The position numbers and the translations under genes were made by a program. Below, piece by piece: positions 1 through 64,000 of a DNA stretch of 64,000 bases. This DNA is from an uncultured Flavobacteriales bacterium. Lineage in GTDB: Bacteria > Bacteroidota > Bacteroidia > Flavobacteriales_D > Sanyastnellaceae. How positions within the stretch are numbered: position 1 is the first letter of the stretch; each line of letters starts with the position of its first letter. Below the pieces are notes generated by a model. That model searched no databases and had not been told where the DNA came from. It saw only the letters and a program-made list of their open reading frames with translations. The DNA is taken from positions 1 through 64,000 of the forward strand of contig CALJFZ010000008.1 in assembly GCA_938074325.1 (NCBI GenBank). The letters run 5' to 3'.

Positions 1-306
1 GCCGAGAAGGCGGAGTACCAAGACCGCTACGAACACCCGCTGTGGGACCGCCTGCAGAAATTGGCCGCGGAGCACCCGCAAGGGCATGGCGGGATGGATT
101 TCGTGATGATGTACCGACTGATCCGGTGCTTAAATCTCGGACAACCTTTGGACATGAACGTTTACGACGGGGCACTTTGGTCCATTGTCGGCGCACTTTC
201 AGAAGCCTCGGTGGCTTCCGGATCGAAACGAATGGACATTCCAGATTTGACCGCAGGACGCTGGGAACAATCGGTTCCGCATCCCGTCAACCGCGAATTG
301 TCTTAA
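1..306 (+). CDS. GH109-like Gfo/Idh/MocA-family protein, C-terminal part (5' truncated by window edge)
   Basis: Only the last 101 codons are visible; the reading frame is open from base 1. The stretch HGGMDF (visible residues 29-34), the following MYRLIRCL and the DMNVYD motif (51-56) match the C-terminal end of NAD-dependent glycosidases of family GH109 (alpha-N-acetylgalactosaminidase-like), a branch of the Gfo/Idh/MocA oxidoreductases. These enzymes cleave glycosides through a transient NAD+ redox step and are usually exported. The N-terminal Rossmann domain, and hence the signal peptide and NAD motif, lie outside the window. It converges on sucD with only 4 bases between the stop codons. 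Substrate is unknown; a non-glycosidase MocA dehydrogenase is the alternative. Confidence 0.72.
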   Translation, partial: AEKAEYQDRYEHPLWDRLQKLAAEHPQGHGGMDFVMMYRLIRCLNLGQPLDMNVYDGALWSIVGALSEASVASGSKRMDIPDLTAGRWEQSVPHPVNRELS

Positions 307-310
307 GCGA

Positions 311-1180
311 TTAGCCGAGGAGTTCGGCCATCTTCTCCCCGATGTCTGCGGGGCTGTCGACCACGTGCACGCCGCATTCACGCAATACGCGCTTCTTGGC
401 TTCTGCACTTTCTTCTTCGCCGCTCACGATGGCACCGGCGTGGCCCATGGTACGGCCTTTGGGTGCTGTGACGCCTGCGATGAATCCAACCACGGGCTTG
501 GTGCCGTGCTCCTGAATCCAGCGAGCAGCCTTGATTTCGAGGTCGCCGCCGATCTCACCGATCATGATGATGCCGTCGGTTTCGTCGTCGGCCATCAAGA
601 GCTGAACCGCTTCGAGGGTGGTGGTGCCGATGATGGGGTCGCCGCCAATGCCAATGGCCGTGGATTGGCCCATGCCGGCTTTGGTGACTTGGTCTACCGC
701 CTCATAGGTCAACGTTCCGGACTTCGAGACGATGCCGATGCGGCCAGGGTTGAAGATGAAGCCAGGCATGATACCGACTTTCGCCTCGCCTGCTGTGATG
801 ATACCTGGGCAGTTGGGACCGATCAGGGTGCAGTCGCGCTGGTCAACGTACGCCTTCACCTTGGTCATATCAGCAACTGGGATGCCTTCTGTGATGGCTA
901 CGATCACCTTGATGCCGGCGTCTGCCGCTTCCATAATGGCGTCGCCTGCGAAGGCCGGTGGAACAAAAATGATGCTGGTGTCTGCTTCAGTTACTTCTAC
1001 TGCTTCACTCACGGTGTTGAAGACCGGCTTGCCCAAGTGTTCTTGGCCGCCCTTCCCTGGCGTGACACCTCCGACAACCTGAGTGCCGTAATCGATCATT
1101 TGACCGGCGTGGAAAGTTCCCTCTCCACCGGTGAATCCTTGGACAATGATTTTTGAATGCTTGTTGACGAGTACGCTCAT
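311..1180 (-). CDS. sucD: Succinate--CoA ligase [ADP/GDP-forming] subunit alpha
   Basis: Alpha subunit of succinyl-CoA synthetase (TCA cycle; succinyl-CoA + NDP + Pi to succinate + CoA + NTP). The 289-residue product has the family length. It shows the N-terminal CoA-binding Rossmann segment ([15 protein letters not shown]), the IGPNCPGI loop, and the phosphohistidine loop [11 protein letters not shown] with the active His at residue 247. The frame is open upstream of 1180, but the ATG there gives [11 protein letters not shown], the normal SucD N-terminus. The beta subunit sucC is not adjacent, a split often seen in Bacteroidota. It is divergent from mnmE across 47 bases; a TAAATTCG sequence (1205-1212, minus strand) resembles the Bacteroidota -7 box. 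Confidence 0.96.
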
Positions 1181-1227
1181 GGTTGTGAATTCTTGTTCGC
1201 GCCGCGAATTTAGTCGAATTTCGCGCC

Positions 1228-2598
1228 ATGAACCGAGGAATTGTTGGGGCAATTGATGGAAAAACCATTTGTGCGATTTCGACGCCTGCTGGGATGGGCG
1301 GAATTGCGGTCGTTCGTGTCTCTGGTCCGGATGCAATTCGCATCGCCAACGGCCTGTTTTCTCGGGACTTGGTAAGCCTTGAAAGCCACAGGGCAGCGTT
1401 CGGAAAGATTCGCCGCGAGGACGGAGTGTTGGACGAGGCCTTGGCCACGGTGTTTCGAGCTCCCGGCACATTCACCGGGGAAGACACGGTGGAATTCGCT
1501 GTACACGGCTCGACCTTCATCCAAACCGAACTCGTCCGTTGGCTCATCGACGCTGGGTGCCGGCACGCCGGGCCGGGCGAATTCACGGCACGGGCCTTCC
1601 TCAACGGCAAGCTCGACCTCACGCAGGCCGAAGCTGTGGGCGACCTCATCGCCGCCGATCACGCCGGGGCCCACCGCCTCGCGATGAACCAACTCCGTGG
1701 GGATTTTGCACGCGCCATCGGCGAATTGCGCGAAGGACTAATCGGTTTCGCGGGGCTGTTGGAATTGGAATTAGACTTCGCAGAAGAGGACGTGGAATTC
1801 GCGGACCGCAGCCAATTCGACGCGCTGTTGGGCGAACTCCTATCTAAAATCACAGAACTAGCGGATTCCTTTAGGACAGGTAATGCCATCCGCGAAGGCA
1901 TACCCGTCGCCATCATCGGCGCCCCGAACCGCGGAAAGTCCACCCTCTTGAATACGCTCCTCGGTGACGAACGTGCCATCGTCAGCGCCACTGCCGGCAC
2001 CACTCGCGACACCATCGAAGACACCTGCATCATTGGCGGCAAGAAGTTCCGGTTCATCGACACTGCAGGCATTCGGGAAACCTCGGACGAAATCGAAAGC
2101 GAAGGCATCCGCCGGGCGCTGGAAAAGGCGCAAGAAGCCTCCATCGTGCTGTACTTGTTCGATGCCTCCGTGGATGGTGCTGAGGCCGTGGACCAAGCGC
2201 TCACCGCTGCCGAAATTGGGCCCGAGGCACAAACGGCCATCGTGTGGAACAAGACCGATCTCGCTGCGGCACCCGGCAAGCGACGCGACCTGGAATTTCA
2301 CATTTCAGCCGCGCAAGGACTGGGCGTTGAAGAAGTGAAGCGCTGGCTCGCCGAATGGGGCAGCGAAAGCCATGCATCGGATGCGCTGATGGTGACCAAC
2401 TTCCGCCATTACGAGGCCTTAGTTGAAGCACGAACAGCGCTCGAAGCGACGCGCCAAGGGTTGCTCGATGGCATCCCTGGTGATCTCGTCGCTAGCGATG
2501 TGCGCCAGGCGCTGCACCACCTCGGCAGCATTACAGGGGAGATCGACCCGGAGGACATCCTGGATCACATCTTCAGTAATTTTTGTATCGGAAAGTAA
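1228..2598 (+). CDS. mnmE: tRNA uridine-5-carboxymethylaminomethyl(34) synthesis GTPase MnmE
   Basis: GTPase that, with MnmG, installs the (carboxymethyl)aminomethyl group at C5 of wobble U34 in tRNAs. The 456 aa product has full family architecture: an N-terminal folate-binding domain (about 1-120, with the STPAG and R-SG motifs), a helical domain, and an inserted G domain. The P-loop GAPNRGKST starts at residue 231, followed by the DTAG and NKTD motifs. The C-terminus is the invariant CIGK, whose cysteine (453) is required for modification. The ATG at 1228 gives the expected N-terminus. MnmD, a later enzyme of this pathway, is encoded near 35 kb as a Nudix fusion. It converges on the cold-shock gene with 3 bases between the stops. 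Confidence 0.97.
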
Positions 2599-2601
2599 GC
2601 C

Positions 2602-3009
2602 TTAGGCCTTGCTCACCTTGATGGCGGCAAGCCCGCGGGGGCCTTGCTCGACTTCGAAAGTGACGCGGTTGTTTTCATTCAGCTCGTCGCCGTTGACGTT
2701 GTTGATGTGAACGAAGATGCTTTCGCCCGAGCCGAGGTCGCGGATGAATCCGAATCCTTTGTCGTGGTTGAAGAAGGAAACGATGCCTTCACGGATTTCA
2801 TCGCCTTCGATTTTTTCCTTCTTGGGGATGCCCAACTCAATATCCTCGGCGTTGATCTCCTCCTTCTCGGTCGGATCGGGCGGTGTATCAGTGACGTTAC
2901 CGAACTGGTCAACGTAGGCAATCATGCTATCGTCGTCGAGGCTGTTTTTGTTTTCAGCCCGCGCCAACTTTTTGGCTTCTTTCTCTTTGCGCTTCTTTTC
3001 GCGCTTCAA
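2602..3009 (-). CDS. Cold-shock-domain protein with basic N-terminal extension
   Basis: The C-terminal 70 residues form a cold-shock (OB) domain with RNP1 KGFGFI and RNP2 IFVHI, so the protein binds single-stranded RNA/DNA. It is preceded by a lysine/glutamate-rich tail and a conserved linker containing YVDQFGN and TPPDP, an arrangement common in flavobacterial CspA-like proteins. The start given is a TTG, the first canonical start in frame. However, the frame stays open to 3063 and codes GRSQQSFGKRERE directly upstream, which looks like the genuine family N-terminus. The only candidate initiators there are CTG (3049-3051) or ATC (3052-3054), so true translation probably begins at about 3051 on a non-AUG codon. 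Confidence 0.88.
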   Translation of the reverse strand: MKREKKRKEKEAKKLARAENKNSLDDDSMIAYVDQFGNVTDTPPDPTEKEEINAEDIELGIPKKEKIEGDEIREGIVSFFNHDKGFGFIRDLGSGESIFVHINNVNGDELNENNRVTFEVEQGPRGLAAIKVSKA

Positions 3010-3191
3010 TTCTCGTTCTCGCTTACCGAATGATTGCTGTGACCTTCCCAGGATTTCTAAGTTTTAGCGTTAAAATCAACCGCAAGATACTGCATCACTG
3101 GGGAACGCACGAGGAACCAATTCCTGACCTTTCACAATGTCATTGTGCAGAGAACATGCGGTCCAGCCGTCAAACGGCGTGGCTTCCGCCC

Positions 3192-3199
3192 TACCTTCG
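3192..3199 (+). promoter_or_regulatory. Putative -7 box (TACCTTCG) for the DEAD-box helicase gene
   Basis: TACCTTCG is a one-mismatch version of the Bacteroidota -7 element TAnnTTTG. If used, transcription would begin near 3206. That is downstream of the ATG at 3137 and supports initiation of the helicase at the TTG at 3266. A clear -33 TTG at the right spacing was not identified. Confidence 0.3.
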
Positions 3200-3265
3200 C
3201 GCCACATTTGCAGGCATTTAGGAGTTAATTCCTCACCATTTACCTGCCTCGCTAGCCCCTACTGT

Positions 3266-4885
3266 TTGGAACAATTTCAACGCCTCGGACTTTCTCAGAA
3301 CGTCCTCAACGCCATCGAGCAACTCGGATTCGAGACCCCCACCGACATTCAAGCCCAAGCCATTCCTCACCTCCTTGAAGGGGAACGGGACTTCATTGGC
3401 TTAGCACAGACGGGTACGGGGAAAACCGCGGCATTTGGCCTGCCCCTTCTCGAGCGACTTGACCCATCGCAGCCCCACGTTCAAGCCCTGGTTTTGGCGC
3501 CCACCCGTGAATTGGGCCAGCAGATCGCCCAGCAAATTGAGCTGTTTGCCAAATACAGCAAAGACATCCGCACCACTGCGGTATACGGAGGAGCCAATAT
3601 CGCAACGCAAATCAGCCAGCTTCGCAAGCCGTGCCAAGTCGTGATTGCCACACCCGGGCGACTCATCGACCTATCGAAAAGAGGAGCGATTGCATTGGAT
3701 CAAATCGAATGCGTGGTCCTCGACGAAGCGGACGAGATGCTCAACATGGGGTTCAAGGAAGAATTGGACACCATCTTGGCGCTGACGCCTGACACGAAGC
3801 GCACCTGGCTGTTTTCAGCTACGATGCCCAAAGAGATTCGGCGCTTGGTGAAGCAGTACATGACGGATCCCTACGAGGTGCGCATTGATCCGAAGACGGC
3901 TGTCAACGAGCAAATCGAACACCGGTATGCACTGGTGAAGAATGCCGATAAGGCCGAGGCCCTGACCCGTTTCATGGATTTGAACGAGGACCTCTTCGGC
4001 GTGGTGTTTTGCCGCACGAAGCGTGATACGCAAGAGTTAGCCGAAGGGCTGATGAAGAAAGGCTACCGCGCGGATGCCCTCCACGGCGATTTGTCCCAAC
4101 CACAGCGCGACCGCGTGATGAAGCGCTTCAAGTTGAAGCATTTGCAGGTCCTCATCGCAACGGATGTGGCGGCACGCGGCATCGATGTACAGGACGTGAC
4201 CCACGTCTTCCATTTCAACCTACCCAACGACAACGCATACTATACCCACCGCTCCGGTCGTACTGCCCGTGCGGGCAAGAAAGGCGTCTCCATCGCCTTC
4301 ATCAGCCGACGCGAGAAGGCGGTCATCAGTCGAATGGAAAATGCCTTGGGCATCGAATTCACGCCCATTTCCATTCCAGACGCCAAAGCCATCTCAGCAG
4401 CGCGCTTGGACAGTTGGGCGCAAGTAGTGATGGATCGAGAGGAAAATCAAGGGCTCCCGATGGACCTGTGGTTTACCATGCAAGAGCGGTTCGAAGGAAT
4501 GTCCAAAGACGGCTTGCTCAATCGCCTGGTTAGCCTTGAGTTGTCCAAACTGCACGTGACACGTGGCAAGGATTTGAATTGGACGGAGGACGGGGGTGCA
4601 CGAGGCAATGGTCGCACCGGCGGAAAATCAAGCGGACGCTCTTACGCACGCCCCTCGGGCCGTCCATTCGAAAAACGACAACGTCCTTCCCGAGCCGAAA
4701 ACGATAACCGAAAAAAGCCGGGCAAGAAGAAATTTAGCCAACGCACGCCGTTTACACCGGCAGATGATGGTGACCAGCGCTTCAGCCGAAGCAACAGGTC
4801 TGACCGTCGCTCATCTCCCCATGGGGGAAAGCGGGAAGAAGCTCCCTTTTCAAAATTCAAGAAGAAGAAAAAGGGGCGCAAGTGA
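3266..4885 (+). CDS. DEAD-box ATP-dependent RNA helicase
   Basis: ATP-dependent RNA-unwinding enzyme for ribosome assembly or RNA turnover. From TTG 3266 it begins EQFQRLGLSQNVL, the normal DEAD-box start. The motifs are all present in order: Q motif (GFETPTDIQ), Walker A AQTGTGKT, PTRELGQQ, DEAD, SAT, ARGIDV and HRSGRTARAG. A basic low-complexity tail (roughly residues 450-539, rich in R, G, S and K, ending KKKKKGRK) follows, as in CsdA/DeaD-type helicases, and probably gives nonspecific RNA binding. An in-frame ATG at 3137 would add 43 residues with no family resemblance, so TTG 3266 is preferred. The gene faces away from the cold-shock gene; the two may share a cold-response role (inference). 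Exact subfamily is not resolved. Confidence 0.93.
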   Translation: MEQFQRLGLSQNVLNAIEQLGFETPTDIQAQAIPHLLEGERDFIGLAQTGTGKTAAFGLPLLERLDPSQPHVQALVLAPTRELGQQIAQQIELFAKYSKDIRTTAVYGGANIATQISQLRKPCQVVIATPGRLIDLSKRGAIALDQIECVVLDEADEMLNMGFKEELDTILALTPDTKRTWLFSATMPKEIRRLVKQYMTDPYEVRIDPKTAVNEQIEHRYALVKNADKAEALTRFMDLNEDLFGVVFCRTKRDTQELAEGLMKKGYRADALHGDLSQPQRDRVMKRFKLKHLQVLIATDVAARGIDVQDVTHVFHFNLPNDNAYYTHRSGRTARAGKKGVSIAFISRREKAVISRMENALGIEFTPISIPDAKAISAARLDSWAQVVMDREENQGLPMDLWFTMQERFEGMSKDGLLNRLVSLELSKLHVTRGKDLNWTEDGGARGNGRTGGKSSGRSYARPSGRPFEKRQRPSRAENDNRKKPGKKKFSQRTPFTPADDGDQRFSRSNRSDRRSSPHGGKREEAPFSKFKKKKKGRK

Positions 4886-4900
4886 TACGCTTAGGGCTGG

Positions 4901-5521
4901 TCACTGGGTAAAGTAGACTTGTCCTCCTGCATGAAACAGTGAGGCCATCGTACGCAATGGTTTTCCAGACACACTGATGGATCCCATGCTGTTGGTGGAC
5001 ACTTCTCCTTTGCTGCCATCCGGCATATGCAGGATAAACCGCGTCCCATGGGGTAACACTTCTCCGTGTACATCCTTTCCTTGACTCATAAACAACACCT
5101 GCTGTTTCATGGGCATGGCGGAATGGATCTCGGTGGCATCTGCCTCTACCCCTGAATTGACGAGGTAACTCTCTACCAAAACTTGGCGGATGGATACCGT
5201 TCGCTGGTCAGGATCTGACAAGTCGTTGACCCCTGGATTGAGGATAACAATGTCTGCATGGTAAGGCAATTTCAATGCCTCATTTTCACGACCGGTCCAA
5301 TCCACCTCTACGACGACCGGCGACACTTGTCCTTGGCCTTCCGAAGAGCCTTCCCATTGCGCACCAAAATTCCCCAGCAACGGCAGCAAATCAGGCATGG
5401 ACAGCAAGCGATCTTCATTGAAGTCGGGCTGCCACGTCGCGCTCGGTTCCGACTGGGCGAACACCATCGATACCACGCACGTGGTGGTGATCAAAAACAT
5501 CGAATTCAGAATACGTTTCAT
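4901..5521 (-). CDS. Small secreted protein with dockerin-like DxNxDxxxxxxDLLxxLxxFG segment
   Basis: A 206-residue protein of unknown function. The ATG at 5521 gives an N-terminal signal peptide (MKRILNSMF then a hydrophobic stretch ending VFAQ). The first in-frame start upstream, at 5560, would bury it. Directly after the signal comes DFNEDRLLSMPDLLPLLGNFG, an EF-hand/dockerin-like segment that resembles the C-terminal tail of the giant protein near 49.6 kb. The remainder is probably beta-rich (GTRFILHMPDGSKGEV) with no catalytic motif I recognise. No T9SS sorting domain is visible. It ends 15 bases from the convergent helicase gene. Confidence 0.7.
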   Translation of the reverse strand: MKRILNSMFLITTTCVVSMVFAQSEPSATWQPDFNEDRLLSMPDLLPLLGNFGAQWEGSSEGQGQVSPVVVEVDWTGRENEALKLPYHADIVILNPGVNDLSDPDQRTVSIRQVLVESYLVNSGVEADATEIHSAMPMKQQVLFMSQGKDVHGEVLPHGTRFILHMPDGSKGEVSTNSMGSISVSGKPLRTMASLFHAGGQVYFTQ

Positions 5522-5630
5522 CTCAACAGGTATGCATTTGAGCGAAACTAGCAACTGCAATCAGCTCATCCCGTGGAGGTTAACAAAAAAATCCACAATG
5601 AGAAGTTGGTGACGCGGGAAGCGCGACGGA

Positions 5631-7505
5631 TCAGTCCTGCACCTTGAGCACCCACGCCTTCCAGCCTGGGACTTCCAGTTTTTCAGCCCCGGACATCGCC
5701 TCACCGGTAAGTGCATCCACCAGCTGACGACGGCCGCGCAGCACCTCATCAAACCGCCCCAAGTCCAGTGCTTCTGGGGCATCCCCTTGGTTTAAGATGA
5801 CCATGACGGTTTGATCAGCGGACTCCCTGAAATACACGTAACTATTGGCGACCGGCACGTAGTGCTTGAGCGAACCCGAGTGGACAGCGGTGGCAGTTCG
5901 CCGCCAATTCAGTAACGTCCGAAGCTCTGTTTGGAAAGCACGTGCCTCTTCGGTCAATCCGATGGCCGCGAAGCCATTGACGTCGTCCCCGTCCTCGGCC
6001 CAACCGCCTGGGAAGTCGCTGCGGATGTTGCCGTGACTGTCGTCGCCGGTGTTGGACATGAGAATTTCGGTGCCGTAGTAATATTGAGGGATGCCGCGCG
6101 TGGTGGCGAAGAAATAGGCGGCCAGCCGCGTCTTGCGTACGTCATCTCCGAGCTGCGTATGCACACGGCTCATGTCGTGGTTGTCGGGGAAAATGACGTG
6201 GTCGGCCGGATGCGCATAAAGGAAGTCGTTACCGAGCATCTCGTAGAGCCGGACCCAGTTGGAATGCCACGACTCTTCCTCCGTCAAGCATTGAATCAAC
6301 GCATGGTGAAGCGGAAAGTCGAGCAGACCGGGGAGGCATGAAGTGTAACCGTCGGGGTTCGCCTTGTCACGCTGCCAATACGCCAGCACGGCTGGGTTCA
6401 AGCTCCATTCCTCTCCACAAACATTGAAATCCGGGTACGCATTCATGACCGCGCAACTCCAATCGCTCATGAACGCCGCGTCCGAGTACGGATACGTGTC
6501 CATCCGAATGCCGCTCAGTCCCAGGTATTCAATCCACCACAACGTATTCTGTATCAAGTAATCAGCCAACAAGGGTTGACGCTGATTCAAATCGGGCATG
6601 GCCTCCACAAACCACCCGTCGGCGAATCCGGCTACATCTGCTTCCGCAGCGTAGGGATCTCGCAGCGTCGTACGTCGGTGGGTCGTCTGGGTGTACTGCC
6701 CGCCGTTGTTGATCCAATCCGCCGTGGGCAACTCCTTCATCCACCAGTGCTCCGAGCCGCAGTGGTTCATGATCATGTCCATAATGACTTTCATGCCTTT
6801 CGCGCGTGCGGCGTCCACAAGGGCCTTGTATTCGGCGTTGGTGCCGAACCGCGGATCGACTTGGTAGTAATCCGTGGTGGCATATCCGTGGTAGGACCAT
6901 TGGGGTTGATCGTTTTCGAGAATCGGATTGAGCCAGATAGCCGTGAACCCCATGCTGTTCAGGTAGTCGAGGTTCTGTCGGATGCCGGCGATGTCGCCCC
7001 CGTGGCGTCCGTGGTCGTCCGAACGATTCAGGCCCTCTTTCAAACCTTCAACCTCGTCATTTGATGGGTCGCCATTGGCGAAACGATCCGGAGTGATTAG
7101 GTAAATGGCATCTTCAGCCGAGTAGCCTTGAATCGATCGCCCCTCGCGCGGCTTCAACTCAAACGCCGTCCGCCCCACGGTTTTGCCTTTGCGGTTGGTG
7201 GCATCTCGCCATTGGATGGCAAGGGTACCGGGCTGGGCGTTCGGGCCGATGTACAGGTAGATAAAGGCGTAATTCGGACCGTCGCCGTGGGCCACGCGGG
7301 CAATGTTCACTCCCGGGTAATCCACCACCGGAGCCAATTGAGCCACCCGGTCTCCGTGCACCATGATCTGAACCGTATCCACTGGCATATCCACCCACCA
7401 AAATGGTGGGTCGATGTGGTCAATGAAGGATTGGGCCGTGAGGTGGAGCGGAGCAGCCGCAGCGAACAGGAGGAGCGTAATGAATTGGGGCAATCGATTC
7501 AGCAT
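5631..7505 (-). CDS. Secreted GH13 alpha-amylase / cyclomaltodextrinase-type glycoside hydrolase
   Basis: Hydrolyses alpha-glucans or maltodextrins. The ATG at 7505 yields a signal peptide (MLNRLPQFITLLLFAAAA to LTAQ). A cyclomaltodextrinase-type N-terminal beta domain (about 26-125) is followed by the GH13 barrel. Barrel motifs are IYLITPDRFANGD, MIMNHCG, GIRMD (nucleophile Asp336), CGEEW (acid/base Glu365) and FPDNHD (transition-state Asp444), plus a short C-terminal beta domain. Length, 624 aa, is typical of SusA-like neopullulanases. No SusC/D genes are adjacent, so this is not a standard starch-utilisation locus. It lies 28 bases downstream of the aldehyde dehydrogenase gene and may be cotranscribed. 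Substrate range cannot be read from sequence. Confidence 0.92.
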   Translation of the reverse strand: MLNRLPQFITLLLFAAAAPLHLTAQSFIDHIDPPFWWVDMPVDTVQIMVHGDRVAQLAPVVDYPGVNIARVAHGDGPNYAFIYLYIGPNAQPGTLAIQWRDATNRKGKTVGRTAFELKPREGRSIQGYSAEDAIYLITPDRFANGDPSNDEVEGLKEGLNRSDDHGRHGGDIAGIRQNLDYLNSMGFTAIWLNPILENDQPQWSYHGYATTDYYQVDPRFGTNAEYKALVDAARAKGMKVIMDMIMNHCGSEHWWMKELPTADWINNGGQYTQTTHRRTTLRDPYAAEADVAGFADGWFVEAMPDLNQRQPLLADYLIQNTLWWIEYLGLSGIRMDTYPYSDAAFMSDWSCAVMNAYPDFNVCGEEWSLNPAVLAYWQRDKANPDGYTSCLPGLLDFPLHHALIQCLTEEESWHSNWVRLYEMLGNDFLYAHPADHVIFPDNHDMSRVHTQLGDDVRKTRLAAYFFATTRGIPQYYYGTEILMSNTGDDSHGNIRSDFPGGWAEDGDDVNGFAAIGLTEEARAFQTELRTLLNWRRTATAVHSGSLKHYVPVANSYVYFRESADQTVMVILNQGDAPEALDLGRFDEVLRGRRQLVDALTGEAMSGAEKLEVPGWKAWVLKVQD

Positions 7506-7533
7506 GCCCACAAAGAAAACACGGTTTGTGCGA

Positions 7534-8961
7534 TTACAGCCAGCGGAGGAGCCGGTCAATCAACTTTGTTTTCCACGCTGAGTACGGCGGCATGAGTAAG
7601 GCTCCGGCACCGTCAAAACGCTGTTCGTACACACCGCGCAAGTGCGTGAACTCGGTGAAGCCATATTCGCCATGGCCGGAGCCGATGCCGCTGTTGCCCA
7701 AACCGCCAAAAGGCAGGTGGTTGCTCGAAACGTGGATGACGCAGTTGTTGATGGACGCCCCGCCGGATTGGATTTCCGAGAGCACCTTGCTGACGAAAGG
7801 CTTGCGCTTGCTGAAGACATACAAGGCCAACGGAGTGGGTCGGGCATTGACAAATTGTTCGACTTCTCCGAATGCGTCGTACGTCAAGATGGGCAGTACG
7901 GGACCAAAAATCTCCTCCTCTAGAACAGCAGCATTGGGGTCCACACCGGTCAAAATGGTCGGCGGCACCAAGCACGCATCCGCTTCCGCACCACCTCCCA
8001 ACACCATTTTCGCACCGCGGGCAACGGCATCGTCCACGAGCTTCGAGATGCGCTCAGCGTGATGGGGCGCCACGATGCGCTGGAAATCTTTGTTCCCGTC
8101 GATCTCTCCCGGGTACATCTCCAGCATGGCCTCCTTGACCGCACCGACGAAATCGTCTTTTCGGTGCGTGGGCACGAACACGTAGTCGGGTGCCACGCAG
8201 ATTTGGCCCGCATTGGACAACTTGGCCCAAGCAATCTTTTTCGCCGCGTCCTTCATGGACTTCATGTCATCCACGATTACAGGCGATTTCCCTCCCAATT
8301 CCAAGGTTACGCTGCACGGGTGTTGCGCGGCGGCTTTCATCACAATTTTGCCCACTGCCGGGGAACCGGTGAAATAAATGTGATTGAACGGCAAATTCAA
8401 CAGGTGTGTAGACGTCTCGACACCTCCTTGCACCACCGCCACCTCGTCTTCGCTGAAGGCATTGGACACAATTTCAGCAACAACCTGCGCGGTAGCGCCC
8501 GTCAATTCAGAGGGCTTAATCACGGCCGTGCATCCCGCGGCGATGGCCGCCACGAGGGGACGAAACACCAGTTGCATGGGATAGTTCCAGGGCGATATGA
8601 TCAGCGCAACGCCTTTGGCCTCGGGACGCACCCATGAGGCACTGCCCACCTGAGCCAGCCCGCCCGGCACGCGCTTAGGCCTCATCCACTTGCGCAACCC
8701 GCGCTTCACCGCTTTGATTTCGCTTTTGATGACGAAGATTTCCGTTAAATCGACCTCTTCTGCCGGCTTGCGAAAGTCCTTCCACATTGCTTGCTTCAGG
8801 TCGTCTCTGCGCTTCCAGATTTCTGCATAAAGTGCATCCAATCGCTGCACGCGCTCCTTAGCGGTCAGGGCACGCTGCTTGGGTGCGCGGGCTTGGAGTG
8901 CTGAAAACGTTTTTTCAATCACGTCCACCTCAGGGGCGATGGGCAAAACAGAATGCGTCAT
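7534..8961 (-). CDS. NAD(P)-dependent aldehyde dehydrogenase (class 3-like)
   Basis: Oxidises aldehydes to carboxylic acids with NAD(P)+. The 475 aa protein is short at the N-terminus, like class 3 fatty-aldehyde dehydrogenases. It contains the cofactor-site segments PWNYP and FTGSPAVGK, general base Glu221 (ELGGKSP) and nucleophile Cys255 in NAGQICVAPDY. The GPVLP motif and a hydrophobic basic C-terminus (KLIDRLLRWL) that could associate with membranes complete it. A TTG two codons upstream is possible, but the ATG at 8961 is preferred. The gene is divergent from the methyltransferase gene. A role in lipid-derived long-chain aldehyde detoxification is an inference from class. Confidence 0.94.
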   Translation of the reverse strand: MTHSVLPIAPEVDVIEKTFSALQARAPKQRALTAKERVQRLDALYAEIWKRRDDLKQAMWKDFRKPAEEVDLTEIFVIKSEIKAVKRGLRKWMRPKRVPGGLAQVGSASWVRPEAKGVALIISPWNYPMQLVFRPLVAAIAAGCTAVIKPSELTGATAQVVAEIVSNAFSEDEVAVVQGGVETSTHLLNLPFNHIYFTGSPAVGKIVMKAAAQHPCSVTLELGGKSPVIVDDMKSMKDAAKKIAWAKLSNAGQICVAPDYVFVPTHRKDDFVGAVKEAMLEMYPGEIDGNKDFQRIVAPHHAERISKLVDDAVARGAKMVLGGGAEADACLVPPTILTGVDPNAAVLEEEIFGPVLPILTYDAFGEVEQFVNARPTPLALYVFSKRKPFVSKVLSEIQSGGASINNCVIHVSSNHLPFGGLGNSGIGSGHGEYGFTEFTHLRGVYEQRFDGAGALLMPPYSAWKTKLIDRLLRWL

Positions 8962-9032
8962 GAACAATGGATTTGTAGCAAACTAACAACGGCCCTCCTC
9001 AAATTCCTCTTCATTCTGCAGAAATTCGTTCC

Positions 9033-9641
9033 ATGCAGCGATTTTGGGATGAACGCTATCTGGAAGAGGGTGTCTATGGTTTTGAGCCCAACCCGTTTTG
9101 GGTAAAAACGCTTGAATCGATTCAGCCTACACCCGATGCGGGTAGCCTCCTGTTGCCGTGTGAAGGGGAAGGACGGAATGCCGTCTGGGCCGCGAAACGA
9201 GGTTGGACCGTCGACGCGTTTGACGGCAGTTCAGTGGCAGTGGCTACGTGCAACCGATGGGCGGCGTCAGGTGGAGTCGAAGTCAACGCTCACCAGGCAG
9301 ATGCATTTGAATTTGCCGGACGCCCCGACGGGTACGATATCGTAGGGTTGTTTTATGCCCACATGCCCCCGGCACGCCGTGCGGAATTTCACCGGCGTGC
9401 GATAGACTGGCTTCGTCCCGGCGGGACGCTCATCCTGGAAGGATTTGAGCCGCGCCAGTTGGGCTTGCCATCGGGCGGCCCCAAAGACATCAACATGCTC
9501 TTCTCCCCGGAAATGCTCGCTTCGGATTTCGCATCCTTGAACATCGCGACCAACACCACCGTGGAGACCAACCTCAATGAAGGGCCCTACCACCAAGGGC
9601 CGGCCCACATCATTCAATTCATCGCCCAAAAACCTGCCTGA
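9033..9641 (+). CDS. Class I SAM-dependent methyltransferase (TehB/thiopurine-methyltransferase-like)
   Basis: Small 202 aa methyltransferase. The opening FWDERY and LLPCEGEGRNAVWAA (SAM motif I), then FDGSSVAVA and the later LRPGGTLILEGFEP, match the TehB/TPMT-like branch that methylates small molecules or metalloids. I cannot assign the substrate. Its stop codon overlaps the ATG of the downstream heme c/sugar dehydrogenase gene (TGATG-type overlap), implying translational coupling in an operon of three genes that runs to the DUF3078 gene. It is divergent from the aldehyde dehydrogenase. Confidence 0.88.
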   Translation: MQRFWDERYLEEGVYGFEPNPFWVKTLESIQPTPDAGSLLLPCEGEGRNAVWAAKRGWTVDAFDGSSVAVATCNRWAASGGVEVNAHQADAFEFAGRPDGYDIVGLFYAHMPPARRAEFHRRAIDWLRPGGTLILEGFEPRQLGLPSGGPKDINMLFSPEMLASDFASLNIATNTTVETNLNEGPYHQGPAHIIQFIAQKPA

Positions 9642-11062
9642 TGCGTTACCCCCTCGTACTTCTTTTGCCCGTGGGCATCGTGGCCTTGGCCTTGGGAAGG
9701 AGCGGGTCTGAACCCGTTTCGGAGACCAATATTGACCCTTCCAGCGCACCGGAAGTGTATACAAGGTGGTGCAGCAGCTGCCACGGACCCGAGGGGCGGG
9801 ACTTCATCGACCGCGATTGGAAACTTGGAAGCACCGCGGACGATGTACGCCGGGTCATTGAATCAGGCCATCCCCTTTTGGGCATGCCTGCCTACGCATC
9901 CACATTGAGTACCGAGGAAATCAGCCTGGTATCTGACTACGTGCTCACACAGGCCGCCACCAAGCGCAGCTTTCAGCCGACGCCCCCGCAAGTCATCGAG
10001 GCGACGGATTTGAACATGCGGGTCAACGTCATGGTCGAAGGACTGGAAACGCCCTGGGGCATGGACTTTGTCGATGACACCACCATGTTGATCACCGAGC
10101 GTGAAGGACGGCTGTGGAAGTTGGTCTCAGGCGAGCTGAAGCCCGTCAAAGGCCTTCCAAACGACATCCATGTCAAAGGCCAAGGCGGGTTGTTGGACGT
10201 CATGCATTGGCAAGACAAGTTCAGCGGCGAGGAATGGGTTTACCTGACTTACAGCAAAGACAAACCAGGCGACGCCGCTCAATCAGCCACTGCATTGGTA
10301 CGGGCGCCATGGCATGCAGCGACCGACCGGATCGACGCGTGGGAGGAATTGTTCGTAGCCCTGCCCTACGAAAAAACCCATCACCACTACGGAAGCCGCG
10401 TGGAAATCGGCGGCGACGGCAAGCTCTACCTCACCTGTGGCGAACGCGGGCGGCGCGATGTGCACCCGCAGACCTTGACCACAGCCCCCGGCAAGGTGCA
10501 CCGCTTCAATCCTGACGGCAGCGTCCCCTCGGACAATCCCTTCGTAGGGCAAGCCGATGCAGTGCCGTCCATTTGGTCGTGGGGACACCGCAACCCCCAA
10601 GGCATGTTCTGCCATCCCGAAACCGGCGTCATTTGGACTCACGAGCACGGCCCCAAAGGCGGCGACGAAATCAACATCCCGCAACCGGGGAACAACTACG
10701 GTTGGCCGAAGATTACGTTTGGCCGCAACTACATCGGCACGATCATCACCAAGGACACAGCCATGGTCGGCATGGAACAGCCGCTTTATTATTGGCTCCC
10801 CTCCATCGGTGCCTGTGGCATGGACGTGGTATACGGGGACGCTTGGCCCGAGGCCTGGCAGAACAACCTTCTTGTCGGATCCTTGAGTTTCGAATACCTA
10901 GAACGACTGAGGCTAGATGGTGGCAAAGTCGTGTACCGAGAGCGCTTGCTCGACGGCGTGGGCCGTGTGCGTGACATCGCGCGCAATCAAAAAGGGGAAA
11001 TTTTCGTTGCTGTAGAAGGGGCCGGCACCGTCCTGCAACTCGAACCTTTGGAAAGAAAGTGA
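9641..11062 (+). CDS. PQQ-dependent soluble aldose dehydrogenase-like protein with N-terminal cytochrome c domain
   Basis: Exported redox enzyme of 473 aa. A hydrophobic N-terminal segment (LVLLLPVGIVALAL) serves as signal. It is followed by a short c-type cytochrome domain (about 35-115) with the heme site CSSCH (C44, C47, H48) and a plausible distal ligand Met82 in LLGMPAY. From about 127 on is a glucose/sorbosone dehydrogenase (YliI/Asd-type) beta-propeller: ETPWGMDFV, TEREGRLW, GQGGLLDV, WSWGHRNPQG, EHGPKGGDE. It probably oxidises sugars in the periplasm with PQQ and hands electrons to the attached heme. No PQQ biosynthesis genes are in the window. Start and stop overlap both neighbours. 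Confidence 0.92.
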   Translation: MRYPLVLLLPVGIVALALGRSGSEPVSETNIDPSSAPEVYTRWCSSCHGPEGRDFIDRDWKLGSTADDVRRVIESGHPLLGMPAYASTLSTEEISLVSDYVLTQAATKRSFQPTPPQVIEATDLNMRVNVMVEGLETPWGMDFVDDTTMLITEREGRLWKLVSGELKPVKGLPNDIHVKGQGGLLDVMHWQDKFSGEEWVYLTYSKDKPGDAAQSATALVRAPWHAATDRIDAWEELFVALPYEKTHHHYGSRVEIGGDGKLYLTCGERGRRDVHPQTLTTAPGKVHRFNPDGSVPSDNPFVGQADAVPSIWSWGHRNPQGMFCHPETGVIWTHEHGPKGGDEINIPQPGNNYGWPKITFGRNYIGTIITKDTAMVGMEQPLYYWLPSIGACGMDVVYGDAWPEAWQNNLLVGSLSFEYLERLRLDGGKVVYRERLLDGVGRVRDIARNQKGEIFVAVEGAGTVLQLEPLERK

Positions 11063-12036
11063 TGCTGAAGAAAGGTCATTTAATCGCACTCATTTTTCTG
11101 GGTTGGAACACCCTAGTCTTGGGGCAAACCGATACGCCCAAGCTCACCGCAGCAGAAGAAAAAGCCTTGAGAAATTCTGCAGCTCCAGCGACCGATACGC
11201 TGTTGCGGGTGAGCAAAGGCCAATTCAATATTCACTTCAGTCAGGTCCAACTCAGCAACTGGGCCGCAGGTGGACAGAGCAACATTTCCTTGCTCACCAA
11301 ATTCGACCAAAACTGGAATTACGATCGCGGCCGGTTTGGCTGGGACAGCGAACTTCATTTGGCCTTCGGCCTCCTGCACCGACCGGAGGACCGCGTGATC
11401 ATCAAAACCGACGACCGTGTTGAGTGGTCCACCAAGCTGGGCTACCGCGCTACCGAATCCGGCTTCATCACCTTCATGGCGCACTTCCGATCGCAATTTG
11501 CTCCCGGTTATGCCATGGAAAATGGGATACCGCTGCGCGACATTTTAAATTCGAACTTCCTCGCGCCAGGCTACGGTGTCCTCGCGGGCGGCATGGATTA
11601 CAAAACACCTGACGGCAACCTCGCGCTCTTCATTGCCCCCATCACCACCAAGGCCACTTGGGTCCTGGACGACTCCCTTTCTGCGGCCGGCGCCTTCGGT
11701 GTGGAACCCGGCCAACGCAGTCGGTATGAAATGGGTGGATACCTCAAACTGAACTACAAGAAGGTGTTCTCGGAAGAAATCAGCTACGCCGTGCGGCTCG
11801 ATCTGTTCTCGAATTTTCTGGACAACCCCCAAAACATCGACATCTACTCCGACCACGTATTGACCCTGAAAGTCAACCCCTGGTTGTCCACCACGATCAG
11901 TGCGACGATGATTTACGACGACGACATCCAGCTCACTAAAAATCCGGAGGTAATCGAAGGCGTTTTGGTGCCGAATATTGGACCCGGGCTGCAATTGAAG
12001 CAAGTCCTGTCCGTGGGCTTATCCATTCAAGTTTGA
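11062..12036 (+). CDS. DUF3078 domain-containing protein (probable outer-membrane/periplasmic beta-rich protein)
   Basis: A 324 aa Bacteroidota-specific family without known function. The start ATGCTGAAG overlaps the upstream stop (TGATG); a GTG at 11059 is the alternative. A signal peptide (KGHLIALIFLGWNTLVLG, cut near GQT) is followed by QVQLSNWAAGGQSNISL, the hallmark of DUF3078. Alternating hydrophobic/aromatic strands such as FGWDSELHLAFGL and LKLNYKKVFSEEISYAVRLDLFSNF suggest an outer-membrane beta barrel. It is the last gene of the operon beginning with the methyltransferase. Membrane location is inference. Confidence 0.88.
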   Translation: MLKKGHLIALIFLGWNTLVLGQTDTPKLTAAEEKALRNSAAPATDTLLRVSKGQFNIHFSQVQLSNWAAGGQSNISLLTKFDQNWNYDRGRFGWDSELHLAFGLLHRPEDRVIIKTDDRVEWSTKLGYRATESGFITFMAHFRSQFAPGYAMENGIPLRDILNSNFLAPGYGVLAGGMDYKTPDGNLALFIAPITTKATWVLDDSLSAAGAFGVEPGQRSRYEMGGYLKLNYKKVFSEEISYAVRLDLFSNFLDNPQNIDIYSDHVLTLKVNPWLSTTISATMIYDDDIQLTKNPEVIEGVLVPNIGPGLQLKQVLSVGLSIQV

Positions 12037-12041
12037 GCGCT

Positions 12042-12049
12042 TACTTTAG
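12042..12049 (+). promoter_or_regulatory. Putative -7 box (TACTTTAG) upstream of fabD
   Basis: TACTTTAG differs from TAnnTTTG at one position and lies 20 bases before the fabD ATG. A convincing -33 TTG was not found, so confidence is low. It would separate fabD from the upstream operon. Confidence 0.3.
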
Positions 12050-12069
12050 CGCCGCATTCACACGATACC

Positions 12070-12951
12070 ATGAAAGCATATGTATTCCCGGGGCAAGGCG
12101 CCCAGTTTCCAGGTATGGGCAAAGACCTGTACGATCATTCGGATGCGCTGAAGGCGCGTTTTGAATTGGCCAATGAAATCCTTGGCTTTGACATTGCGGA
12201 CACCATGTTCAACGGTAGTCCTGAAGACTTAAAGCAGACATCGGTCACCCAACCAGCCATCTTCATCCATTCGGTGGTGCTGGCTGAAGCGATGGGCGAT
12301 GACTTTCAACCCGATGTCGTTGCCGGGCACAGCTTGGGTGAATTCTCCGCCTTGGTAGCGGCCGGCGCTCTGTCCTTCGAAGACGGGTTGAAATTGGTTT
12401 CAGAACGCGCACAAGCTATGCAGGCCGCGTGCGATGAAACACCAAGTACCATGGCCGCCGTGCTCGGACTCGAGGACGACGTGGTAGAACGCGTATGCGA
12501 AGAAACCGAAGGCGTTGTGGTTGCTGCCAACTACAACTGCCCAGGCCAGCTCGTTATTTCCGGAGAGGTTCCCGCCATCGAAGCGGCCTGTGCGGCTTTG
12601 ACCGAGGCCGGTGCGCGCCGTGCCCTCGTACTCCCTGTGGGCGGTGCTTTCCACTCCCCATTGATGGAATCCGCGCGCGAACGCCTTGCCGCTGCAATTG
12701 CCGCCGCACCGTTCCAGGCACCCCGGTGCCCGGTGGTCCAAAACGTACACGCTTCACCTGAAACAGATCCAGAAGTCATTCGAGAGAACCTCATCGCTCA
12801 ATTGACTGCTCCCGTCCGGTGGACGCAGAGCATGCACAAAATGATCGAGCTCGGTGCGACCCAAGCCATTGAAGTCGGTCCGGGCAAGGTGTTGCAGGGA
12901 TTATTCAAAAAGGTCGACCGCGCCTTTGAAGTGTCCGGCGCAGCGCTTTGA
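12070..12951 (+). CDS. fabD: ACP S-malonyltransferase (malonyl-CoA:ACP transacylase)
   Basis: Transfers malonyl from CoA to acyl carrier protein to start fatty-acid elongation. The 293 aa product has FPGQGAQFPGMG at the N-terminus, the nucleophile elbow GHSLG (Ser88), the VAANYNCPGQLVISG segment, and GAFHSPLM with catalytic His195. The C-terminal EVGPGKVLQGL completes the family pattern. The start is the only reasonable ATG. No other fab genes are adjacent. It ends just before a strong hairpin terminator. Confidence 0.97.
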   Translation: MKAYVFPGQGAQFPGMGKDLYDHSDALKARFELANEILGFDIADTMFNGSPEDLKQTSVTQPAIFIHSVVLAEAMGDDFQPDVVAGHSLGEFSALVAAGALSFEDGLKLVSERAQAMQAACDETPSTMAAVLGLEDDVVERVCEETEGVVVAANYNCPGQLVISGEVPAIEAACAALTEAGARRALVLPVGGAFHSPLMESARERLAAAIAAAPFQAPRCPVVQNVHASPETDPEVIRENLIAQLTAPVRWTQSMHKMIELGATQAIEVGPGKVLQGLFKKVDRAFEVSGAAL

Positions 12952-12971
12952 ACCGCTGACCTTTACGCATA

Positions 12972-13000
12972 AAAAAAGCGAGCCTCGAGCTCGCTTTTTT
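12972..13000. terminator. Bidirectional intrinsic terminator
   Basis: A 12-bp perfect stem (AAAAAAGCGAGC pairing with GCTCGCTTTTTT) closes a 5-nt loop. It has a T tract on the plus strand and an A tract that becomes a T tract on the minus strand, so it can end both fabD and the convergent coiled-coil gene. Confidence 0.9.
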
Positions 13001-13023
13001 GTTTTCGTTTTATTGATTCAGCT

Positions 13024-13233
13024 TCACATCACCACTTCCGCCGCATAGGCGTGCAGGCTTTGCAGTTCATTCTCCGCGACCAACAAAGCTTCCTTCAAGC
13101 TCCCGTTTTCTTGACGCAATTCGTCGCAACGACGTTGTGCGCGTGCCAATTCATTTTTCAAGCGCATGAATTCCTTCAGCGTTTGCACCCGCTCTTGGCG
13201 AGCCGTTTCGAGTTGGACCATGAGATCTTCCAT
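13024..13233 (-). CDS. Small coiled-coil protein of unknown function
   Basis: A 69 aa protein starting at ATG 13233 (MEDLMVQLETARQ). Almost the whole length is charged heptad-like helix (RQERVQTLKEFMRLKNEL, then CDELRQENGSLKEALLVAENEL), so it is very likely a coiled coil. Such small proteins can be cell-division or scaffold factors (ZapB-like), but nothing in the sequence or neighbourhood establishes that. The in-frame codons upstream of 13233 look non-coding. It converges on fabD with a shared terminator. Confidence 0.6.
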   Translation of the reverse strand: MEDLMVQLETARQERVQTLKEFMRLKNELARAQRRCDELRQENGSLKEALLVAENELQSLHAYAAEVVM

Positions 13234-13328
13234 ACTACAAATAACGCCGACGCTTATGCGGGTTACAACGTGGTCTCTGAGCACTTTTCCACCTTTTCCC
13301 GTTCATTTCAACAAAATGAAACAACAGC

Positions 13329-14570
13329 CTAGCGAGGAGCTTCGCCTTGTGGATCAGGCACGCGTTTCCGGAAAAGCAAGAGCACGATAAAGCCAACCAA
13401 TCCAAATCCTCCCGCAATGGCGTACAATGCGGGAATTGCTGATACTTCACCCTGGAATTGGTATCCGGAAAACACAGCCCCTACCCCAATTCCCACTTCC
13501 AAGGACATCAACATGGTTCCCAATGCAAGAGCCACTTTGCCTGGGCGGGCCAAATCTGCCGTCCACGCCATGATGGTAGGCATGTTGATGCCAATGGACA
13601 TCCCGTAAATGACTCCAAACAGGGCGGCGGTCGCTTTTGTATCCGCAATGGAAAGTCCGAACATGCCCACTGCCAAGAGCGCTCCCCCGATGAGCATCAG
13701 GGGCACGCGACCGTGGCGGTCTGAGGCTTTACCGGCGATGAGCCGCATGGAGATCGAAGCGATGACGATAATCGTGTTGAACGACCCTTTGTATACGTAG
13801 CCGAGGGAACCGACGAAATCAGGTGATATGGTCAAGAAAGTTCCAAAAGCGAATGCCACAGGCAGCAGCCCCAAAGCCGCCGGCCAAGACGCCAAATCCA
13901 TCACATCGCCTTTCCAAATCGCCAAATCCGCTCGTTGGACGCGCCGTCCATTTGGCAGGGTTTCTGGGAGGCGCAAGGTCATCGCAAGCGCTACCAATCC
14001 AAAAAAGGTGGAGACGAGAAACATGGCGTTGTAACCGTATTCGACCGTCAACCAACTTCCGATGGCTGGACCGCCTGCCATACCAGCATTGCCCGCTACC
14101 CCTAAATAACCCAAAGCCTCTCCACGGCGCTTGAGCGGCGTGATGTCCGTGAGGAATGCTGTCGTACCGGTGGGGCGAAAACCAGTGCTCATGCCGTGAA
14201 GCAATCGAAGGGTCAGGAACGCCCAAACCGCAACGGGGATACCGCTCCAAACAGCTTCTCGGGAAATGGCCCCGACTCCGATGTAACAAAGTCCTGCGAT
14301 CATGGTGACCCACGTGCCGAAAAGCATCACGGGACGACGTCCTGCACGGTCGGCGATGCGTCCCGATAAAAACCGAGAGAGGAAGGCACCGACCGTAAAG
14401 AGCCCCACAATCCAACCGATCAAATCAGGACGTCCCAGTTCAGTCAAGAAGCCCGGCAACTCGGGCATGACCATGCCAAAACTGGCCATGAACAGCACCG
14501 TGCTAGAGCAGAGAATCCAAAATTTAGGGGAGAACATTTCCGTGTTCTCGGAAGGGGCTTGTACGGTCAC
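13329..14570 (-). CDS. Major facilitator superfamily transporter
   Basis: About 12 hydrophobic helices over 413 aa. The MFS signature loop between helices 2 and 3 (GRIADRAGRRP), the equivalent loop in the second half (GKASDRHGRVP), and a helix-5-like GGPAIGSWL are visible. Substrate cannot be inferred; drug or sugar efflux-type members look similar. The GTG at 14570 starts 7 nt after a TATCTTTG box; an ATG at 14537 (MFSPKFWIL) is the alternative and would lie just before the first helix. It is divergent from the repeat-containing unknown gene. Confidence 0.92.
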   Translation of the reverse strand: MTVQAPSENTEMFSPKFWILCSSTVLFMASFGMVMPELPGFLTELGRPDLIGWIVGLFTVGAFLSRFLSGRIADRAGRRPVMLFGTWVTMIAGLCYIGVGAISREAVWSGIPVAVWAFLTLRLLHGMSTGFRPTGTTAFLTDITPLKRRGEALGYLGVAGNAGMAGGPAIGSWLTVEYGYNAMFLVSTFFGLVALAMTLRLPETLPNGRRVQRADLAIWKGDVMDLASWPAALGLLPVAFAFGTFLTISPDFVGSLGYVYKGSFNTIIVIASISMRLIAGKASDRHGRVPLMLIGGALLAVGMFGLSIADTKATAALFGVIYGMSIGINMPTIMAWTADLARPGKVALALGTMLMSLEVGIGVGAVFSGYQFQGEVSAIPALYAIAGGFGLVGFIVLLLFRKRVPDPQGEAPR

Positions 14571-14577
14571 TTGGCCG

Positions 14578-14585
14578 CAAAGATA
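14578..14585 (-). promoter_or_regulatory. Putative -7 box (TATCTTTG) for the MFS gene
   Basis: An exact TAnnTTTG match on the minus strand, 7 nt before GTG 14570 and 40 nt before ATG 14537. Depending on the start used, the transcript would be nearly leaderless or carry a short leader. Confidence 0.5.
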
Positions 14586-14605
14586 CCCCCGCTTATCTTG
14601 TGAGC

Positions 14606-15013
14606 ATGCAATATCCGGCGAAAGTCTTGTTGGCCTGGGGGGAGGCCATTTCTGGCAACCTCGAAATCCGGGAGTGGCTCATGACCAACGGGTATCCCGA
14701 ACTGGGATTGACTTGCCATGCCTTGCAATTGGTGGACTCTGCTCGGTCCTGGCTCATGGCCAACGGACATCCCCACCTCATGGCATTGGTCAGTGGTTGC
14801 GAAGGCGACAAGCAAGCCCTGCAATGGCTTGAAAAGTTTGGCTATAACTACCTCAAAGACGTGGCCCTCGGAGCGGACAACGACGACGAAGCCGTGAAGC
14901 GACTGCTCAAAGCAAACCAACGCGAATGGGCAGGCATTGCCTTGAAAATCCGAGCGATCAAAAACCAGATCGAGTCGGACAACAACGACATGCACAAAAT
15001 TTCACGCCGCTGA
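14606..15013 (+). CDS. Conserved hypothetical protein built of WLxxNGYPxL-type repeats
   Basis: A 135 aa protein of unknown function, recalled as conserved in Bacteroidota. The ATG at 14606 is preferred; a GTG at 14600 is in frame. The sequence contains about four degenerate repeats of roughly 30 residues: REWLMTNGYPELGL, RSWLMANGHPHLMAL, LQWLEKFGYNYLKDV and VKRLLKANQREWAGI. This suggests a small all-helical repeat scaffold. There is no signal peptide or membrane segment, so it is probably cytoplasmic. A TATCTTG sequence at 14594-14600 may be its -7 box. It converges on the M16 peptidase gene. Confidence 0.75.
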   Translation: MQYPAKVLLAWGEAISGNLEIREWLMTNGYPELGLTCHALQLVDSARSWLMANGHPHLMALVSGCEGDKQALQWLEKFGYNYLKDVALGADNDDEAVKRLLKANQREWAGIALKIRAIKNQIESDNNDMHKISRR

Positions 15014-15022
15014 TTGCGATGT

Positions 15023-16297
15023 TCAGGCGTTGGAGTAGACCAAATGACTCCACGTGGAATCATCCAGCACTTCATTGGAAAGGCGCAATACGTCGTCAGC
15101 GGTGATGGCTTCTATCGCCTCAAACACCGACTCCAGTCGCTCCACCCGGTCGTACAGCAAGAAGCTCTTGCCCAGACTGGTCATCACGCTGCTTCCCGAA
15201 TCCTGAGACAGGGCCACATGGCCTACGATTTGCTGCTTAATGTTGTGCAATTGACGCACCCCCAGTTTCGTCTTTCGCAGCGCGGCTAGCTCTTTGCGAA
15301 CCAAGGATTCCGCGCGCTTGTGCAGCCTTTTATCCGTGCCGAAGTACACGCTGAAAACCCCCACGTCGCTGTAAGGCGTGTATGCGCATTCGATGTTGTA
15401 CGCCATGCCATGGCGCTCCCGGACGTTCAAGCTGAGTCGGTTGTTCATTGTAGGGCCGCCGAGGTGGTTTGCAATGAGGGCCAACCCGAGGCGATCGGGG
15501 TGGTTGCTGCCATGGGTCAGGGTTCCCATAACATGGTGGACTTGGTGGATGTCCTTTTGGAGGCGAATGTCAAACGGCTGACGGCCGGCGAAAGGTTGCC
15601 GATTGAGCCGGGCCTCTCCTGACGCACGCTTTCCGAAATGCTTCTCGCACAGGCGACGGACTTTCGACCAAGGCGTCGCCCCCACTACGCTGAACACCAT
15701 TTCGTTGGGATGGTAGTGGCGGGATACGAAGCCGTCGATGGTGGAGCGGTCCATGTTGGAAACAGAATCCACCGTCCCGAGGATGTTGCCGGCCATGGGA
15801 TGGCCTTCAAATAATTTCTCTTCAAATTCGTCGAATATGGAATCCGCTGGACTGTCGAGAAAAGCATTCAACTCATCCAAAATGACATCGCGCTCTTTCT
15901 TGATTTCATTAACTGGAAACGTGGCATTGAACGTAATGTCCGAAATCAATTCCACCGCTCGCTCCAGATGCTGTTCGGAAAAGGCAGCGTAAATCCACGT
16001 GTCTTCTTTGGATGTGTAGGCATTGAACTCACCGCCAACCGAATCCAATCGATTCAACACATGAAACGCCTTGCGCTTTGTGGTACCCTTGAACAAGGTG
16101 TGCTCAATGAAGTGTGCAACCCCCGCTTCTCCAGAACCGTGCACCTCATCCCGGGTGCCCGCATTGATCACGAGGCCGCAGTGCGTGACCGGTCGATCCA
16201 CATGCTTGTAGATGACCCGGAACCCATTTTCAAATTGCGCCGTATGGAGTTCTTCTTTGCCCCAGTGAGGCAAGGCGCGATCGAGCACTTCGGCCAT
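15023..16297 (-). CDS. M16 family zinc metallopeptidase (processing-peptidase-like)
   Basis: A 424 aa insulinase-family protease. The inverted zinc motif HFIEH (H62, E65, H66) is intact, as is the downstream ERDVILDEL segment carrying the third zinc ligand. The second half includes the substrate-cleft region around LGGPTMNNRLSLNVRERHGMAY. It resembles the single-domain mitochondrial-processing-peptidase/PqqL-type enzymes of about 45 kDa. There is no signal peptide, so cytoplasmic peptide turnover is likely. It starts 9 bases after the stop of the DUF3127 gene and probably shares its transcript. Confidence 0.94.
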   Translation of the reverse strand: MAEVLDRALPHWGKEELHTAQFENGFRVIYKHVDRPVTHCGLVINAGTRDEVHGSGEAGVAHFIEHTLFKGTTKRKAFHVLNRLDSVGGEFNAYTSKEDTWIYAAFSEQHLERAVELISDITFNATFPVNEIKKERDVILDELNAFLDSPADSIFDEFEEKLFEGHPMAGNILGTVDSVSNMDRSTIDGFVSRHYHPNEMVFSVVGATPWSKVRRLCEKHFGKRASGEARLNRQPFAGRQPFDIRLQKDIHQVHHVMGTLTHGSNHPDRLGLALIANHLGGPTMNNRLSLNVRERHGMAYNIECAYTPYSDVGVFSVYFGTDKRLHKRAESLVRKELAALRKTKLGVRQLHNIKQQIVGHVALSQDSGSSVMTSLGKSFLLYDRVERLESVFEAIEAITADDVLRLSNEVLDDSTWSHLVYSNA

Positions 16298-16305
16298 CTT
16301 CGGTA

Positions 16306-16677
16306 TCAGAACGGCAGGTCGTCTTCATCGTCCGCTGACGCAGCCATCGGCGGTACGTCTGGGAGCGGTGCAGAAGACACCTTGGGCGCTTGAGGAGCGG
16401 CAGCTCCGCCGCCTTGGCCCGCCTCGACACGCCAAGCATTCAAGTCCACGTAGTAGTTTCCGTTGTACTCACGGCCGCGGATGTCGAACTTAACGAGTAC
16501 CGCATCGCCTTCCTGGCATCGTGCAATCTGCTCGGTGCGCTCCTTTGTCGCCGTGAACTTCACGTCCTGCGGGTACTGATCTTCCGTGGTGATCACGAAA
16601 TCGCGTTTGTAAAAACCACTTGGGAAATCCTGCTGGTCGAAGATCTTTTTGATCTTCCCTTTCATTTCAAAACTCAT
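16306..16677 (-). CDS. DUF3127 protein, OB-fold-like with SSB-type acidic C-terminal tip
   Basis: A 123 aa protein that opens MSFEMKGKIKKIFDQQ, the start of DUF3127. The core (to about residue 80: VKFTATKERTEQI, VKFDIRGREYNG) is an OB-like beta barrel suited to nucleic-acid binding. A glycine/alanine/proline linker then leads to DDEDDLPF. That tail is strikingly like the single-stranded-DNA-binding protein C-terminus (DDDIPF type) that recruits repair and replication partners. The frame is open upstream, but ATG 16677 gives the family start, 4 nt after a TACCTTCG box. Function is not established. Confidence 0.9.
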   Translation of the reverse strand: MSFEMKGKIKKIFDQQDFPSGFYKRDFVITTEDQYPQDVKFTATKERTEQIARCQEGDAVLVKFDIRGREYNGNYYVDLNAWRVEAGQGGGAAAPQAPKVSSAPLPDVPPMAASADDEDDLPF

Positions 16678-16681
16678 GCCG

Positions 16682-16689
16682 CGAAGGTA
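16682..16689 (-). promoter_or_regulatory. Putative -7 box (TACCTTCG) 4 nt before the DUF3127 ATG
   Basis: Minus-strand TACCTTCG followed by CGGC and the ATG. This is a one-mismatch TAnnTTTG element placed as in the etfB and glmM promoters; it would produce a leaderless or almost leaderless mRNA. It lies inside the 3' part of the flavin reductase gene. Confidence 0.45.
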
Positions 16690-16733
16690 TTTACGCCCGA
16701 CGGAATTCGGGCGGATGACGGGGGGCTTTTTTA

Positions 16734-17645
16734 TCAACCCAGATTGAACGCCATGACGGCTTTCAATGCATCCGCCACTTCCCCGCTGGCGATGCAATCC
16801 GCAGCGAATTTGTGCACGGCATGCTCCAATGCCACCCCGTCGCCTTCGTGCTCGATGAAGAGTTCGGAAAGCTCTAGGAGCTTGAAGTCATTGACATCGG
16901 TTTCGTTGGGCATTTCCAAGAGCGCGCCGAGTTGTGCCAAGTCGTTGCCCGTCAAAACCCGGCTCTCGCGCACCTCCTGCGGCAAGGCGTCCACACCGAT
17001 CCCAGGTGCAACCAACGGCTTGGGTACTTCGAACAAAGCGGCGCCCGAAGCACGCACATAGGAATTTCCACCGCAACGACCGACCAAGTCCAATCGCTCG
17101 GGGTCGGGTTGACCGTGTTCATTCAGAACGTCGGCGCGGAAATGCATCCGCAGGATTTCGCATACCACCAATTGGCCTGCACCGCCTTGGTCGCCAAGTG
17201 AATCGACCTTGAGCACCTTGCATTCCAATGCAAACGGGCTTTCTGCGACGCGCTTGGGCTGAATCAAGTCAGAAGCTACAGCAGTCAAGCCCGCCTTTTC
17301 AAACTCACTCACGCCCTGTTCAAAATCAGCGCTGGCCAACGAGCAGGCGTGGACCATGTTGTAATCGACAAGGTTGATAACGACCTCAGGCACCGCCATG
17401 GCATTCTCCAAAGTGTGCTTTGTGGTGTTGTCCTTCATTCGCCGCGCGGGGCTAAAAATCAACACGGGCGGGTTGGCGGAAAACACATTGAAATAGCTGA
17501 AAGGCGCTAGGTTGTCCCGGCCTTCAGCATCCACGGTGCTCGCGAAGGCGATGGGACGCGGGGCGATACCGCCCAATAATTTGCCGTGCAAATCGCGGCC
17601 GGTCAATTCACCGGGTGTGAACGAAGCGTATTGTTGGTCTGCCAT
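16734..17645 (-). CDS. Flavin reductase-like (FMN-binding split-barrel) family protein
   Basis: A 303 aa protein with the FMN-binding split-barrel core near the N-terminus: GGIAPRPIAFASTVD, NLAPFSYFNVFSANPPVLIFSP and KHTLENAM are the flavin-contact segments. The family includes NAD(P)H:flavin oxidoreductases. This long form with a C-terminal helical extension (from about 200) is common in Bacteroidota, but its electron acceptor is unknown. The ATG at 17645 is 2 bases after the purE stop codon, implying a purE-flavin reductase operon. Confidence 0.9.
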   Translation of the reverse strand: MADQQYASFTPGELTGRDLHGKLLGGIAPRPIAFASTVDAEGRDNLAPFSYFNVFSANPPVLIFSPARRMKDNTTKHTLENAMAVPEVVINLVDYNMVHACSLASADFEQGVSEFEKAGLTAVASDLIQPKRVAESPFALECKVLKVDSLGDQGGAGQLVVCEILRMHFRADVLNEHGQPDPERLDLVGRCGGNSYVRASGAALFEVPKPLVAPGIGVDALPQEVRESRVLTGNDLAQLGALLEMPNETDVNDFKLLELSELFIEHEGDGVALEHAVHKFAADCIASGEVADALKAVMAFNLG

Positions 17646-17647
17646 GC

Positions 17648-18145
17648 TCAGAAGCGGTTCTCAACTTGGTCAATGGAACCCATGACCTTGTCTTTGAGGG
17701 CCGCCTTGAACGCTGACAAACGCTCAGCCACCGACGCATCGCTGGTAGCGACGATTTGTGCAGCGAGGATGCCTGCGTTGCGACCTCCGTCCAATGCGAC
17801 CGTAGCAACTGGAACCCCGGACGGCATTTGCAGAATGCTAAGCACAGAATCCCAACCGTCAATCGAGTTGCTGCTGTGGATGGGCACACCGATGACCGGC
17901 AAGGTCGTCAGCGATGCCGTCATGCCCGGAAGGTGAGCTGCGCCTCCTGCTCCTGCCACAATGACCTTAATCCCTCGACCTGCCGCTTGGTGCGCGTGTT
18001 CGACCATGCGCTCCGGCGTGCGGTGTGCCGAGACCACCGTCATTTCAAACGGCACCTCCAATTCCTTCAGAACTTCGCCAGCCTTTTCCATGATTGGGAG
18101 GTCACTGGCGGAACCCATGATGATGCTTACGACAGGTGTGGGCAT
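17648..18145 (-). CDS. purE: N5-carboxyaminoimidazole ribonucleotide mutase
   Basis: Class I PurE (165 aa) that converts N5-CAIR to CAIR in purine biosynthesis. The signature GSASDLPIMEKA at the N-terminus, SAHRTPERM, and the GAGGAAHLPGM loop with the active-site His are all present, as is the VPIHSSNSIDGWDSVLSI segment. purK is not adjacent in this window. It follows the bifunctional nuclease gene by 3 bases, so the two are probably cotranscribed. Confidence 0.96.
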   Translation of the reverse strand: MPTPVVSIIMGSASDLPIMEKAGEVLKELEVPFEMTVVSAHRTPERMVEHAHQAAGRGIKVIVAGAGGAAHLPGMTASLTTLPVIGVPIHSSNSIDGWDSVLSILQMPSGVPVATVALDGGRNAGILAAQIVATSDASVAERLSAFKAALKDKVMGSIDQVENRF

Positions 18146-18148
18146 GGT

Positions 18149-18742
18149 CTATTTTTGAGGGGTTGAGTTTTCGCGTGCGTCAATTTCATCCCGAAGACGG
18201 CTGGCGAGTTCGTAGTCCTCGCGCGCAATGGCCTGCTTCAATTCTTTCTTGAGATCCTTAATACTACGCGGCTTGGGTGGCTCATCCGATACGGACTGGG
18301 CGGCTTCCTCTGCCTGCTCCACTCGTTCCATTTCCTCAGGACCAATGCCAGCCATTTTCAACACGGACTCTGCACAGTAAATAGGGCAACCGAAGCGGTA
18401 GGCAATGGCCACTGCATCACTCGGACGGCAATCAATCTCTTCCGTCTTGTCGTCGGACACACAGGTCATTTTGGCAAAGAAGACGCCTTCCACCATGTTA
18501 TAAATCACCACTTCAAGCACGCGAATGTCGAAGGCGCCGAATGCCGCTTTGAACAGGTCATGCGTCAGCGGGCGCGAGGCCTTCATCTTTTCGATTTCTA
18601 TGGCAATGGCCTGGGCCTCTGAGCCGCCGATCACAATGGGCAACTTACGGTTACCCGAGACTTCGCTTAGGACCATGGCATATGCCCCTGAAGAGCTGCC
18701 ACTGAGTGCAATGTCCGATACCTCGACTTCTACCTTTTTCAT
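18149..18742 (-). CDS. Bifunctional nuclease family (DUF151/BFN) protein with C-terminal UvrB/C motif
   Basis: A 197 aa protein. Residues 1-135 form the BFN domain (LPIVIGGSEAQAIAIEIE, RPLTHDLF, CRPSDAVAIAYRFGCPIY), for which DNase/RNase activity has been reported in plant and bacterial members. A linker leads to a helical UVR motif (about 160-190: LKKELKQAIAREDYELASRLRDEI), as found in UvrB, UvrC and Clp ATPase adaptors, which mediates protein pairing. The ATG at 18742 lies 16 nt downstream of a TACCTTTG box, so it likely heads its own operon with purE and the flavin reductase. Confidence 0.92.
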   Translation of the reverse strand: MKKVEVEVSDIALSGSSSGAYAMVLSEVSGNRKLPIVIGGSEAQAIAIEIEKMKASRPLTHDLFKAAFGAFDIRVLEVVIYNMVEGVFFAKMTCVSDDKTEEIDCRPSDAVAIAYRFGCPIYCAESVLKMAGIGPEEMERVEQAEEAAQSVSDEPPKPRSIKDLKKELKQAIAREDYELASRLRDEIDARENSTPQK

Positions 18743-18758
18743 ACGAATCGCGTTACTG

Positions 18759-18766
18759 CAAAGGTA
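18759..18766 (-). promoter_or_regulatory. -7 box (TACCTTTG) for the bfn-purE-flavin reductase operon
   Basis: An exact TAnnTTTG match on the minus strand in the 39-base gap between etfA and the bifunctional nuclease gene. The -33 TTG is not evident. Confidence 0.55.
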
Positions 18767-18781
18767 GGCACTGAAACAGCA

Positions 18782-19726
18782 TCAGCTGTCCAACGCCTGC
18801 ACAGCAGCCGTCAACTTGGGCAGGACTTCAAATGCATCGCCCACAATTCCATAATCCGCTGCCTTGAAGAAAGGCGCTTCGGGATCGGTATTGATCACGA
18901 CGATGGTCTTGGATTGGTTCACCCCCGCCAAGTGCTGAATGGCACCTGAAATGCCCGCAGCGATGTAGAGATTGGGTCGAATGGTGATGCCGGTTTGTCC
19001 CACGTGCTCGTGGTGAGGGCGCCATCCAATATCCGACACCGGACGAGAGCACGCGGTGGTGGCTCCCATGGCTTGCGCCAATTCTTCCACAATGCCCCAG
19101 TTTTCAGGGCCCTTCAGTCCACGGCCCGCGCTGACCACCAACTCCGCCTCGGGGAGTGGAACCTGTCCGTCTCCGCTCGCAGCATCGAATCCTGTGACCT
19201 CCTCTCGCGCCTGACCCAAATCAGCCGAAAAGGCTTCCAGGGAAGCTGTTCCTCCGGCATTTGAGACGCCAAAGGCATTGGGCGTGACAGTATAAACGGC
19301 TTTTTCACTCGAGATGGCTACGTCGGCCATGGCTTTTCCTGAGAACACGTTCTTGCGCACGGTGCCTCCCTCCGGAAGGTGGGTCACCCCTGCAACCAAG
19401 CCTGCATTCAATCGGACGGCCACACGGGGGGCGATGGCTCGGCCGAAGTGGTCATGGCTCGACACAATGCATGTCGCACCTGCAGCTTCCGCAGCTGCTT
19501 CGGTCAATTTGGCCCATTGGCCGCTATCGGTTACGGCTGCTGCGTGATGCAAAACACGGCCAACCCCGGCTGCTCCGAGTGCGTCGGCGCTGTTTAATTC
19601 CCCGGCTACGATGGCAACTGCATCGGTACCGTTTTGTGCAGCCACACCTGCCGCATAACTCGCTGCCTCCAAACTGCTTTTCGTTGGGGCCCCATTTTTT
19701 GTGTTGACAATGGCTAATACTGACAT
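18782..19726 (-). CDS. etfA: Electron transfer flavoprotein subunit alpha
   Basis: Alpha subunit (314 aa) of ETF, which carries electrons from acyl-CoA and other dehydrogenases to the respiratory chain. The C-terminal FAD domain is complete: SAGRGLKGPENW, SRPVSDIGW, HEHVGQTG, PNLYIAAGISGAIQH and VVINTDPEAPFFKAADYG. The N-terminal half (AIVNTKNGAPTKSSLEAASYA) matches the alpha family. It starts 3 bases after the etfB stop and is cotranscribed with it. Confidence 0.96.
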   Translation of the reverse strand: MSVLAIVNTKNGAPTKSSLEAASYAAGVAAQNGTDAVAIVAGELNSADALGAAGVGRVLHHAAAVTDSGQWAKLTEAAAEAAGATCIVSSHDHFGRAIAPRVAVRLNAGLVAGVTHLPEGGTVRKNVFSGKAMADVAISSEKAVYTVTPNAFGVSNAGGTASLEAFSADLGQAREEVTGFDAASGDGQVPLPEAELVVSAGRGLKGPENWGIVEELAQAMGATTACSRPVSDIGWRPHHEHVGQTGITIRPNLYIAAGISGAIQHLAGVNQSKTIVVINTDPEAPFFKAADYGIVGDAFEVLPKLTAAVQALDS

Positions 19727-19729
19727 GGC

Positions 19730-20467
19730 TTAGATGGCTTTTGCTTCCTCACGGAGTAAACGAATGAGTTCTTCTGCGTTGTCGGCGTCGATCATTTTGC
19801 ACGCTCCTTTTTCCGGTGGAAGCGCAAAGCGTTCGATGCGCGTACCTCCTTCAGCGCTTCCCGTTTCGACGGTCAACGGCTTGGTGCGTGCGGACATGAT
19901 GCCGCGCATGTTCGGGATGCGCTGTTCTGCCATTCCCTTGGCCGCACTTAGCACCAAAGGCAAGGCTACTTTTACGTGCTCTTCTCCTCCGGCTGCTTCG
20001 CGCTTAACCTGGGCTTCAGAACCGTTGACTTCCAAATGCGTTGCGTTCGCTACGAAGCCACAGTCCAGCAATTCTGCTAACATGGCCGGCACCACCGCTC
20101 CGTTGTGGTCGATGGTTTCCTTGCCACACAAAACGACGTCGTACTCCTTTCCTGTTGCATAGTCTGCGATCAAACGGGCAACCTGCAAAGCATCTGTGGG
20201 CTCACTGTCGATGCGCACAGCGTCGTCGGCTCCAATAGCCAAGGCCTTGCGAATGATGGGGTCGCAACCAGCGCCTCCAACCGTAATGGTGGTCACCTTG
20301 CCACCTTGCTGTGCTTTCAATTCTATGGCACGGACCAATGCGTACCATTCATCGTATGGATTGACGATGTATTGCACTCCGTTGGAGTCAAATTCGCGGT
20401 CTTCGTTGGTGAACGCGATGCGACTCGTTGTGTCCGGAGCTTGGCTAATGCAAACGAGTAAATTCAT
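19730..20467 (-). CDS. etfB: Electron transfer flavoprotein subunit beta
   Basis: Beta subunit (245 aa) of ETF. MNLLVCISQAPDT at ATG 20467 is the expected N-terminus. The frame runs further upstream, but the added residues are not ETF-like and would cross the promoter. VNPYDEWYALVRAIELK, AIGADDAVRI, LCGKETIDHNG and the GTRIERFALPPEKGACKM tail are family hallmarks. Partner etfA follows directly. A TACCTTTG box 4 nt before the ATG points to a leaderless message. It is divergent from pdhB. Confidence 0.96.
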   Translation of the reverse strand: MNLLVCISQAPDTTSRIAFTNEDREFDSNGVQYIVNPYDEWYALVRAIELKAQQGGKVTTITVGGAGCDPIIRKALAIGADDAVRIDSEPTDALQVARLIADYATGKEYDVVLCGKETIDHNGAVVPAMLAELLDCGFVANATHLEVNGSEAQVKREAAGGEEHVKVALPLVLSAAKGMAEQRIPNMRGIMSARTKPLTVETGSAEGGTRIERFALPPEKGACKMIDADNAEELIRLLREEAKAI

Positions 20468-20471
20468 GCCA

Positions 20472-20479
20472 CAAAGGTA
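20472..20479 (-). promoter_or_regulatory. -7 box (TACCTTTG) 4 nt upstream of etfB
   Basis: An exact TAnnTTTG match. Since initiation usually occurs a few bases after this box, the transcript would begin at or next to the ATG (leaderless). Confidence 0.55.
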
Positions 20480-20620
20480 GGCAGTTGCCGGCCAAAACCG
20501 ACGCCAAATTACTATGCACGCATACAATTTTTTGCGCAACTTATACCGCATCAATACCGGCCAAAATCAGCTTGGTTTTGAGGCCAAAAAAGATGGGTTT
20601 TATTCCTTTGTTAGTTGACT

Positions 20621-20628
20621 TATCTTTG
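20621..20628 (+). promoter_or_regulatory. -7 box (TATCTTTG) for pdhB
   Basis: An exact TAnnTTTG match 24 nt before the pdhB ATG, in the 185-base divergent region between etfB and pdhB. A T-rich stretch (GGGTTTTATT, 20596-20605) sits at about -33 spacing. Confidence 0.55.
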
Positions 20629-20652
20629 CCGACCAATTCAAGACACACACGC

Positions 20653-21633
20653 ATGCGCGAGGTACAATTCAGAGAAGCCGTGGCGGAAGCCATGAGCGAG
20701 GAAATGCGACGAGACAAGAGCGTCTTTTTGATGGGTGAAGAGGTAGCCGAATACAACGGAGCCTACAAAGCGTCGAAAGGCATGTTGGACGAATTCGGCC
20801 CAGAGCGGGTCATCGACACCCCCATCGCCGAGCTCGGTTTTGCCAGTATTGCAGTGGGAGCGGCCATGAACGGCCTCCGTCCCATTGTTGAATTTATGAC
20901 TTGGAATTTCGCCATTCTGGCTGCTGACCAAATCATCAACCACGCGGCGAAAATGTTGCAAATGAGCGGTGGCCAATACAATGTACCCATCGTGTTTCGA
21001 GGCCCCAACGGCACCGCAGGACAATTGGCTGCTACGCACAGCCAATCCTTCGAATCGATGTACGCTTCCATCCCTGGCTTGAAGGTGGTTACGCCATTCA
21101 CGCCATACGAAGCGAAGGGTTTGCTGAAGTCGGCCATCCGCGACAACGACCCTGTGTTGATCATGGAGAGTGAAAAGATGTATGGCGATAAAGGCCTCAT
21201 TCCTGAGGGTGAGTTCCTCGTCCCCATCGGAAAGGCGAACATCCGCCGCAAAGGCGATGCCGTGACCATCGTGTCGTTTGGCAAGATTCTCAAGACGGTA
21301 CACGCTGCAGCGGACGAATTGGAAAAAGAAGGCATTGAAGTGGAGATCATCGATTTGGTCACCATCCGCCCGTTGGACCTGGACACCATCATTGAAAGCA
21401 TCAAGAAGACCAACCGATTGGTCATCGTAGAAGAGAGCTTCCCTGTTGCCAGCATCAGCAGTGAAGTCGCTTACCGCGTTCAGCGTAACGCATTTGACTA
21501 CCTCGACGCACCCGTTGTGCGCTTGTGCCAGTCGGACACCCCATTCGCATTCTCTCCGCCTCTAATCGACGAAGCCCTTCCCCAGGTGAAGGACATCATG
21601 GAGGCCGTAAAAAGTGTAGCTTACGTCGCGTAA
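20653..21633 (+). CDS. pdhB: Pyruvate (2-oxoacid) dehydrogenase E1 component subunit beta
   Basis: A 326 aa E1-beta, half of the thiamine-diphosphate heterotetramer that decarboxylates pyruvate to acetyl groups for CoA. MREVQFREAVAEAMSEEM is the standard start (ATG 20653; the upstream open frame includes the promoter). ThDP-contact region MGEEVAEYNGAYKASKGM, IDTPIAELGFASIAVGAAM, EFMTWNF and the C-terminal VEESFPVASISSEVAY are present. E1-alpha and E2 are not adjacent. The MSGGQYNVPIVFRGPNG segment is typical of PdhB, but a branched-chain 2-oxoacid role is not strictly excluded. Confidence 0.94.
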   Translation: MREVQFREAVAEAMSEEMRRDKSVFLMGEEVAEYNGAYKASKGMLDEFGPERVIDTPIAELGFASIAVGAAMNGLRPIVEFMTWNFAILAADQIINHAAKMLQMSGGQYNVPIVFRGPNGTAGQLAATHSQSFESMYASIPGLKVVTPFTPYEAKGLLKSAIRDNDPVLIMESEKMYGDKGLIPEGEFLVPIGKANIRRKGDAVTIVSFGKILKTVHAAADELEKEGIEVEIIDLVTIRPLDLDTIIESIKKTNRLVIVEESFPVASISSEVAYRVQRNAFDYLDAPVVRLCQSDTPFAFSPPLIDEALPQVKDIMEAVKSVAYVA

Positions 21634-21683
21634 GCCTCGAATAACCCGAAACAATAGCGCCCTCGGCGCACACACAAACAATC

Positions 21684-23960
21684 ATGGATCAAACGCTGCT
21701 TTATTCAGTACCCGCAATCGCCGTTTTGGGATTGCTTGTCATGGCCGTGCAATCTGCTTGGGTTCGCAAGCAAGATGCCGGCGAAGCCAGAATGGCTGAA
21801 ATCGCCAATCACATCCACGAAGGCGCATTGGCTTTCCTCCGTGCGGAGTACCGCATCCTGGCCATATTCGTCGTCATCGCTGGCGCACTGCTCGGATTTG
21901 TATCGACCATCGTGCCTACCACGCACTGGTTCATCGTCGTGGCGTTTGTCATCGGAGCGGTGTTCTCAGCATTGGCTGGAAACGTTGGTATGCGCATCGC
22001 GACACAAGCAAATGTTCGCACCACGCAAGCGGCTCGTACATCCCTCGCACAAGGCTTGAAAGTGAGCTTTACGGGCGGTATGGTCATGGGTTTGGGGGTT
22101 GCCGGCTTGGCAGTCTTCGGCTTGAGCGTACTGTTCATTTTGTTGCTCGGCATGAACCTCGCCCCCGAGATTACGTCAAGCGTTGATCAGATGACCGTGG
22201 TTTTGGAAGCACTAGCAGGCTTCTCACTCGGTGCTGAATCCATTGCACTCTTCGCTCGTGTAGGGGGCGGTATTTACACGAAGGCCGCCGATGTCGGCGC
22301 AGACTTGGTGGGAAAGGTTGAGGCAGGCATTCCTGAAGACGACCCGCGCAACCCTGCAACCATTGCCGACAACGTAGGTGATAACGTGGGTGACGTTGCG
22401 GGCATGGGAGCCGATTTGTTCGGTTCATATGTCGCCACCGTACTTGCTGCCATGGTACTGGGCAACGCGGTCATCCGTGGCACCGGTGGTTTGGACGACA
22501 ACTTCGGAGGCCAATCCACCATTTTGTTGCCTTTGATCATTGCCGCCTTGGGCATCATCTTCTCCATCTTGGGTGGAATGATGATCCGCGTAAAGGACGG
22601 CGCAAAAGAAAGCGACGTTCAAGCCGCCCTCAACCGTGGTAACTGGGGTTCCATCTTGATGACAGCGATTGCGTCGTACGCGCTCATCACTTGGATGCTG
22701 CCTGCGAACATGCAAATGAGTGAGATCGGTGGTGCAGACGCCATCGTCTTCTCTCCAATGGATGTCTTCTACGCGGTCATCGTGGGTCTCATCGTAGGCG
22801 GCGTCATCAGCTATATGACAGAGCATTTCACGGGCCTTGGCAAGAAGCCTGTATTGGATATCGTTCAGAAGTCTTCCACTGGTGCCGCGACCAACATCAT
22901 TGCCGGCCTCGCTACCGGTATGATTTCAACTTTCGGCCCCATCCTCCTCTTCGCTACTGCTATTTACACAGCTTATGCATTCGCAGGATTTTACGGCGTT
23001 GCAATTGCCGCTTCGGCCATGATGGCAACAACAGCTATGCAGCTTGCTATTGATGCCTTCGGGCCGATTGCTGATAACGCAGGAGGCATTGCGGAAATGA
23101 GCGAACTCCCTGAAGAAGTGCGTGAGCGCACGGACATCCTCGATTCGGTAGGGAACACCACAGCTGCGATCGGCAAAGGTTTCGCCATTGCATCCGCAGC
23201 TTTGACGGCCCTCGCCTTGTTCGCAGCCTATGTTGAATTCACTGGCATAGACGGCATCAATATTTTCAAGGCAAACGTTCTCGCAGCCCTGTTCATCGGG
23301 GGCATGGTACCGGTCGTATTCTCTGCATTGGCTATGAACAGCGTAGGTAAGGCTGCCATGGAGATGGTGAAAGAAGTTCGCCGCCAGTTCAAAGAGATTC
23401 CCGGAATCATGGAAGGCACAGGTACGCCCGAGTACGGCAAGTGTGTAGACATCAGTACCCAGGCCGCGTTGCGCGAAATGATGCTCCCTGGAGCGATGAC
23501 CATCATCTTCCCCTTGGTCATTGGCTTGCTGCCATTGTTGTTTGGCATGCCAAACGAGTGGGCAGCTGAAACCCTGGGTGGCTACATGGCCGGTGTAACC
23601 GTTTCAGGTGTGCTCTGGGCTATCTTCCAGAACAACGCAGGTGGTGCATGGGACAATGCCAAGAAGTCTTTTGAAGCCGGTGTCGAAATCGACGGAAAAA
23701 TGACCTTCAAAGGCTCTGACGCGCACAAGGCTGCTGTAACCGGCGATACGGTTGGTGATCCTTTCAAGGACACAAGCGGGCCTTCAATGAACATCTTGAT
23801 CAAGTTGACTTGCCTTGTTGGTCTCGTGATTGCACCCATTTTGGGAGGTCACGGCAGCGAGGAAGGCCACGCTGAAGCCATCGAAACTAAGGTTGAAGCA
23901 GAAGCCAATCCTACTGCTGAAAACGTCACAGCGACATTCGAAACAGCCGCCGCTGAGTAA
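21684..23960 (+). CDS. hppA: K+-dependent membrane-bound proton/sodium-translocating pyrophosphatase
   Basis: Integral membrane PPase (758 aa, about 16 helices) that couples PPi hydrolysis to H+ and/or Na+ pumping. The substrate site [21 protein letters not shown], then [20 protein letters not shown], is intact. So are [15 protein letters not shown] and the C-terminal [11 protein letters not shown] and [12 protein letters not shown] motifs. In the K+-determining segment [13 protein letters not shown] the position after TT is Ala rather than Lys, which marks the K+-dependent class; such enzymes may pump Na+, H+ or both. It is preceded by pdhB with 50 bases between and followed by a strong terminator. 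Confidence 0.96.
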
Positions 23961-23976
23961 GTGCGGTTGCTTCATC

Positions 23977-24008
23977 AAAAAAGGGACTCCACTGGAGTCC
24001 CTTTTTTT
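23977..24008. terminator. Bidirectional intrinsic terminator after hppA
   Basis: A 14-bp perfect stem (AAAAAAGGGACTCC with GGAGTCCCTTTTTT) and 3-nt loop ACT, with T runs on both strands. It ends hppA and can also end the convergent deoxynucleoside kinase transcript. Confidence 0.92.
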
Positions 24009-24054
24009 GTGTCCGGCTGTTTGGCTTCGGCTAGGACAAATGCAAATGGAGCCT

Positions 24055-24672
24055 TTAGACGAACAATCCGTGCAAGGCGCCGTCCACGCCTTCAATTACC
24101 TGTCCCAGGTCCTCCTTGTTCTCGTGGAAACGGTTGTTGTCGACGTCAATGACCAACAGTTTGCCTGCTGAATAGGTGCTGATCCAAGCCTCGTACCGTT
24201 CGTTCAGTCGGTTGAGGTAATCCAATCGGATGGCTTCTTCGTAATCCCGTCCACGCTTCTGGATGTTCTCGACCAATTTGGGCACGGAGGCGCGCAGGTA
24301 AATCATGAGGTCGGGTGGAGAAATGAACCGCTCCATCAGTTGGAACAAGTCCAAGTAATTTTGAAAATCACGGGAACTCATCAAACCCATCGCGTGAAGG
24401 TTGGGCGCGAAAATGTGCGCATCCTCGTAAATGGTGCGGTCTTGGATCACCTTCTTGCCGCTCTCCTGCAATTCAGCTAGCTGACCAAAGCGGGAGCGAA
24501 GGAAGAAGACTTGCAAATTGAAGGACCAGCGCTGCATGTCCTTGTAAAAGTCATTCAAGTACGGATTGTCGTCTACCTGCTCAAAATGAGGCTCGTAACG
24601 GTAATGTTTCGCGAGGAGCGTGGTCAGCGTGGTCTTCCCAGACCCGATGTTTCCGGCGATGGCAATGTGCAT
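24055..24672 (-). CDS. Deoxynucleoside kinase
   Basis: A 205 aa dNK-family kinase (deoxyadenosine/deoxyguanosine kinase type) for nucleoside salvage. It has the P-loop GNIGSGKTT (7-15), the substrate-binding FEQVDDNPYLNDFY and WSFNLQVFFLRSRF, the catalytic DRTIYEDAHIFA segment, and a LID-like KRGRDYE. Which deoxynucleoside is preferred cannot be decided. A TATTTTGC sequence (24694-24701) may be its -7 box, and a 15-bp palindrome lies further upstream at 24721-24735. Confidence 0.93.
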   Translation of the reverse strand: MHIAIAGNIGSGKTTLTTLLAKHYRYEPHFEQVDDNPYLNDFYKDMQRWSFNLQVFFLRSRFGQLAELQESGKKVIQDRTIYEDAHIFAPNLHAMGLMSSRDFQNYLDLFQLMERFISPPDLMIYLRASVPKLVENIQKRGRDYEEAIRLDYLNRLNERYEAWISTYSAGKLLVIDVDNNRFHENKEDLGQVIEGVDGALHGLFV

Positions 24673-24720
24673 AATCTTGGCTTCGTTGAGCCTGCAAAAT
24701 AGCCCCTAACGCATCGGAAC

Positions 24721-24735
24721 GAAAACCGGGTTTTC
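24721..24735. promoter_or_regulatory. 15-bp palindrome (possible operator) upstream of the deoxynucleoside kinase
   Basis: GAAAACC-G-GGTTTTC is a perfect 7+7 inverted repeat with a single central base, too tight to form an RNA hairpin. It therefore looks more like a dimeric protein site. It lies about 20-40 bases upstream of the putative -7 box of the kinase gene. No regulator is assigned. Confidence 0.25.
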
Positions 24736-24769
24736 AACAGGCACCCCACACGGTATGAACCCGGAATTG

Positions 24770-26314
24770 TTAAGGAAGTGACGGCATCGACTTCGCTGCC
24801 GCATGCTGATTCATCAGGTCTTCGACCACCGCCCGGTCATTGGAAAGCCGAGGCACTTTGTGTTGGCCGCCCAACTTCCCTTGGGAACGCAGCCACGCGT
24901 CGAACGTGCCGGGTTCCACTGCGTGTACTTGGGGAAACCTCAGCGCCAATTCGGCTGTGCGTTTCGCATCGTAATCAGAATTTTGGCGGCGCAAGGATGC
25001 GTCCAAACACGATGCGAAGAGGTCCATTCCTCCTGCAGGCGGCTTGCTGAACTCAATGCACCATTCGTGTCCCCCCGTCTCTTCCAAATTCATGAATACC
25101 GGCGCTGCCGTGAAGTCACGCACATGTGCATTGGCAAGGGTACTGGCCTCGGCGATGGCCTTTTCGGCCTGGTCCACCATCAACTCCTCGCCGAATGCAT
25201 TCAAGTATGAAGTCGTTCGGCCCACCACCTGCATCCGGAAGGGGTGCAACTCGGTGATGCGCACAACATCGCCAAGCGCATACCGCCAAAGACCTGCATT
25301 GGTCGAAATCACCAAGGCGTAGTCCTGCCCCACTTCCAACTCCCGCAACTCCAGCGCCAGCGGCTCTGCCTGGCCCCACTCAGACATTGGCACAAACTCG
25401 AAGTAGATGCCGTAGTCCAACATCATCAACATGTCCCCCGCCCCCAGTCGATCTTCCAAGCCAAAGAATCCTTCGGAGGCGTTGTACGTCTCCAAGCAAT
25501 CGAAAGGAAAGTTCGTCTCACCTACCAAGGCATCGAATTCCGCTCGGTACGGAGCAAAACTCACACCGCCGTGCATGTACAATTGAAGATTGGGCCACAC
25601 TTCGCCCAATGTTGCAGCACCCGACACCTCAAGCACGCGCTTCGCCACTACCAGCATCCAGCTTGGAACCCCTGCCAGAATGCGCACGTCTTCTTTCAAC
25701 GTGGCCTGTGCCATCGCCTCTACCTTCTCCTCCCAATTCTCCATCAACGCGATTTCTCGCCCCGGCGTCCGGCGCGCCTCTACCCAGAACGGAAGGTTCC
25801 TCACGATGATGGCGCTGAGGTCTCCACTGTACCCCCCCGCCCCGCGGTTGTGCAGTGCGGATGACCCTCCCAAAATCAAATGCTTCCCATCGTACAGCTC
25901 GGCTCCGGGCCGTTGATCACAGAACAAGGCGAGCAGGTCCTTGCCCCCTTTGTAATGGCAGCCCTGCAGCGATGCCTCTGTTACGGGAAGGTACTTGCTG
26001 CGGTCCGAGCTCGTGCCTGAACTCTTGGCAAACCATTTCGTTTCACCGGGCCAAAGGACGTTTTCCTCACCGCTCTGAGCCCGTTGGATGTAAGGTTTGA
26101 TTTCGTCATAGGTGCGAATGGGAACTTGGCGACGAAACTGCCGCAAGTTGCGCACTTCGCCCAGGCCGTGATCTCGACCAAATGCCGTGTTGCGTCCCGG
26201 CAAGAGTAACCGAGAAAACAACTGACGCTGCAATTCCACCGGCCGGTTACGGACCAGTTCGATGTTCATCATGCGCTTGCGGATGAACCAGCGGAATGCA
26301 GAATTGAGTGCCAT
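24770..26314 (-). CDS. GH3 auxin-responsive-promoter family protein (acyl-adenylate-forming)
   Basis: A 514 aa member of the GH3 family, the ANL-type adenylating fold found in plants and Bacteroidota. ATP-site motifs are visible: KSSGTSSDRSKYLPVT (P-loop like), YNASEGFFG, and a C-terminal LWRYALGDVVRITE with VVGRTTSYLNAFGEEL. Plant members conjugate amino acids to acyl substrates; the bacterial substrate is unknown. A TATTTTCG element (26331-26338) lies 16 nt before the ATG. The neighbouring cysteine desulfurase gene ends 84 bases upstream, so the two are probably separate transcripts. Confidence 0.92.
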   Translation of the reverse strand: MALNSAFRWFIRKRMMNIELVRNRPVELQRQLFSRLLLPGRNTAFGRDHGLGEVRNLRQFRRQVPIRTYDEIKPYIQRAQSGEENVLWPGETKWFAKSSGTSSDRSKYLPVTEASLQGCHYKGGKDLLALFCDQRPGAELYDGKHLILGGSSALHNRGAGGYSGDLSAIIVRNLPFWVEARRTPGREIALMENWEEKVEAMAQATLKEDVRILAGVPSWMLVVAKRVLEVSGAATLGEVWPNLQLYMHGGVSFAPYRAEFDALVGETNFPFDCLETYNASEGFFGLEDRLGAGDMLMMLDYGIYFEFVPMSEWGQAEPLALELRELEVGQDYALVISTNAGLWRYALGDVVRITELHPFRMQVVGRTTSYLNAFGEELMVDQAEKAIAEASTLANAHVRDFTAAPVFMNLEETGGHEWCIEFSKPPAGGMDLFASCLDASLRRQNSDYDAKRTAELALRFPQVHAVEPGTFDAWLRSQGKLGGQHKVPRLSNDRAVVEDLMNQHAAAKSMPSLP

Positions 26315-26398
26315 GAAATTTGGTGCGCCTCGAAAATAAACCGCAAAGGCCGCGAATAAAACCCCAGCAGGTGAAAGGACGCAAAAAGGCTCCCGGGT

Positions 26399-27529
26399 TT
26401 ACGCAAAAACGCGCTGAATCGCCCCCAAAGCGTAGTCCACCTCTTCTTCCGTCGTGTAACGCCCAAAGGAGAAGCGTAAACTCGCACGCTGTGGATCATG
26501 AAATTCCAGAGCACGCAACACATGTGAACCCAACGTCGCACCGCTCGAACACGCACTTCCACCAGAACACGCAATTCCTTCAAGATCCAGCAGAAACAGG
26601 GCCATGCCCGACTTGGGATGTGGAGGAAAGGAGACGTTCAACACCGTGTACAACCCATCGGGGTGATCGGAATCTCCATTGAAACGAATGTCCTGAAAGG
26701 CGGCTTTCAAGCCTGCGACCATGCGGGCCTTGAGTGCGCGGACATGGCTTTGGTGCGATTCGAGATCTGCATACGCAAGGTCCATGGCCTTTGCGAGCCC
26801 CACGATGTTATGCGTGCTTTCTGTGCCTCCTCGAACAGCACGCTCTTGGCTGCCGCCCTCAATTTGGCCTTTGACTTGGATGCCTTTGCGGATGTACAAA
26901 AAGCCAACGCCTTTGGGCCCATGGAACTTGTGTGCTGAGCACGTAATGAAATCCACCGGCAGCGTTTCCAAATCGAACGCGTAATGGCACATGGTCTGGA
27001 CGGTGTCCGTATGAAACAACGCGCCCGCTTCTTGGCACATGGCGCCGATGCGGGCAATGTCCTGAATCACGGCCACTTCGTTGTTGGCGTGCATGAGGCT
27101 CACGATGGTTTTTCCTTCCGCTTGCAGCAGTGCATGCAGATGTTCGAGGTCCACTTGGCCGTTGGGCAAATGGCGCACGAGGTCCAAGGTCACGCCGTTA
27201 CTTTGTGCGAGGGATTGGGCCGTCTTGATGACCGCACTGTGTTCCGCTTCTGAGGTGATGATGCGGGTGCATCCCAAGTCCCGCACTGCACCGCGCAGAG
27301 CGAGGTTATCGGCCTCTGTGCCGCCCGAAGTAAAGTAGATCGTACTGGGATGACAATTCAAGTGCTTGGCTACGCTGCGGCGGCTTTGCTCAATCAGCAC
27401 CCGCGACTTGCGGCCAGCGGCATGGCTCGACGACGGATTGCCGAAACACGATTCCAACACGGGAACCATGGCTTCCACCACTTCGGGGGCGACCGCAGTG
27501 GTCGCAGCATTGTCGAGGTACACGTTCAT
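26399..27529 (-). CDS. Cysteine desulfurase (IscS/NifS-type)
   Basis: PLP enzyme (376 aa) that mobilises sulfur from cysteine for Fe-S clusters or tRNA thiolation. It begins YLDNAATT. It has FTSGGTEADNLAL, MHANNEVAV, the PLP lysine in SAHKFHGPKG (Lys201), and the catalytic cysteine loop CSGGSACSSG (Cys327), which is short and IscS/NifS-like rather than SufS-like. No isc or suf genes are nearby, so its partner pathway is unclear. The glmM stop lies 37 bases upstream of its ATG, so it may be cotranscribed with glmM. Confidence 0.95.
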   Translation of the reverse strand: MNVYLDNAATTAVAPEVVEAMVPVLESCFGNPSSSHAAGRKSRVLIEQSRRSVAKHLNCHPSTIYFTSGGTEADNLALRGAVRDLGCTRIITSEAEHSAVIKTAQSLAQSNGVTLDLVRHLPNGQVDLEHLHALLQAEGKTIVSLMHANNEVAVIQDIARIGAMCQEAGALFHTDTVQTMCHYAFDLETLPVDFITCSAHKFHGPKGVGFLYIRKGIQVKGQIEGGSQERAVRGGTESTHNIVGLAKAMDLAYADLESHQSHVRALKARMVAGLKAAFQDIRFNGDSDHPDGLYTVLNVSFPPHPKSGMALFLLDLEGIACSGGSACSSGATLGSHVLRALEFHDPQRASLRFSFGRYTTEEEVDYALGAIQRVFA

Positions 27530-27566
27530 TGCGCAGGGTCAGGAACGCAAAAATGCACCTTTTCAA

Positions 27567-28955
27567 TTAAACCACCAATGCCTCCAGCAGCGCAGTCAGT
27601 TCTGCTTTGAAGCGTCCACCCAGTGCTTGGGCCGCCGCTTCTGATTCCGCTTCGGCATAAACACGAATGATGGGTTCAGTGTTGGACTTTCGCAGATGCA
27701 CCCAACCCTCTTCCAAATCAAATTTCACCCCGTCTATGGTGTTAACCTCGGCTTCGGGATGGGCTTCCATCAACTGACCCAATGCGCGATCGACATCCAC
27801 CGACGGCAAATCGAGTTTGTCTTTCGACATGAACCAATTCGGGTAGCCCGCACGCAGAGCAGACGCTGTTTGGCCACACTTCGCGAGCTGCGTTAGGAAG
27901 AGCGCTGCCCCCACGACTGCATCCCGTCCACAGTGAGACGCCGGATAAATCACGCCGCCGTTGCCTTCTCCTCCAATGATGGCATCGGTGTCTTTGATGG
28001 CCTTGACCACGTTGACTTCTCCAACAGCACTGGCGGTATATGTACCGCCGTGGGCTTCCGTTACTTGGCGCAACGCTCGGGTCGAACTCATGTTGCTCAC
28101 CGTGTTGCCCGGGGTCTGACTCAGTACGTAATCAGCCACCGCCACAAGGGTATATTCTTCTCCAAACCAACTGCCGTCCTCCGCAACGAAGGCCAATCGG
28201 TCCACGTCCGGGTCTACGCTGATGCCCAAATCACACCCTTGCGCAACCACCGCTTCGCACAGGTCCTTGAGGTGCGCCGGCAGTGGTTCGGGATTGTGGG
28301 CAAATTGACCCGTAGGCTCGCAGTGAATACGCACCACTTCACACCCCAACGCTTCGAGCAACATGGGCACGATGATGCCGCCACTTGAATTCACGGCATC
28401 CACGGCGACTTTAAATCGCCTGGCGCGAATAGCTTCTGCATCCACTAATTCCAACCCCAATGCATGCTGCACATGCCGTTCCATCCAATCGGAACGGAAT
28501 TCCACACCACCGATCGCATCAATCTCGGCGTAATTCGAAGGTCCGTTAGCCAATTGCAGCACCCGCTCTCCTGCCGCCGCATCGAGGAATTCTCCGGTGC
28601 GATCTAAGAGCTTTAAGGCATTCCATTGTCGCGGGTTGTGGCTGGCGGTCAAAATGATGCCACCGTCTGCGTTCTCCTCTGGTACGGCCAACTCCACAGT
28701 CGGAGTCGTGCTCAATCCCAAATCGATGACATGGACTCCGACCGCATTCAATGTGCCCACCAACAAGTCCCGAACCAACGATCCGCTGAGGCGGGCATCT
28801 CGGCCTACCACAACAGTTGGTTGCTGCTGCCCGGTGGCCTCCCGAATCCACTGCGCGTAGCCGGTGGCAAATTTCACAACGTCCGGAGGCGTCAAGCCTT
28901 CTCCCGGTGCCCCACCAATGGTTCCTCGGATGCCCGATATGGATGTAATCAACAT
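27567..28955 (-). CDS. glmM: Phosphoglucosamine mutase
   Basis: Interconverts glucosamine-6-P and glucosamine-1-P on the way to UDP-GlcNAc. The 462 aa protein has an intact phosphoserine loop TASHNP (Ser105), metal loop DPDVDRL, sugar loop GGEGNGG and the C-terminal phosphate loop RKSNTEPIIRVYAE. NPRQWNALK after the serine is characteristic of the Bacteroidota/archaeal form annotated GlmM. A phosphomannomutase specificity cannot be excluded from sequence. A TATTTTTG box ends 4 nt before the ATG. Confidence 0.92.
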   Translation of the reverse strand: MLITSISGIRGTIGGAPGEGLTPPDVVKFATGYAQWIREATGQQQPTVVVGRDARLSGSLVRDLLVGTLNAVGVHVIDLGLSTTPTVELAVPEENADGGIILTASHNPRQWNALKLLDRTGEFLDAAAGERVLQLANGPSNYAEIDAIGGVEFRSDWMERHVQHALGLELVDAEAIRARRFKVAVDAVNSSGGIIVPMLLEALGCEVVRIHCEPTGQFAHNPEPLPAHLKDLCEAVVAQGCDLGISVDPDVDRLAFVAEDGSWFGEEYTLVAVADYVLSQTPGNTVSNMSSTRALRQVTEAHGGTYTASAVGEVNVVKAIKDTDAIIGGEGNGGVIYPASHCGRDAVVGAALFLTQLAKCGQTASALRAGYPNWFMSKDKLDLPSVDVDRALGQLMEAHPEAEVNTIDGVKFDLEEGWVHLRKSNTEPIIRVYAEAESEAAAQALGGRFKAELTALLEALVV

Positions 28956-28959
28956 GGCT

Positions 28960-28967
28960 CAAAAATA
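28960..28967 (-). promoter_or_regulatory. -7 box (TATTTTTG) 4 nt upstream of glmM
   Basis: An exact TAnnTTTG match on the minus strand. A TTTC sequence about 21 bases further upstream may act as -33. Transcription would begin at the ATG. Confidence 0.5.
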
Positions 28968-29054
28968 CCTTCAGGGGACCTCCTTCGTGAAAGAAATCCC
29001 GTCGGATGTGAAAAAAGGACTGTTCGAAATGAGGGGTTGAATCCGTTCCCGTCT

Positions 29055-29062
29055 TAGTTTTG
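29055..29062 (+). promoter_or_regulatory. -7 box (TAGTTTTG) 5 nt upstream of the TPR gene
   Basis: An exact TAnnTTTG match. A TTG at 29037-29039 lies 15 bases upstream, slightly closer than the usual spacing. Confidence 0.5.
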
Positions 29063-29067
29063 AATGG

Positions 29068-30480
29068 ATGAACGAAGAAGGACGCGCTTACCGGGATGAA
29101 CCTGCGCTGCAGGGCCTCGTCGAGAAGTTCGAGGTGATGATCGAACACGGCGACCAAGCCTTCTTTGACGTGGACGAATTGGAGGGTTTGATCGAGCATT
29201 ATTTAGCCGAAAAATCCATTCGAAAAGCTCAGCTCGTGGCGCGCTACGCCCACCAACTTTATCCAGCTAACCTCTCCTTGAAACTCAAGCACGCCCAAAT
29301 CCGCATTGCGTCGGGTCAAGGCGTGAAGGCTGTGCCCATTTTGAAGGAATTGCTGGACATCGAACCGTTAAACGAGGAAGTGCTGATCACCTTGGGCGCT
29401 GTGTACAGCCAAATGTCTGAACACAAATTGGCCATTGACTGCTTCAAGCGCGCTCTGGTCTTCGCAGATAAGGAATCGCGCCGCGAAATCCGCATCGACA
29501 TCGCCCTGGAATTTGAGAACATGGGGGCTTGGAAAGAGGCAATCCGTAACCTGCATGAAGCCCTTGAAGAAGACCCGCTGAACGAAACAGCCGTCTACGA
29601 ATTGGCTTTTTGTTACGAACGCACAGGCCAATTCAAGCAAGCAGCCGAATTCTACGAGCAATTCCTCGAGAAACAGCCCTATTCCTTCGCGGCTTGGTAC
29701 AGCTTAGGCAACGCTTTGCAGCAGTGCGGCCGGTACCCACAGGCCATTGAAGCCTACGACTTTGCCATCGCCATCGAAAGTGCGTTCGGCCCGGCCTACC
29801 ACCAAAAGGCCGAAGCATTGGTCGCCATGGAACGGTACCAAGACGCGCTGCACACTTACGAGGAAACGCTGGCATTTGAAGACCCTTCACCGGGAACCCG
29901 CTGCTACATGGGAGAATGCCTGGAGCGCATCGGCGACCTCGAACGGGCAGAAACATACTACCGAGACAGCCTCAAACTCGATCCGCGTTTTGCGGATGCC
30001 TTTGTAGGGCTCGGCGTCCTCGCGGACATGCAAGGACGCCTACGAGAAGCCTGCTCGTATTTCGAACAAGCGCTAGAAATCGAACCCAAGCATGCAGATT
30101 ACCATTTGCTGCTAGGTACTTGCTTAAAGAAATTAGAGGACCACGACCGCGCAGAAGAAATGTACACCCAAGGATTGTTGTTGGACATCCAACACGAGGA
30201 AATTTGGGTCGAACGCGTAGACAACCTCCAATTGGCCATGCGCCACGACGATGCCCTCCTGGTCATCGACGATGGGCTAGCCGCATTAGCCGGAGCTGCG
30301 AGCTTGAATTACAGAAAATTCATCAGCCTCTACGCGACCGGTCAGCAAAAAGCAGCATTTGACCTGCTTGAGCACCTACTCACTCACCATTACGATCAGT
30401 CCGAAATTCTCTTGAATTTCATCCCAGCGCTTGCCAATGATGCGCGCTTCACCGAACGGATTGAACGCTATAAACCCTGA
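29068..30480 (+). CDS. Tetratricopeptide repeat protein
   Basis: A 470 aa cytoplasmic scaffold made of about ten TPR units. Recognisable repeats include EVLITLGAVYSQMSEHKLAIDCFKRAL, AVYELAFCYERTGQFKQAAEFYEQFL, AWYSLGNALQQCGRYPQAIEAYDFAI and the following units to about residue 400 (quoted here in parts of the canonical W-LG-Y-A-P pattern). There is no signal peptide or membrane segment. The opening MNEEGRAYRDEPALQGLVEKF is acidic and helical. It is the first gene of a plus-strand run ending with the conserved unknown at 34.7 kb; the ComA-like gene follows after 3 bases. Partner proteins are unknown. Confidence 0.92.
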   Translation: MNEEGRAYRDEPALQGLVEKFEVMIEHGDQAFFDVDELEGLIEHYLAEKSIRKAQLVARYAHQLYPANLSLKLKHAQIRIASGQGVKAVPILKELLDIEPLNEEVLITLGAVYSQMSEHKLAIDCFKRALVFADKESRREIRIDIALEFENMGAWKEAIRNLHEALEEDPLNETAVYELAFCYERTGQFKQAAEFYEQFLEKQPYSFAAWYSLGNALQQCGRYPQAIEAYDFAIAIESAFGPAYHQKAEALVAMERYQDALHTYEETLAFEDPSPGTRCYMGECLERIGDLERAETYYRDSLKLDPRFADAFVGLGVLADMQGRLREACSYFEQALEIEPKHADYHLLLGTCLKKLEDHDRAEEMYTQGLLLDIQHEEIWVERVDNLQLAMRHDDALLVIDDGLAALAGAASLNYRKFISLYATGQQKAAFDLLEHLLTHHYDQSEILLNFIPALANDARFTERIERYKP

Positions 30481-30483
30481 ACG

Positions 30484-31290
30484 ATGTTCAAAATTTCGCA
30501 TCTACCTGAACGCACAACACGCCCACGGACCAATGGATTGACCATGGTCATGGACAAAGGCCTCAGCCTGCGCCAAGCAGATGATTTGATTGAAACTGGC
30601 GGAGAGCTTGTTGACCTCCTCAAACTCGGATTTGGCACTTCTTTGGTCACACCCAATGTAGGAGCCAAAGTGAAGCGCTACCAAGAAGCGGGCTTCGACG
30701 TCTACTGCGGCGGCACGTTGTTCGAAGCTTTCTACGTCCGCAACGACGTGGACGGCTACTTGAAATTCATCGATAACTTAGGCATCACCTGCCTCGAAGT
30801 CAGCGATGGGTCCATGGTGATTCCGCACGATGAAAAGTGTGAATTGATCAACAAACTCAGCAAAAACTATAAAGTCCTCTCCGAGGTCGGCTCCAAAGAA
30901 GAGGGAATCCTCATCAGCCCGTCGAAATGGATCCGCATGATGAGCAATGAATTGCAGGCGGGCAGCTTCAAAGTCATCGCAGAAGCAAGGGAAAGCGGAA
31001 ATGTGGGCATCTACCGTCCAAACGGCAGCGCCCACGTCCAACTCGTTAAGCGCATTTTGGCCAACGTCGCTTTGGAGGACATACTTTGGGAAGCACCCAA
31101 AAAGCCCCAACAGGTCTGGTTCTTGCGCCAATTCGGAGCCAACGTGAACCTCGGCAATATTGGTCCAAATGACCTCATTCCATTGGAATGCCTGCGCTTG
31201 GGACTCCGCGGCGACACCTTCTTCGAGCATTTGCCGGAAGAACTGGCCGAAGGCAAACGCCTGGTGAACGACGAGGTCGAAGAGGATTAA
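30484..31290 (+). CDS. Phosphosulfolactate synthase (ComA)-like protein
   Basis: A 268 aa TIM-barrel protein of the ComA family. ComA condenses sulfite with phosphoenolpyruvate to form (2R)-phospho-3-sulfolactate, known from coenzyme M synthesis in methanogens. Visible family segments are TNGLTMVMDKGLS, LLKLGFGTSLV, YCGGTLFEAFYV, CLEVSDGSMVIP, LSEVGSKE and the FGANVNLGNI phosphate-site end. Methanogenesis is not expected here, so sulfonate metabolism (for example sulfonolipid precursors) is the more plausible role; that is inference. It follows the TPR gene by 3 bases and precedes a rhodanese gene. Confidence 0.9.
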   Translation: MFKISHLPERTTRPRTNGLTMVMDKGLSLRQADDLIETGGELVDLLKLGFGTSLVTPNVGAKVKRYQEAGFDVYCGGTLFEAFYVRNDVDGYLKFIDNLGITCLEVSDGSMVIPHDEKCELINKLSKNYKVLSEVGSKEEGILISPSKWIRMMSNELQAGSFKVIAEARESGNVGIYRPNGSAHVQLVKRILANVALEDILWEAPKKPQQVWFLRQFGANVNLGNIGPNDLIPLECLRLGLRGDTFFEHLPEELAEGKRLVNDEVEED

Positions 31291-31305
31291 ACAGCAATTG
31301 TTCCC

Positions 31306-31629
31306 ATGCCTGTTCCCGTCATATCCCCGCACGAAGTCCAACAGTGGAAGATGGACGGGAAGGCCTTTGCTTTCTTGGACATCCGAGAAGTCCACGAAGT
31401 GGCGGTCAGCAAGTTGACGGACTTCCACATTCCCATGGCATTTTGCTTGAGCCGCAAGGATGAAATCCCTCGGGACATCCCGGTGGTCGTCTACTGCCGA
31501 GCCGGTGGTCGATCTGCCGCCACCGTTAGCGCGCTGATGAGCAAGTACGGCTTCACCAACCTGCAAAGCCTAGAGGGAGGCATTACCGCATGGTGTGCAG
31601 CCTTCTCTCCGGAACAGGAAGTTGGATGA
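31306..31629 (+). CDS. Rhodanese-like domain protein
   Basis: A single-domain rhodanese (107 aa) with active-site loop CRAGGRS (Cys64), the FLDIREVHE entry motif and the LEGGITAW C-terminal signature. It could transfer sulfane sulfur; given the ComA-like neighbour, a sulfur-related job is possible but unproven. Its stop codon overlaps the ATG of the DUF368 gene (ATGA), implying coupled translation. Confidence 0.93.
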   Translation: MPVPVISPHEVQQWKMDGKAFAFLDIREVHEVAVSKLTDFHIPMAFCLSRKDEIPRDIPVVVYCRAGGRSAATVSALMSKYGFTNLQSLEGGITAWCAAFSPEQEVG

Positions 31630-32522
31630 TGCGCCACTTGGGTATTTTTCTTCGCGGCATGGCCATGGGAGCCGCTGACCTTGTGCCCGGTGTGTCGGGC
31701 GGAACCATTGCCCTGATCACGGGCATCTACGACGACCTCCTCCAGGCCATTGCCTCCTTCTCCCCAGGTTTATTGAAGACCTTCAAATCCGAAGGAATTC
31801 CGGGGCTTTGGAAGGCCATCAACGGGACGTTTCTCGTGGCGCTTGCAGCTGGTATCGGAACGAGCATCGTCGGGCTTTCAGGGACCTTGCACCATTTGCT
31901 TGAATTCCACAAGGCCGCGCTGTTTGCTTTCTTTTTCGGCTTGGTCGCGGCTTCCATTCCAATGGTAGCACGCGAGGTCCAACGGTGGAAAGTGGCCACT
32001 GGTGTCCTTTTTCTAGTCGGCGCGGCCATCACCTTTGGGGTAGGATCTCTTCCGCCCCTGCAGGTGACACCGAGTTTGTTCTACCTTTTCTTCTGCGGCG
32101 CCCTGGCCGCATGTGCCATGATATTGCCGGGCATTTCTGGAAGTTTCATCCTCTTGTTGCTCGGCGTCTACAGTCCGGTCATCTCCGCCCTCAAAGGCCT
32201 CGACCTGGTCGTGATCGCCACCGTTGGGGCGGGTGCCGTATCCGGCCTTCTCGGATTCAGCCGCGGACTGAAATCCCTGCTCCATCGTGCACGCAATTCC
32301 GTCATGGCCACTTTGAGTGGATTCCTTTTGGGGTCGCTGCAAGCACTTTGGCCGTGGAAGGAAAACGCCCTGTTGCTCTACACCCACAGCGACGGAAGGG
32401 AAACTTGGTTGCAATCGAATGCGTGGCCAACTGGAGATTGGCATAGCTGCATTTTGTTTGCGGCGGTCGGAGCGGTTTTGGTGGGTGGATTGCAATGGGC
32501 GGGAAAACGACTGAAGTCATGA
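31626..32522 (+). CDS. DUF368 membrane protein (PopT-type polyprenyl-phosphate translocase family)
   Basis: An integral membrane protein of 298 aa with about eight hydrophobic helices. The opening GMAMGAADLVPGVSGGTIALITGIYD is the DUF368 signature, repeated in the second half as ALAACAMILPGISGSFILLLLGVY, an internal inverted-repeat pattern. DUF368 members have been shown to flip undecaprenyl phosphate across the membrane for reuse in envelope synthesis. ATG 31626 overlaps the rhodanese stop (the next codon is also ATG). Its own stop overlaps the aroE start, forming a tight coupled run. Confidence 0.93.
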   Translation: MMRHLGIFLRGMAMGAADLVPGVSGGTIALITGIYDDLLQAIASFSPGLLKTFKSEGIPGLWKAINGTFLVALAAGIGTSIVGLSGTLHHLLEFHKAALFAFFFGLVAASIPMVAREVQRWKVATGVLFLVGAAITFGVGSLPPLQVTPSLFYLFFCGALAACAMILPGISGSFILLLLGVYSPVISALKGLDLVVIATVGAGAVSGLLGFSRGLKSLLHRARNSVMATLSGFLLGSLQALWPWKENALLLYTHSDGRETWLQSNAWPTGDWHSCILFAAVGAVLVGGLQWAGKRLKS

Positions 32523-33298
32523 ACATCCAACGCCGCTACGGTGTGCTCGGGCGCTCATTGGCGCACAGCCATTCCCCTGCATTGTTCGCCGACCGGTTCA
32601 AGAACTGGGGCGTTGAAGACGCTTCGTACAGCCGTTTTGAACGGCCGACGATCGAAGGCATTGGTGGGTGGCTCAACGATGAAGCAAAGAAGGAACCGGC
32701 CCTGTGCGGGTTGAATGTGACCATTCCATACAAGCAATCCATCCTTCCGTATTTGAACGGGCTCACCCCCGCCGCCGAAGCCATTGGAGCGGTCAATGCC
32801 ATCAAGCCAACTGCACAAGGCTGGATCGGTCACAACACCGATGCCGAGGGATTCATGAAATCGCTTCGTCCGTTTCTCAAGTCCTCGCACGAACGGGCAC
32901 TCATCCTCGGGAACGGTGGCGCGGCAGCTGCGGTTCGCCACGGACTATTGGGCATTGGCGTTGAGCCCATTCACGTGACCCGCACCCCCATTGCTTGGAA
33001 GGCCATGCGGTATGAGACCTTGTCCGCTGCCTTCGTGAAGCATTGCAAACTCGTGGTGCATTGCACGCCGGTAGGCACCTATCCCGATCTCGAAGGATGC
33101 CTTGATTTTCCTTTTGACGGCTTGACGCCTGAACACCTGGTCGTGGACTTGGTCTACAATCCAGCTGAAACGGCCTTGCTGCGCAACGCAAAAGTGCACG
33201 GTGCGAAAACAATGAACGGCAAGGCGATGTTGATTGCCCAAGCAGAGGCGGCGTGGCAGTGGTGGAATGCCCCTGAATCCGCGTCACTCATCGTTTAA
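32519..33298 (+). CDS. aroE: Shikimate dehydrogenase
   Basis: NADPH-dependent reduction of 3-dehydroshikimate in the aromatic amino-acid pathway. It has 259 aa with LGRSLAHSHSPALF (shikimate site), NVTIPYKQS with the catalytic Lys, GHNTDAEGF with the catalytic Asp, the nucleotide-binding GNGGAAAAVRHGL, and DLVYNPAETALL. ATG 32519 overlaps the DUF368 stop (ATGA). The length is slightly short but the fold is complete. Confidence 0.95.
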   Translation: MNIQRRYGVLGRSLAHSHSPALFADRFKNWGVEDASYSRFERPTIEGIGGWLNDEAKKEPALCGLNVTIPYKQSILPYLNGLTPAAEAIGAVNAIKPTAQGWIGHNTDAEGFMKSLRPFLKSSHERALILGNGGAAAAVRHGLLGIGVEPIHVTRTPIAWKAMRYETLSAAFVKHCKLVVHCTPVGTYPDLEGCLDFPFDGLTPEHLVVDLVYNPAETALLRNAKVHGAKTMNGKAMLIAQAEAAWQWWNAPESASLIV

Positions 33299-33310
33299 TC
33301 TCACTTCGGA

Positions 33311-34141
33311 ATGGATTCGCACGAACCGCACCTCCCCCCAACCGAACAAACGGGCCCTCACCAGTCGTTGGAAACCAAAAGTATTTCTGAACTGGTCCAC
33401 GCCATGCACGGACAAACCGCTGCGGCTTTCACTGCCGTGGAAAGATGCCTGCCTGAAATTGACGCGTTTTTGCAGGTGCTCGTACCACGGATGAAGCAAG
33501 GCGGTCGGCTGTTCTACATCGGCGCCGGGACGAGTGGTCGATTGGGGGTGCTGGATGCGAGCGAATGCCCGCCCACTTTTGGGGTCGACCCAACCAAGGT
33601 GCAGGGCTGGATAGCCGGCGGCGACGGAGCCTTGCGGGTCGCTGTTGAGGGAGCGGAAGACGATGCAGACGGGGCATGGAAGGATTTGGCCTCGGCTGAG
33701 CCCGGGCCGTTGGATACGCTTGTGGGCATCGCAGCATCGGGGCGCACGCCGTATGTCGTGGGCGGTTTGAAATCTGCGAAAGCTGCTGGATTGTTGACCG
33801 CCTGCATCACCTGCAATCCCGAATCAGCGGTGACCGAAGTGGCAGATCACACCATCGAGGCCGTTACCGGACCCGAATTCGTCACCGGAAGCACCCGCCT
33901 GAACGCCGGCACAGCCACCAAATTGGCCTTGAACCTCATCAGCACCACCGCCATGATCCAGCTCGGACACGTAGTGGGCTCTAAGATGGTGGACATGCGG
34001 CCTTCGAATGCCAAATTGCAGGAACGCGGGGTGCGCATGATTTGTGAGGCTACCGGGGTAAACGAAGAAGAGGCTGCAGCCATGCTGAAGGCCACTGGCG
34101 ATGTTCGGGCATCCATTGAGAAGTTGGAAGGAAGGGAATAA
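33311..34141 (+). CDS. murQ: N-acetylmuramic acid 6-phosphate etherase
   Basis: Cleaves the lactyl ether of MurNAc-6-P to give GlcNAc-6-P and D-lactate in peptidoglycan recycling. The 276 aa protein contains the SIS sugar-phosphate loop FYIGAGTSGRLGVLDASE with catalytic Glu85 and a second acidic residue Glu116, spaced as Glu83/Glu114 in E. coli. VGIAASGRTPYV, GSTRLNAGTATKL and the C-terminal three-helix segment are also present. No MurNAc kinase, transporter or PTS gene is adjacent. Confidence 0.95.
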   Translation: MDSHEPHLPPTEQTGPHQSLETKSISELVHAMHGQTAAAFTAVERCLPEIDAFLQVLVPRMKQGGRLFYIGAGTSGRLGVLDASECPPTFGVDPTKVQGWIAGGDGALRVAVEGAEDDADGAWKDLASAEPGPLDTLVGIAASGRTPYVVGGLKSAKAAGLLTACITCNPESAVTEVADHTIEAVTGPEFVTGSTRLNAGTATKLALNLISTTAMIQLGHVVGSKMVDMRPSNAKLQERGVRMICEATGVNEEEAAAMLKATGDVRASIEKLEGRE

Positions 34142-34147
34142 GACACC

Positions 34148-34729
34148 ATGCACACACTTGAACCGTACTACGCTTGGCGCAACCACTACGTCGCCAGCAA
34201 CGATCCCCGCAGCCCGTTTTTCGACAGGACGTACAGCGAGTTTGAGTACTCGACCAAGGTCTACAACTACTTCATTCATCCGCAATGGGACACCATCCAT
34301 TCACCAACGTTGTTCTGCAAAATCCTCTTCGTCGATTACGACGAACGGTTTGCGATCATCGAGTTCATCGGTGAGTGGAACGACTGCCTTTACAACGACA
34401 TCATGCAGCTCAAACGGGAGGTCATCGATGTGTTGATGGCAGAAGGCATCCACCGCTACATCTTGATCGGCGAAAACGTACTGAACTTCCATTTCAGCGA
34501 TGATTGTTACTACGAAGAGTGGTTTGACGAAGTCACCGACGACGATGGCTGGATCGCCTTGTTGAATTTTCGGGAACACGTCATTGATGACATGAAGGCG
34601 ATCGACCTGGACAGCTACTTTGTACTCGGAGGTGAACTCAGCGAACTGGGTTGGCGCACCTTCTCACCTGCTCACTTGTACCAGCGTATTGACGACTGCG
34701 TCAACCAGCGACTGGGGCTCATCGGCTAG
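34148..34729 (+). CDS. Conserved hypothetical protein (acidic/aromatic-rich, cytoplasmic)
   Basis: A 193 aa protein I recognise only as a conserved Bacteroidota family without function. It is rich in Tyr, Trp, Asp and Glu, with strong blocks YSEFEYSTKVYNYFIHPQWD, KILFVDYDERFAIIEFIGEW, YILIGENVLNFHF and CYYEEWFDEV (partly quoted). No signal peptide, membrane helix or known catalytic motif is visible. It starts 6 bases after murQ and is probably its operon partner. Its 3' end overlaps the convergent MnmD-Nudix gene by 11 bases. Confidence 0.85.
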   Translation: MHTLEPYYAWRNHYVASNDPRSPFFDRTYSEFEYSTKVYNYFIHPQWDTIHSPTLFCKILFVDYDERFAIIEFIGEWNDCLYNDIMQLKREVIDVLMAEGIHRYILIGENVLNFHFSDDCYYEEWFDEVTDDDGWIALLNFREHVIDDMKAIDLDSYFVLGGELSELGWRTFSPAHLYQRIDDCVNQRLGLIG

Positions 34730-35879
34730 TCGACCGGGAGCTCAATACGTGCTGCACCACGTACCGATCGATGGGAAACCGCATGGCATCCGCCGTCAGT
34801 GCATCAATGGATTCCCAATTCATTTCCAAGATGGGTTCCTCAGCAGCGACCGCTTCCGGTTTTTCGTCCCACCACGCGAGGCTTTCGTGATCGGCCTGCA
34901 TCCAATGGTACACCGAGAGGATCTGTTCGTCATCGCAGAAAGCACTCCGCACGAAAAAGTCGTTGGTGTAGGCGTGCTCCAGCCAGCTCAACCCTTCCGT
35001 GCTTCCCAGCTCTTCTTGGCACTCCCGCCAAAGGGCATCGATGAGAAACTCCCCCGGTTCAACGCCGCCTCCCGGAAATTTGCAACCGACTGATCCGTCG
35101 GGGAAACGCTCACGCGCGACCAGTACATGGGTGCGAGCCGGATTCAAAATAAGCGCGTAGCAACGCACGTTCCAACGGGATACCGGCAAATGCTGCCCCA
35201 CGAGCATTTCACGCTTGCCCGGAGGGCCCGGGTGGCGCTCAACCTTCCAACCCGCCGCTTCCAAATTCCGGCGCACTTGGCCTTTGGCGCAATACGTGGT
35301 TAGGAGGCCGCCCGTGCGCATTGCTCCCAATACCTTTTCAAACACCGCTACCGACCACAGCTCGGGCTGCTGAGCAGGCGCAAAGGCATCGAAGAAGCAC
35401 ACATCAAATACACCATCGGGCACGTAATCCTGCCAGGTTGACTCCACCACATGCGCTGTAAACGTGTCCTTTTGCATACCCTGAAATCCCTCGGCATGAA
35501 GTGTTGCCATTCGATCTTGCAAATCCTGTGGTAAGGCCGATGCCCCCCACGCATTTACCTCCTCTTCCTGCAAGGGAAAAGGTTCCAATCCGACATATTC
35601 CAGGCGCACGTTTTGCTCCTCGGCCCATTGCCAAGCGAGGGCGGCATTCAAACCGGTGCCAAATCCAATCTCCAAAACGCGCAGCGACGCGGCTGTCGGC
35701 GCGGATTCATGGTCCTCCTTCCACCGTTCCAATCCATGGGCTACGAAGACATGCAAAGACTCTGTCAACGCTCCGTGGATGCTGTGGTAGCACACGCCCC
35801 ATTCCACCACTTCCAAGGTGGGCGATCCATCATTGGTTGTGCGCAAACGACGGCTCCAGGAACGACCGGGTTGACTCAT
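34719..35879 (-). CDS. Fusion of MnmD-type tRNA mnm5s2U34 methyltransferase and Nudix hydrolase
   Basis: A 386 aa two-domain protein. Residues 1-235 are MnmD, the stand-alone methyltransferase part of MnmC: TLEVVEWGVCYHSIHGAL, SAM motif IGFGTGLN (71-78), DAFAP (164-168), and the C-terminal KGQVRRNLEAAGWKVERHPG and GKREML. Residues 238-380 form a Nudix domain with a full Nudix box from Gly271 to Gly292 (G-x5-E277-x7-R285-E286-x2-E289-E290-x-G292). MnmD methylates nm5U34 made by the MnmE/MnmG pathway. The Nudix part should hydrolyse a nucleoside-diphosphate derivative, substrate unknown. ATG 35879 is preferred over the longer frame. Confidence 0.92.
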   Translation of the reverse strand: MSQPGRSWSRRLRTTNDGSPTLEVVEWGVCYHSIHGALTESLHVFVAHGLERWKEDHESAPTAASLRVLEIGFGTGLNAALAWQWAEEQNVRLEYVGLEPFPLQEEEVNAWGASALPQDLQDRMATLHAEGFQGMQKDTFTAHVVESTWQDYVPDGVFDVCFFDAFAPAQQPELWSVAVFEKVLGAMRTGGLLTTYCAKGQVRRNLEAAGWKVERHPGPPGKREMLVGQHLPVSRWNVRCYALILNPARTHVLVARERFPDGSVGCKFPGGGVEPGEFLIDALWRECQEELGSTEGLSWLEHAYTNDFFVRSAFCDDEQILSVYHWMQADHESLAWWDEKPEAVAAEEPILEMNWESIDALTADAMRFPIDRYVVQHVLSSRSTSR

Positions 35880-35889
35880 GGGATTGGCT

Positions 35890-36684
35890 CTAGAATTTTT
35901 CAATCGCACCGAGGCCGAACAACGCGAAGTCCAAGCGCACGGGATCCTCGGCATCGATGGTACGCAAGGCGGATGTCAATTCATCAACCGCACGCCAATC
36001 GTTTTGTTTCCGATTCAACAGCCCCAATTTTCGGCCCATGTTCCCAGTATGAACGTCCAGAGGCATCATCAGGTCGCGCGGCTTGATTGCATGCCATAAG
36101 CCGAAATCAACCCCCCGTGTGGCTGGACGCACCATCCAACGCAGGTACATGTTGAGCCGTTTGGCCGCAGAGCCCCTCACTGGCGTTGCCACGTGTTTGC
36201 GGGTGCGCCCCGCTTCAAACCCCCGCTTTTCGGCAGCCGCGAAAAACCGCTCGTGGAAAGACGCAATGCAGGCATAGGCACTGCGCTCGCCTGTGGCTGG
36301 CAAAAAAGCCGCCTCGAGGCCTCCATGTTCAAGGTACAATTCTTGAAGCGCGTGCAAAAAAAGTTCAGCATCGCGGGGCTGAAACGTACGATGCACAAAT
36401 CCCTCGGCCGCTGCCGCCATGTCATCCGAATTGGCATGGCGCAAAAAGTCAGCAGGTGCATGGTCCATGCGCTCTACGAAAGCCGATGCATTCTGCATGA
36501 TGGTTTTGCGTTGGCCCCAAGCCAGGGTAGCAGCAATGAAGCCGGCGACTTCGATGTCAGTCCGTTGACTGAACCGATGTGGGATGGCAATCGGATCGTC
36601 CTGGATAAAGTCCAATCGCTCATACGCCTCGGCCTTTTCGAGCAAAAAACTCCGCAGGTCATCTGTCACTTGAATTTTCGCCAT
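35890..36684 (-). CDS. TIGR02757 (DUF2400) family protein
   Basis: A 264 aa conserved protein of unknown biochemical function. FIAATLAWGQRKTIMQNASAF near the N-terminus and the C-terminal AIKPRDLMMPLDVHTGNMGRKLGLL with LRTIDAEDPVRLDFALFGLG are diagnostic. The family is widespread in Bacteroidota and spirochaetes. ATG 36684 is the family start. The MnmD-Nudix ATG is 10 bases after its stop, so both are likely on one transcript. It is divergent from the BatA-type gene with 32 bases between. Confidence 0.93.
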   Translation of the reverse strand: MAKIQVTDDLRSFLLEKAEAYERLDFIQDDPIAIPHRFSQRTDIEVAGFIAATLAWGQRKTIMQNASAFVERMDHAPADFLRHANSDDMAAAAEGFVHRTFQPRDAELFLHALQELYLEHGGLEAAFLPATGERSAYACIASFHERFFAAAEKRGFEAGRTRKHVATPVRGSAAKRLNMYLRWMVRPATRGVDFGLWHAIKPRDLMMPLDVHTGNMGRKLGLLNRKQNDWRAVDELTSALRTIDAEDPVRLDFALFGLGAIEKF

Positions 36685-36702
36685 CGCAGGCAAAATTGGA
36701 GC

Positions 36703-36710
36703 TAAATTTG
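36703..36710 (+). promoter_or_regulatory. -7 box (TAAATTTG) 6 nt upstream of the BatA-type gene
   Basis: An exact TAnnTTTG match in the 32-base divergent region shared with TIGR02757. It implies a very short or absent 5' leader. Confidence 0.5.
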
Positions 36711-36716
36711 CCGCGA

Positions 36717-38795
36717 ATGGAATTTGTGCATCCAGAAATACTTTGGGGTCTCGGTGCACTGGCTATTCCGATAGCCATTCACCTGCTGCATTTTCGGCGT
36801 TTCAAGCGGGTTCAATTTTCTCAAGTAGCCTTCCTGCGCGATGTTCAGCGCGATACCCGAGCGACCCAACAGATTCGCCACTGGTGGGTTTTGTTGCTGC
36901 GCTTGCTTGCGTTTGCTGCTTTGATTTGTGCATTTGCCCAACCCACCTGGTTCGAAGTTGGTGAAAACAAGGATGCCTCCGCATCTGGCCATGCCGTTTC
37001 CATCTACGTGGACAACAGCCTGTCCATGGAAGGCATGGGGGAAGAAGGCCAATTGCTCCAATCCGCCCGCAACAAGGCCGCTTTGGTCATCGTTCAATAC
37101 GAGCCCACCGACCAATTTCAAATCCTCACCAATGACTTTTCCGGCCGGGACCAAGCGTTTCTCACCCAAGAACAGGCACTTGAGCGGGTTGAGGAAATCC
37201 GCATCTCCACCCGAACCCAACCCCTGACCGGCGTTCTTGAACGGGTTCAAAACCAACTGACGAAGGCCCTGGATCGAAACCGAACCGCATACGTATTCAG
37301 TGACCTGCAGGCATCGACCCATGCGATGGGTGCCGATGGCGCAGCACCGGACTCGACCATCGATTGGTTCTTTGTGCCGGAGTGGGCCGGAAGCGCTCCC
37401 AACATCTGGGTCGATTCCGTTTGGTTTGACACCCCCGTCCGCATCCAAGGGCGAGACGCGGCCGTGCACGTGCGCATCGATCACAATTCACGCGCTTCTG
37501 TCGACGGTATTCCCATGCACTTGAGCGTGAACGGCGACCGTGTTGCCATCGGCACATTCAACCTCGTCCCGGGCATTCCCACGGACACCGTTTTGCGCTT
37601 CACCCACAGCACTGCAGGGATTCAATCGGCGACTGTGCATGTCGAAGATGCGCCCATCCGCTTCGACGACGACTGGCATTTCGGGTACGATGTGATGGAC
37701 CGAATCAACATCCTCATTTTGAGTCCATCGGCGGATGACGCTGTAAACCAAGCCCTGCGCCGAACGTATCAAACCGCGAATGGGCTCTACGCTGTTCGGA
37801 CCGCGACGCAGTGGTCTCCCGGGGATTTGGCGAACGAACAGGTGGTCATATTGAACGGTTGGGAGGCCCGTGGATCCGGATTCAACAACGCATTGAAGGC
37901 CTATGCCATGAACGGCGGAACGGTCGTACTGCTGCCTGAATCGACCACCGATCCGTCTGAAACGCTTGCGGCATTCGGTGCCCGAGGTTCAGCCCGGTGG
38001 AGAACCGGCGATGACCGGGTCGAAGCCTTGCGAACGGCCCACCCTTTCTTCGCTGACATGTTCGAAGCCACTCCCGATCGCATTGATCTGCCTTCGGTGA
38101 ATGCGCTGTGGACCGGCAAGTCCTCCCCTCGCGAAGAAATCCTCATCGCCACGGAAACCGGACGGACCTTCCTGTCGCGCATTCCAAGCGGACGCGGGCA
38201 ACTGTTCGTCTTTTACGGCGGTGCAGCAACGGAACAGACCAACTTGACCCGCCACGCGCTTTGGGTGCCCTTGATGTTGCGGATTGCTGAGCGCTCGGCG
38301 GCGCATGCCATCCATCAAGCCGAGCTGGGCCAAACGGAGGCGTGGTCCATTGCGTTGGAAGCAGCACCGAATGCCACTTGGTCGCTGGAGGGACCCATCG
38401 ACTGGAACAATGACCCTTCCACCCCGCAGCGCTGGATGCCCGAAGTCCGAGAGTTGGGACAGCAACTGCAGGTGAGCCTCGCAGGCGTGCCCTTTCCCTC
38501 CGGACATTACCGTTTGAAAGAGGGCGAAACAGCACTTGCAACCCTCGGACTCAATCAGGACCGCACCGAGTCAGATCACAGCGCCCTCACCGCTGAAGCC
38601 TTCGAATCCGCTTGGAACGATTTGGGTTGGCCACGGATGCAAATCTTGCGAGGCACCAGCTCCACTTTGCCTCAAGTCATCCAACGCATGGAACAAGGCG
38701 TACCTTTGTGGAAGGCTCTTCTCATTATTGCTCTGGCAGCGCTCGCCGCCGAAACTTTACTGCTTCGCACATGGAAATCATCATCAAAGGCGTAA
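36717..38795 (+). CDS. BatA-domain / von Willebrand A-like membrane protein
   Basis: A 692 aa protein with the N-terminal BatA domain. One helix (WGLGALAIPIAIHLLHF) is followed by the conserved RFKRVQFSQVAFL and a second helix (HWWVLLLRLLAFAALICAF). A VWA-like domain follows with a MIDAS-type DNSLS motif (99-103) and HAVSIYVD. The long middle has no known enzyme motif, and a final helix lies near residues 665-685 before a short cytoplasmic tail. Related Bat proteins sit in MoxR-ATPase loci, but no MoxR gene is here. It probably acts in the envelope. Its 3' end overlaps the dihydroorotase-like gene by 25 bases. Confidence 0.88.
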   Translation: MEFVHPEILWGLGALAIPIAIHLLHFRRFKRVQFSQVAFLRDVQRDTRATQQIRHWWVLLLRLLAFAALICAFAQPTWFEVGENKDASASGHAVSIYVDNSLSMEGMGEEGQLLQSARNKAALVIVQYEPTDQFQILTNDFSGRDQAFLTQEQALERVEEIRISTRTQPLTGVLERVQNQLTKALDRNRTAYVFSDLQASTHAMGADGAAPDSTIDWFFVPEWAGSAPNIWVDSVWFDTPVRIQGRDAAVHVRIDHNSRASVDGIPMHLSVNGDRVAIGTFNLVPGIPTDTVLRFTHSTAGIQSATVHVEDAPIRFDDDWHFGYDVMDRINILILSPSADDAVNQALRRTYQTANGLYAVRTATQWSPGDLANEQVVILNGWEARGSGFNNALKAYAMNGGTVVLLPESTTDPSETLAAFGARGSARWRTGDDRVEALRTAHPFFADMFEATPDRIDLPSVNALWTGKSSPREEILIATETGRTFLSRIPSGRGQLFVFYGGAATEQTNLTRHALWVPLMLRIAERSAAHAIHQAELGQTEAWSIALEAAPNATWSLEGPIDWNNDPSTPQRWMPEVRELGQQLQVSLAGVPFPSGHYRLKEGETALATLGLNQDRTESDHSALTAEAFESAWNDLGWPRMQILRGTSSTLPQVIQRMEQGVPLWKALLIIALAALAAETLLLRTWKSSSKA

Positions 38796-40033
38796 CCATC
38801 CTCGATCCAAAAGGCCCACACCACGGTTCTAAAAAGGATGTCAGCATCCTAGACGGAACCATTGCCGCCATTGAAGCAAACATCGATGCGCCGGAGACTG
38901 CGGAGGTTTGGGAAGAATCGGGGGCACACCTGTCTTTGGGTTGGATGGACCTTCAAGCTGATTTTGCAGAACCTGGGGCGGAACCAAAGGAAGGCTTGGA
39001 CAACGGTCTAGCAGCGGCCAATGCGGGTGGCTTCACCCACGTGGTGTTGAACGTGACCCAGGAACCGATTCCCGATACCAAATCGAACATCGCCTACCTA
39101 ATCTCTCGGTCTGAAGAAGCGGCCACGCGACTGCTTCCCCTCGGCACCGTATCGAAAGGAAGGGCGGGCAAACAGCTCGCTGAGATGCGCGATTTGGCTG
39201 AGTCAGGAGCCGTTGGATTCTCCGACGACGCACCGCTCGATAGTGTCGAAATGCTGCGACGGGCGTTGGAGTACAGCCACGGCATGGCCCAGCCGGTCAT
39301 GACCTGTCCCCTTGAATTGGGACTCAATGCCCACCCCCAAATGCACGAAGGAGCCACGAGCACCCACATGGGGGTTGTGGGCAATCCGCACGTTTCGGAG
39401 ACCATGCGCATCAAGCGCGACTTGGATGTCCTGCGGTACACTGGTGGCAAGTTGCACTTCACTTGCATTAGCGCAGCTGAATCGGTTGAATTGATCCGCG
39501 CTGCCAAAGCCGAAGGGCTTCAGGTTTCTTGCGCCACTTCCGCGCACCACCTCTTCTTCGTGGACGAGGATTTGAGTGCCTTCGACGGCACGATCAAAAC
39601 GCTGCCTCCTTTCCGGGAACATTCCGATCGAGAAGCGTTGTGTGCCGGGGTATTGGACGGGACCATCGATGCCATCATATCCGATCACCGCCCCGAAGAT
39701 TTGGAACACCACGACGTCGAGTTCATGTTGGCCACCTATGGCATGGTAGGCATCGAAACGGTTTACCCCGTAGCGAAAGCGGCGTTGGCACATGCTGAGG
39801 ACGCCACTGCGGAGGCGGCCATCGTCCGAGCACTAACCGCGGGACCTCGTTCGGTGCTGGGCTGGGACACTCCCCACATTGAGGTAGGAGCTAGAGCGGA
39901 CCTGACCTGGTTCCATCCCTCACATGCAGCGGCACAACACCGCGTTACCAAAGGCGCGAACCGCCCGGAATACAGCAACCGCGCCGTGGCCTACTCAGGC
40001 AAGGGAACAGCGTTGCGGACCCTGCGCGGCTGA
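38771..40033 (+). CDS. Dihydroorotase-like amidohydrolase lacking the HxH metal motif
   Basis: A 420 aa amidohydrolase-fold protein close to PyrC/allantoinase. ATG 38771 gives MEIIIKGVTILDPKG, the usual start. The catalytic DxHxH of real dihydroorotases is replaced: GWMDLQADFAEPG has Asp60-Leu-Gln62-Ala-Asp64. Later segments survive (NVTQEPIPDTKSNI, CATSAHHLFF, ISDHRPED, AGPRSVLG, GARADLTWF). Loss of both ligands suggests a non-catalytic or altered PyrC-like protein, comparable to structural pseudo-DHOases that partner ATCase elsewhere. No other pyrimidine-biosynthesis gene is adjacent (upp is 1.5 kb away). Confidence 0.87.
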   Translation: MEIIIKGVTILDPKGPHHGSKKDVSILDGTIAAIEANIDAPETAEVWEESGAHLSLGWMDLQADFAEPGAEPKEGLDNGLAAANAGGFTHVVLNVTQEPIPDTKSNIAYLISRSEEAATRLLPLGTVSKGRAGKQLAEMRDLAESGAVGFSDDAPLDSVEMLRRALEYSHGMAQPVMTCPLELGLNAHPQMHEGATSTHMGVVGNPHVSETMRIKRDLDVLRYTGGKLHFTCISAAESVELIRAAKAEGLQVSCATSAHHLFFVDEDLSAFDGTIKTLPPFREHSDREALCAGVLDGTIDAIISDHRPEDLEHHDVEFMLATYGMVGIETVYPVAKAALAHAEDATAEAAIVRALTAGPRSVLGWDTPHIEVGARADLTWFHPSHAAAQHRVTKGANRPEYSNRAVAYSGKGTALRTLRG

Positions 40034-40041
40034 CTTGTCGA

Positions 40042-40362
40042 TCAAGCCTCTCCCTGGGGACCGCTGAACGTGAGCGGCATCGCCGGATCTTGGTTTCCTT
40101 TCGGAGGTTGAATTGGACCTTGTTGCTGTTCAAAACGCTTCACGTTCTCGCTCAAGGCGTGCAGCAAACGCTTCGCGTGATGCGGCGCCAAGATAATGCG
40201 GCTGCGCACTTGCGCTTGGTTCATGCCGGGCATGACTTGGGCAAAGTCAACCACAAATTCAACAGGGCTGTGCGTGATCACCGCCAAATTGGAATAAACT
40301 CCTTGGGCCAATTCCTCTGGCAAGTCAATGTTCAACTGCTTCTTCTTTTCTTCTTGTGCCAT
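40042..40362 (-). CDS. DUF3467 domain protein
   Basis: A 106 aa small protein with the DUF3467 pattern: GVYSNLAVITHSPVEFVVDF, then MPGMNQAQVRSRIILAPHHAKRLLHAL and a low-complexity Pro/Gln tail. Function is unknown. ATG 40362 is preferred over the GTG three codons upstream. It follows the HAD gene by 11 bases, so the two are likely cotranscribed. Confidence 0.92.
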   Translation of the reverse strand: MAQEEKKKQLNIDLPEELAQGVYSNLAVITHSPVEFVVDFAQVMPGMNQAQVRSRIILAPHHAKRLLHALSENVKRFEQQQGPIQPPKGNQDPAMPLTFSGPQGEA

Positions 40363-40373
40363 GGTGGTCACGT

Positions 40374-41120
40374 TTATCGTTGATTCAAATCCAATTCCAA
40401 TAGGGCGTGGAGGTTCTCTACACGGCGTGCCGAAGTTGCTGGCTTGACGCCGTGCGGATCAAAGTGAATGGCATCCCATCCAGCTTCCAACGCCCCTTCC
40501 ACGTCGCATTCCAAGTCGTCTCCAATCATCAAGGCACGATCGGCCGTGGACCCCGCGAGCTCCAATCCCCTCCGGTAACACTCCGGATGCGGTTTTTTGT
40601 AGCCCAATGCATCGCTGGTGAAAACCCCGTCGAAGAAGGGCTCCAATCCGCTGCGGTTGACCTTGATGTGCTGCACCTCCTCAAATCCGTTGGTCAGGAT
40701 GAACAACCGATGCCCCCTGTTCTTCAACGTTGCGCAGACTTCCTGTGCGCCGTCGAAAAGGGCGGTGCGGTAGGGAGCGCGTTCGACATAGGCCGTCCCC
40801 ATCTGCTCAGCTAAAGCGTCCATTCCAGCGAATTCTGCGATACCCAATCCGCGCATCGCATTCCGAAACCGCAACGGTCGCAACTGTTCCTTGGTCAATT
40901 GGCCTTCTCGGTAGGCCTTCCAGCACTTTTCATTTTCTTCCTCATAAACCGGAATGAACTCGTCGGCCGTTCGCACCTCGGGCAAAGCCGGCTGGGCAAT
41001 CTCTAGAAAAATCTCCTCCAACGCTTCTCGGGAATTGCGGTCAAAATCCCACAACGTCCGATCCAAATCAAAAAAGACATCCACGAGCTGAAAAGGGTGC
41101 GGCATTTCTCGAAGGTACAT
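40374..41120 (-). CDS. HAD-superfamily hydrolase, YjjG-type (noncanonical pyrimidine nucleotidase-like)
   Basis: A 248 aa HAD phosphatase. It has motif I FFDLDRTLWDF (nucleophile Asp), motif II ILTNGF, motif III KKPHPECY and motif IV IGDDLECDVEGA. The FDLDxTLWDF form and helical cap match YjjG, which dephosphorylates dUMP/dTMP and noncanonical pyrimidine nucleotides. That fits the nearby uracil phosphoribosyltransferase, but specificity is inferred. ATG 41120 avoids overlap with the upstream membrane-protein gene; a TTG at 41132 and an ATG at 41105 are alternatives. Confidence 0.9.
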   Translation of the reverse strand: MYLREMPHPFQLVDVFFDLDRTLWDFDRNSREALEEIFLEIAQPALPEVRTADEFIPVYEEENEKCWKAYREGQLTKEQLRPLRFRNAMRGLGIAEFAGMDALAEQMGTAYVERAPYRTALFDGAQEVCATLKNRGHRLFILTNGFEEVQHIKVNRSGLEPFFDGVFTSDALGYKKPHPECYRRGLELAGSTADRALMIGDDLECDVEGALEAGWDAIHFDPHGVKPATSARRVENLHALLELDLNQR

Positions 41121-41124
41121 CACC

Positions 41125-41565
41125 TCATCCAATCTCGATGGCCCAAAACGAGAGGGTCGACAAGATCAAGGACCAAACCACAAATGCCCCGATCAGCATC
41201 CATGGCATACGCTCATCCTTTTGGTAGTACTTAGCTGCCAACACCGCTGAAATCGGAACCGAAATCAGTCCACTTACAGCCAGAAGCCCCCACATCCCGA
41301 ACAACCTCCGGAAGCGCACCACCCGACGGCGTTGCGGAGTGAAAAAGGGTCGCTTGGGTTCCTTCTCCCCCTTGAATGCTGCCCACTTCTTCAGAATCCA
41401 CTTCCCGAAATAAAAAAACACACCCACCCCAAACGCCGCGCCCATCGAACTCACTCCCACCGTGGCCCAAAAGCCCCAGCCGCGCGCAATCATCAACGAA
41501 GGTGTCACCACGAATTTGACGACAGCGCCGAGCACCCACAATGCGATTTCAATGACCTCTGGCAT
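41125..41565 (-). CDS. Small integral membrane protein of unknown function
   Basis: A 146 aa protein with about four hydrophobic helices: IALWVLGAVVKFVVTPSLM, FWATVGVSSMGAAFGVGVFFYF, GLLAVSGLISVPISAVLAA and WMLIGAFVVWSLILSTLSF. A basic loop (KGEKEPKRPFFTPQRRRVVRFRR, quoted in part) lies between helices 2 and 3 and is probably cytoplasmic. I do not recognise the family. It sits between upp (2-base gap) and the HAD gene in a likely operon. Confidence 0.82.
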   Translation of the reverse strand: MPEVIEIALWVLGAVVKFVVTPSLMIARGWGFWATVGVSSMGAAFGVGVFFYFGKWILKKWAAFKGEKEPKRPFFTPQRRRVVRFRRLFGMWGLLAVSGLISVPISAVLAAKYYQKDERMPWMLIGAFVVWSLILSTLSFWAIEIG

Positions 41566-41567
41566 GT

Positions 41568-42221
41568 CTACATTTTACTTCCAAAAGCCAGATCGCCGGC
41601 GTCGCCCAAGCCCGGTACAATGTACCCCTGTGCATTCAATTCTGCATCCACGGCTGCCGCCCAAACGCGTGCGTTAGGGTGCGCCTTCAAAACAGCTTCC
41701 ACCCCCGCTTCCGAGGCAATGGCTACCAACACATGCACCTCGCTGGGCGTTCCATGTGAAGCAAAGAGTGACGACAGGACCTGAACCAAGGACTCGCCTG
41801 TGGCCAGCATAGGATCGGTAACGAACAACACCCTTCCCGCCAGCGGCGGGGCACTGACCGCATCAATCCGAATCTTGAAGGCACTGTGCGCCGCATCGAC
41901 ATAATCCCGGCACGCCGAGACAAAGGCCTGTTCCGACCGATCGAACACCTCGGCCACCCCTTCATGCATGGGCAGTCCAGCCCTCAAGATGGTGGACAAT
42001 ACAGGGGGATTCGCCAAGCGTTGCGTCGGTGCTGGGGCCAATGGTGTTTGCACTTCACCGTTCACGTAGGCCAGCGATTTGGAGACTTCCATCGCCATGG
42101 CATTCCCCAGTCGCTTGAGGTTGAAGCGAAAGCGCATGGGATCTTGTTGGACCGTGGCATCACGCAATTCAGCAACGAAGGTGCCGAGGATGCTGGGGGT
42201 GTGCGATAGGTTGTGCAGCAT
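41568..42221 (-). CDS. upp: Uracil phosphoribosyltransferase
   Basis: Salvages uracil with PRPP to UMP. The 217 aa protein shows LSTILRAGLPMHEG (the substrate flap region), the PRPP loop VTDPMLATGESL and the uracil-binding end GYIVPGLGDAGDLAFG. It appears to be translated with the membrane protein and HAD genes downstream. The DUF7033 gene ends 9 bases upstream, so the run wecB to DUF3467 may be one long transcript. Confidence 0.95.
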   Translation of the reverse strand: MLHNLSHTPSILGTFVAELRDATVQQDPMRFRFNLKRLGNAMAMEVSKSLAYVNGEVQTPLAPAPTQRLANPPVLSTILRAGLPMHEGVAEVFDRSEQAFVSACRDYVDAAHSAFKIRIDAVSAPPLAGRVLFVTDPMLATGESLVQVLSSLFASHGTPSEVHVLVAIASEAGVEAVLKAHPNARVWAAAVDAELNAQGYIVPGLGDAGDLAFGSKM

Positions 42222-42230
42222 GGTTTCGGA

Positions 42231-43568
42231 TTAACAAACGCGTTCGAAGGCTTGTTCGTACACTGCCCGCCAGCCAACCCATTCATTCAATTCCGCGACG
42301 GTTTCGTTGTGCCACAACAAGGTCAAAGTACCTTCGACCGCTTTGACCTCCCTCGCCAGTTGCTCGAGGGCATCCAACGCCTCGTCGGGCGAAAGGTGCA
42401 AGTACCTGTTCAACGTGGCATCCATGGCAGCAACGGGGTGAAGCACCAGGTTCATGCGTTCATTTCTTGACAGATCGAACGCACAAAAAGACCGGGAAAG
42501 TCCTGCACGAAAGCCAATGGCATCGGCATATCCCAAGCTGTGATCGTGTGCGACGCCCAGGGACTCTAGACGTTGCCACGACGATGGGAACCGCTGCAGC
42601 AAATAATGCTGCCGTGTGTGTGTGACGGCTGTACCGGTCAAGCGCTCGAAGCGCCGGCCCTCCTCTTTCATTTTATGGGCATCCGCCGCATCGTGGGCGG
42701 CCACACCGGGATGGAGACCAACATCAGCCGTCTTCATCAACCGTTGAATCAGGGTTTGCATTCCCGGTTGCTGCCAGTCCACAGGACGGTCAAACGTTCC
42801 GCGATCAGCCAGAAGCAAAAAGTACCGAGCTCTGAGCCCATGGCGCCTGTGCACATCCTCCAACCAATCGTACGTGGCGTAGGGGTCCGATTCTCCATTG
42901 GCCAACACGTTCCAACGCGCGCGCAACCGTTTAAAATCCGCACGTATTGCATCTTTTATGCAAGCCCCTACCAATCGCACTGGACTCCGGTGCTTGTAGG
43001 CGAACGCGCTGTCCACATCGATGGTCGCTTGCACAGCGTATTCGCGAGGCGCTGGATTGCAGCCCAGTGATTTCGCCCAAGCCCGCACACGGTACTCAAC
43101 CTCAGGACGGCCCAACCATCCTTCCCGGTAGGCCATGGAACTTGCTGCACAGAATCGCCCGAACGCATCGCGCGGTGCATTGCGTTCTTCCATTCGCGTC
43201 GCCATCCAAAACACCCAACTCCACCAGTCCGCATCTGTCCGTCCGCTGTCTTCGTTGCGAACACCGAACGGAAGTCGGCCTGCGCCTGGAACCCCTGGGC
43301 CCTCGGCATTCGACCACATTTCTGTGCCCGGGTGTGTCAAAAATTCGCCGGCCAATAGCCCCGCCGAGGGGATCCACGCCGGCCCCATGTCTGGCCTGCA
43401 TTTTCCGCCATAACACACCTTGAGGCCTTTCGATTGCGCCCAATCCGACTCATCAGCGGGCCAGTGCACCGACCAACCCAAGGCCACTTCGAAAACAATG
43501 TACGCGGTGTACCGGTGGCGTGCCGTGAGGCGCTCACCGTCGATCCATATGGCTACTGATTGAGCCAT
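42231..43568 (-). CDS. DUF7033 / polysaccharide-deacetylase-like protein
   Basis: A 445 aa protein of the Bacteroidota family annotated as polysaccharide deacetylase with an N-terminal DUF7033. The deacetylase-like half has TIDVDSAFAYKHRS (NodB-type first motif), RYFLLLADRG, DVGLHPG and a late WRAVYEQ end. The His of the DVGLHPG motif is retained, but the full NodB metal triad cannot be confirmed by eye. Its start overlaps the 3' end of wecB by 16 bases, so it probably works in the same polysaccharide (surface glycan) pathway. Confidence 0.88.
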   Translation of the reverse strand: MAQSVAIWIDGERLTARHRYTAYIVFEVALGWSVHWPADESDWAQSKGLKVCYGGKCRPDMGPAWIPSAGLLAGEFLTHPGTEMWSNAEGPGVPGAGRLPFGVRNEDSGRTDADWWSWVFWMATRMEERNAPRDAFGRFCAASSMAYREGWLGRPEVEYRVRAWAKSLGCNPAPREYAVQATIDVDSAFAYKHRSPVRLVGACIKDAIRADFKRLRARWNVLANGESDPYATYDWLEDVHRRHGLRARYFLLLADRGTFDRPVDWQQPGMQTLIQRLMKTADVGLHPGVAAHDAADAHKMKEEGRRFERLTGTAVTHTRQHYLLQRFPSSWQRLESLGVAHDHSLGYADAIGFRAGLSRSFCAFDLSRNERMNLVLHPVAAMDATLNRYLHLSPDEALDALEQLAREVKAVEGTLTLLWHNETVAELNEWVGWRAVYEQAFERVC

Positions 43569-44659
43569 TCTTGCAAGGTCTTGGCGATGTGAGCAGCAGA
43601 TTGACCGTCCCCATATACGGGCTGCGAGAAATCCAACCCTTCTGCCTGTTGCTCCAACTGCATCGCCCTGTATTCAAGCGAATCCGGATGTGGGGCAAGC
43701 GTGGTTACCCCCAAATCCACCAACTCCGACCATTCGGTGGTGCCTCGGCAAACCACTGCAGGCCGTCCCATGAAATACGCCTCTTTCTGCAAGCCACCCG
43801 AATCGGTCCAGACCTGGCGCACGGATTTGAGCCAGTGAAGCATTTGCACATAGCCTGCTGGATCATGCACCTCAATTCCTCTGTCCGCACACGCCTCTTT
43901 CCAATTGGGCCCATACGCACGTTCCGCGGAAGCCGCCGTGCGAGGATGGACTGGGAAAACGACCTTCCACTCGTTCGACCGAGCCGTGGCCCCCGCTGCT
44001 TCAATCCAATCTTTCAAGCGCTTGGAGTCGTCGACATTCGAAGGCCGGTGCAAGGTCATCAAAACATGCTTGGATGCTTTGGCTAGCGGTTCAGCTGCAC
44101 CGCCAAAATGCCGCGCCGTATCCAACATCAAGTCACCGGAAATTTCGACCCGGAGCCCTGGACGGGAACCTGTAGCTATGCCTTCTGCTTTCAATAAATC
44201 AACAGCCGCCTGAGAAGGACAAAAAAGCAAGTCACAGACCGCGTCAGTCAAGACGCGGTTCACTTCTTCGGGCATGTTTCGGTCAAACGAACGCAATCCC
44301 GCCTCTACGTGCACGGCTGGCACACCTGAGCGGCTGGCGGCCCATGCGCCGGCTAAGGTGGAATCAGTGTCTCCAAAAAGAAGTACCGCATCCGGCTCAT
44401 CGGACTGAATGGCTCGCAAAATCCCCTCCATCATTTGGCCCATGCGCAAGGCCGGTTCATGCGTCACGTGAAGGGTGTGATGCGCACGGGGCAGGTCCAA
44501 TTCTTCGATGAATCGACCGGCCATGTTCTCGGAATAATGTTGGCCTGTGTGAAGCACCCGTTCTTCGATGCCCCACTTGTTGTCCTTCAATGCCCGACTC
44601 AAGGCACTGGCCTTCATCCACTGGGGACGGGCCCCGATCACCGTGAGTACGCGTTTCAT
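43553..44659 (-). CDS. wecB: UDP-N-acetylglucosamine 2-epimerase (non-hydrolysing)
   Basis: Converts UDP-GlcNAc to UDP-ManNAc for surface polysaccharides. The 368 aa protein starts MKRVLTVIGARPQWMK at ATG 44659. It carries VLLFGDTDSTLAGA, HVEAGLRSFDRNMPEEVNR, MTLHRPSNVDD, HPRTAA and TDSGGLQKEAYFMGRPAV, all hallmarks of the epimerase. The downstream overlapping DUF7033 gene suggests a two-gene glycan unit. radC lies 32 bases upstream. Confidence 0.95.
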   Translation of the reverse strand: MKRVLTVIGARPQWMKASALSRALKDNKWGIEERVLHTGQHYSENMAGRFIEELDLPRAHHTLHVTHEPALRMGQMMEGILRAIQSDEPDAVLLFGDTDSTLAGAWAASRSGVPAVHVEAGLRSFDRNMPEEVNRVLTDAVCDLLFCPSQAAVDLLKAEGIATGSRPGLRVEISGDLMLDTARHFGGAAEPLAKASKHVLMTLHRPSNVDDSKRLKDWIEAAGATARSNEWKVVFPVHPRTAASAERAYGPNWKEACADRGIEVHDPAGYVQMLHWLKSVRQVWTDSGGLQKEAYFMGRPAVVCRGTTEWSELVDLGVTTLAPHPDSLEYRAMQLEQQAEGLDFSQPVYGDGQSAAHIAKTLQEWLNQ

Positions 44660-44691
44660 TGAGTTCTGCTCCCTTCGTGCCGCAGAAAACT

Positions 44692-45369
44692 TCAAAGTTC
44701 TCCTTCGTCGGCGAAGCTAAAGTAACGGTTGCGGGAAACAATCAGGTGATCGAGGAGCGGACAATCCAGCATTTTACCTGCCCAATGAAGGTTTTTTGTG
44801 AGCTCACGATCGGCCCTGCTCGGGCGGATATTACCAGACGGGTGGTTGTGCACAGCAATCAACCCCGCGGCGCGCATGGCAAGGGCCTTCGAAAAAATGA
44901 TCTTCGGATCGGCGACGGTGCCAGTGAGGCCTCCTTTGCTGATCATGACCTCAGCCAAAACTTCATTGGACCGTCTCAACAAAACCAACCAAAACTCTTC
45001 GTGCCCCAAATCCGATAACCGCACAGAAAAACGATCGTATGCATCCCGCGAAGAGCGAATGAATGATGCTGCCGACGGTGCGTGTTCGAGGCGCTGTCGG
45101 CGGCGTCCCAACTCCAGTGCTGCTGAGAGTTGCATCGCTTTGGCCATTCCAATTCCCGGCGCGTGAGCGAGCCCTTCTGGCGGAATTACCGAAAGCTTGG
45201 CCAAATCGCGCCCCGCCATATCGAGAAGGGCACGCGCCGCTGATCGAACTGGATGAAGCCGAGTTCCAGAACCAATGAGCACCATGACCAATTCCTCATC
45301 GCTCAAGCTCTGAACCCCTTCGAGCACGAGCTTCTCCCTGGGCATCCCCTCCTTCTTCCCCATCATCAT
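44692..45369 (-). CDS. radC: RadC family JAB-domain DNA repair protein
   Basis: A 225 aa protein. An N-terminal helix-hairpin-helix region (GLAHAPGIGMAKAMQL) is followed by the JAB/MPN metalloprotease-like domain with HNHPSGNIRPSRAD, the complete JAMM metal signature. Once linked to DNA repair, RadC's actual role is uncertain. Three ATG codons occur near the start (45369, 45366, 45363); the first is given. The rpsT terminator lies immediately upstream, so radC probably has its own promoter in the 67-base gap. Confidence 0.95.
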   Translation of the reverse strand: MMMGKKEGMPREKLVLEGVQSLSDEELVMVLIGSGTRLHPVRSAARALLDMAGRDLAKLSVIPPEGLAHAPGIGMAKAMQLSAALELGRRRQRLEHAPSAASFIRSSRDAYDRFSVRLSDLGHEEFWLVLLRRSNEVLAEVMISKGGLTGTVADPKIIFSKALAMRAAGLIAVHNHPSGNIRPSRADRELTKNLHWAGKMLDCPLLDHLIVSRNRYFSFADEGEL

Positions 45370-45386
45370 CTCTGAATCATTGGGGC

Positions 45387-45412
45387 AAAAAAAAGCCCCG
45401 ATTGCTGGGGGC
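45387..45412 (-). terminator. Intrinsic terminator of rpsT
   Basis: On the minus strand a GCCCC/GGGGC stem with an 8-nt loop is followed by eight T residues. It lies 24 bases after the rpsT stop codon and just upstream of radC. Confidence 0.85.
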
Positions 45413-45436
45413 TAATTTCAATATTGTTCTCCTCAA

Positions 45437-45688
45437 TCAGAGCTTGGCTACGTGGACGGCCAGGCTGGATTTGAGGTTGGATGCTTTGTTCTTGTGGATG
45501 ACGTTGTTCTTAGCCAACTTATCCAACATCGCTGAGACTACAGGAAGCATTTCTGCCGCCTTCTTCGCGTCAGTGGTTGCACGGAGGGCACGTACAGCGT
45601 TTCGAGCTGTCTTGTGGTAGTATCGGTTGCGCGCCGCTTTCTTGCGATCTGAGCGAATGCGCTTCAATGAGGATTTGTGATGAGCCAT
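45437..45688 (-). CDS. rpsT: 30S ribosomal protein S20
   Basis: An 83 aa basic helical protein that binds 16S r[28 protein letters not shown] and the later [16 protein letters not shown] (partly quoted) are typical S20. It is monocistronic: a textbook Bacteroidota promoter lies upstream and a T-tailed terminator downstream. The 34-nt leader contains no visible regulatory structure. Confidence 0.97.
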
Positions 45689-45722
45689 AAGCTTTCGTCT
45701 GTGTTATCCCGTTAAGGGGGTG

Positions 45723-45752
45723 CAAATATAAGCGATATTCCAATGCACGCAA
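45723..45752 (-). promoter_or_regulatory. rpsT promoter, TTG-N19-TATATTTG
   Basis: On the minus strand the -33 TTG (45750-45752) is followed after exactly 19 bases by TATATTTG (45723-45730), a perfect fit to the Bacteroidota sigma-ABfr consensus. The ATG lies 34 bases further. This is the best promoter in the window and supports the phylum assignment. Confidence 0.8.
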
Positions 45753-45762
45753 GGAATGCCCG

Positions 45763-45797
45763 AAAAGAAACAGAAAGGGCGCACCCCTGCGCCCTTT
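45763..45797 (-). terminator. Orphan terminator-like hairpin upstream of rpsT
   Basis: A 10-bp stem (AAAGGGCGCA with TGCGCCCTTT) and CCCC loop on the plus strand. Read on the minus strand it is followed by TTTCTGTTTCTTTTC, a T-rich tail. No minus-strand gene precedes it before the divergent gene at 46017. Confidence 0.45.
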
Positions 45798-46001
45798 CAC
45801 CCTAACAATCTACTCGTATTTCGACAACGACGCCTGCAAACCTCGCATCAAAACACGCCGCTATATTACAGAATTATCCTCCTTGAAACCGAATTAATCT
45901 AGATAAAATTGTATATTTTATAGTTCAGTGTTGAAACCACCGCGCTTGATATAACGCCCGCAACTCGTTCCCCTTGGTTTTCAGGGAGCGCGGAGACAAG
46001 C

Positions 46002-46009
46002 TATTTTTG
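46002..46009 (+). promoter_or_regulatory. -7 box (TATTTTTG) 7 nt upstream of the giant secreted gene
   Basis: An exact TAnnTTTG match. A GGTTTTC sequence at 45976-45982 sits at about the -33 position (19-20 bases upstream). Confidence 0.55.
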
Positions 46010-46016
46010 GAAACTC

Positions 46017-49000
46017 ATGATGCAAAAACATCGCCCCCGACCAATCCAAGCAGCCATTTTGTGGGCCATAGTGGCATGCGCATGGTGCCTCGAGGCTCCT
46101 GAACTCAGCGCCCAGGGCTTGTTTGCAAATGCATCTGAATCCGCCGGTGTAAATGTTGACGGACTCCACCACGCCGTTGCCATAGGCGATTTCGATCGAG
46201 ACGGACGCGAGGACATCTACGTAGGCACCAAGTTTGCGCCGAACAGCCTGTTCCGAAACCTGGGCAACATGGAATTTGAAGAAGTCGCTGTGCCAGCAGG
46301 CGTGGATGACGGCGGAACGACCAATGCCGTGCTGTGGGCCGACTTCAACAACGACGGTTGGCTGGACTTGGTTACCGGCAATTACCTCGACCCCAATCGA
46401 CTTTTCCTGAACAACGGCGATGGAACGTTTGACGATGCCACGGAAGATTGGAATGCCGGCAACGCAGGACCGTGCAGGAGCTTGCATGCGGCTGACATCG
46501 ATGGAGATGGTTGGCTCGACCTGTATGTCGTCAACATCAACAGCCACAACGCCATGTTGCGCAACATGGAAGGTACCGGATTTCAGAACATCACCTTTTC
46601 ATCCGGTACGGTCGACACCGGCATTGGAATGGGAGCGCTCTTCTTTGACGCCGACAACGACGGCGATGTGGATTTGTATGCCACGCACGACGGCAACCAG
46701 GTCAACAAGTTCTTCCGCAACAACGGTGAAGGGGGATTCACCCAAGACGCTGCGGGCATCGGATTGGACTACCAAGGAAATTGCATGGGAGTCGATGCGG
46801 CCGACATCAACCACGATGGATGGATGGACCTGTACATCACAGACCTCTATCCCAGCGAACTCTTCCTCAACAACGGTGATGGCACCTTTTCTGCCATTGG
46901 AGACGCGGCCGGTGTGGACGATTCGGGAATGACATGGGGTTGCATCTTTTTCGATTACGACCACGATTCAGAAACCGACCTATACATCGTCAATGACTAT
47001 GCGTTTGCCCCCACATCGAACCGCCTGTACCGCGGACTGGGTGATACGACTTTCGCCTGGGTCAGCGAGGGCGATGCCGTACTCGAACACGACCACAGCG
47101 ATTATGGTTTGGCCGCTGGTGACCTCGACGGAGATGGAGACTTCGATTTGGCGATTGCCACCACAGGTTCACCCACACAACCGGGGTTCCAAGTGCTCGA
47201 AAACCTGAATGAGACAGGGCATTTTGCGGTGTTTGAACTGGAGGGAACAGCCTCCAATCGTTCGGCCATTGGTGCGCGCATTGAAGCGCACTTTGATGGA
47301 TTGGTGCGCTACGATGAAATCCACTGCGGTCAAGGGTACAGCGGTTCGAGTTCCTTCGATGTCCACTTCGGGCTCGGCGATGCAAACTTGGTGGATTCCC
47401 TTATCGTTCGGTGGCCGAGCGGACTGATCTCGACCCACGGCCCTTTTGCTGCAGACAGCGTGCACGCCATTTTGGAACCGGGAACGGAACCCTGGCTCAC
47501 CCAAGGATGCACCGATGCCGATGCGTGCAATTTCCAATTGGCCGCCACCGAAGACGACGGTTCTTGCTTTTTCCCTCAAGCCGGTTTGGACTGCAGCGGG
47601 GAGCCCTTGGAAGATTTCCCGACGTTGGAAACCCACAGCATCGCACGGCTGTGGAACGAGGCCACCCTATTGAGCATTCGCCACGACTGGGCTCGACCTA
47701 CGGTTCACGCCCGGAACCTTTGGCACACATCCGCGCTCATGTACGACGCATGGGCGGCTTGGGGCCAGGACACGGTGCTTGGAGCTCAACCTTGGTTGCT
47801 CGGAAACACCCAAGGATCCTTCGCCTGTCCTTTTGAAGGAGTGGACACCAACCTCTCCGCTGAAGAACGGCTGGAAGCGCGCCGCTTGAGCATCAGCTAT
47901 GGCGCGTATCGCCTGCTGCAGCACCGATTTGCCAATGCGCCCCGAGCGGAACGCATCGCTGCGCACATCGATTCCCAAATGGAGGTGCTCGGCTACGACA
48001 CGGCCTGGCATGAAACGGACTACACCAACGGAACGATTACGGAGCGGGCCGCCTCCTTGGGAAACTACCTCGCCGAACAGTACATCGCCTATGGGTTGCA
48101 AGACGGATCGTTTGAAGTCATCGATTACCAAAACACGTATTACAACCCGATGAATTGGAACCTGGTCATGGACGAGCCGGGCAATCCCAATATGTTCTTC
48201 CCCAACCGCTGGCAACCCCTGCAGTTGGCCGAATTCATCGATCAAAGCGGCAACGAAGGTTCGAACATCTCCCCGGACTTCTTGAGTCCGGAGTGGGGAA
48301 ATGTCGCGCCCTTTGCGATGACGCCTGCCGACACGGTCATGTTTGAACGGTTGGGGAGTTGGTACACGCTTTACCACGATCCCGGACCGCCGCCACAAGT
48401 CGACATCAACGCAGAAATCGGATTGGAAAGCGATTACAAATGGGGCCACACCCTTGTGGGGCTTTGGGCATCGCACCTCGATCCGGCCGATTCTGTGGTG
48501 TGGGACATCAGCCCCGGTTCATTTGGATGGAATGGACATGTGCCTTCCAACATGCTAGAGGCCCGTGACTATTATGCGGTAGACGGTGTCCCCGTCGTAC
48601 CGGGGGTCACGCCAGGGCACGCTATGAATCCCACCACCGGGGAAGCTTACGCACCGCAACCTGTGCTGCGCGGCGATTTCACCCGCGTACTGGCTGAATA
48701 CTGGGCGGATGGCCCGGATTCCGAGACGCCACCCGGGCATTGGTTTACCCTTCTGAATTACGTCAACGACCAATCTGAGACCCAACGGAAATGGAGAGGA
48801 TTGGGCGAAACCTTGCCGCAATTGGATTGGGATGTCATTGGGTATTTCTCGATGGGAGGTGCCATGCACGACGCGGCCATTGCGGCGTGGAGTTGTAAAG
48901 GTTGGCACGATTACGTTCGACCGGTATCGGCATTGCGTTGGATGGCGGACCGCGGCCAATGCACAGATCCCGAATTGCCCAACTACCACGGTGCAGGACT

Positions 49001-49763
49001 GCCCATCATACCCGGCTACATCGAGCAAATCGGCCCGGAGGACCCCGTGGAATTGCGCGGTGAAAGCAACGAACACCTGTACGAAATGAAGATTCGGTGT
49101 TGGAAAGGACCCGATTTCATCGAGGTACCAGCGTTGCAGATGGCCGGCGTGGGATGGATACGTGCACGGGAGTGGTGGCCCTACCAGCGGCCCACGTTCG
49201 TGACGCCGCCGTTCGCGGGGTACGTTAGCGGGCATTCGACCTTCAGCCGTGCTGCAGCCGAAGTGCTCACCGCGCTAACCGGTGACCCGTATTTCCCGGG
49301 CGGCATGGGGGCATTTCCGGTCGAGGCGCATGAATTCCTGGTGTTCGAAGACGGACCTTCCACCGACTTCGAATTGCAGTGGGCAACCTACCGCGACGCA
49401 GCGGACCAAAGCGGACTTTCGCGGATCTGGGGCGGCATCCACCCGCCGATGGATGATTTCCCCGGACGGGCAATGGGCGAGATCGTCGGCATGGACGCTT
49501 TCATGTTGGCAGAACAATACGCCTTCCCCCTGTTGGGCACCGATTGCTTTGAGGCCGGCGGCTATCCGTGCCTTTGCCCCGGTGACTTCAATTCAGATGG
49601 GTTGCGGAACCTGCCTGATTTACTGTTGCTGTTGGTGCACTTCGGTGAGATTGTGGACCTTGGAGGGAACGGTGCTTCGCCGGTCTTGGACCTTGACGGC
49701 AGCGGCGTCATCAACACCGGCGATTTGCTCGGTATGCTGACGGTGTGGGGCCAACCCTGTTAA
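46017..49763 (+). CDS. Giant secreted FG-GAP/UnbV - vanadium-haloperoxidase-like - dockerin-like protein
   Basis: A 1248 aa multidomain exported protein. A signal peptide (1-33, ending LSAQ) is followed by FG-GAP/VCBS repeats (about 35-400) with repeated calcium loops such as DFDRDGREDIY, DIDGDGWLDLY and DADNDGDVDLY. An ASPIC/UnbV segment (about 415-490: NRSAIGARIEAHFDG, FGLGDANLVDSLIVRWPSG) and a CTDADACN...EDDGSC motif come next. Residues 540-1170 form a vanadium-dependent haloperoxidase/PAP2 fold with all vanadate-site motifs: K961-x6-R968-P, SGH (1071-1073), and SR1136-x5-H1142-x3-D. It ends with a dockerin-like EF-hand pair (DFNSDGLRNLPDLL, DLDGSGVINTGDLL). No T9SS sorting domain is seen. 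Halide oxidation or phosphatase activity is unproven. Confidence 0.9.
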   Translation: MMQKHRPRPIQAAILWAIVACAWCLEAPELSAQGLFANASESAGVNVDGLHHAVAIGDFDRDGREDIYVGTKFAPNSLFRNLGNMEFEEVAVPAGVDDGGTTNAVLWADFNNDGWLDLVTGNYLDPNRLFLNNGDGTFDDATEDWNAGNAGPCRSLHAADIDGDGWLDLYVVNINSHNAMLRNMEGTGFQNITFSSGTVDTGIGMGALFFDADNDGDVDLYATHDGNQVNKFFRNNGEGGFTQDAAGIGLDYQGNCMGVDAADINHDGWMDLYITDLYPSELFLNNGDGTFSAIGDAAGVDDSGMTWGCIFFDYDHDSETDLYIVNDYAFAPTSNRLYRGLGDTTFAWVSEGDAVLEHDHSDYGLAAGDLDGDGDFDLAIATTGSPTQPGFQVLENLNETGHFAVFELEGTASNRSAIGARIEAHFDGLVRYDEIHCGQGYSGSSSFDVHFGLGDANLVDSLIVRWPSGLISTHGPFAADSVHAILEPGTEPWLTQGCTDADACNFQLAATEDDGSCFFPQAGLDCSGEPLEDFPTLETHSIARLWNEATLLSIRHDWARPTVHARNLWHTSALMYDAWAAWGQDTVLGAQPWLLGNTQGSFACPFEGVDTNLSAEERLEARRLSISYGAYRLLQHRFANAPRAERIAAHIDSQMEVLGYDTAWHETDYTNGTITERAASLGNYLAEQYIAYGLQDGSFEVIDYQNTYYNPMNWNLVMDEPGNPNMFFPNRWQPLQLAEFIDQSGNEGSNISPDFLSPEWGNVAPFAMTPADTVMFERLGSWYTLYHDPGPPPQVDINAEIGLESDYKWGHTLVGLWASHLDPADSVVWDISPGSFGWNGHVPSNMLEARDYYAVDGVPVVPGVTPGHAMNPTTGEAYAPQPVLRGDFTRVLAEYWADGPDSETPPGHWFTLLNYVNDQSETQRKWRGLGETLPQLDWDVIGYFSMGGAMHDAAIAAWSCKGWHDYVRPVSALRWMADRGQCTDPELPNYHGAGLPIIPGYIEQIGPEDPVELRGESNEHLYEMKIRCWKGPDFIEVPALQMAGVGWIRAREWWPYQRPTFVTPPFAGYVSGHSTFSRAAAEVLTALTGDPYFPGGMGAFPVEAHEFLVFEDGPSTDFELQWATYRDAADQSGLSRIWGGIHPPMDDFPGRAMGEIVGMDAFMLAEQYAFPLLGTDCFEAGGYPCLCPGDFNSDGLRNLPDLLLLLVHFGEIVDLGGNGASPVLDLDGSGVINTGDLLGMLTVWGQPC

Positions 49764-51976
49764 GGGGCCGTGTGCACCACCAATTCATCCAAAAACAACC
49801 ACGAGGAGGAGCTCGCCGCGTCGTGCCAGTCTGGACAGGGGCCTGGATTGCGGGCCTCAAATCGGACCCATTTAGCTTCGGCCCCTACCGCCACGGACAC
49901 CCGCTGAACGTCTTGCAAGTCGTTGGGCTCAAATGTGGGCCTGCCTCCGGCAAATGGTTGCTCCGCCCAGTCCCCTTCCCAATGCTCCCCGTCCACCGAC
50001 CATTGGAAACGCACCGAATCGGGCAGGAAAATCCACGCGTCTTGGTAGCGATAAGCTTGCATGCTCAATGAATCCACGTGGTGCGTGCCATCCAACGAAA
50101 TGGTCACGCCCATGGATTGGCCTTGAGCTGCCTGCCACGATCCATCCCGAAAATCCTGAGAACCCAGCCGCCCATCGGCAAGGCCTTGTTCGCCACGTCC
50201 GGGGTAATAGGCATTGATGGCGTGATCCAATTCAACAGGCTCAAACGCTCCCACATGACCCGCCAATGGAAAAACCAACGGATTCCCCATGCTCACCCCT
50301 TTTCGGGTCAATTCCACGACAAGCGTTCCTTCCCCGCGAATGCGCTCCACCTCGCCTACACCGAAGACCGCTGTCGGTTCCGATGCACCGTGGGGCACGA
50401 AGGACGCCGTACCGTCTACACCCGACATGGCCGGCACCAACGATACCTGCAAGGTCGCCGCGTCGGTTCCTCGCTCCCAGTCCAACCCCAACGGCACTGT
50501 TTCCCAGCCGTACGTCACCCCCCAAGCATCGAGCCTGCTGTAGTGCGCGTCCATTCGCGTTTTGAAGTCGGACCAATCGCGTTGCGCGGCAGGGCTCCAG
50601 AGGACCTCTGCCATCGCCACGAGCCGCGGATACACCTTCGACTCCACCAAATGCTGCGGAGCACGCTCGCTCCACATGTTGCATTCCCCACCGAGGATGC
50701 GGCCCGCGCCTTCCAGCCCATCCGGTACGGACTCAAAACCGTAAACCTCCTCCAAATCCGTGGACTCGACCGGGTAATCAAAATAGCAGTGGGACGTCGG
50801 CGACATGATGGCATCGTGGCCCATGGCCACGGCGTCGCGGCCGCCGTCCATGCCGCGCCAAGACTGCACCGTCGCGCCCGCCGGCAAACCGCCTTCGAGG
50901 ATTTCGTCCCAGCCGATCATCTTGCGACCATTCTCCTCGAGGTAGCGGCCGATCTGACCGATGAACCAAGATTGCAACTCGTGTTCGTCGTGCAGGCCTT
51001 CTTCGGTAATGCGGCGCTGGCATTTCGGGCATTGTTCCCACCGAACCTTTGGGGCCTCGTCCCCACCGATGTGGATGTACTCTGATGGAAACAACTGCAT
51101 GACCTCGTCCAAAACCGTTTTCAAGAACGCCAACGTAGTGTCCTGGCCGGCGCAGTAAATGTCTTTGAACACCCCCCAATCGTGCGGCACCTCCAAGGCG
51201 TCTCCTGTGCAGCCTAACCACGGGTAAGCCGCCAATGCCGCTCGGCTGTGCCCGGGCAATTCGATTTCGGGAATAACCCGGACGTTGCGCTCTGTGGCGT
51301 AGGCGACGATGTCCCGAATTTGGTCTTTCGTGTAAAACCCACCGTGGACCGATCCATCGGCCTCTGTACGCCAAGCCCCTTTAGCAGTCAATTCGGGATA
51401 GGCATCGATTTCCACACGCCAACCTTGGTCTTCCGTAAGGTGCCAATGCAGCACATTCATTTTGTGCAGGGCCAGCAGGTCAATGGTGCGCTTGATAAAA
51501 TCGGGCTCCATGAAGTGCCGGCAACAATCCAAAAGCAACCCGCGGTGCTCGAACCGCGGAGCATCTTCTATCCGCCCACAGGGCAGCTTACCCCCTTCGG
51601 CGGTCATGGCCATCCAGCGCAACGTGGTCAGCGCATGCTGCACCCCGGCGGGGGTTGAAGCCTTGATTTCAACTTCCTTCGGCGCTACGTCCAGCACATA
51701 TGCTTCCTCGGCCAATTCACCGTCCAGAATCACTTGAAGGTGCACCGCTGCCCCCTCAGCGGCGTCTTCATCTGCTTCAAGCCACGCCACCCAGAAATCC
51801 ATACGGTCTGCCCACACGTCCGGCACGACCATGTCCCAAGTGCCGGTCAGCGCGCAACTTCCCGCTTCCGGGAGGAAGGATTGAGGCAAGGGAATGAGGT
51901 CCATTTTGGCTTCATTTGGCGTGCCACATCCGAACATCAAAACGACCAAAGGGAGAAGGAGAAAGCGATTCAGCAT
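49760..51976 (-). CDS. GH20 beta-N-acetylhexosaminidase, lipoprotein
   Basis: Removes terminal GlcNAc/GalNAc from glycans. ATG 51976 gives a lipoprotein signal with lipobox LMFG-C17. The GH20 N-terminal domain (about 30-140) is followed by the catalytic barrel: HRGLLLDCCRHF, HWHLTEDQGWRVEI, PEIELPGHS and IHIGGDEAPK with the Asp306-Glu307 catalytic pair, then VQSWRG. The region after about 560, including DSLSMQAYRYQDAWIFLP, resembles a discoidin (F5/8 type C)-like C-terminal domain. It is the last gene of a minus-strand sugar locus and shares a TTAA with the convergent giant gene. TATTTTGC 3 nt before the ATG may be its own -7 box. Confidence 0.94.
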   Translation of the reverse strand: MLNRFLLLPLVVLMFGCGTPNEAKMDLIPLPQSFLPEAGSCALTGTWDMVVPDVWADRMDFWVAWLEADEDAAEGAAVHLQVILDGELAEEAYVLDVAPKEVEIKASTPAGVQHALTTLRWMAMTAEGGKLPCGRIEDAPRFEHRGLLLDCCRHFMEPDFIKRTIDLLALHKMNVLHWHLTEDQGWRVEIDAYPELTAKGAWRTEADGSVHGGFYTKDQIRDIVAYATERNVRVIPEIELPGHSRAALAAYPWLGCTGDALEVPHDWGVFKDIYCAGQDTTLAFLKTVLDEVMQLFPSEYIHIGGDEAPKVRWEQCPKCQRRITEEGLHDEHELQSWFIGQIGRYLEENGRKMIGWDEILEGGLPAGATVQSWRGMDGGRDAVAMGHDAIMSPTSHCYFDYPVESTDLEEVYGFESVPDGLEGAGRILGGECNMWSERAPQHLVESKVYPRLVAMAEVLWSPAAQRDWSDFKTRMDAHYSRLDAWGVTYGWETVPLGLDWERGTDAATLQVSLVPAMSGVDGTASFVPHGASEPTAVFGVGEVERIRGEGTLVVELTRKGVSMGNPLVFPLAGHVGAFEPVELDHAINAYYPGRGEQGLADGRLGSQDFRDGSWQAAQGQSMGVTISLDGTHHVDSLSMQAYRYQDAWIFLPDSVRFQWSVDGEHWEGDWAEQPFAGGRPTFEPNDLQDVQRVSVAVGAEAKWVRFEARNPGPCPDWHDAASSSSWLFLDELVVHTAP

Positions 51977-52003
51977 GGTGCAAAATAGCGCACCGAGGAC
52001 CAA

Positions 52004-53506
52004 TCAATCGGCAAACCACGCACGGACCCGCTCGGGATCAACGCGGTGGACGGTCCCGTCAAACAAAGCGGTGGACACGTTTTCTTGGGTGCGGCACGAA
52101 GCGTGGAATTGGTTCACGCCGAGTTTCAGCCACTCGGCCCGTTGACCGGGAACAACCCCACTCCCTACCGTGGCATCAAACCCCATTTCAACCAGTCGCT
52201 TGATGCGGTCCTGGCCGTCCCATGCCTGGGGGGCTCCCCCGCTCGTCAGGATGCGCCGCACACCACATTCGGCCAGGTGCTCAGCAGCCCCTTCCCAATC
52301 GCTGCACGCATCGAACGCTCGGTGAATGACCAACCGGTGCGCGCCGAATTCCTGCGCCCAATGCTGGATCAGTGCTGCGTCCCATTGGCCATTTTCCAAC
52401 AAGCCTCCGACGACCGCGCGGCTCGCTCCCGCCTTCAGGACGGCCTCAATTTGACGGGTCATCAGCTCCTTCTCGCTTTCGGTATAAACGAAATGGCCGG
52501 CGCGGCAACGGATGAGCGCGTGAATGGGCAAGCCAGCGGCACACGCCATGCGCACGTCCGACTCCGTAGGGGTCAGTCCCCCGCACTCCCAATGCGCGCA
52601 GAGCTCCACGCGGTGCGCACCGGCATCAGCCGCAACCTGCACGTCGCTCGGGGAGCTGGCACACACTTCGAGCTCGAAGCCCGGCAAAAAAGCGTGGGCG
52701 TTTTGAACGCTGGCCACATCGTTCAAGCGCGTCAGGTCCAGCACCGGTTCGGCCACATTGCATGGCTCGAGCGCCAAACCATCGTCCACCATGGCTTGCA
52801 CCGCAGCGGGCAATTCCATCTCACCGCGATCCGGGTGCGGTTTCAGCGACTGCAGCCGCGGGAGAAGCCATTCGGGTGAAAGGCGAAACAAGTTCATGGA
52901 CACGCGCACCGAGCCCTGCTGAGCGAGTTGATGCACCAAGGCTTCATCTGGCTTTTCGACAATGCGGCGCACCTTGCCCTTTTGGGATTCGATGACCGCA
53001 AAGGCAAAGGTCTTTTCGGCGGACAACCCCAACTGCGCTCGGTCAAAAGCCAATAACGCCTGTCCCTCTGGTTGAATGCGGAGCTGCGCCAATGCCCGGG
53101 ACGTGGGCAAGTTGTCACCGTTGCACAAGACGAAGGCTTCGCCCTGCGCCACGGCATCCTGCTCCAGCGCACACAGAACGGCATGGCCCGTGCCCTTCGG
53201 TTCCGGTTGGACGGCTGTGGCCAACCGCATGCGCTCCCCTGTCACACCTTCGTTCCACTTGGCTAAAAATGATGGCGTGATGGTGTCGCTCGGTGTAAGG
53301 ACGACGGTTGCCTCGGTAAACCCGGCTCGCAATGCTTGTTCGAGGATCAGTTGCAGCATGGGCTCCCCATTGGGGCCAACCCGCATCATGGGTTTTGGTC
53401 GCGAAAGCGCTTCCGTTGTTTGAGCGTGTTGCGGACGGGCAGCAGCGCTCGAACGCATGCGGGTGGCCCGTCCAGCGGCCAAGATGACGATGCGGTTACA
53501 AGTCAT
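52004..53506 (-). CDS. Fusion of sugar-phosphate nucleotidyltransferase and CutC-family TIM barrel
   Basis: A 500 aa two-domain protein from ATG 53506. Residues 1-275 are an NTP_transferase: ILAAGRATRM (8-17), PKGTGHAV, the metal/nucleotide GDN (130-132), and VEKP. Residues 277-498 are CutC (PF03932): LEVCASSPSDVQVAADAGAHRVELC, the GGLTPT loop, CRAGHFVYTESE, VVGGLLENGQWD, VIHRAFDAC, RILTSGGAP and QFHAS (first motif partly degenerate). CutC was named for copper homeostasis, a disputed role. Fusion to a sugar-1-phosphate nucleotidyltransferase beside a GHMP kinase points to carbohydrate metabolism. Its ATG is 10 bases after the GHMP kinase stop. Confidence 0.9.
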   Translation of the reverse strand: MTCNRIVILAAGRATRMRSSAAARPQHAQTTEALSRPKPMMRVGPNGEPMLQLILEQALRAGFTEATVVLTPSDTITPSFLAKWNEGVTGERMRLATAVQPEPKGTGHAVLCALEQDAVAQGEAFVLCNGDNLPTSRALAQLRIQPEGQALLAFDRAQLGLSAEKTFAFAVIESQKGKVRRIVEKPDEALVHQLAQQGSVRVSMNLFRLSPEWLLPRLQSLKPHPDRGEMELPAAVQAMVDDGLALEPCNVAEPVLDLTRLNDVASVQNAHAFLPGFELEVCASSPSDVQVAADAGAHRVELCAHWECGGLTPTESDVRMACAAGLPIHALIRCRAGHFVYTESEKELMTRQIEAVLKAGASRAVVGGLLENGQWDAALIQHWAQEFGAHRLVIHRAFDACSDWEGAAEHLAECGVRRILTSGGAPQAWDGQDRIKRLVEMGFDATVGSGVVPGQRAEWLKLGVNQFHASCRTQENVSTALFDGTVHRVDPERVRAWFAD

Positions 53507-53516
53507 GGTCCCAAGT

Positions 53517-54572
53517 TCAGCAATCTTCCGCAAACGAATCAATGCGTACGCCTTCTTCTCCCAAGGCAATGGGATGCACGGTCACCTCTTGCGTTTTGAA
53601 TGCTTCAACCGCTCGTGCCCGCTGGCCCCTTGGAAAGACGGCAAACGCCGTACCACCTCCCCCGGAGCCGTTGATTTTACCGCCGCACGCTCCCAACTGC
53701 ATCGCCTGCTCAAGCAATTGATCAATTCGAGGGGTGGACACCTTCAACCCTTCTGAGAGCCACCGGTGATGGACCGTGAGGCATTGCCCCAAGTCCAATT
53801 CGTGGGCGCTGGCTTCCAGCAGCAGCGTCCCGCGCTCGGAAACAACGCGGATTCCACCCGTAGCATTCATCAACGCGTGGTCATCTGCGGACCAGTGTAC
53901 CGGCCGAGGCGGTTCGTACCCGACGTGCAAATCCGCCCCCCATTCTTGCAACAGGTGCATCCGTCGGTGCTTAGCCCGTTGCAAAATCGCCAAGGTATCT
54001 TTCGGTTCAACTGAGTCAATGAGCAACCAATCACCGGAAGGCAATGGCAGCTCCTCGCATCGGAAGTCCGGCGCAAAACGAATGCGCTGCACCCCACCCG
54101 ATGCGCACACGGCGTGGTCCATCATGCCACCGGGCTCATCGAAAAACTCGACCTCTGTCCGCCAAGCAGCTTGCGCTACCCAACTGGGGTTCCACGCCTG
54201 TCTGCTGAGGGAGGCGATCAAGGCACACCAAGCAACTGTCAATGCGCTGGAGCTGCTCGCTCCGGCTTGCTGCGGGATGGTGCTGGTAACCTTGCATGTC
54301 CAACCAGTGGCCGGAAGCCAACCTTCCTTTTTTGCAACATGCAAACCCGCAAGCCAGTAGTTTCGAGGCTGCGGTTGCGGCAACGCATCCAAGTCCCACG
54401 TGTGCACCTCATCCAAATCGAGCAAATGCAATTCGACCCGGCGATCGCTCCGGGCATGACCGCGCAACCGGCAACGCAAATCAATGGCCGATGCAGCCAC
54501 CGGCAATTGAAAATAATCCTGGTGTTCACCAAACAAGCAAATGCGTCCCGGCGCTGAGACTTGCAGCTTCAT
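53517..54572 (-). CDS. GHMP-family sugar kinase (galactokinase-like)
   Basis: A 351 aa ATP-dependent small-molecule kinase. The N-terminal APGRICLFGEHQDYFQLPVA is the galactokinase/sugar-1-kinase form of the substrate motif (GEHTDY in GalK). The ATP loop QQAGASSSSAL is intact, and the C-terminal GGKINGSGGGGTAFAVFP is the third GHMP motif. It probably phosphorylates a sugar at C1, and the product would suit the adjacent nucleotidyltransferase. ATG 54572 overlaps the symporter stop by 4 bases (ATGA), so translation is coupled. The exact sugar is unknown; mevalonate-pathway kinases are less likely because of the GEHQDY signature. Confidence 0.9.
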   Translation of the reverse strand: MKLQVSAPGRICLFGEHQDYFQLPVAASAIDLRCRLRGHARSDRRVELHLLDLDEVHTWDLDALPQPQPRNYWLAGLHVAKKEGWLPATGWTCKVTSTIPQQAGASSSSALTVAWCALIASLSRQAWNPSWVAQAAWRTEVEFFDEPGGMMDHAVCASGGVQRIRFAPDFRCEELPLPSGDWLLIDSVEPKDTLAILQRAKHRRMHLLQEWGADLHVGYEPPRPVHWSADDHALMNATGGIRVVSERGTLLLEASAHELDLGQCLTVHHRWLSEGLKVSTPRIDQLLEQAMQLGACGGKINGSGGGGTAFAVFPRGQRARAVEAFKTQEVTVHPIALGEEGVRIDSFAEDC

Positions 54573-56335
54573 GCCAAAGGCTTCTTGACTTTGTTCAAAG
54601 CGACCACTCCCCATGCACTTCCCACTGCCAGCAAAGCGAGAACGCCTGCGGTTGACCCGTCTCCATACAACCAGCTGCCTGTAGCGATGAGCGCTCCGTA
54701 CACCCCGACACACCCGAGCACCATGGAGAGAATGCCTCGAGGCACTGGCCAAGGCTCCGACTCGGACGTTCCAGCCCAGCGCTTCCAACCGGGCCCTCCT
54801 GGGTTCACTTGCTCCACGAATGCCTTCAACGTAGCTTCCGATTCAGCCGGGGTGATGAACGTTGCCACCACCCAAATCAGCGTTGTGAGCAAGGAACCCC
54901 AGATGAGCTTCTGATGGGCGGCCAGTTCAACAATTCCCAAGCCATCGTGCACAAAGGTGAAGTACCCCGCAACCACCAAAGACCCGCCCATTGCGACAAG
55001 CTCTGTCCACGCATTGATGCGCCACCAAAACCAACGCAAGATGAACAAACCACCCGTACCTGCTCCGATGAGCAGCAGCAAGTTGAACGCTTGGCCCGCG
55101 TCGGTCAACAGCAACCCCAGTCCGCTGCCCAAAATCAGCGAAACCACCGTAGCCAATCGGCCGGCTCGGACTTGTTCAGCGTCGGTTGCTTCGGGACGGA
55201 TGAACCGCACCCAAAAGTCGTTGACGAGGTAACTCGCCCCGAGGTTGAGTTGGGTGGACATGGTGCTCATAAAGGCGGCTAACAAGGAAGCCGCGACCAA
55301 TCCCAAAAGCCCCTCCGGCAGCAAAGAGAGCATGGCCGGATAAGCCAAATCGTGGCCGATTTTGTCGGCGGGAATGTTTGGGAATGCGGCTTGCAAATCA
55401 CTCAACGTGGGAAAAACGATGATGGACGCCAAGGCGATCAAGATCCACGGCCACGGTCGCAAGGCATAGTGTGCGACGTTGAACAGCAGCGTAGCTCCCA
55501 CCGCGTGGTTTTCGTCTTTGGCGCTGAACATGCGTTGGGCGATGTATCCACCGCCTCCCGGTTCTGCACCGGGATAATAACTCGCCCACCATTGCACCGC
55601 GAGCGGCACGAGCAATATGGGCACCCACTGGGAAGGATCACCCATGTCCGGGAACATGCTTGTTTTGGAAGCAACATCGGCGTGGGCCAGCAGCGCATCC
55701 AACCCACCGACAGCGTCTAAGTTTAAGATGTAACAGCAAGCCCAGACGGATCCGATCATTGCCAAAACGAACTGCACAAAGTCCGTCAAAATCACCGCGC
55801 GCAATCCACCGAGCGTGCTGTACAAAAGGGTAATGACCCCCGTGACGAGCAAGGTCAGCCAACCAGGCCACCCCAGCAAAATGCCGCCCAACTTGATGGC
55901 CGCAAGCGATACGGTTCCCATGACGAGCACGTTGAACACCAAACCCAGGTAAAGGGCCCGGAATCCACGCAGCACTGCAGCGGGCTTGCCACCGTAACGC
56001 AATTCGTAGAATTCGATGTCCGTCATCACGCCTGATCGGCGCCACAGCCTGGCGTAAACGAAGACGGTCAGCATGCCCGTGAGCAAAAAGGCCCACCACC
56101 CCCAATTGCCGCTCACGCCCTGCTCACGGACGAGGCCCGTAACGAGATTGGGGGTGTCGGTCGAAAAGGTCGTTGCCACCATGCTGATGCCCAAAAGCCA
56201 CCACGGCATGTTGCGGCCGGCCAGGAAAAATCCAGCAGCAGAATTACCGACCACGCGGGAAGCCCAAATCCCGACCGCGAGGGCCAAAAGAAAGTACGCG
56301 CCGATGATGGCCCAGTCCAATGCTGTTATCTCCAT
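54569..56335 (-). CDS. Sodium:solute symporter (SSS/SGLT family)
   Basis: A Na+-coupled transporter of 588 aa with about 13-14 helices. The N-terminal DWAIIGAYFLLALAVGIW and SAAGFFLAGRNMPWWLLG, then ATTFSTDTPNLVTG, LYSTLGGLRAVILTDFVQF (Na+ site region), and AAFMSTMSTQLNLGASYLVND are standard for the SGLT-like branch. It is the likely importer for sugars released by the linked GH20. ATG 56335 follows a TATCCTTG box by 4 nt. The YjbR gene ends 22 bases upstream. Confidence 0.94.
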   Translation of the reverse strand: MEITALDWAIIGAYFLLALAVGIWASRVVGNSAAGFFLAGRNMPWWLLGISMVATTFSTDTPNLVTGLVREQGVSGNWGWWAFLLTGMLTVFVYARLWRRSGVMTDIEFYELRYGGKPAAVLRGFRALYLGLVFNVLVMGTVSLAAIKLGGILLGWPGWLTLLVTGVITLLYSTLGGLRAVILTDFVQFVLAMIGSVWACCYILNLDAVGGLDALLAHADVASKTSMFPDMGDPSQWVPILLVPLAVQWWASYYPGAEPGGGGYIAQRMFSAKDENHAVGATLLFNVAHYALRPWPWILIALASIIVFPTLSDLQAAFPNIPADKIGHDLAYPAMLSLLPEGLLGLVAASLLAAFMSTMSTQLNLGASYLVNDFWVRFIRPEATDAEQVRAGRLATVVSLILGSGLGLLLTDAGQAFNLLLLIGAGTGGLFILRWFWWRINAWTELVAMGGSLVVAGYFTFVHDGLGIVELAAHQKLIWGSLLTTLIWVVATFITPAESEATLKAFVEQVNPGGPGWKRWAGTSESEPWPVPRGILSMVLGCVGVYGALIATGSWLYGDGSTAGVLALLAVGSAWGVVALNKVKKPLA

Positions 56336-56357
56336 GGAACAAGGATAACCAATGGGC

Positions 56358-56717
56358 TTACAATCCAAGCGCCTTGCGCTGCTTTTGTGAAAAACCTGCA
56401 ACTACCCGTTCGTAGCTGTGATCGATGAGCTCGAGGGCCAGAGCGCGCGGCACATCCTCTTCCGAACGAACGGTGTTCCAATGTTTTTTGTTGGCATGGT
56501 AGCCTCCGACAATGCCGATGTACTGCTCCCGTAGTTCAACCGCATATTCGGGGTCGCACTTCAGCGTCATTCCCTCGAATGCATCGATGTCCGCCAGGGC
56601 GAAAAGCTTGCCAGCGACCTTCCACACACAGGTCTTTTCGTCAAAAGGAAATTCCTCTGTTACGTGGGCTTTGGCAAGGCATCGATCGCGCACCTCTTCA
56701 AACTCAAATGTTCTCAT
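56358..56717 (-). CDS. MmcQ/YjbR (DUF419) family protein
   Basis: A 119 aa small cytoplasmic protein. The pattern EFPFDEKTCVWKVAGKLFAL, LKCDPEYAVELREQY and GGYHANKKHWNTV is the YjbR family, whose structure is a double-wing fold proposed to bind DNA; function is not known. It lies at the head of the minus-strand sugar locus but may be independent. It is divergent from the LTD-domain gene with 55 bases between. Confidence 0.93.
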   Translation of the reverse strand: MRTFEFEEVRDRCLAKAHVTEEFPFDEKTCVWKVAGKLFALADIDAFEGMTLKCDPEYAVELREQYIGIVGGYHANKKHWNTVRSEEDVPRALALELIDHSYERVVAGFSQKQRKALGL

Positions 56718-56772
56718 CGGTTTTGGGCTTTTGGCGATTAAATTGCAACGATTTTCACAAACACCAAATCAC

Positions 56773-57696
56773 ATGCGATTCACTTTCCTCCAATTGGCAT
56801 TGGCCTTGACCCTGCCCGCTCTGGTGCAAGCGCAATGCACCGAAATCTTCATTTCCGAGTACTGCGAAGGCACCGGCAACAACAAAGGTGTCGAGTTTTA
56901 CAACCCCACCGGCGAGGCCATCGACCTCTCTTCCTACCAACTTCAGCGTTGGAGCAATGGTGAAGGCGGTGCGACGGATGAAACGGACCTCATAGGGACC
57001 ATCGAGCCTTACGGCACGTGGGTCTTGGTGAACGGCCAAACAGAAGATGTGGACTTGGGCGGCGGCGCCACTTCGCCCGCATGCGATCCAGAAATGCAAG
57101 CGTTTGCAGACCAATTGGACAACCCGTACCCGGCCCCGACCTACATGAACGGCGATGACGCACTCGTCCTGGTCAAAAACGAAACCACGGTGGTGGACAT
57201 TTTCGGCAAGCCCGGTGAAGACCCCGGCGTGGCGTGGACCAACGATGAGGCAAACGGTTACATCGACATCGGCGACGGTGCCGCTTGGTTGACTTCCAAT
57301 CACACCCTCCGCCGCAAGTACGACATCATGGGCGGCGTGACGGTTCCACCTGTAAGCTTCAACACCTTCCTCGAGTGGGACACCTTGCTCGTGAACACCT
57401 GGGACGGCTTAGGCATGCACAGCTGTGCTTGCAGCCCGAACGCTTTGGAAGAATTGCCTGCGGTTGAGACTGCAGTATTCCCGAACCCATCTACCACTGG
57501 CAATGTGACCTTGACGGCGACGGAAGCCATCCAACGCGTCACCGTCTACTCGACGACCGGACAGTTGCTCCGCGACGAAAACATGGCGCAGGCGGTTCGT
57601 GAAATTGCTTTGACGGACCTAGCGAGCGGAACCTACTTCGTGAACATCCACTTGACCGAAGGGCGCACGTTCGCGCACCGCGTGGTCATCCAATAA
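56773..57696 (+). CDS. Secreted lamin-tail-domain (LTD) protein with T9SS type A sorting domain
   Basis: A 307 aa exported protein. ATG 56773 gives a signal peptide (MRFTFLQLALALTLPALVQAQ). An LTD beta-sandwich follows: IFISEYCEGTGNNKGVEFYNPTGEAIDLSSY and GTWVLVNGQ, NGDDALVLVKN, VVDIFGKPGEDPG (long blocks abridged). The end is a T9SS type A sorting domain (VFPNPSTTGNVTL, VTVYSTTGQLL, GTYFVNI, VVIQ), so it is exported across the outer membrane. LTD domains often accompany extracellular nucleases. The TonB receptor ATG lies 10 bases after the stop, and a PLD-like gene follows it. Confidence 0.92.
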   Translation: MRFTFLQLALALTLPALVQAQCTEIFISEYCEGTGNNKGVEFYNPTGEAIDLSSYQLQRWSNGEGGATDETDLIGTIEPYGTWVLVNGQTEDVDLGGGATSPACDPEMQAFADQLDNPYPAPTYMNGDDALVLVKNETTVVDIFGKPGEDPGVAWTNDEANGYIDIGDGAAWLTSNHTLRRKYDIMGGVTVPPVSFNTFLEWDTLLVNTWDGLGMHSCACSPNALEELPAVETAVFPNPSTTGNVTLTATEAIQRVTVYSTTGQLLRDENMAQAVREIALTDLASGTYFVNIHLTEGRTFAHRVVIQ

Positions 57697-57706
57697 CCCG
57701 TTCTTG

Positions 57707-60553
57707 ATGAAGCGATTGGCAATTGCGAGCTTGGCCCTGTTGCTGAGTGCAGCGGTTTGGGCACAAACCGGCAAAGTGACCGGGGTGGTATCCGATGCCA
57801 TCACGGGTGAGGCTTTGATCCAAGCCAGTGTATTGGTCAACGGAACAGGGGTCGCCACCGACTTCGACGGCAAGTACACCTTGGACCTGCCTTACGGAGC
57901 ATACGACATAACCGTGCAATACATCGGCTACGAAAGCCAGACAAAGTCCATTCGGGTGGACCGTTCGCTGGTGCAAGCCAACTTCAAGTTGAGCACCATT
58001 GTGTTGCAAGAGGCCGAAGTCGTTGCCGACGTTGCCATTGAGCGCGAGACGCCCGTCGCTTTCTCGAACATCAAACCCGTTCAGATTCAGGAGGAATTGG
58101 GCTCGCAACCCATCCCGATGATTTTGAACAGTACGCCGGGCGTCTATGCCACCCAGGCAGGGTCCGACGACAACGGGCCTTCGATTTCCATCCGCGGCTT
58201 CAAGCAGCGAAACGTCTCGGTGTTGGTCGACGGCATCCCCGTCAACGACATGGAAAGCGGGGCTGTGTATTGGAACAATTGGTTTGGGTTGGATTTGGTG
58301 ACCCAAACCATGCAAGTTCAGCGTGGCCTCGGCGCCTCCAAGCTCGCCTTGCCGGCCATCGGTGGAACCGTCAACATCGTCACATCAGGCATTGAATCTT
58401 CGCGCAAGACTTCTGTCAAACAGGAAGTTGGCAGCTTCGGATTTACCCGAACATCGCTGGGCCACACCTCCGGCCGGCTCGACGGCGGTTGGGGTTACAC
58501 CCTCGCCGGTAGTTTCCAAAACCGCCAAGGCTACTTCCAGCAGGATTACAGCCGGGCGTTTTTCTATTACGTGAAAATTCAAAAGGCACTGGGCAACCAC
58601 ACGCTCTCGATCAGCGCAACCGGTTCTCCCTCGGAAAATGCCTCCCGCGGCTACCAGCAACGCATCGCCACCCACAACAAGGACTACGCGCGATCGCTGT
58701 TCACAGGTAGTGAGGAGGACTACGAGCGACTTCGCGGGTACAGCGTGGCCTATGACGCCATCTTCAACGACGGCACCTTGCTCCAACAAGAGGAGCTCGC
58801 CGCCTACGACAGCTTGAACGCCTTGTACGGATACGGTTCGGCCGATGAGTTTGAGGAAGAAGTATCTGCGACGGACTTCATCGACACGACCGGCCTGGTG
58901 AGCTACGGAGACAACTACAACGTGCACTGGGGCATGCTCAACGACGAGGTTTTATACGAGCGCCAGAACAAATACCACAAGCCGCTCTTCTCCTTGCGCC
59001 ACAGCTGGCGCGTATCGGACAAGCTCTACATCTCCAACATGGCCTACGCGAGCTACGGATACGGCGGGGGCACGCGGTTGGAAAACAGCTTGGGCGGTGG
59101 TGACTACACGCCCGACGGGCAAGTGGACTTCCAGAAATTTTACAACTCGAACACCGTCGGTGGTTTGTTCGGCCCGCCCATCGACCCCACGTACAGCGAT
59201 TCGCTCTTGAAGTCGGGGCGCATCTTGCGTAAACTCTTCAACAACCACTATTGGTACGGCATCCTGTCCACCTTCCGCCACGAGACATCCGAATCGCTCA
59301 CGCTTTCCGGCGGATTGGACTTCCGCACCTACCAAAGCGAGAAGTACGCCGAAGTGTTCGACCTGCTCGGCGGGGACTACTTCGTGGATACCCGCAACAA
59401 CAACGCCTCCACCAACATGCGCTTTGTCGGGGACAAAATTGGCTACCACAACGACGCGTTTGTGCGTTGGGGCGGCGCTTTTGCTTTGCTCGAGTACAAA
59501 GGCTACCTGTGGAACGCTTTCTTGAATGTCAGCGCGGTGACACAAGGGTACCGAAGCGTGGATTACTTCGCTCCCGTGCAAGAAGACGGACAATTCACGA
59601 CGAGTGGCTGGAAGTGGATTCCGGGGTACACCATCAAGACGGGTGGAAACTACAACCTCAGCGAGTACGCCAACACGTTTGTCAACCTCGGTCACTTGAA
59701 CCGAACGCCGGTCTTCCGCAACGTGGTGGACTTTGACAACAACTTCGTCGAAAACACCGAAAACGAGCGAATCAACTCCGTGGAATGGGGCTACAGTTAC
59801 AGCAAATTCCCGTTCAGCGTCAATGTCAATGCGTACTACACGGATTGGCAAAACCGGCCGCTGCAGTCGCTGCTTCGGTTTGAAACGGTCGAAGGCGACA
59901 TCGTCCGGGCCAATGTGAACTCGATGAGCGCGCTGCACAAAGGACTCGAGACCGACGTGGCGTGGCGCGTGCACCCTTCATTGACCATCGAAGGTTACGC
60001 GAGCTTGGGGGATTGGCGCTGGACCAGCTCCGAAGACAGCCTCGTGCTGCTCGACGACGACAGCAACCTCCCCTACATCGATGCCGAGGGCAACCCCGCT
60101 GTTGTTCAGTACAATGCTGAAGGTGTATCGGTGGGCGACTCTCCGCAAAGCCAGTACAGCATCTCGCTGAAGTACAACTACAAGAAGGTCTACATCAAGC
60201 CGCGTTTCACCATCTTCAGCCGTCACTATGCAGACTTTGATCCGTTCAGCTTGAACGGCGAAAACGAAGGGCGTCAGTCGTGGCAAATCCCGACCTACGG
60301 ACTGCTCGATCTGCACGCAGGCTACAACTTCGACGTCAACGAGACCAACATGGACGTCCGCTTGAGTGCCTTCAACATTTTGAACACCATCTACTTGAGC
60401 AACGCTCAAAACAATGACGCCTACGGGGAATGGTACTTCACCGACCCCGACCGCAAATACGCCTTCAGTGAAAACAACTTCGATGCCGGATCTGCCAGTG
60501 TGTACATGGGCTACGGCTTCCGCACCAACCTTAGCATCCGCATCCGATTCTAA
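57707..60553 (+). CDS. TonB-dependent receptor with CarboxypepD_reg-like N-terminal domain
   Basis: A 948 aa outer-membrane transporter. It has a signal peptide (MKRLAIASLALLLSAAVWAQ) and a carboxypeptidase-regulatory-like domain (about 21-110: GKVTGVVSDAITGEAL, YGAYDITVQYIGYE). The plug (STPGVYATQAGSDDNGPS, ISIRGFKQRNVSVLVDG, GGTVNIVTSG) and a 22-strand-type barrel ending in RTNLSIRIRF follow. ATG 57707 is preferred over TTG 57704. There is no SusD partner, so it is not a classic SusCD pair. It lies between two T9SS-exported proteins. The imported substrate is unknown; nucleic-acid breakdown products are a guess from context. Confidence 0.94.
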   Translation: MKRLAIASLALLLSAAVWAQTGKVTGVVSDAITGEALIQASVLVNGTGVATDFDGKYTLDLPYGAYDITVQYIGYESQTKSIRVDRSLVQANFKLSTIVLQEAEVVADVAIERETPVAFSNIKPVQIQEELGSQPIPMILNSTPGVYATQAGSDDNGPSISIRGFKQRNVSVLVDGIPVNDMESGAVYWNNWFGLDLVTQTMQVQRGLGASKLALPAIGGTVNIVTSGIESSRKTSVKQEVGSFGFTRTSLGHTSGRLDGGWGYTLAGSFQNRQGYFQQDYSRAFFYYVKIQKALGNHTLSISATGSPSENASRGYQQRIATHNKDYARSLFTGSEEDYERLRGYSVAYDAIFNDGTLLQQEELAAYDSLNALYGYGSADEFEEEVSATDFIDTTGLVSYGDNYNVHWGMLNDEVLYERQNKYHKPLFSLRHSWRVSDKLYISNMAYASYGYGGGTRLENSLGGGDYTPDGQVDFQKFYNSNTVGGLFGPPIDPTYSDSLLKSGRILRKLFNNHYWYGILSTFRHETSESLTLSGGLDFRTYQSEKYAEVFDLLGGDYFVDTRNNNASTNMRFVGDKIGYHNDAFVRWGGAFALLEYKGYLWNAFLNVSAVTQGYRSVDYFAPVQEDGQFTTSGWKWIPGYTIKTGGNYNLSEYANTFVNLGHLNRTPVFRNVVDFDNNFVENTENERINSVEWGYSYSKFPFSVNVNAYYTDWQNRPLQSLLRFETVEGDIVRANVNSMSALHKGLETDVAWRVHPSLTIEGYASLGDWRWTSSEDSLVLLDDDSNLPYIDAEGNPAVVQYNAEGVSVGDSPQSQYSISLKYNYKKVYIKPRFTIFSRHYADFDPFSLNGENEGRQSWQIPTYGLLDLHAGYNFDVNETNMDVRLSAFNILNTIYLSNAQNNDAYGEWYFTDPDRKYAFSENNFDAGSASVYMGYGFRTNLSIRIRF

Positions 60554-60563
60554 CGCATAACGC

Positions 60564-62759
60564 ATGAAAAACCTCCTCACTTCCCTCCTCTGCCTCGCGG
60601 CATTCACCGCTTGGGGCCAAACGGACATCCTCGACGCGCGCACCAATTACAGCGTGGGCCAAACCGTGACCGTCACGGGTATCGTCACGTCCGACGGCAA
60701 CCTCGGCATTGTCCGCTACCTCCAAGACGAGACAGCCGGCATCGCCCTGTACCCAGGTGGTCAGTGGACCCAGAATGGATGGCCCGACCCGCAACCCGGC
60801 GATGAGCTCACCATGACCGGAGCGCTCAGCGAGTACAACGGTCTGCTTGAAGTCGGCCCTGACGGAATTACGGACGTGACCATCATTTCAACAGGCAACG
60901 AACTCCCTGCTTTTCAAGATGTGACCCCGAGCCAATTAGACGAAAGCATGGAGGGAGAACTTGCGTACATCCAAGGCGCCGTTTTCACCAACGGCGGCAC
61001 CATCATCACCGGCAACAGCACCTTCAGCTTCAGCGCTGCGGGAGAAAGCGGCATCATCTACGTGCGCAACGACAATGAATTGGTCGGGCAAGTCCTCCCT
61101 GCAGGCGAGGTCGACCTGTACGGCGTCGTTTCTCAGTTTACGTTTGACGGCGTCGGCGGATACCAATTGCTGCCCCGCGGCAATGAAGATTTGGTCCCTA
61201 CCTCAGCCATCAATTTGAGCACCCAAGTCGACCAAATCAACATCACCACCACCAGCTTCGACCTCGTATGGAATACCGACGTGCTCGGTGACTCCCACGT
61301 TGAATACGGACTCACCCCCGATCTCGGAATGGAAGTGGTTGACGACATGCAGGTGCTCGAGCACCAAGTGACGGTTGAAGGTCTCGAGCCCGGCACCATT
61401 TACTACGCTCGCGTGATTTCCATTGCGGGAGAAGATTCGACCGCCTCGACCATTCGTCCCTACGCCACCGTATCGGAGTCGCCCGGTTACATCCGCGCCT
61501 ACTTCACCACGCAGGTGGACAACAGCGTGGCGACCATCGAGGCAGCTCAGGCATTGGGCACCAACACGAACGACACCATCGCCGCGTACATCACCTCTGC
61601 TCAGAGCACCCTGGACATCGCAGCATACAACATCAACAATTCCGCCATTGAGCAAGCCATCAACACGGCCATCGCGAACGGCGTGCAGGTGCGCTACATC
61701 GCGGAAGGGCAAAACGCCAACCTCGGCTTGAGCGCAATCGACGACAGCATGCCCGTGCATTTCCGCACCGACGGACAGGGCAGCGGCATGCACAACAAGT
61801 TCATCGTAGGTGACCGGGACAACGCGCAGAACGCATTCGTCCTCACCGGTTCGACCAACTTCACCACCGGCAACTTGAACACCGACCCCAACAACGTCAT
61901 CATCCTGGGCGACCAGAGTTTGGCGCGGGCATACACATTGGAGTTCGAGGAGATGTGGGGATCCACGGGCATGGAACCCGATCCAGCAAATGCGAAGTTT
62001 GGCGCCGCCAAAACGATCAATACGCCACGCCGTTTCCTCGTCGGTGGCAGCCCGATTGAGCTGTACTTCTCGCCAACGGACGGGACCACCTCCGCCATCT
62101 TGGACGCGATCGAGTCGACGGATTACGACCTCAACTTTGCTGTACTGAGTTTCACCCGCAACGATCTGGGTGCGGCCGTGGTGGACGCGGGCTCTAGCCT
62201 GTTCATCAACCCGGTCGGTGCCATGGAAAACATCAACGACACCGGGTCCGAATACGAAACGCTTTTGGATGCGGGCATTGAGATTTACTCCCACAACGGC
62301 ATCTCCGGGCAATTGCACCACAAATACGCCATTGTAGACCACAGCCAAGCCTTGTCCGACCCCACCGTCGTCACAGGCTCACACAACTGGTCCACTACGG
62401 CAGAGACCACGAACGACGAAAACACCTTGGTCATCCACGACGAGCGCGTAGCAAATCTGTACTACCAGGAATTCGTGGGGCTGCTCAACGGCATGGGCGT
62501 GGGCATTACAGCACTCGATTCAGACGAAGAAGTATGTACCGTGTTCCCGAATCCCGCAAACGATGCAGTGAAGGTGGTCCTGGGAGCTGAAGCGTCATTG
62601 GGCGATTGGATTCGACTGTACGATGGCAGCGGACGGGTTGTCTTGGAAGAGCAGCTTCTCATGAACGGTGCCGCATTGAACGTCGGACACCTCGCAGAGG
62701 GCATGTACCTCATCCAGTACGGACAGAGCTCCCCTGCACGGTTGGTCATCCAACATTGA
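60564..62759 (+). CDS. Secreted phospholipase-D-like protein with OB-like and fibronectin III domains and T9SS sorting domain
   Basis: A 731 aa exported protein. A signal peptide (MKNLLTSLLCLAAFTAWGQ) is followed by an OB-like domain (about 28-210: VGQTVTVTGIVTSDG, GIVRYLQDETAGIALY) like those of YhcR-type nucleases, and a fibronectin-III-like region (about 215-305). Two PLD half-sites follow: HNKFIVGDRDNAQ (H410, K412) with GSTNFT, and HHKYAIVDHSQ (H585, K587) with GSHNWS. The C-terminus is a T9SS sorting domain (VFPNPANDAVKV, LAEGMYLIQYG). Two complete HKD motifs predict phosphodiesterase activity on DNA/RNA or phospholipid; the OB domain favours nucleic acid. It is 10 bases downstream of the TonB receptor. 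Confidence 0.93.
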   Translation: MKNLLTSLLCLAAFTAWGQTDILDARTNYSVGQTVTVTGIVTSDGNLGIVRYLQDETAGIALYPGGQWTQNGWPDPQPGDELTMTGALSEYNGLLEVGPDGITDVTIISTGNELPAFQDVTPSQLDESMEGELAYIQGAVFTNGGTIITGNSTFSFSAAGESGIIYVRNDNELVGQVLPAGEVDLYGVVSQFTFDGVGGYQLLPRGNEDLVPTSAINLSTQVDQINITTTSFDLVWNTDVLGDSHVEYGLTPDLGMEVVDDMQVLEHQVTVEGLEPGTIYYARVISIAGEDSTASTIRPYATVSESPGYIRAYFTTQVDNSVATIEAAQALGTNTNDTIAAYITSAQSTLDIAAYNINNSAIEQAINTAIANGVQVRYIAEGQNANLGLSAIDDSMPVHFRTDGQGSGMHNKFIVGDRDNAQNAFVLTGSTNFTTGNLNTDPNNVIILGDQSLARAYTLEFEEMWGSTGMEPDPANAKFGAAKTINTPRRFLVGGSPIELYFSPTDGTTSAILDAIESTDYDLNFAVLSFTRNDLGAAVVDAGSSLFINPVGAMENINDTGSEYETLLDAGIEIYSHNGISGQLHHKYAIVDHSQALSDPTVVTGSHNWSTTAETTNDENTLVIHDERVANLYYQEFVGLLNGMGVGITALDSDEEVCTVFPNPANDAVKVVLGAEASLGDWIRLYDGSGRVVLEEQLLMNGAALNVGHLAEGMYLIQYGQSSPARLVIQH

Positions 62760-62777
62760 TGAATGGCGCTGAGCGGC

Positions 62778-63920
62778 TCAGAACGGGTCGCTCAGCCATT
62801 CCGCTTGGACCATCACCGTGTCGGTGAACGTGTGCATGAACGCGACCAGCGCCTCGCGTTCTTCCTCCGTTAAGCTCAGCTGATACGGCTCTTGACCGGG
62901 CACCCCGAACCCATTCACGCTGAGTCGCTCATCCAGGTACGGATGGGGTTGAATGCCGTCGCTGTAGAAATCCACCACATCCCGAAGCGTCGCAAAACGG
63001 CCGTCGTGCATGTAAGGTGCTGTGAGGCCCACATTGCGCAGGGACACGGTTTTGAATCGCCCATCGTCAGAAGCGGCTCCACTCAGCGCGCCGATGCCCG
63101 CATCTCCAGCAGCCGCGTAGTCGATCTCCATACCGTTGATGAAAGCCTGCGTCGAAAAGAGGTTCTTACCGCTGTGGCACTGATTGCAACGGGTAACGCC
63201 GTTGAAGAACAAATCCTTTCCTTGAATTTCTTGCGTGGTGAACCCCTCAAAGTCATTGTCCAATCCTGCGTCAAAACGCGAGCTGTACGACTGAAAAGAC
63301 ATTAGGAATTGGGCCAAGGCAGATTGCACCCGCTCATTGGTCACTGCCGCATCGCCAAAAGCAGCCTCAAACAGCGGGGGGTAATACTCAAGCGCCTGCA
63401 ATTTCTCGGGCAAGGCGTCCAGGGGCATCGCCATTTCATCCGGGTGGGCAACGGGTTGCAGCACCTGTGCTTCGAGCCCTACCGTGTTCAAGTCCCAAAA
63501 CATGCGGCGTTGGTAGCGAAAGTTGAACAGTCCCATCGCGTTTCGCAGGGTGGGTTGTCCAGACACCCCGACCGACTTGGCAGCGGGATCGGCAAAAGCG
63601 AACTCCTGTTGGTGGCAACTGCTGCAACTTACTGTGCCATCGACGGACAGGGATGCGTCGTAAAACAGTACCCTTCCCAGCGTTGCACCAGCGTCCGTGA
63701 CCTCCACATCCGACCCCAATCCACCGAACAACTGCAGCGCAGGGTCGTCCAGCCAAGCCTGTGGGAATTGCAATTGGCTGTATGCGAACAGGCTTGCCGG
63801 CAAGTTGGGGGCTGGGTTAGGTTCGTCCGTAGGCAACACAGGCTCATTCGGGGCGTCTTTCACGCAGGCTGCCATGCCCAAAACCATCCCCCATAAACAA
63901 GCTAATCGTGCCTTTCGCAT
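62778..63920 (-). CDS. Diheme cytochrome c peroxidase (CcpA/MauG family), lipoprotein
   Basis: A 380 aa periplasmic/outer-face peroxidase reducing H2O2 with electrons from c-type cytochromes. It has a lipoprotein signal with lipobox GMAA-C19, and two heme sites: CSSCHQQEFAFAD in the N-terminal half and CNQCHSGKN in the C-terminal half. The LGRVLFYDASLSVDG entry, RNVGLTAPYMHDGRFATL and the late LTEEEREALVAFM are typical of the family. It converges on the PLD-like gene and is divergent from the gene starting at 63957. TAACTTAG four bases before its ATG may be the -7 box. Confidence 0.94.
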   Translation of the reverse strand: MRKARLACLWGMVLGMAACVKDAPNEPVLPTDEPNPAPNLPASLFAYSQLQFPQAWLDDPALQLFGGLGSDVEVTDAGATLGRVLFYDASLSVDGTVSCSSCHQQEFAFADPAAKSVGVSGQPTLRNAMGLFNFRYQRRMFWDLNTVGLEAQVLQPVAHPDEMAMPLDALPEKLQALEYYPPLFEAAFGDAAVTNERVQSALAQFLMSFQSYSSRFDAGLDNDFEGFTTQEIQGKDLFFNGVTRCNQCHSGKNLFSTQAFINGMEIDYAAAGDAGIGALSGAASDDGRFKTVSLRNVGLTAPYMHDGRFATLRDVVDFYSDGIQPHPYLDERLSVNGFGVPGQEPYQLSLTEEEREALVAFMHTFTDTVMVQAEWLSDPF

Positions 63921-63956
63921 GAAACTAAGTTACGTCCTGCTGCGTATCTTGTGACC

Positions 63957-64000
63957 ATGCGCACAGCCCCTTTGAAAATCCCGATATTTTTGGTCGCTTT
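63957..64000 (+). CDS. Start of an unidentified exported-type protein (3' truncated by window edge)
   Basis: The last 44 bases open with ATG and read MRTAPLKIPIFLVA, a basic start followed by hydrophobic residues as in a signal peptide. TATCTTG followed by TGACC precedes the ATG, almost identical to the sequence before the gene at 14606 and compatible with a -7 box. Too short for any family assignment. Confidence 0.4.
   Translation, partial: MRTAPLKIPIFLVA

Follow-up and report, generated by a model that had tools for sequence, protein, structure and literature searches.

A gene fusion of a sugar nucleotidyltransferase and a CutC domain in a putative amino-sugar operon of Flavobacteriales

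A sugar-1-phosphate nucleotidyltransferase (NTase) domain and, directly C-terminal to it, a near-complete CutC TIM barrel are encoded by one intact gene in the window, that is, the whole analyzed stretch of 64,000 nucleotides from an uncultured Flavobacteriales bacterium (contig CALJFZ010000008.1 of assembly GCA_938074325.1). The fusion is a novel arrangement of known parts. We give about an even chance to the explanation that its operon salvages N-acetylhexosamine and that the fusion protein is bifunctional, the CutC half acting on the sugar of the same pathway. CutC proteins span bacteria to humans, and their copper role, for which there is no mechanistic explanation, has been doubted in print; the fusion with an NTase, in an operon with a kinase and a hexosaminidase, narrows the CutC question to a few testable substrates. 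No report of an NTase-CutC fusion was found in the one open-access library searched. The name CutC is also borne by choline TMA-lyase, the subject of many papers.

The fusion gene and its operon

The features of the locus, in the order of transcription, are as follows.

56358..56717, minus strand: YjbR/MmcQ gene, upstream of the operon (Pfam)
54569..56401, minus strand: sodium:solute symporter (SSF), first gene in the conserved order (Pfam)
53517..54572, minus strand: galactokinase-type GHMP sugar kinase with the GEHQDY signature (Pfam)
52004..53506, minus strand: NTase-CutC fusion gene, 500 aa (AlphaFold mean pLDDT 90.7, pTM 0.91)
52691..53506, minus strand: NTase domain, residues 1-272, PF00483 (motifs LAAGRATRM, RPKPM, GTGHAV, NGDN, EKP, SMNLFR, DLT)
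52007..52684, minus strand: CutC TIM-barrel domain, residues 275-500, PF03932 (AlphaFold model of the domain alone, mean pLDDT 96.4)
49760..51976, minus strand: GH20 beta-N-acetylhexosaminidase (Pfam), its ATG 27 nt past the fusion stop

The fusion gene starts with the ATG at 53506-53504 and ends with the TGA at 52006-52004, with no internal stops. The listed open reading frame 52004-53569 is the same frame extended to an upstream TTG, and the ATG at 53506 matches the aligned starts of relatives. An earlier note on this DNA had described a single continuous frame with an NTP_transferase domain and a near-complete CutC domain, and this description holds: all Pfam domains of the 500-aa protein score above their cut-offs, all motifs cited there are found in the protein, and the sugar kinase and the symporter lie where the note had placed them.

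The operon is thus composed of the SSF symporter, the galactokinase-type kinase, the NTase-CutC fusion and GH20, all on the minus strand. The kinase ATG (54572) overlaps the symporter stop (ATGA), and 10 nt separate the kinase end from the fusion start. The GH20 gene immediately downstream of the fusion is an informative neighbor that the earlier note did not mention; by eye, the N-terminus of its product resembles a lipoprotein signal (LVVLMFGC). The YjbR/MmcQ gene, present in five other same-genus loci, is probably outside the pathway. A search for sigma-70-like promoters gave no matches in 49600-57000, compared to a mean of 2.2 in shuffled sequences, which is little informative for Bacteroidota.

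The NTase half and the kinase

The NTase half matches PF00483 (NTP_transferase) at residues 34-243 (E 4.8e-13, 49.7 bits vs the Pfam cut-off of 21.2) and, also above the cut-off, PF12804 (NTP_transf_3) at residues 7-142. Residues G12, R13, R16, K38, GT105-106, GD130-131 and EKP184-186 are invariant in 15 fused rows of the alignment, whose invariant columns also include conserved residues of CutC. With each of the listed NCBIfam models, the NTase falls short of the cut-off, the best score being 67.4 bits vs 292.1; the best score with the GlmU equivalog is 48.6 bits vs 718, and TIGR01173 yields 41.2 vs 366.85. The kinase matches PF00288, PF08544 and PF10509 over the Pfam cut-offs, and GEHQDY is present in all 20 kinases inspected, while its best score with galactokinase equivalogs is 87.8 vs 443.

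These similarities leave some room for an operon that handles galactose or another non-acetylated sugar, the adjacency of GH20 being misleading. The kinase is closest to solved galactokinases, and its GEHxDY signature fits galactose as well as GalNAc; the solved folds closest to the NTase half are UDP-glucose pyrophosphorylase, GlmU and RmlA, the first and the last being as similar to it as GlmU is. However, the hydrolase of the operon belongs to GH20, a family acting on N-acetylhexosamines, the GalNAc kinase 2a2c is also among the matches of the kinase, and CutC is found elsewhere beside N-glycan hydrolases (see below). We consider the galactose reading unlikely, and N-acetylhexosamine, which the earlier note had not named, is the substrate that the neighboring genes suggest.

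The CutC half

The CutC half matches PF03932 at residues 278-471, a match that spans positions 2-200 of the 202 in the profile (E 2.5e-40, 138.6 bits vs the cut-off of 23.3); with the CutC equivalog PRK11572 (NF008603) it scores 114.2 vs 311. Conservation was scored on 60 reference CutCs outside the clade of fused domains, the fused rows and the rows from genera g11-g13 being left out; in alignments A2 and A3, the rows of loci L117 and L118 carry extra N-terminal residues from early starts. Among 26 positions conserved in at least 95% of the reference proteins, 24 are kept, including E280, R299, E301, C303, R333, R335, E345, H395, D399 and H468, and hence the fused CutC domain has not decayed. 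The two departures from other CutCs, G to R at position 363 and T to V at position 393, are changed in all 16 fused domains. With the core residue set intact, these clade-specific changes may reflect altered specificity or activity.

In the AlphaFold model, the last NTase helix (263-273) runs straight into the first CutC strand (278-283). A structure search with the whole model retrieves CutC entries and after them UDP-glucose pyrophosphorylase, GlmU and RmlA. For the predicted CutC domain, the best solved matches by Foldseek are again CutC entries (1x8c with E 5.6e-25 and TM 0.90; also 3iwp). Other folds begin in the list with MJ1099, KDPGal aldolase, a putative phosphonomutase, thiamin phosphate synthase and PdxS, mostly enzymes with small phosphorylated substrates (PRPP is named in one entry title).

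This order of matches would fit a CutC half that acts on a phosphorylated amino sugar (e.g. by 2-epimerisation or isomerisation), holding the phosphate at the ends of strands 7 and 8 (GSGV, HASCR), which are glycine-rich in CutC. Weak profile matches to hexulose-6-phosphate synthase, HisA and ribulose-phosphate epimerase (E 0.04-0.2) point in the same direction, but they are not significant. TIM barrels are mutually similar, and dihydrodipicolinate synthase and designed barrels come next in the same Foldseek list; moreover, G448 is kept in just 11 of 16 fused domains. The kinase, in turn, should yield a 1-phosphate, whose closed ring bars ordinary 2-epimerisation. We give an action on a phosphorylated sugar a minor share of the probability, similar to that of the galactose reading.

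Distribution and origin of the fusion

Among 199 genomes from the order, 15 encode the full-length fusion, namely, 14 of 16 genomes of the same genus (of the other two, G143 has no match and G174 one weak match) and G049 from genus g5. The genus consists of small bacteria represented by environmental genomes. A second g5 genome, G604 (locus L200), also carries it. In addition, the fusion is present in 21 contigs of the named collection (L092-L112, with L107 cut by the contig end) labeled as Flavobacteriales, Crocinitomicaceae, Bacteroidetes, Bacteroidia or bacterium; many of these contigs represent the same genomes as in the 199-genome set, so the two counts overlap. Hence the fusion is no product of a frameshift or stop-codon error in a single assembly, which the earlier note had named as one way to be wrong. 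When CutC was searched for in 392 genomes of the phylum, no other open frame with a match exceeded 401 aa (G292), compared to 525 for the frame in the window.

The fused homologs share 50-65% identity with the fusion from the window. The dN/dS ratio (omega) is 0.06-0.13 in the NTase half and 0.06-0.14 in the CutC half for pairs with computable dS (0.17-2.29); dS is saturated for the most distant pairs, including the window fusion vs L033, and the omega values come from the other pairs. Purifying selection acts on both halves. A frameshift or a chimeric assembly is ruled out by the low omega and by the many assemblies with the fusion.

These data also bear on a non-catalytic role of the CutC half, as a sensor, scaffold or oligomerisation domain regulating the NTase. 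The CutC domain following directly after the last NTase helix and the pTM of the joint model would permit such coupling, and two conserved positions are altered in all fused domains. On the other hand, the remaining conserved positions, charged ones included, are kept, omega in the CutC domain is low, and stand-alone CutCs have a similar sugar context. We regard a purely regulatory CutC half as improbable.

In a quick tree of 98 CutC domains, with SH-aLRT as the sole support measure, the fused domains form one clade (16 rows, SH-aLRT 99), nested in a clade of 38 rows (SH-aLRT 98) with CutCs of genera g11-g13. Most simply, this tree suggests that the fusion arose once.

Gene order and alternative fusions in related genera

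The order symporter-kinase-NTase-CutC-GH20 is common to genera g1, g5 and g12. The NTase is joined to CutC in g1 and g5, and to the kinase in the sister genus g12, where CutC is separate (loci L050, L205, L206, L207 and L049, the latter cut by the contig end before the symporter). In genus g13, two loci (L046 and L047) have a fused kinase-NTase gene followed by CutC and GH20, and four other kinase-NTase loci (L065, L208, L209, L210) have no CutC in the retrieved stretch. In g11, the symporter-kinase-NTase cluster is separate from CutC-GH20, and the kinase and the NTase are fused in one locus, L064. Three neighboring domains have been fused in two different ways. A candidate triple fusion, kinase-NTase-CutC, in G137 (933-aa open frame) was rejected, as several stop codons lie between the NTase and CutC.

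At E 1e-12, 52 of 399 genomes from the order have a kinase/NTase match, and G704 (family f9) is the one of these that lies outside the family of the fusion. All 27 kinase/NTase-positive genomes common to both searches have a CutC match, compared to at most 119 of 172 others; these genomes are related, and so they do not constitute 27 independent cases. In one g12 genome (G083, 97% complete), symporter, CutC and GH20 are present, with no match to the kinase or the NTase.

CutC neighborhoods in other genomes

Two sets of CutC loci were compared. The order-wide set comprises 26 loci (L066-L091) from CutC-bearing genomes, L071 coming from genus g11. The phylum-wide set comprises 60 loci from 130 matching genomes, hand-picked from the ranked matches for genus breadth before their contexts were seen. 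ORFs were called mechanically. BLAST was used to cluster the neighbors, and each cluster took its name from Pfam scans of one to three of its proteins.

In the order-wide set, GH20 is located within four genes of CutC in 17 of 26 loci and is adjacent to it in 15, in 14 of these upstream. A GH2 gene (beta-mannosidase-like) is immediately downstream of CutC in 10 loci, GH92 is within four genes in 5, and Asparaginase_2 was observed in 4. GH20 thus mostly precedes CutC in the order but follows it in the family of the fusion, hence the CutC-GH20 pairing has probably been made more than once.

The most frequent sugar-related neighbor in the phylum-wide set is Asparaginase_2, which lies within four genes of CutC in 26 of 60 loci (25 genera, 10 families) and directly adjacent to it in 24; none was found at a distance of 5-10 genes (335 genes). 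The single such protein searched against PDB proved to be a true glycosylasparaginase (1p4k with E 2.7e-129 vs 7.6e-38 for the best isoaspartyl peptidase) with the motif HDTIGM. Less frequent within four genes are GH20 (5/60), GH2 (5/60), GH92 (3/60) and a NagB-PIG-L protein (4/60). The hydrolases neighboring CutC dismantle the N-glycan core down to GlcNAc-Asn.

Of the 60 phylum-wide loci, 32 have at least one of GH20, GH2, GH92, Asparaginase_2 and NagB-PIG-L within four genes of CutC and 28 have none; for the 26 order-wide loci, the numbers are 17 and 9. The recurrent association of CutC with sugar genes, whose lack would have weighed against the proposal of the earlier note, is thus observed.

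Outside Bacteroidota, cutC is overlapped by a ROK kinase gene in L126 (a Granulosicoccaceae MAG), and in a Eubacteriales MAG (L122) an ABC transporter, alpha-L-fucosidase and cutC follow in succession, with the same upstream gene lengths in L118. In Agrobacterium (L117), an M81 peptidase gene and an MFS gene are found beside cutC instead. The glycosylasparaginase-like gene of the genus itself was considered as a CutC neighbor and rejected; in the window's genome it is flanked by MMPL and UbiA genes. Profile alignment served to assign its type.

In Xanthomonas, according to PMC6718126, cutC (XAC3091) shares a genomic region with the nix N-glycan cluster, which contains hexosaminidase, beta-mannosidase and alpha-mannosidase genes (XAC3071-3084), and is filed by the authors under copper metabolism / resistance. 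Our search of the open-access library found no paper on CutC with glycosylasparaginase or with an N-acetylglucosamine-hexosaminidase operon, nor any linking CutC gene neighborhoods to both sugar and copper, or CutC to MicL and copper sensitivity.

The neighborhoods are also relevant to the role from which the family takes its name, the handling of copper or another metal, in which case the fusion would be incidental. Besides the name, C282, C303 and C471 are invariant in 15 fused rows. As reviewed in PMC11083455, CutC knock-down raises copper sensitivity in the worm and in human cells, and the authors hold to a role in copper homeostasis; the same text describes the binding of copper by CUTC as weak and the protein as neither an importer, an exporter, a classic chaperone nor a buffer. 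For the CutC of the minimal cell, the author of PMC4993169 regards copper binding as unlikely, a cysteine being missing, and suggests zinc. Moreover, no copper gene occurs among the recurrent CutC-neighbor clusters that were scanned (a subset of all clusters). We consider this explanation very unlikely.

Amino-sugar genes in the genus of the fusion

In 22 genomes of the genus, no NagB was found (9/14 in control genomes), no ROK kinases (12/14), and no NagA over the cut-off (7/14), though weak matches to NagA profiles are present in 19 genomes; the classical Nag pathway, defined as NagA and NagB in one genome, was accordingly seen in none. Completeness varies, several genomes being partial and that of the window 88% complete, yet NagB and ROK are also absent from all 11 of the best ones. 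In the entire family, NagB is present in 3 of 81 genomes. A hexosaminidase in genomes with neither NagB nor a clear NagA suggests that the sugar it releases is activated and not broken down.

All but one of the 22 genus genomes have GlmS over the cut-off, and hence amino sugars do not come from salvage alone. BadF-type proteins (possible amino-sugar kinases) have weak matches in 16 genomes, one over the cut-off and none in the window's genome, and Asparaginase_2 is present in 20. Aldose 1-epimerase (PF01263) is matched in one genus genome, compared to 10/14 controls.

The near-absence of PF01263 would fit CutC being a mutarotase, the counterpart of GalM in a Leloir-like N-acetylhexosamine (HexNAc) route. 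GH20 and beta-mannosidase release the beta anomer, and galactokinase-type kinases require the alpha anomer; the gene set parallels the sequence glycosidase-mutarotase-kinase-nucleotidyltransferase, and several recurrent CutC neighbors release beta-linked sugars. But HexNAc mutarotates at a useful rate without catalysis, and we know of no TIM-barrel mutarotase. Furthermore, CutC coexists with PF01263 in the E. coli, Caulobacter and Lactococcus controls, and the neighbors of CutC also include alpha-L-fucosidase and GH92 alpha-mannosidase. A mutarotase is an improbable candidate, placed slightly above the regulatory domain.

Proposed pathway and role of CutC

GH20 enzymes release N-acetylhexosamines, SSF proteins perform sodium-coupled import of small solutes, GHMP kinases of the galactokinase type yield sugar-1-phosphates, and NTases produce NDP-sugars. 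Under N-acetylhexosamine salvage, our preferred explanation, GH20, secreted by appearance, would free GlcNAc or GalNAc from glycans, the symporter would bring it into the cell, the kinase would turn it into the sugar-1-phosphate, and the NTase half would convert the latter to an NDP-sugar, most likely with UDP. The CutC half would most likely isomerize, epimerize or mutarotate the amino sugar, either free or phosphorylated, supplying the kinase or the NTase with the right form of the sugar between import and activation. From gene content, we infer the identity of the substrate, the order of steps, the action of the four proteins in series on one sugar, and the CutC reaction. A mutarotase would explain the neighbors releasing beta-sugars and the missing PF01263, while an action on the phosphate would explain the fold neighbors.

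The earlier note had suggested that CutC is a sugar-processing enzyme, for example an isomerase, epimerase or lyase whose substrate is an activated or phosphorylated sugar. As a functional class this is well supported, though unproven, but the context names no specific reaction.

It is also plausible, though somewhat short of an even chance, that the whole CutC family, from minimal mycoplasmas to humans, consists of amino-sugar enzymes serving glycan salvage and that the copper label is historical. If so, the metabolic place of CutC is between the release and the activation of N-acetylhexosamine, and a family now filed under copper needs re-annotation.

Comparison with known systems

The fusion shares the fold and 24 of 26 conserved positions with the CutC family (PDB 1twd/1x7i/1x8c, 3iwp, 4r9x, 2bdq), from which it differs in being the C-terminal half of an NTase protein, in its putative amino-sugar operon, in forming its own clade, and in G363R and T393V. 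The glycosylasparaginase-CutC and GH20-CutC-GH2 neighborhoods of Bacteroidota combine the same CutC family with N-glycan hydrolases; unlike the fusion operon, they have no kinase/NTase match. In the nix cluster of Xanthomonas, cutC is likewise near N-glycan hydrolases, and the available part of the source reports no fusion (PMC6718126).

With the N-terminal half of GlmU, UDP-glucose pyrophosphorylase and RmlA, the NTase of the fusion shares the fold and the NTP-binding and catalytic motifs. GlmU has a C-terminal acetyltransferase domain, whose place is taken by CutC in the fusion. Finally, FKP-type kinase-pyrophosphorylase enzymes and the Leloir pathway similarly use a sugar kinase and then a nucleotidyltransferase, and fused kinase-NTase proteins are observed here in g12, g13 and the one g11 locus; the kinase is, however, of the galactokinase type and N-terminal, and CutC fills an extra place.

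Residues specific to the fused CutC domains

The CutC domain of the nucleotidyltransferase (NTase)-CutC fusion carries Arg in position 363 and Val in position 393, where at least 58 of the 60 other CutCs (those outside the fused clade and genera g11-g13) have Gly and Thr, respectively. Both positions are altered in all fused CutC domains (16/16), and the R363 and V393 changes may be a sign of altered specificity.

In genus g11, the genomes of loci L195-L198 each have an additional, diverged CutC copy, with no GH20, kinase, NTase or symporter gene within the fetched stretch. Outside the family, the kinase/NTase pair is present in a single genome of a different family, on a 4.8-kb contig (L199, G704:C96), its origin being either transfer or contamination.

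Genes beside the operon and elsewhere in the genome

One large gene is transcribed toward the operon and is conserved in 12 loci, including the window:

46017-49763, plus strand, FG-GAP / UnbV_ASPIC protein, 1248 aa (domain matches)

The FG-GAP repeats and UnbV_ASPIC both fall within the N-terminal half of the protein. Close to the C-terminal end there is a weak match to VCPO_2nd (vanadium-chloroperoxidase helical bundle).

The glycosylasparaginase-like gene of the window's genome is flanked by MMPL transporter and UbiA genes (L215:7925-12153); judged from gene lengths, L216 and L217 have a similar arrangement.

cutC neighbourhoods in other groups

A fusion of NagB (Glucosamine_iso) with a PIG-L de-N-acetylase is found near cutC in 4 of the 60 phylum-wide loci, one member being identified by domain scan and the remaining ones assigned via clustering:

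L131:5864-7816, NagB-PIG-L fusion near cutC
L139, L159, L164, the same

Outside Bacteroidota, sugar ABC transporter genes are followed consecutively by alpha-L-fucosidase, cutC and UROD-family protein genes in an Eubacteriales MAG (L122:211-6773), and in a Granulosicoccaceae MAG (L126:1-1547) cutC is overlapped by a ROK-family kinase gene.
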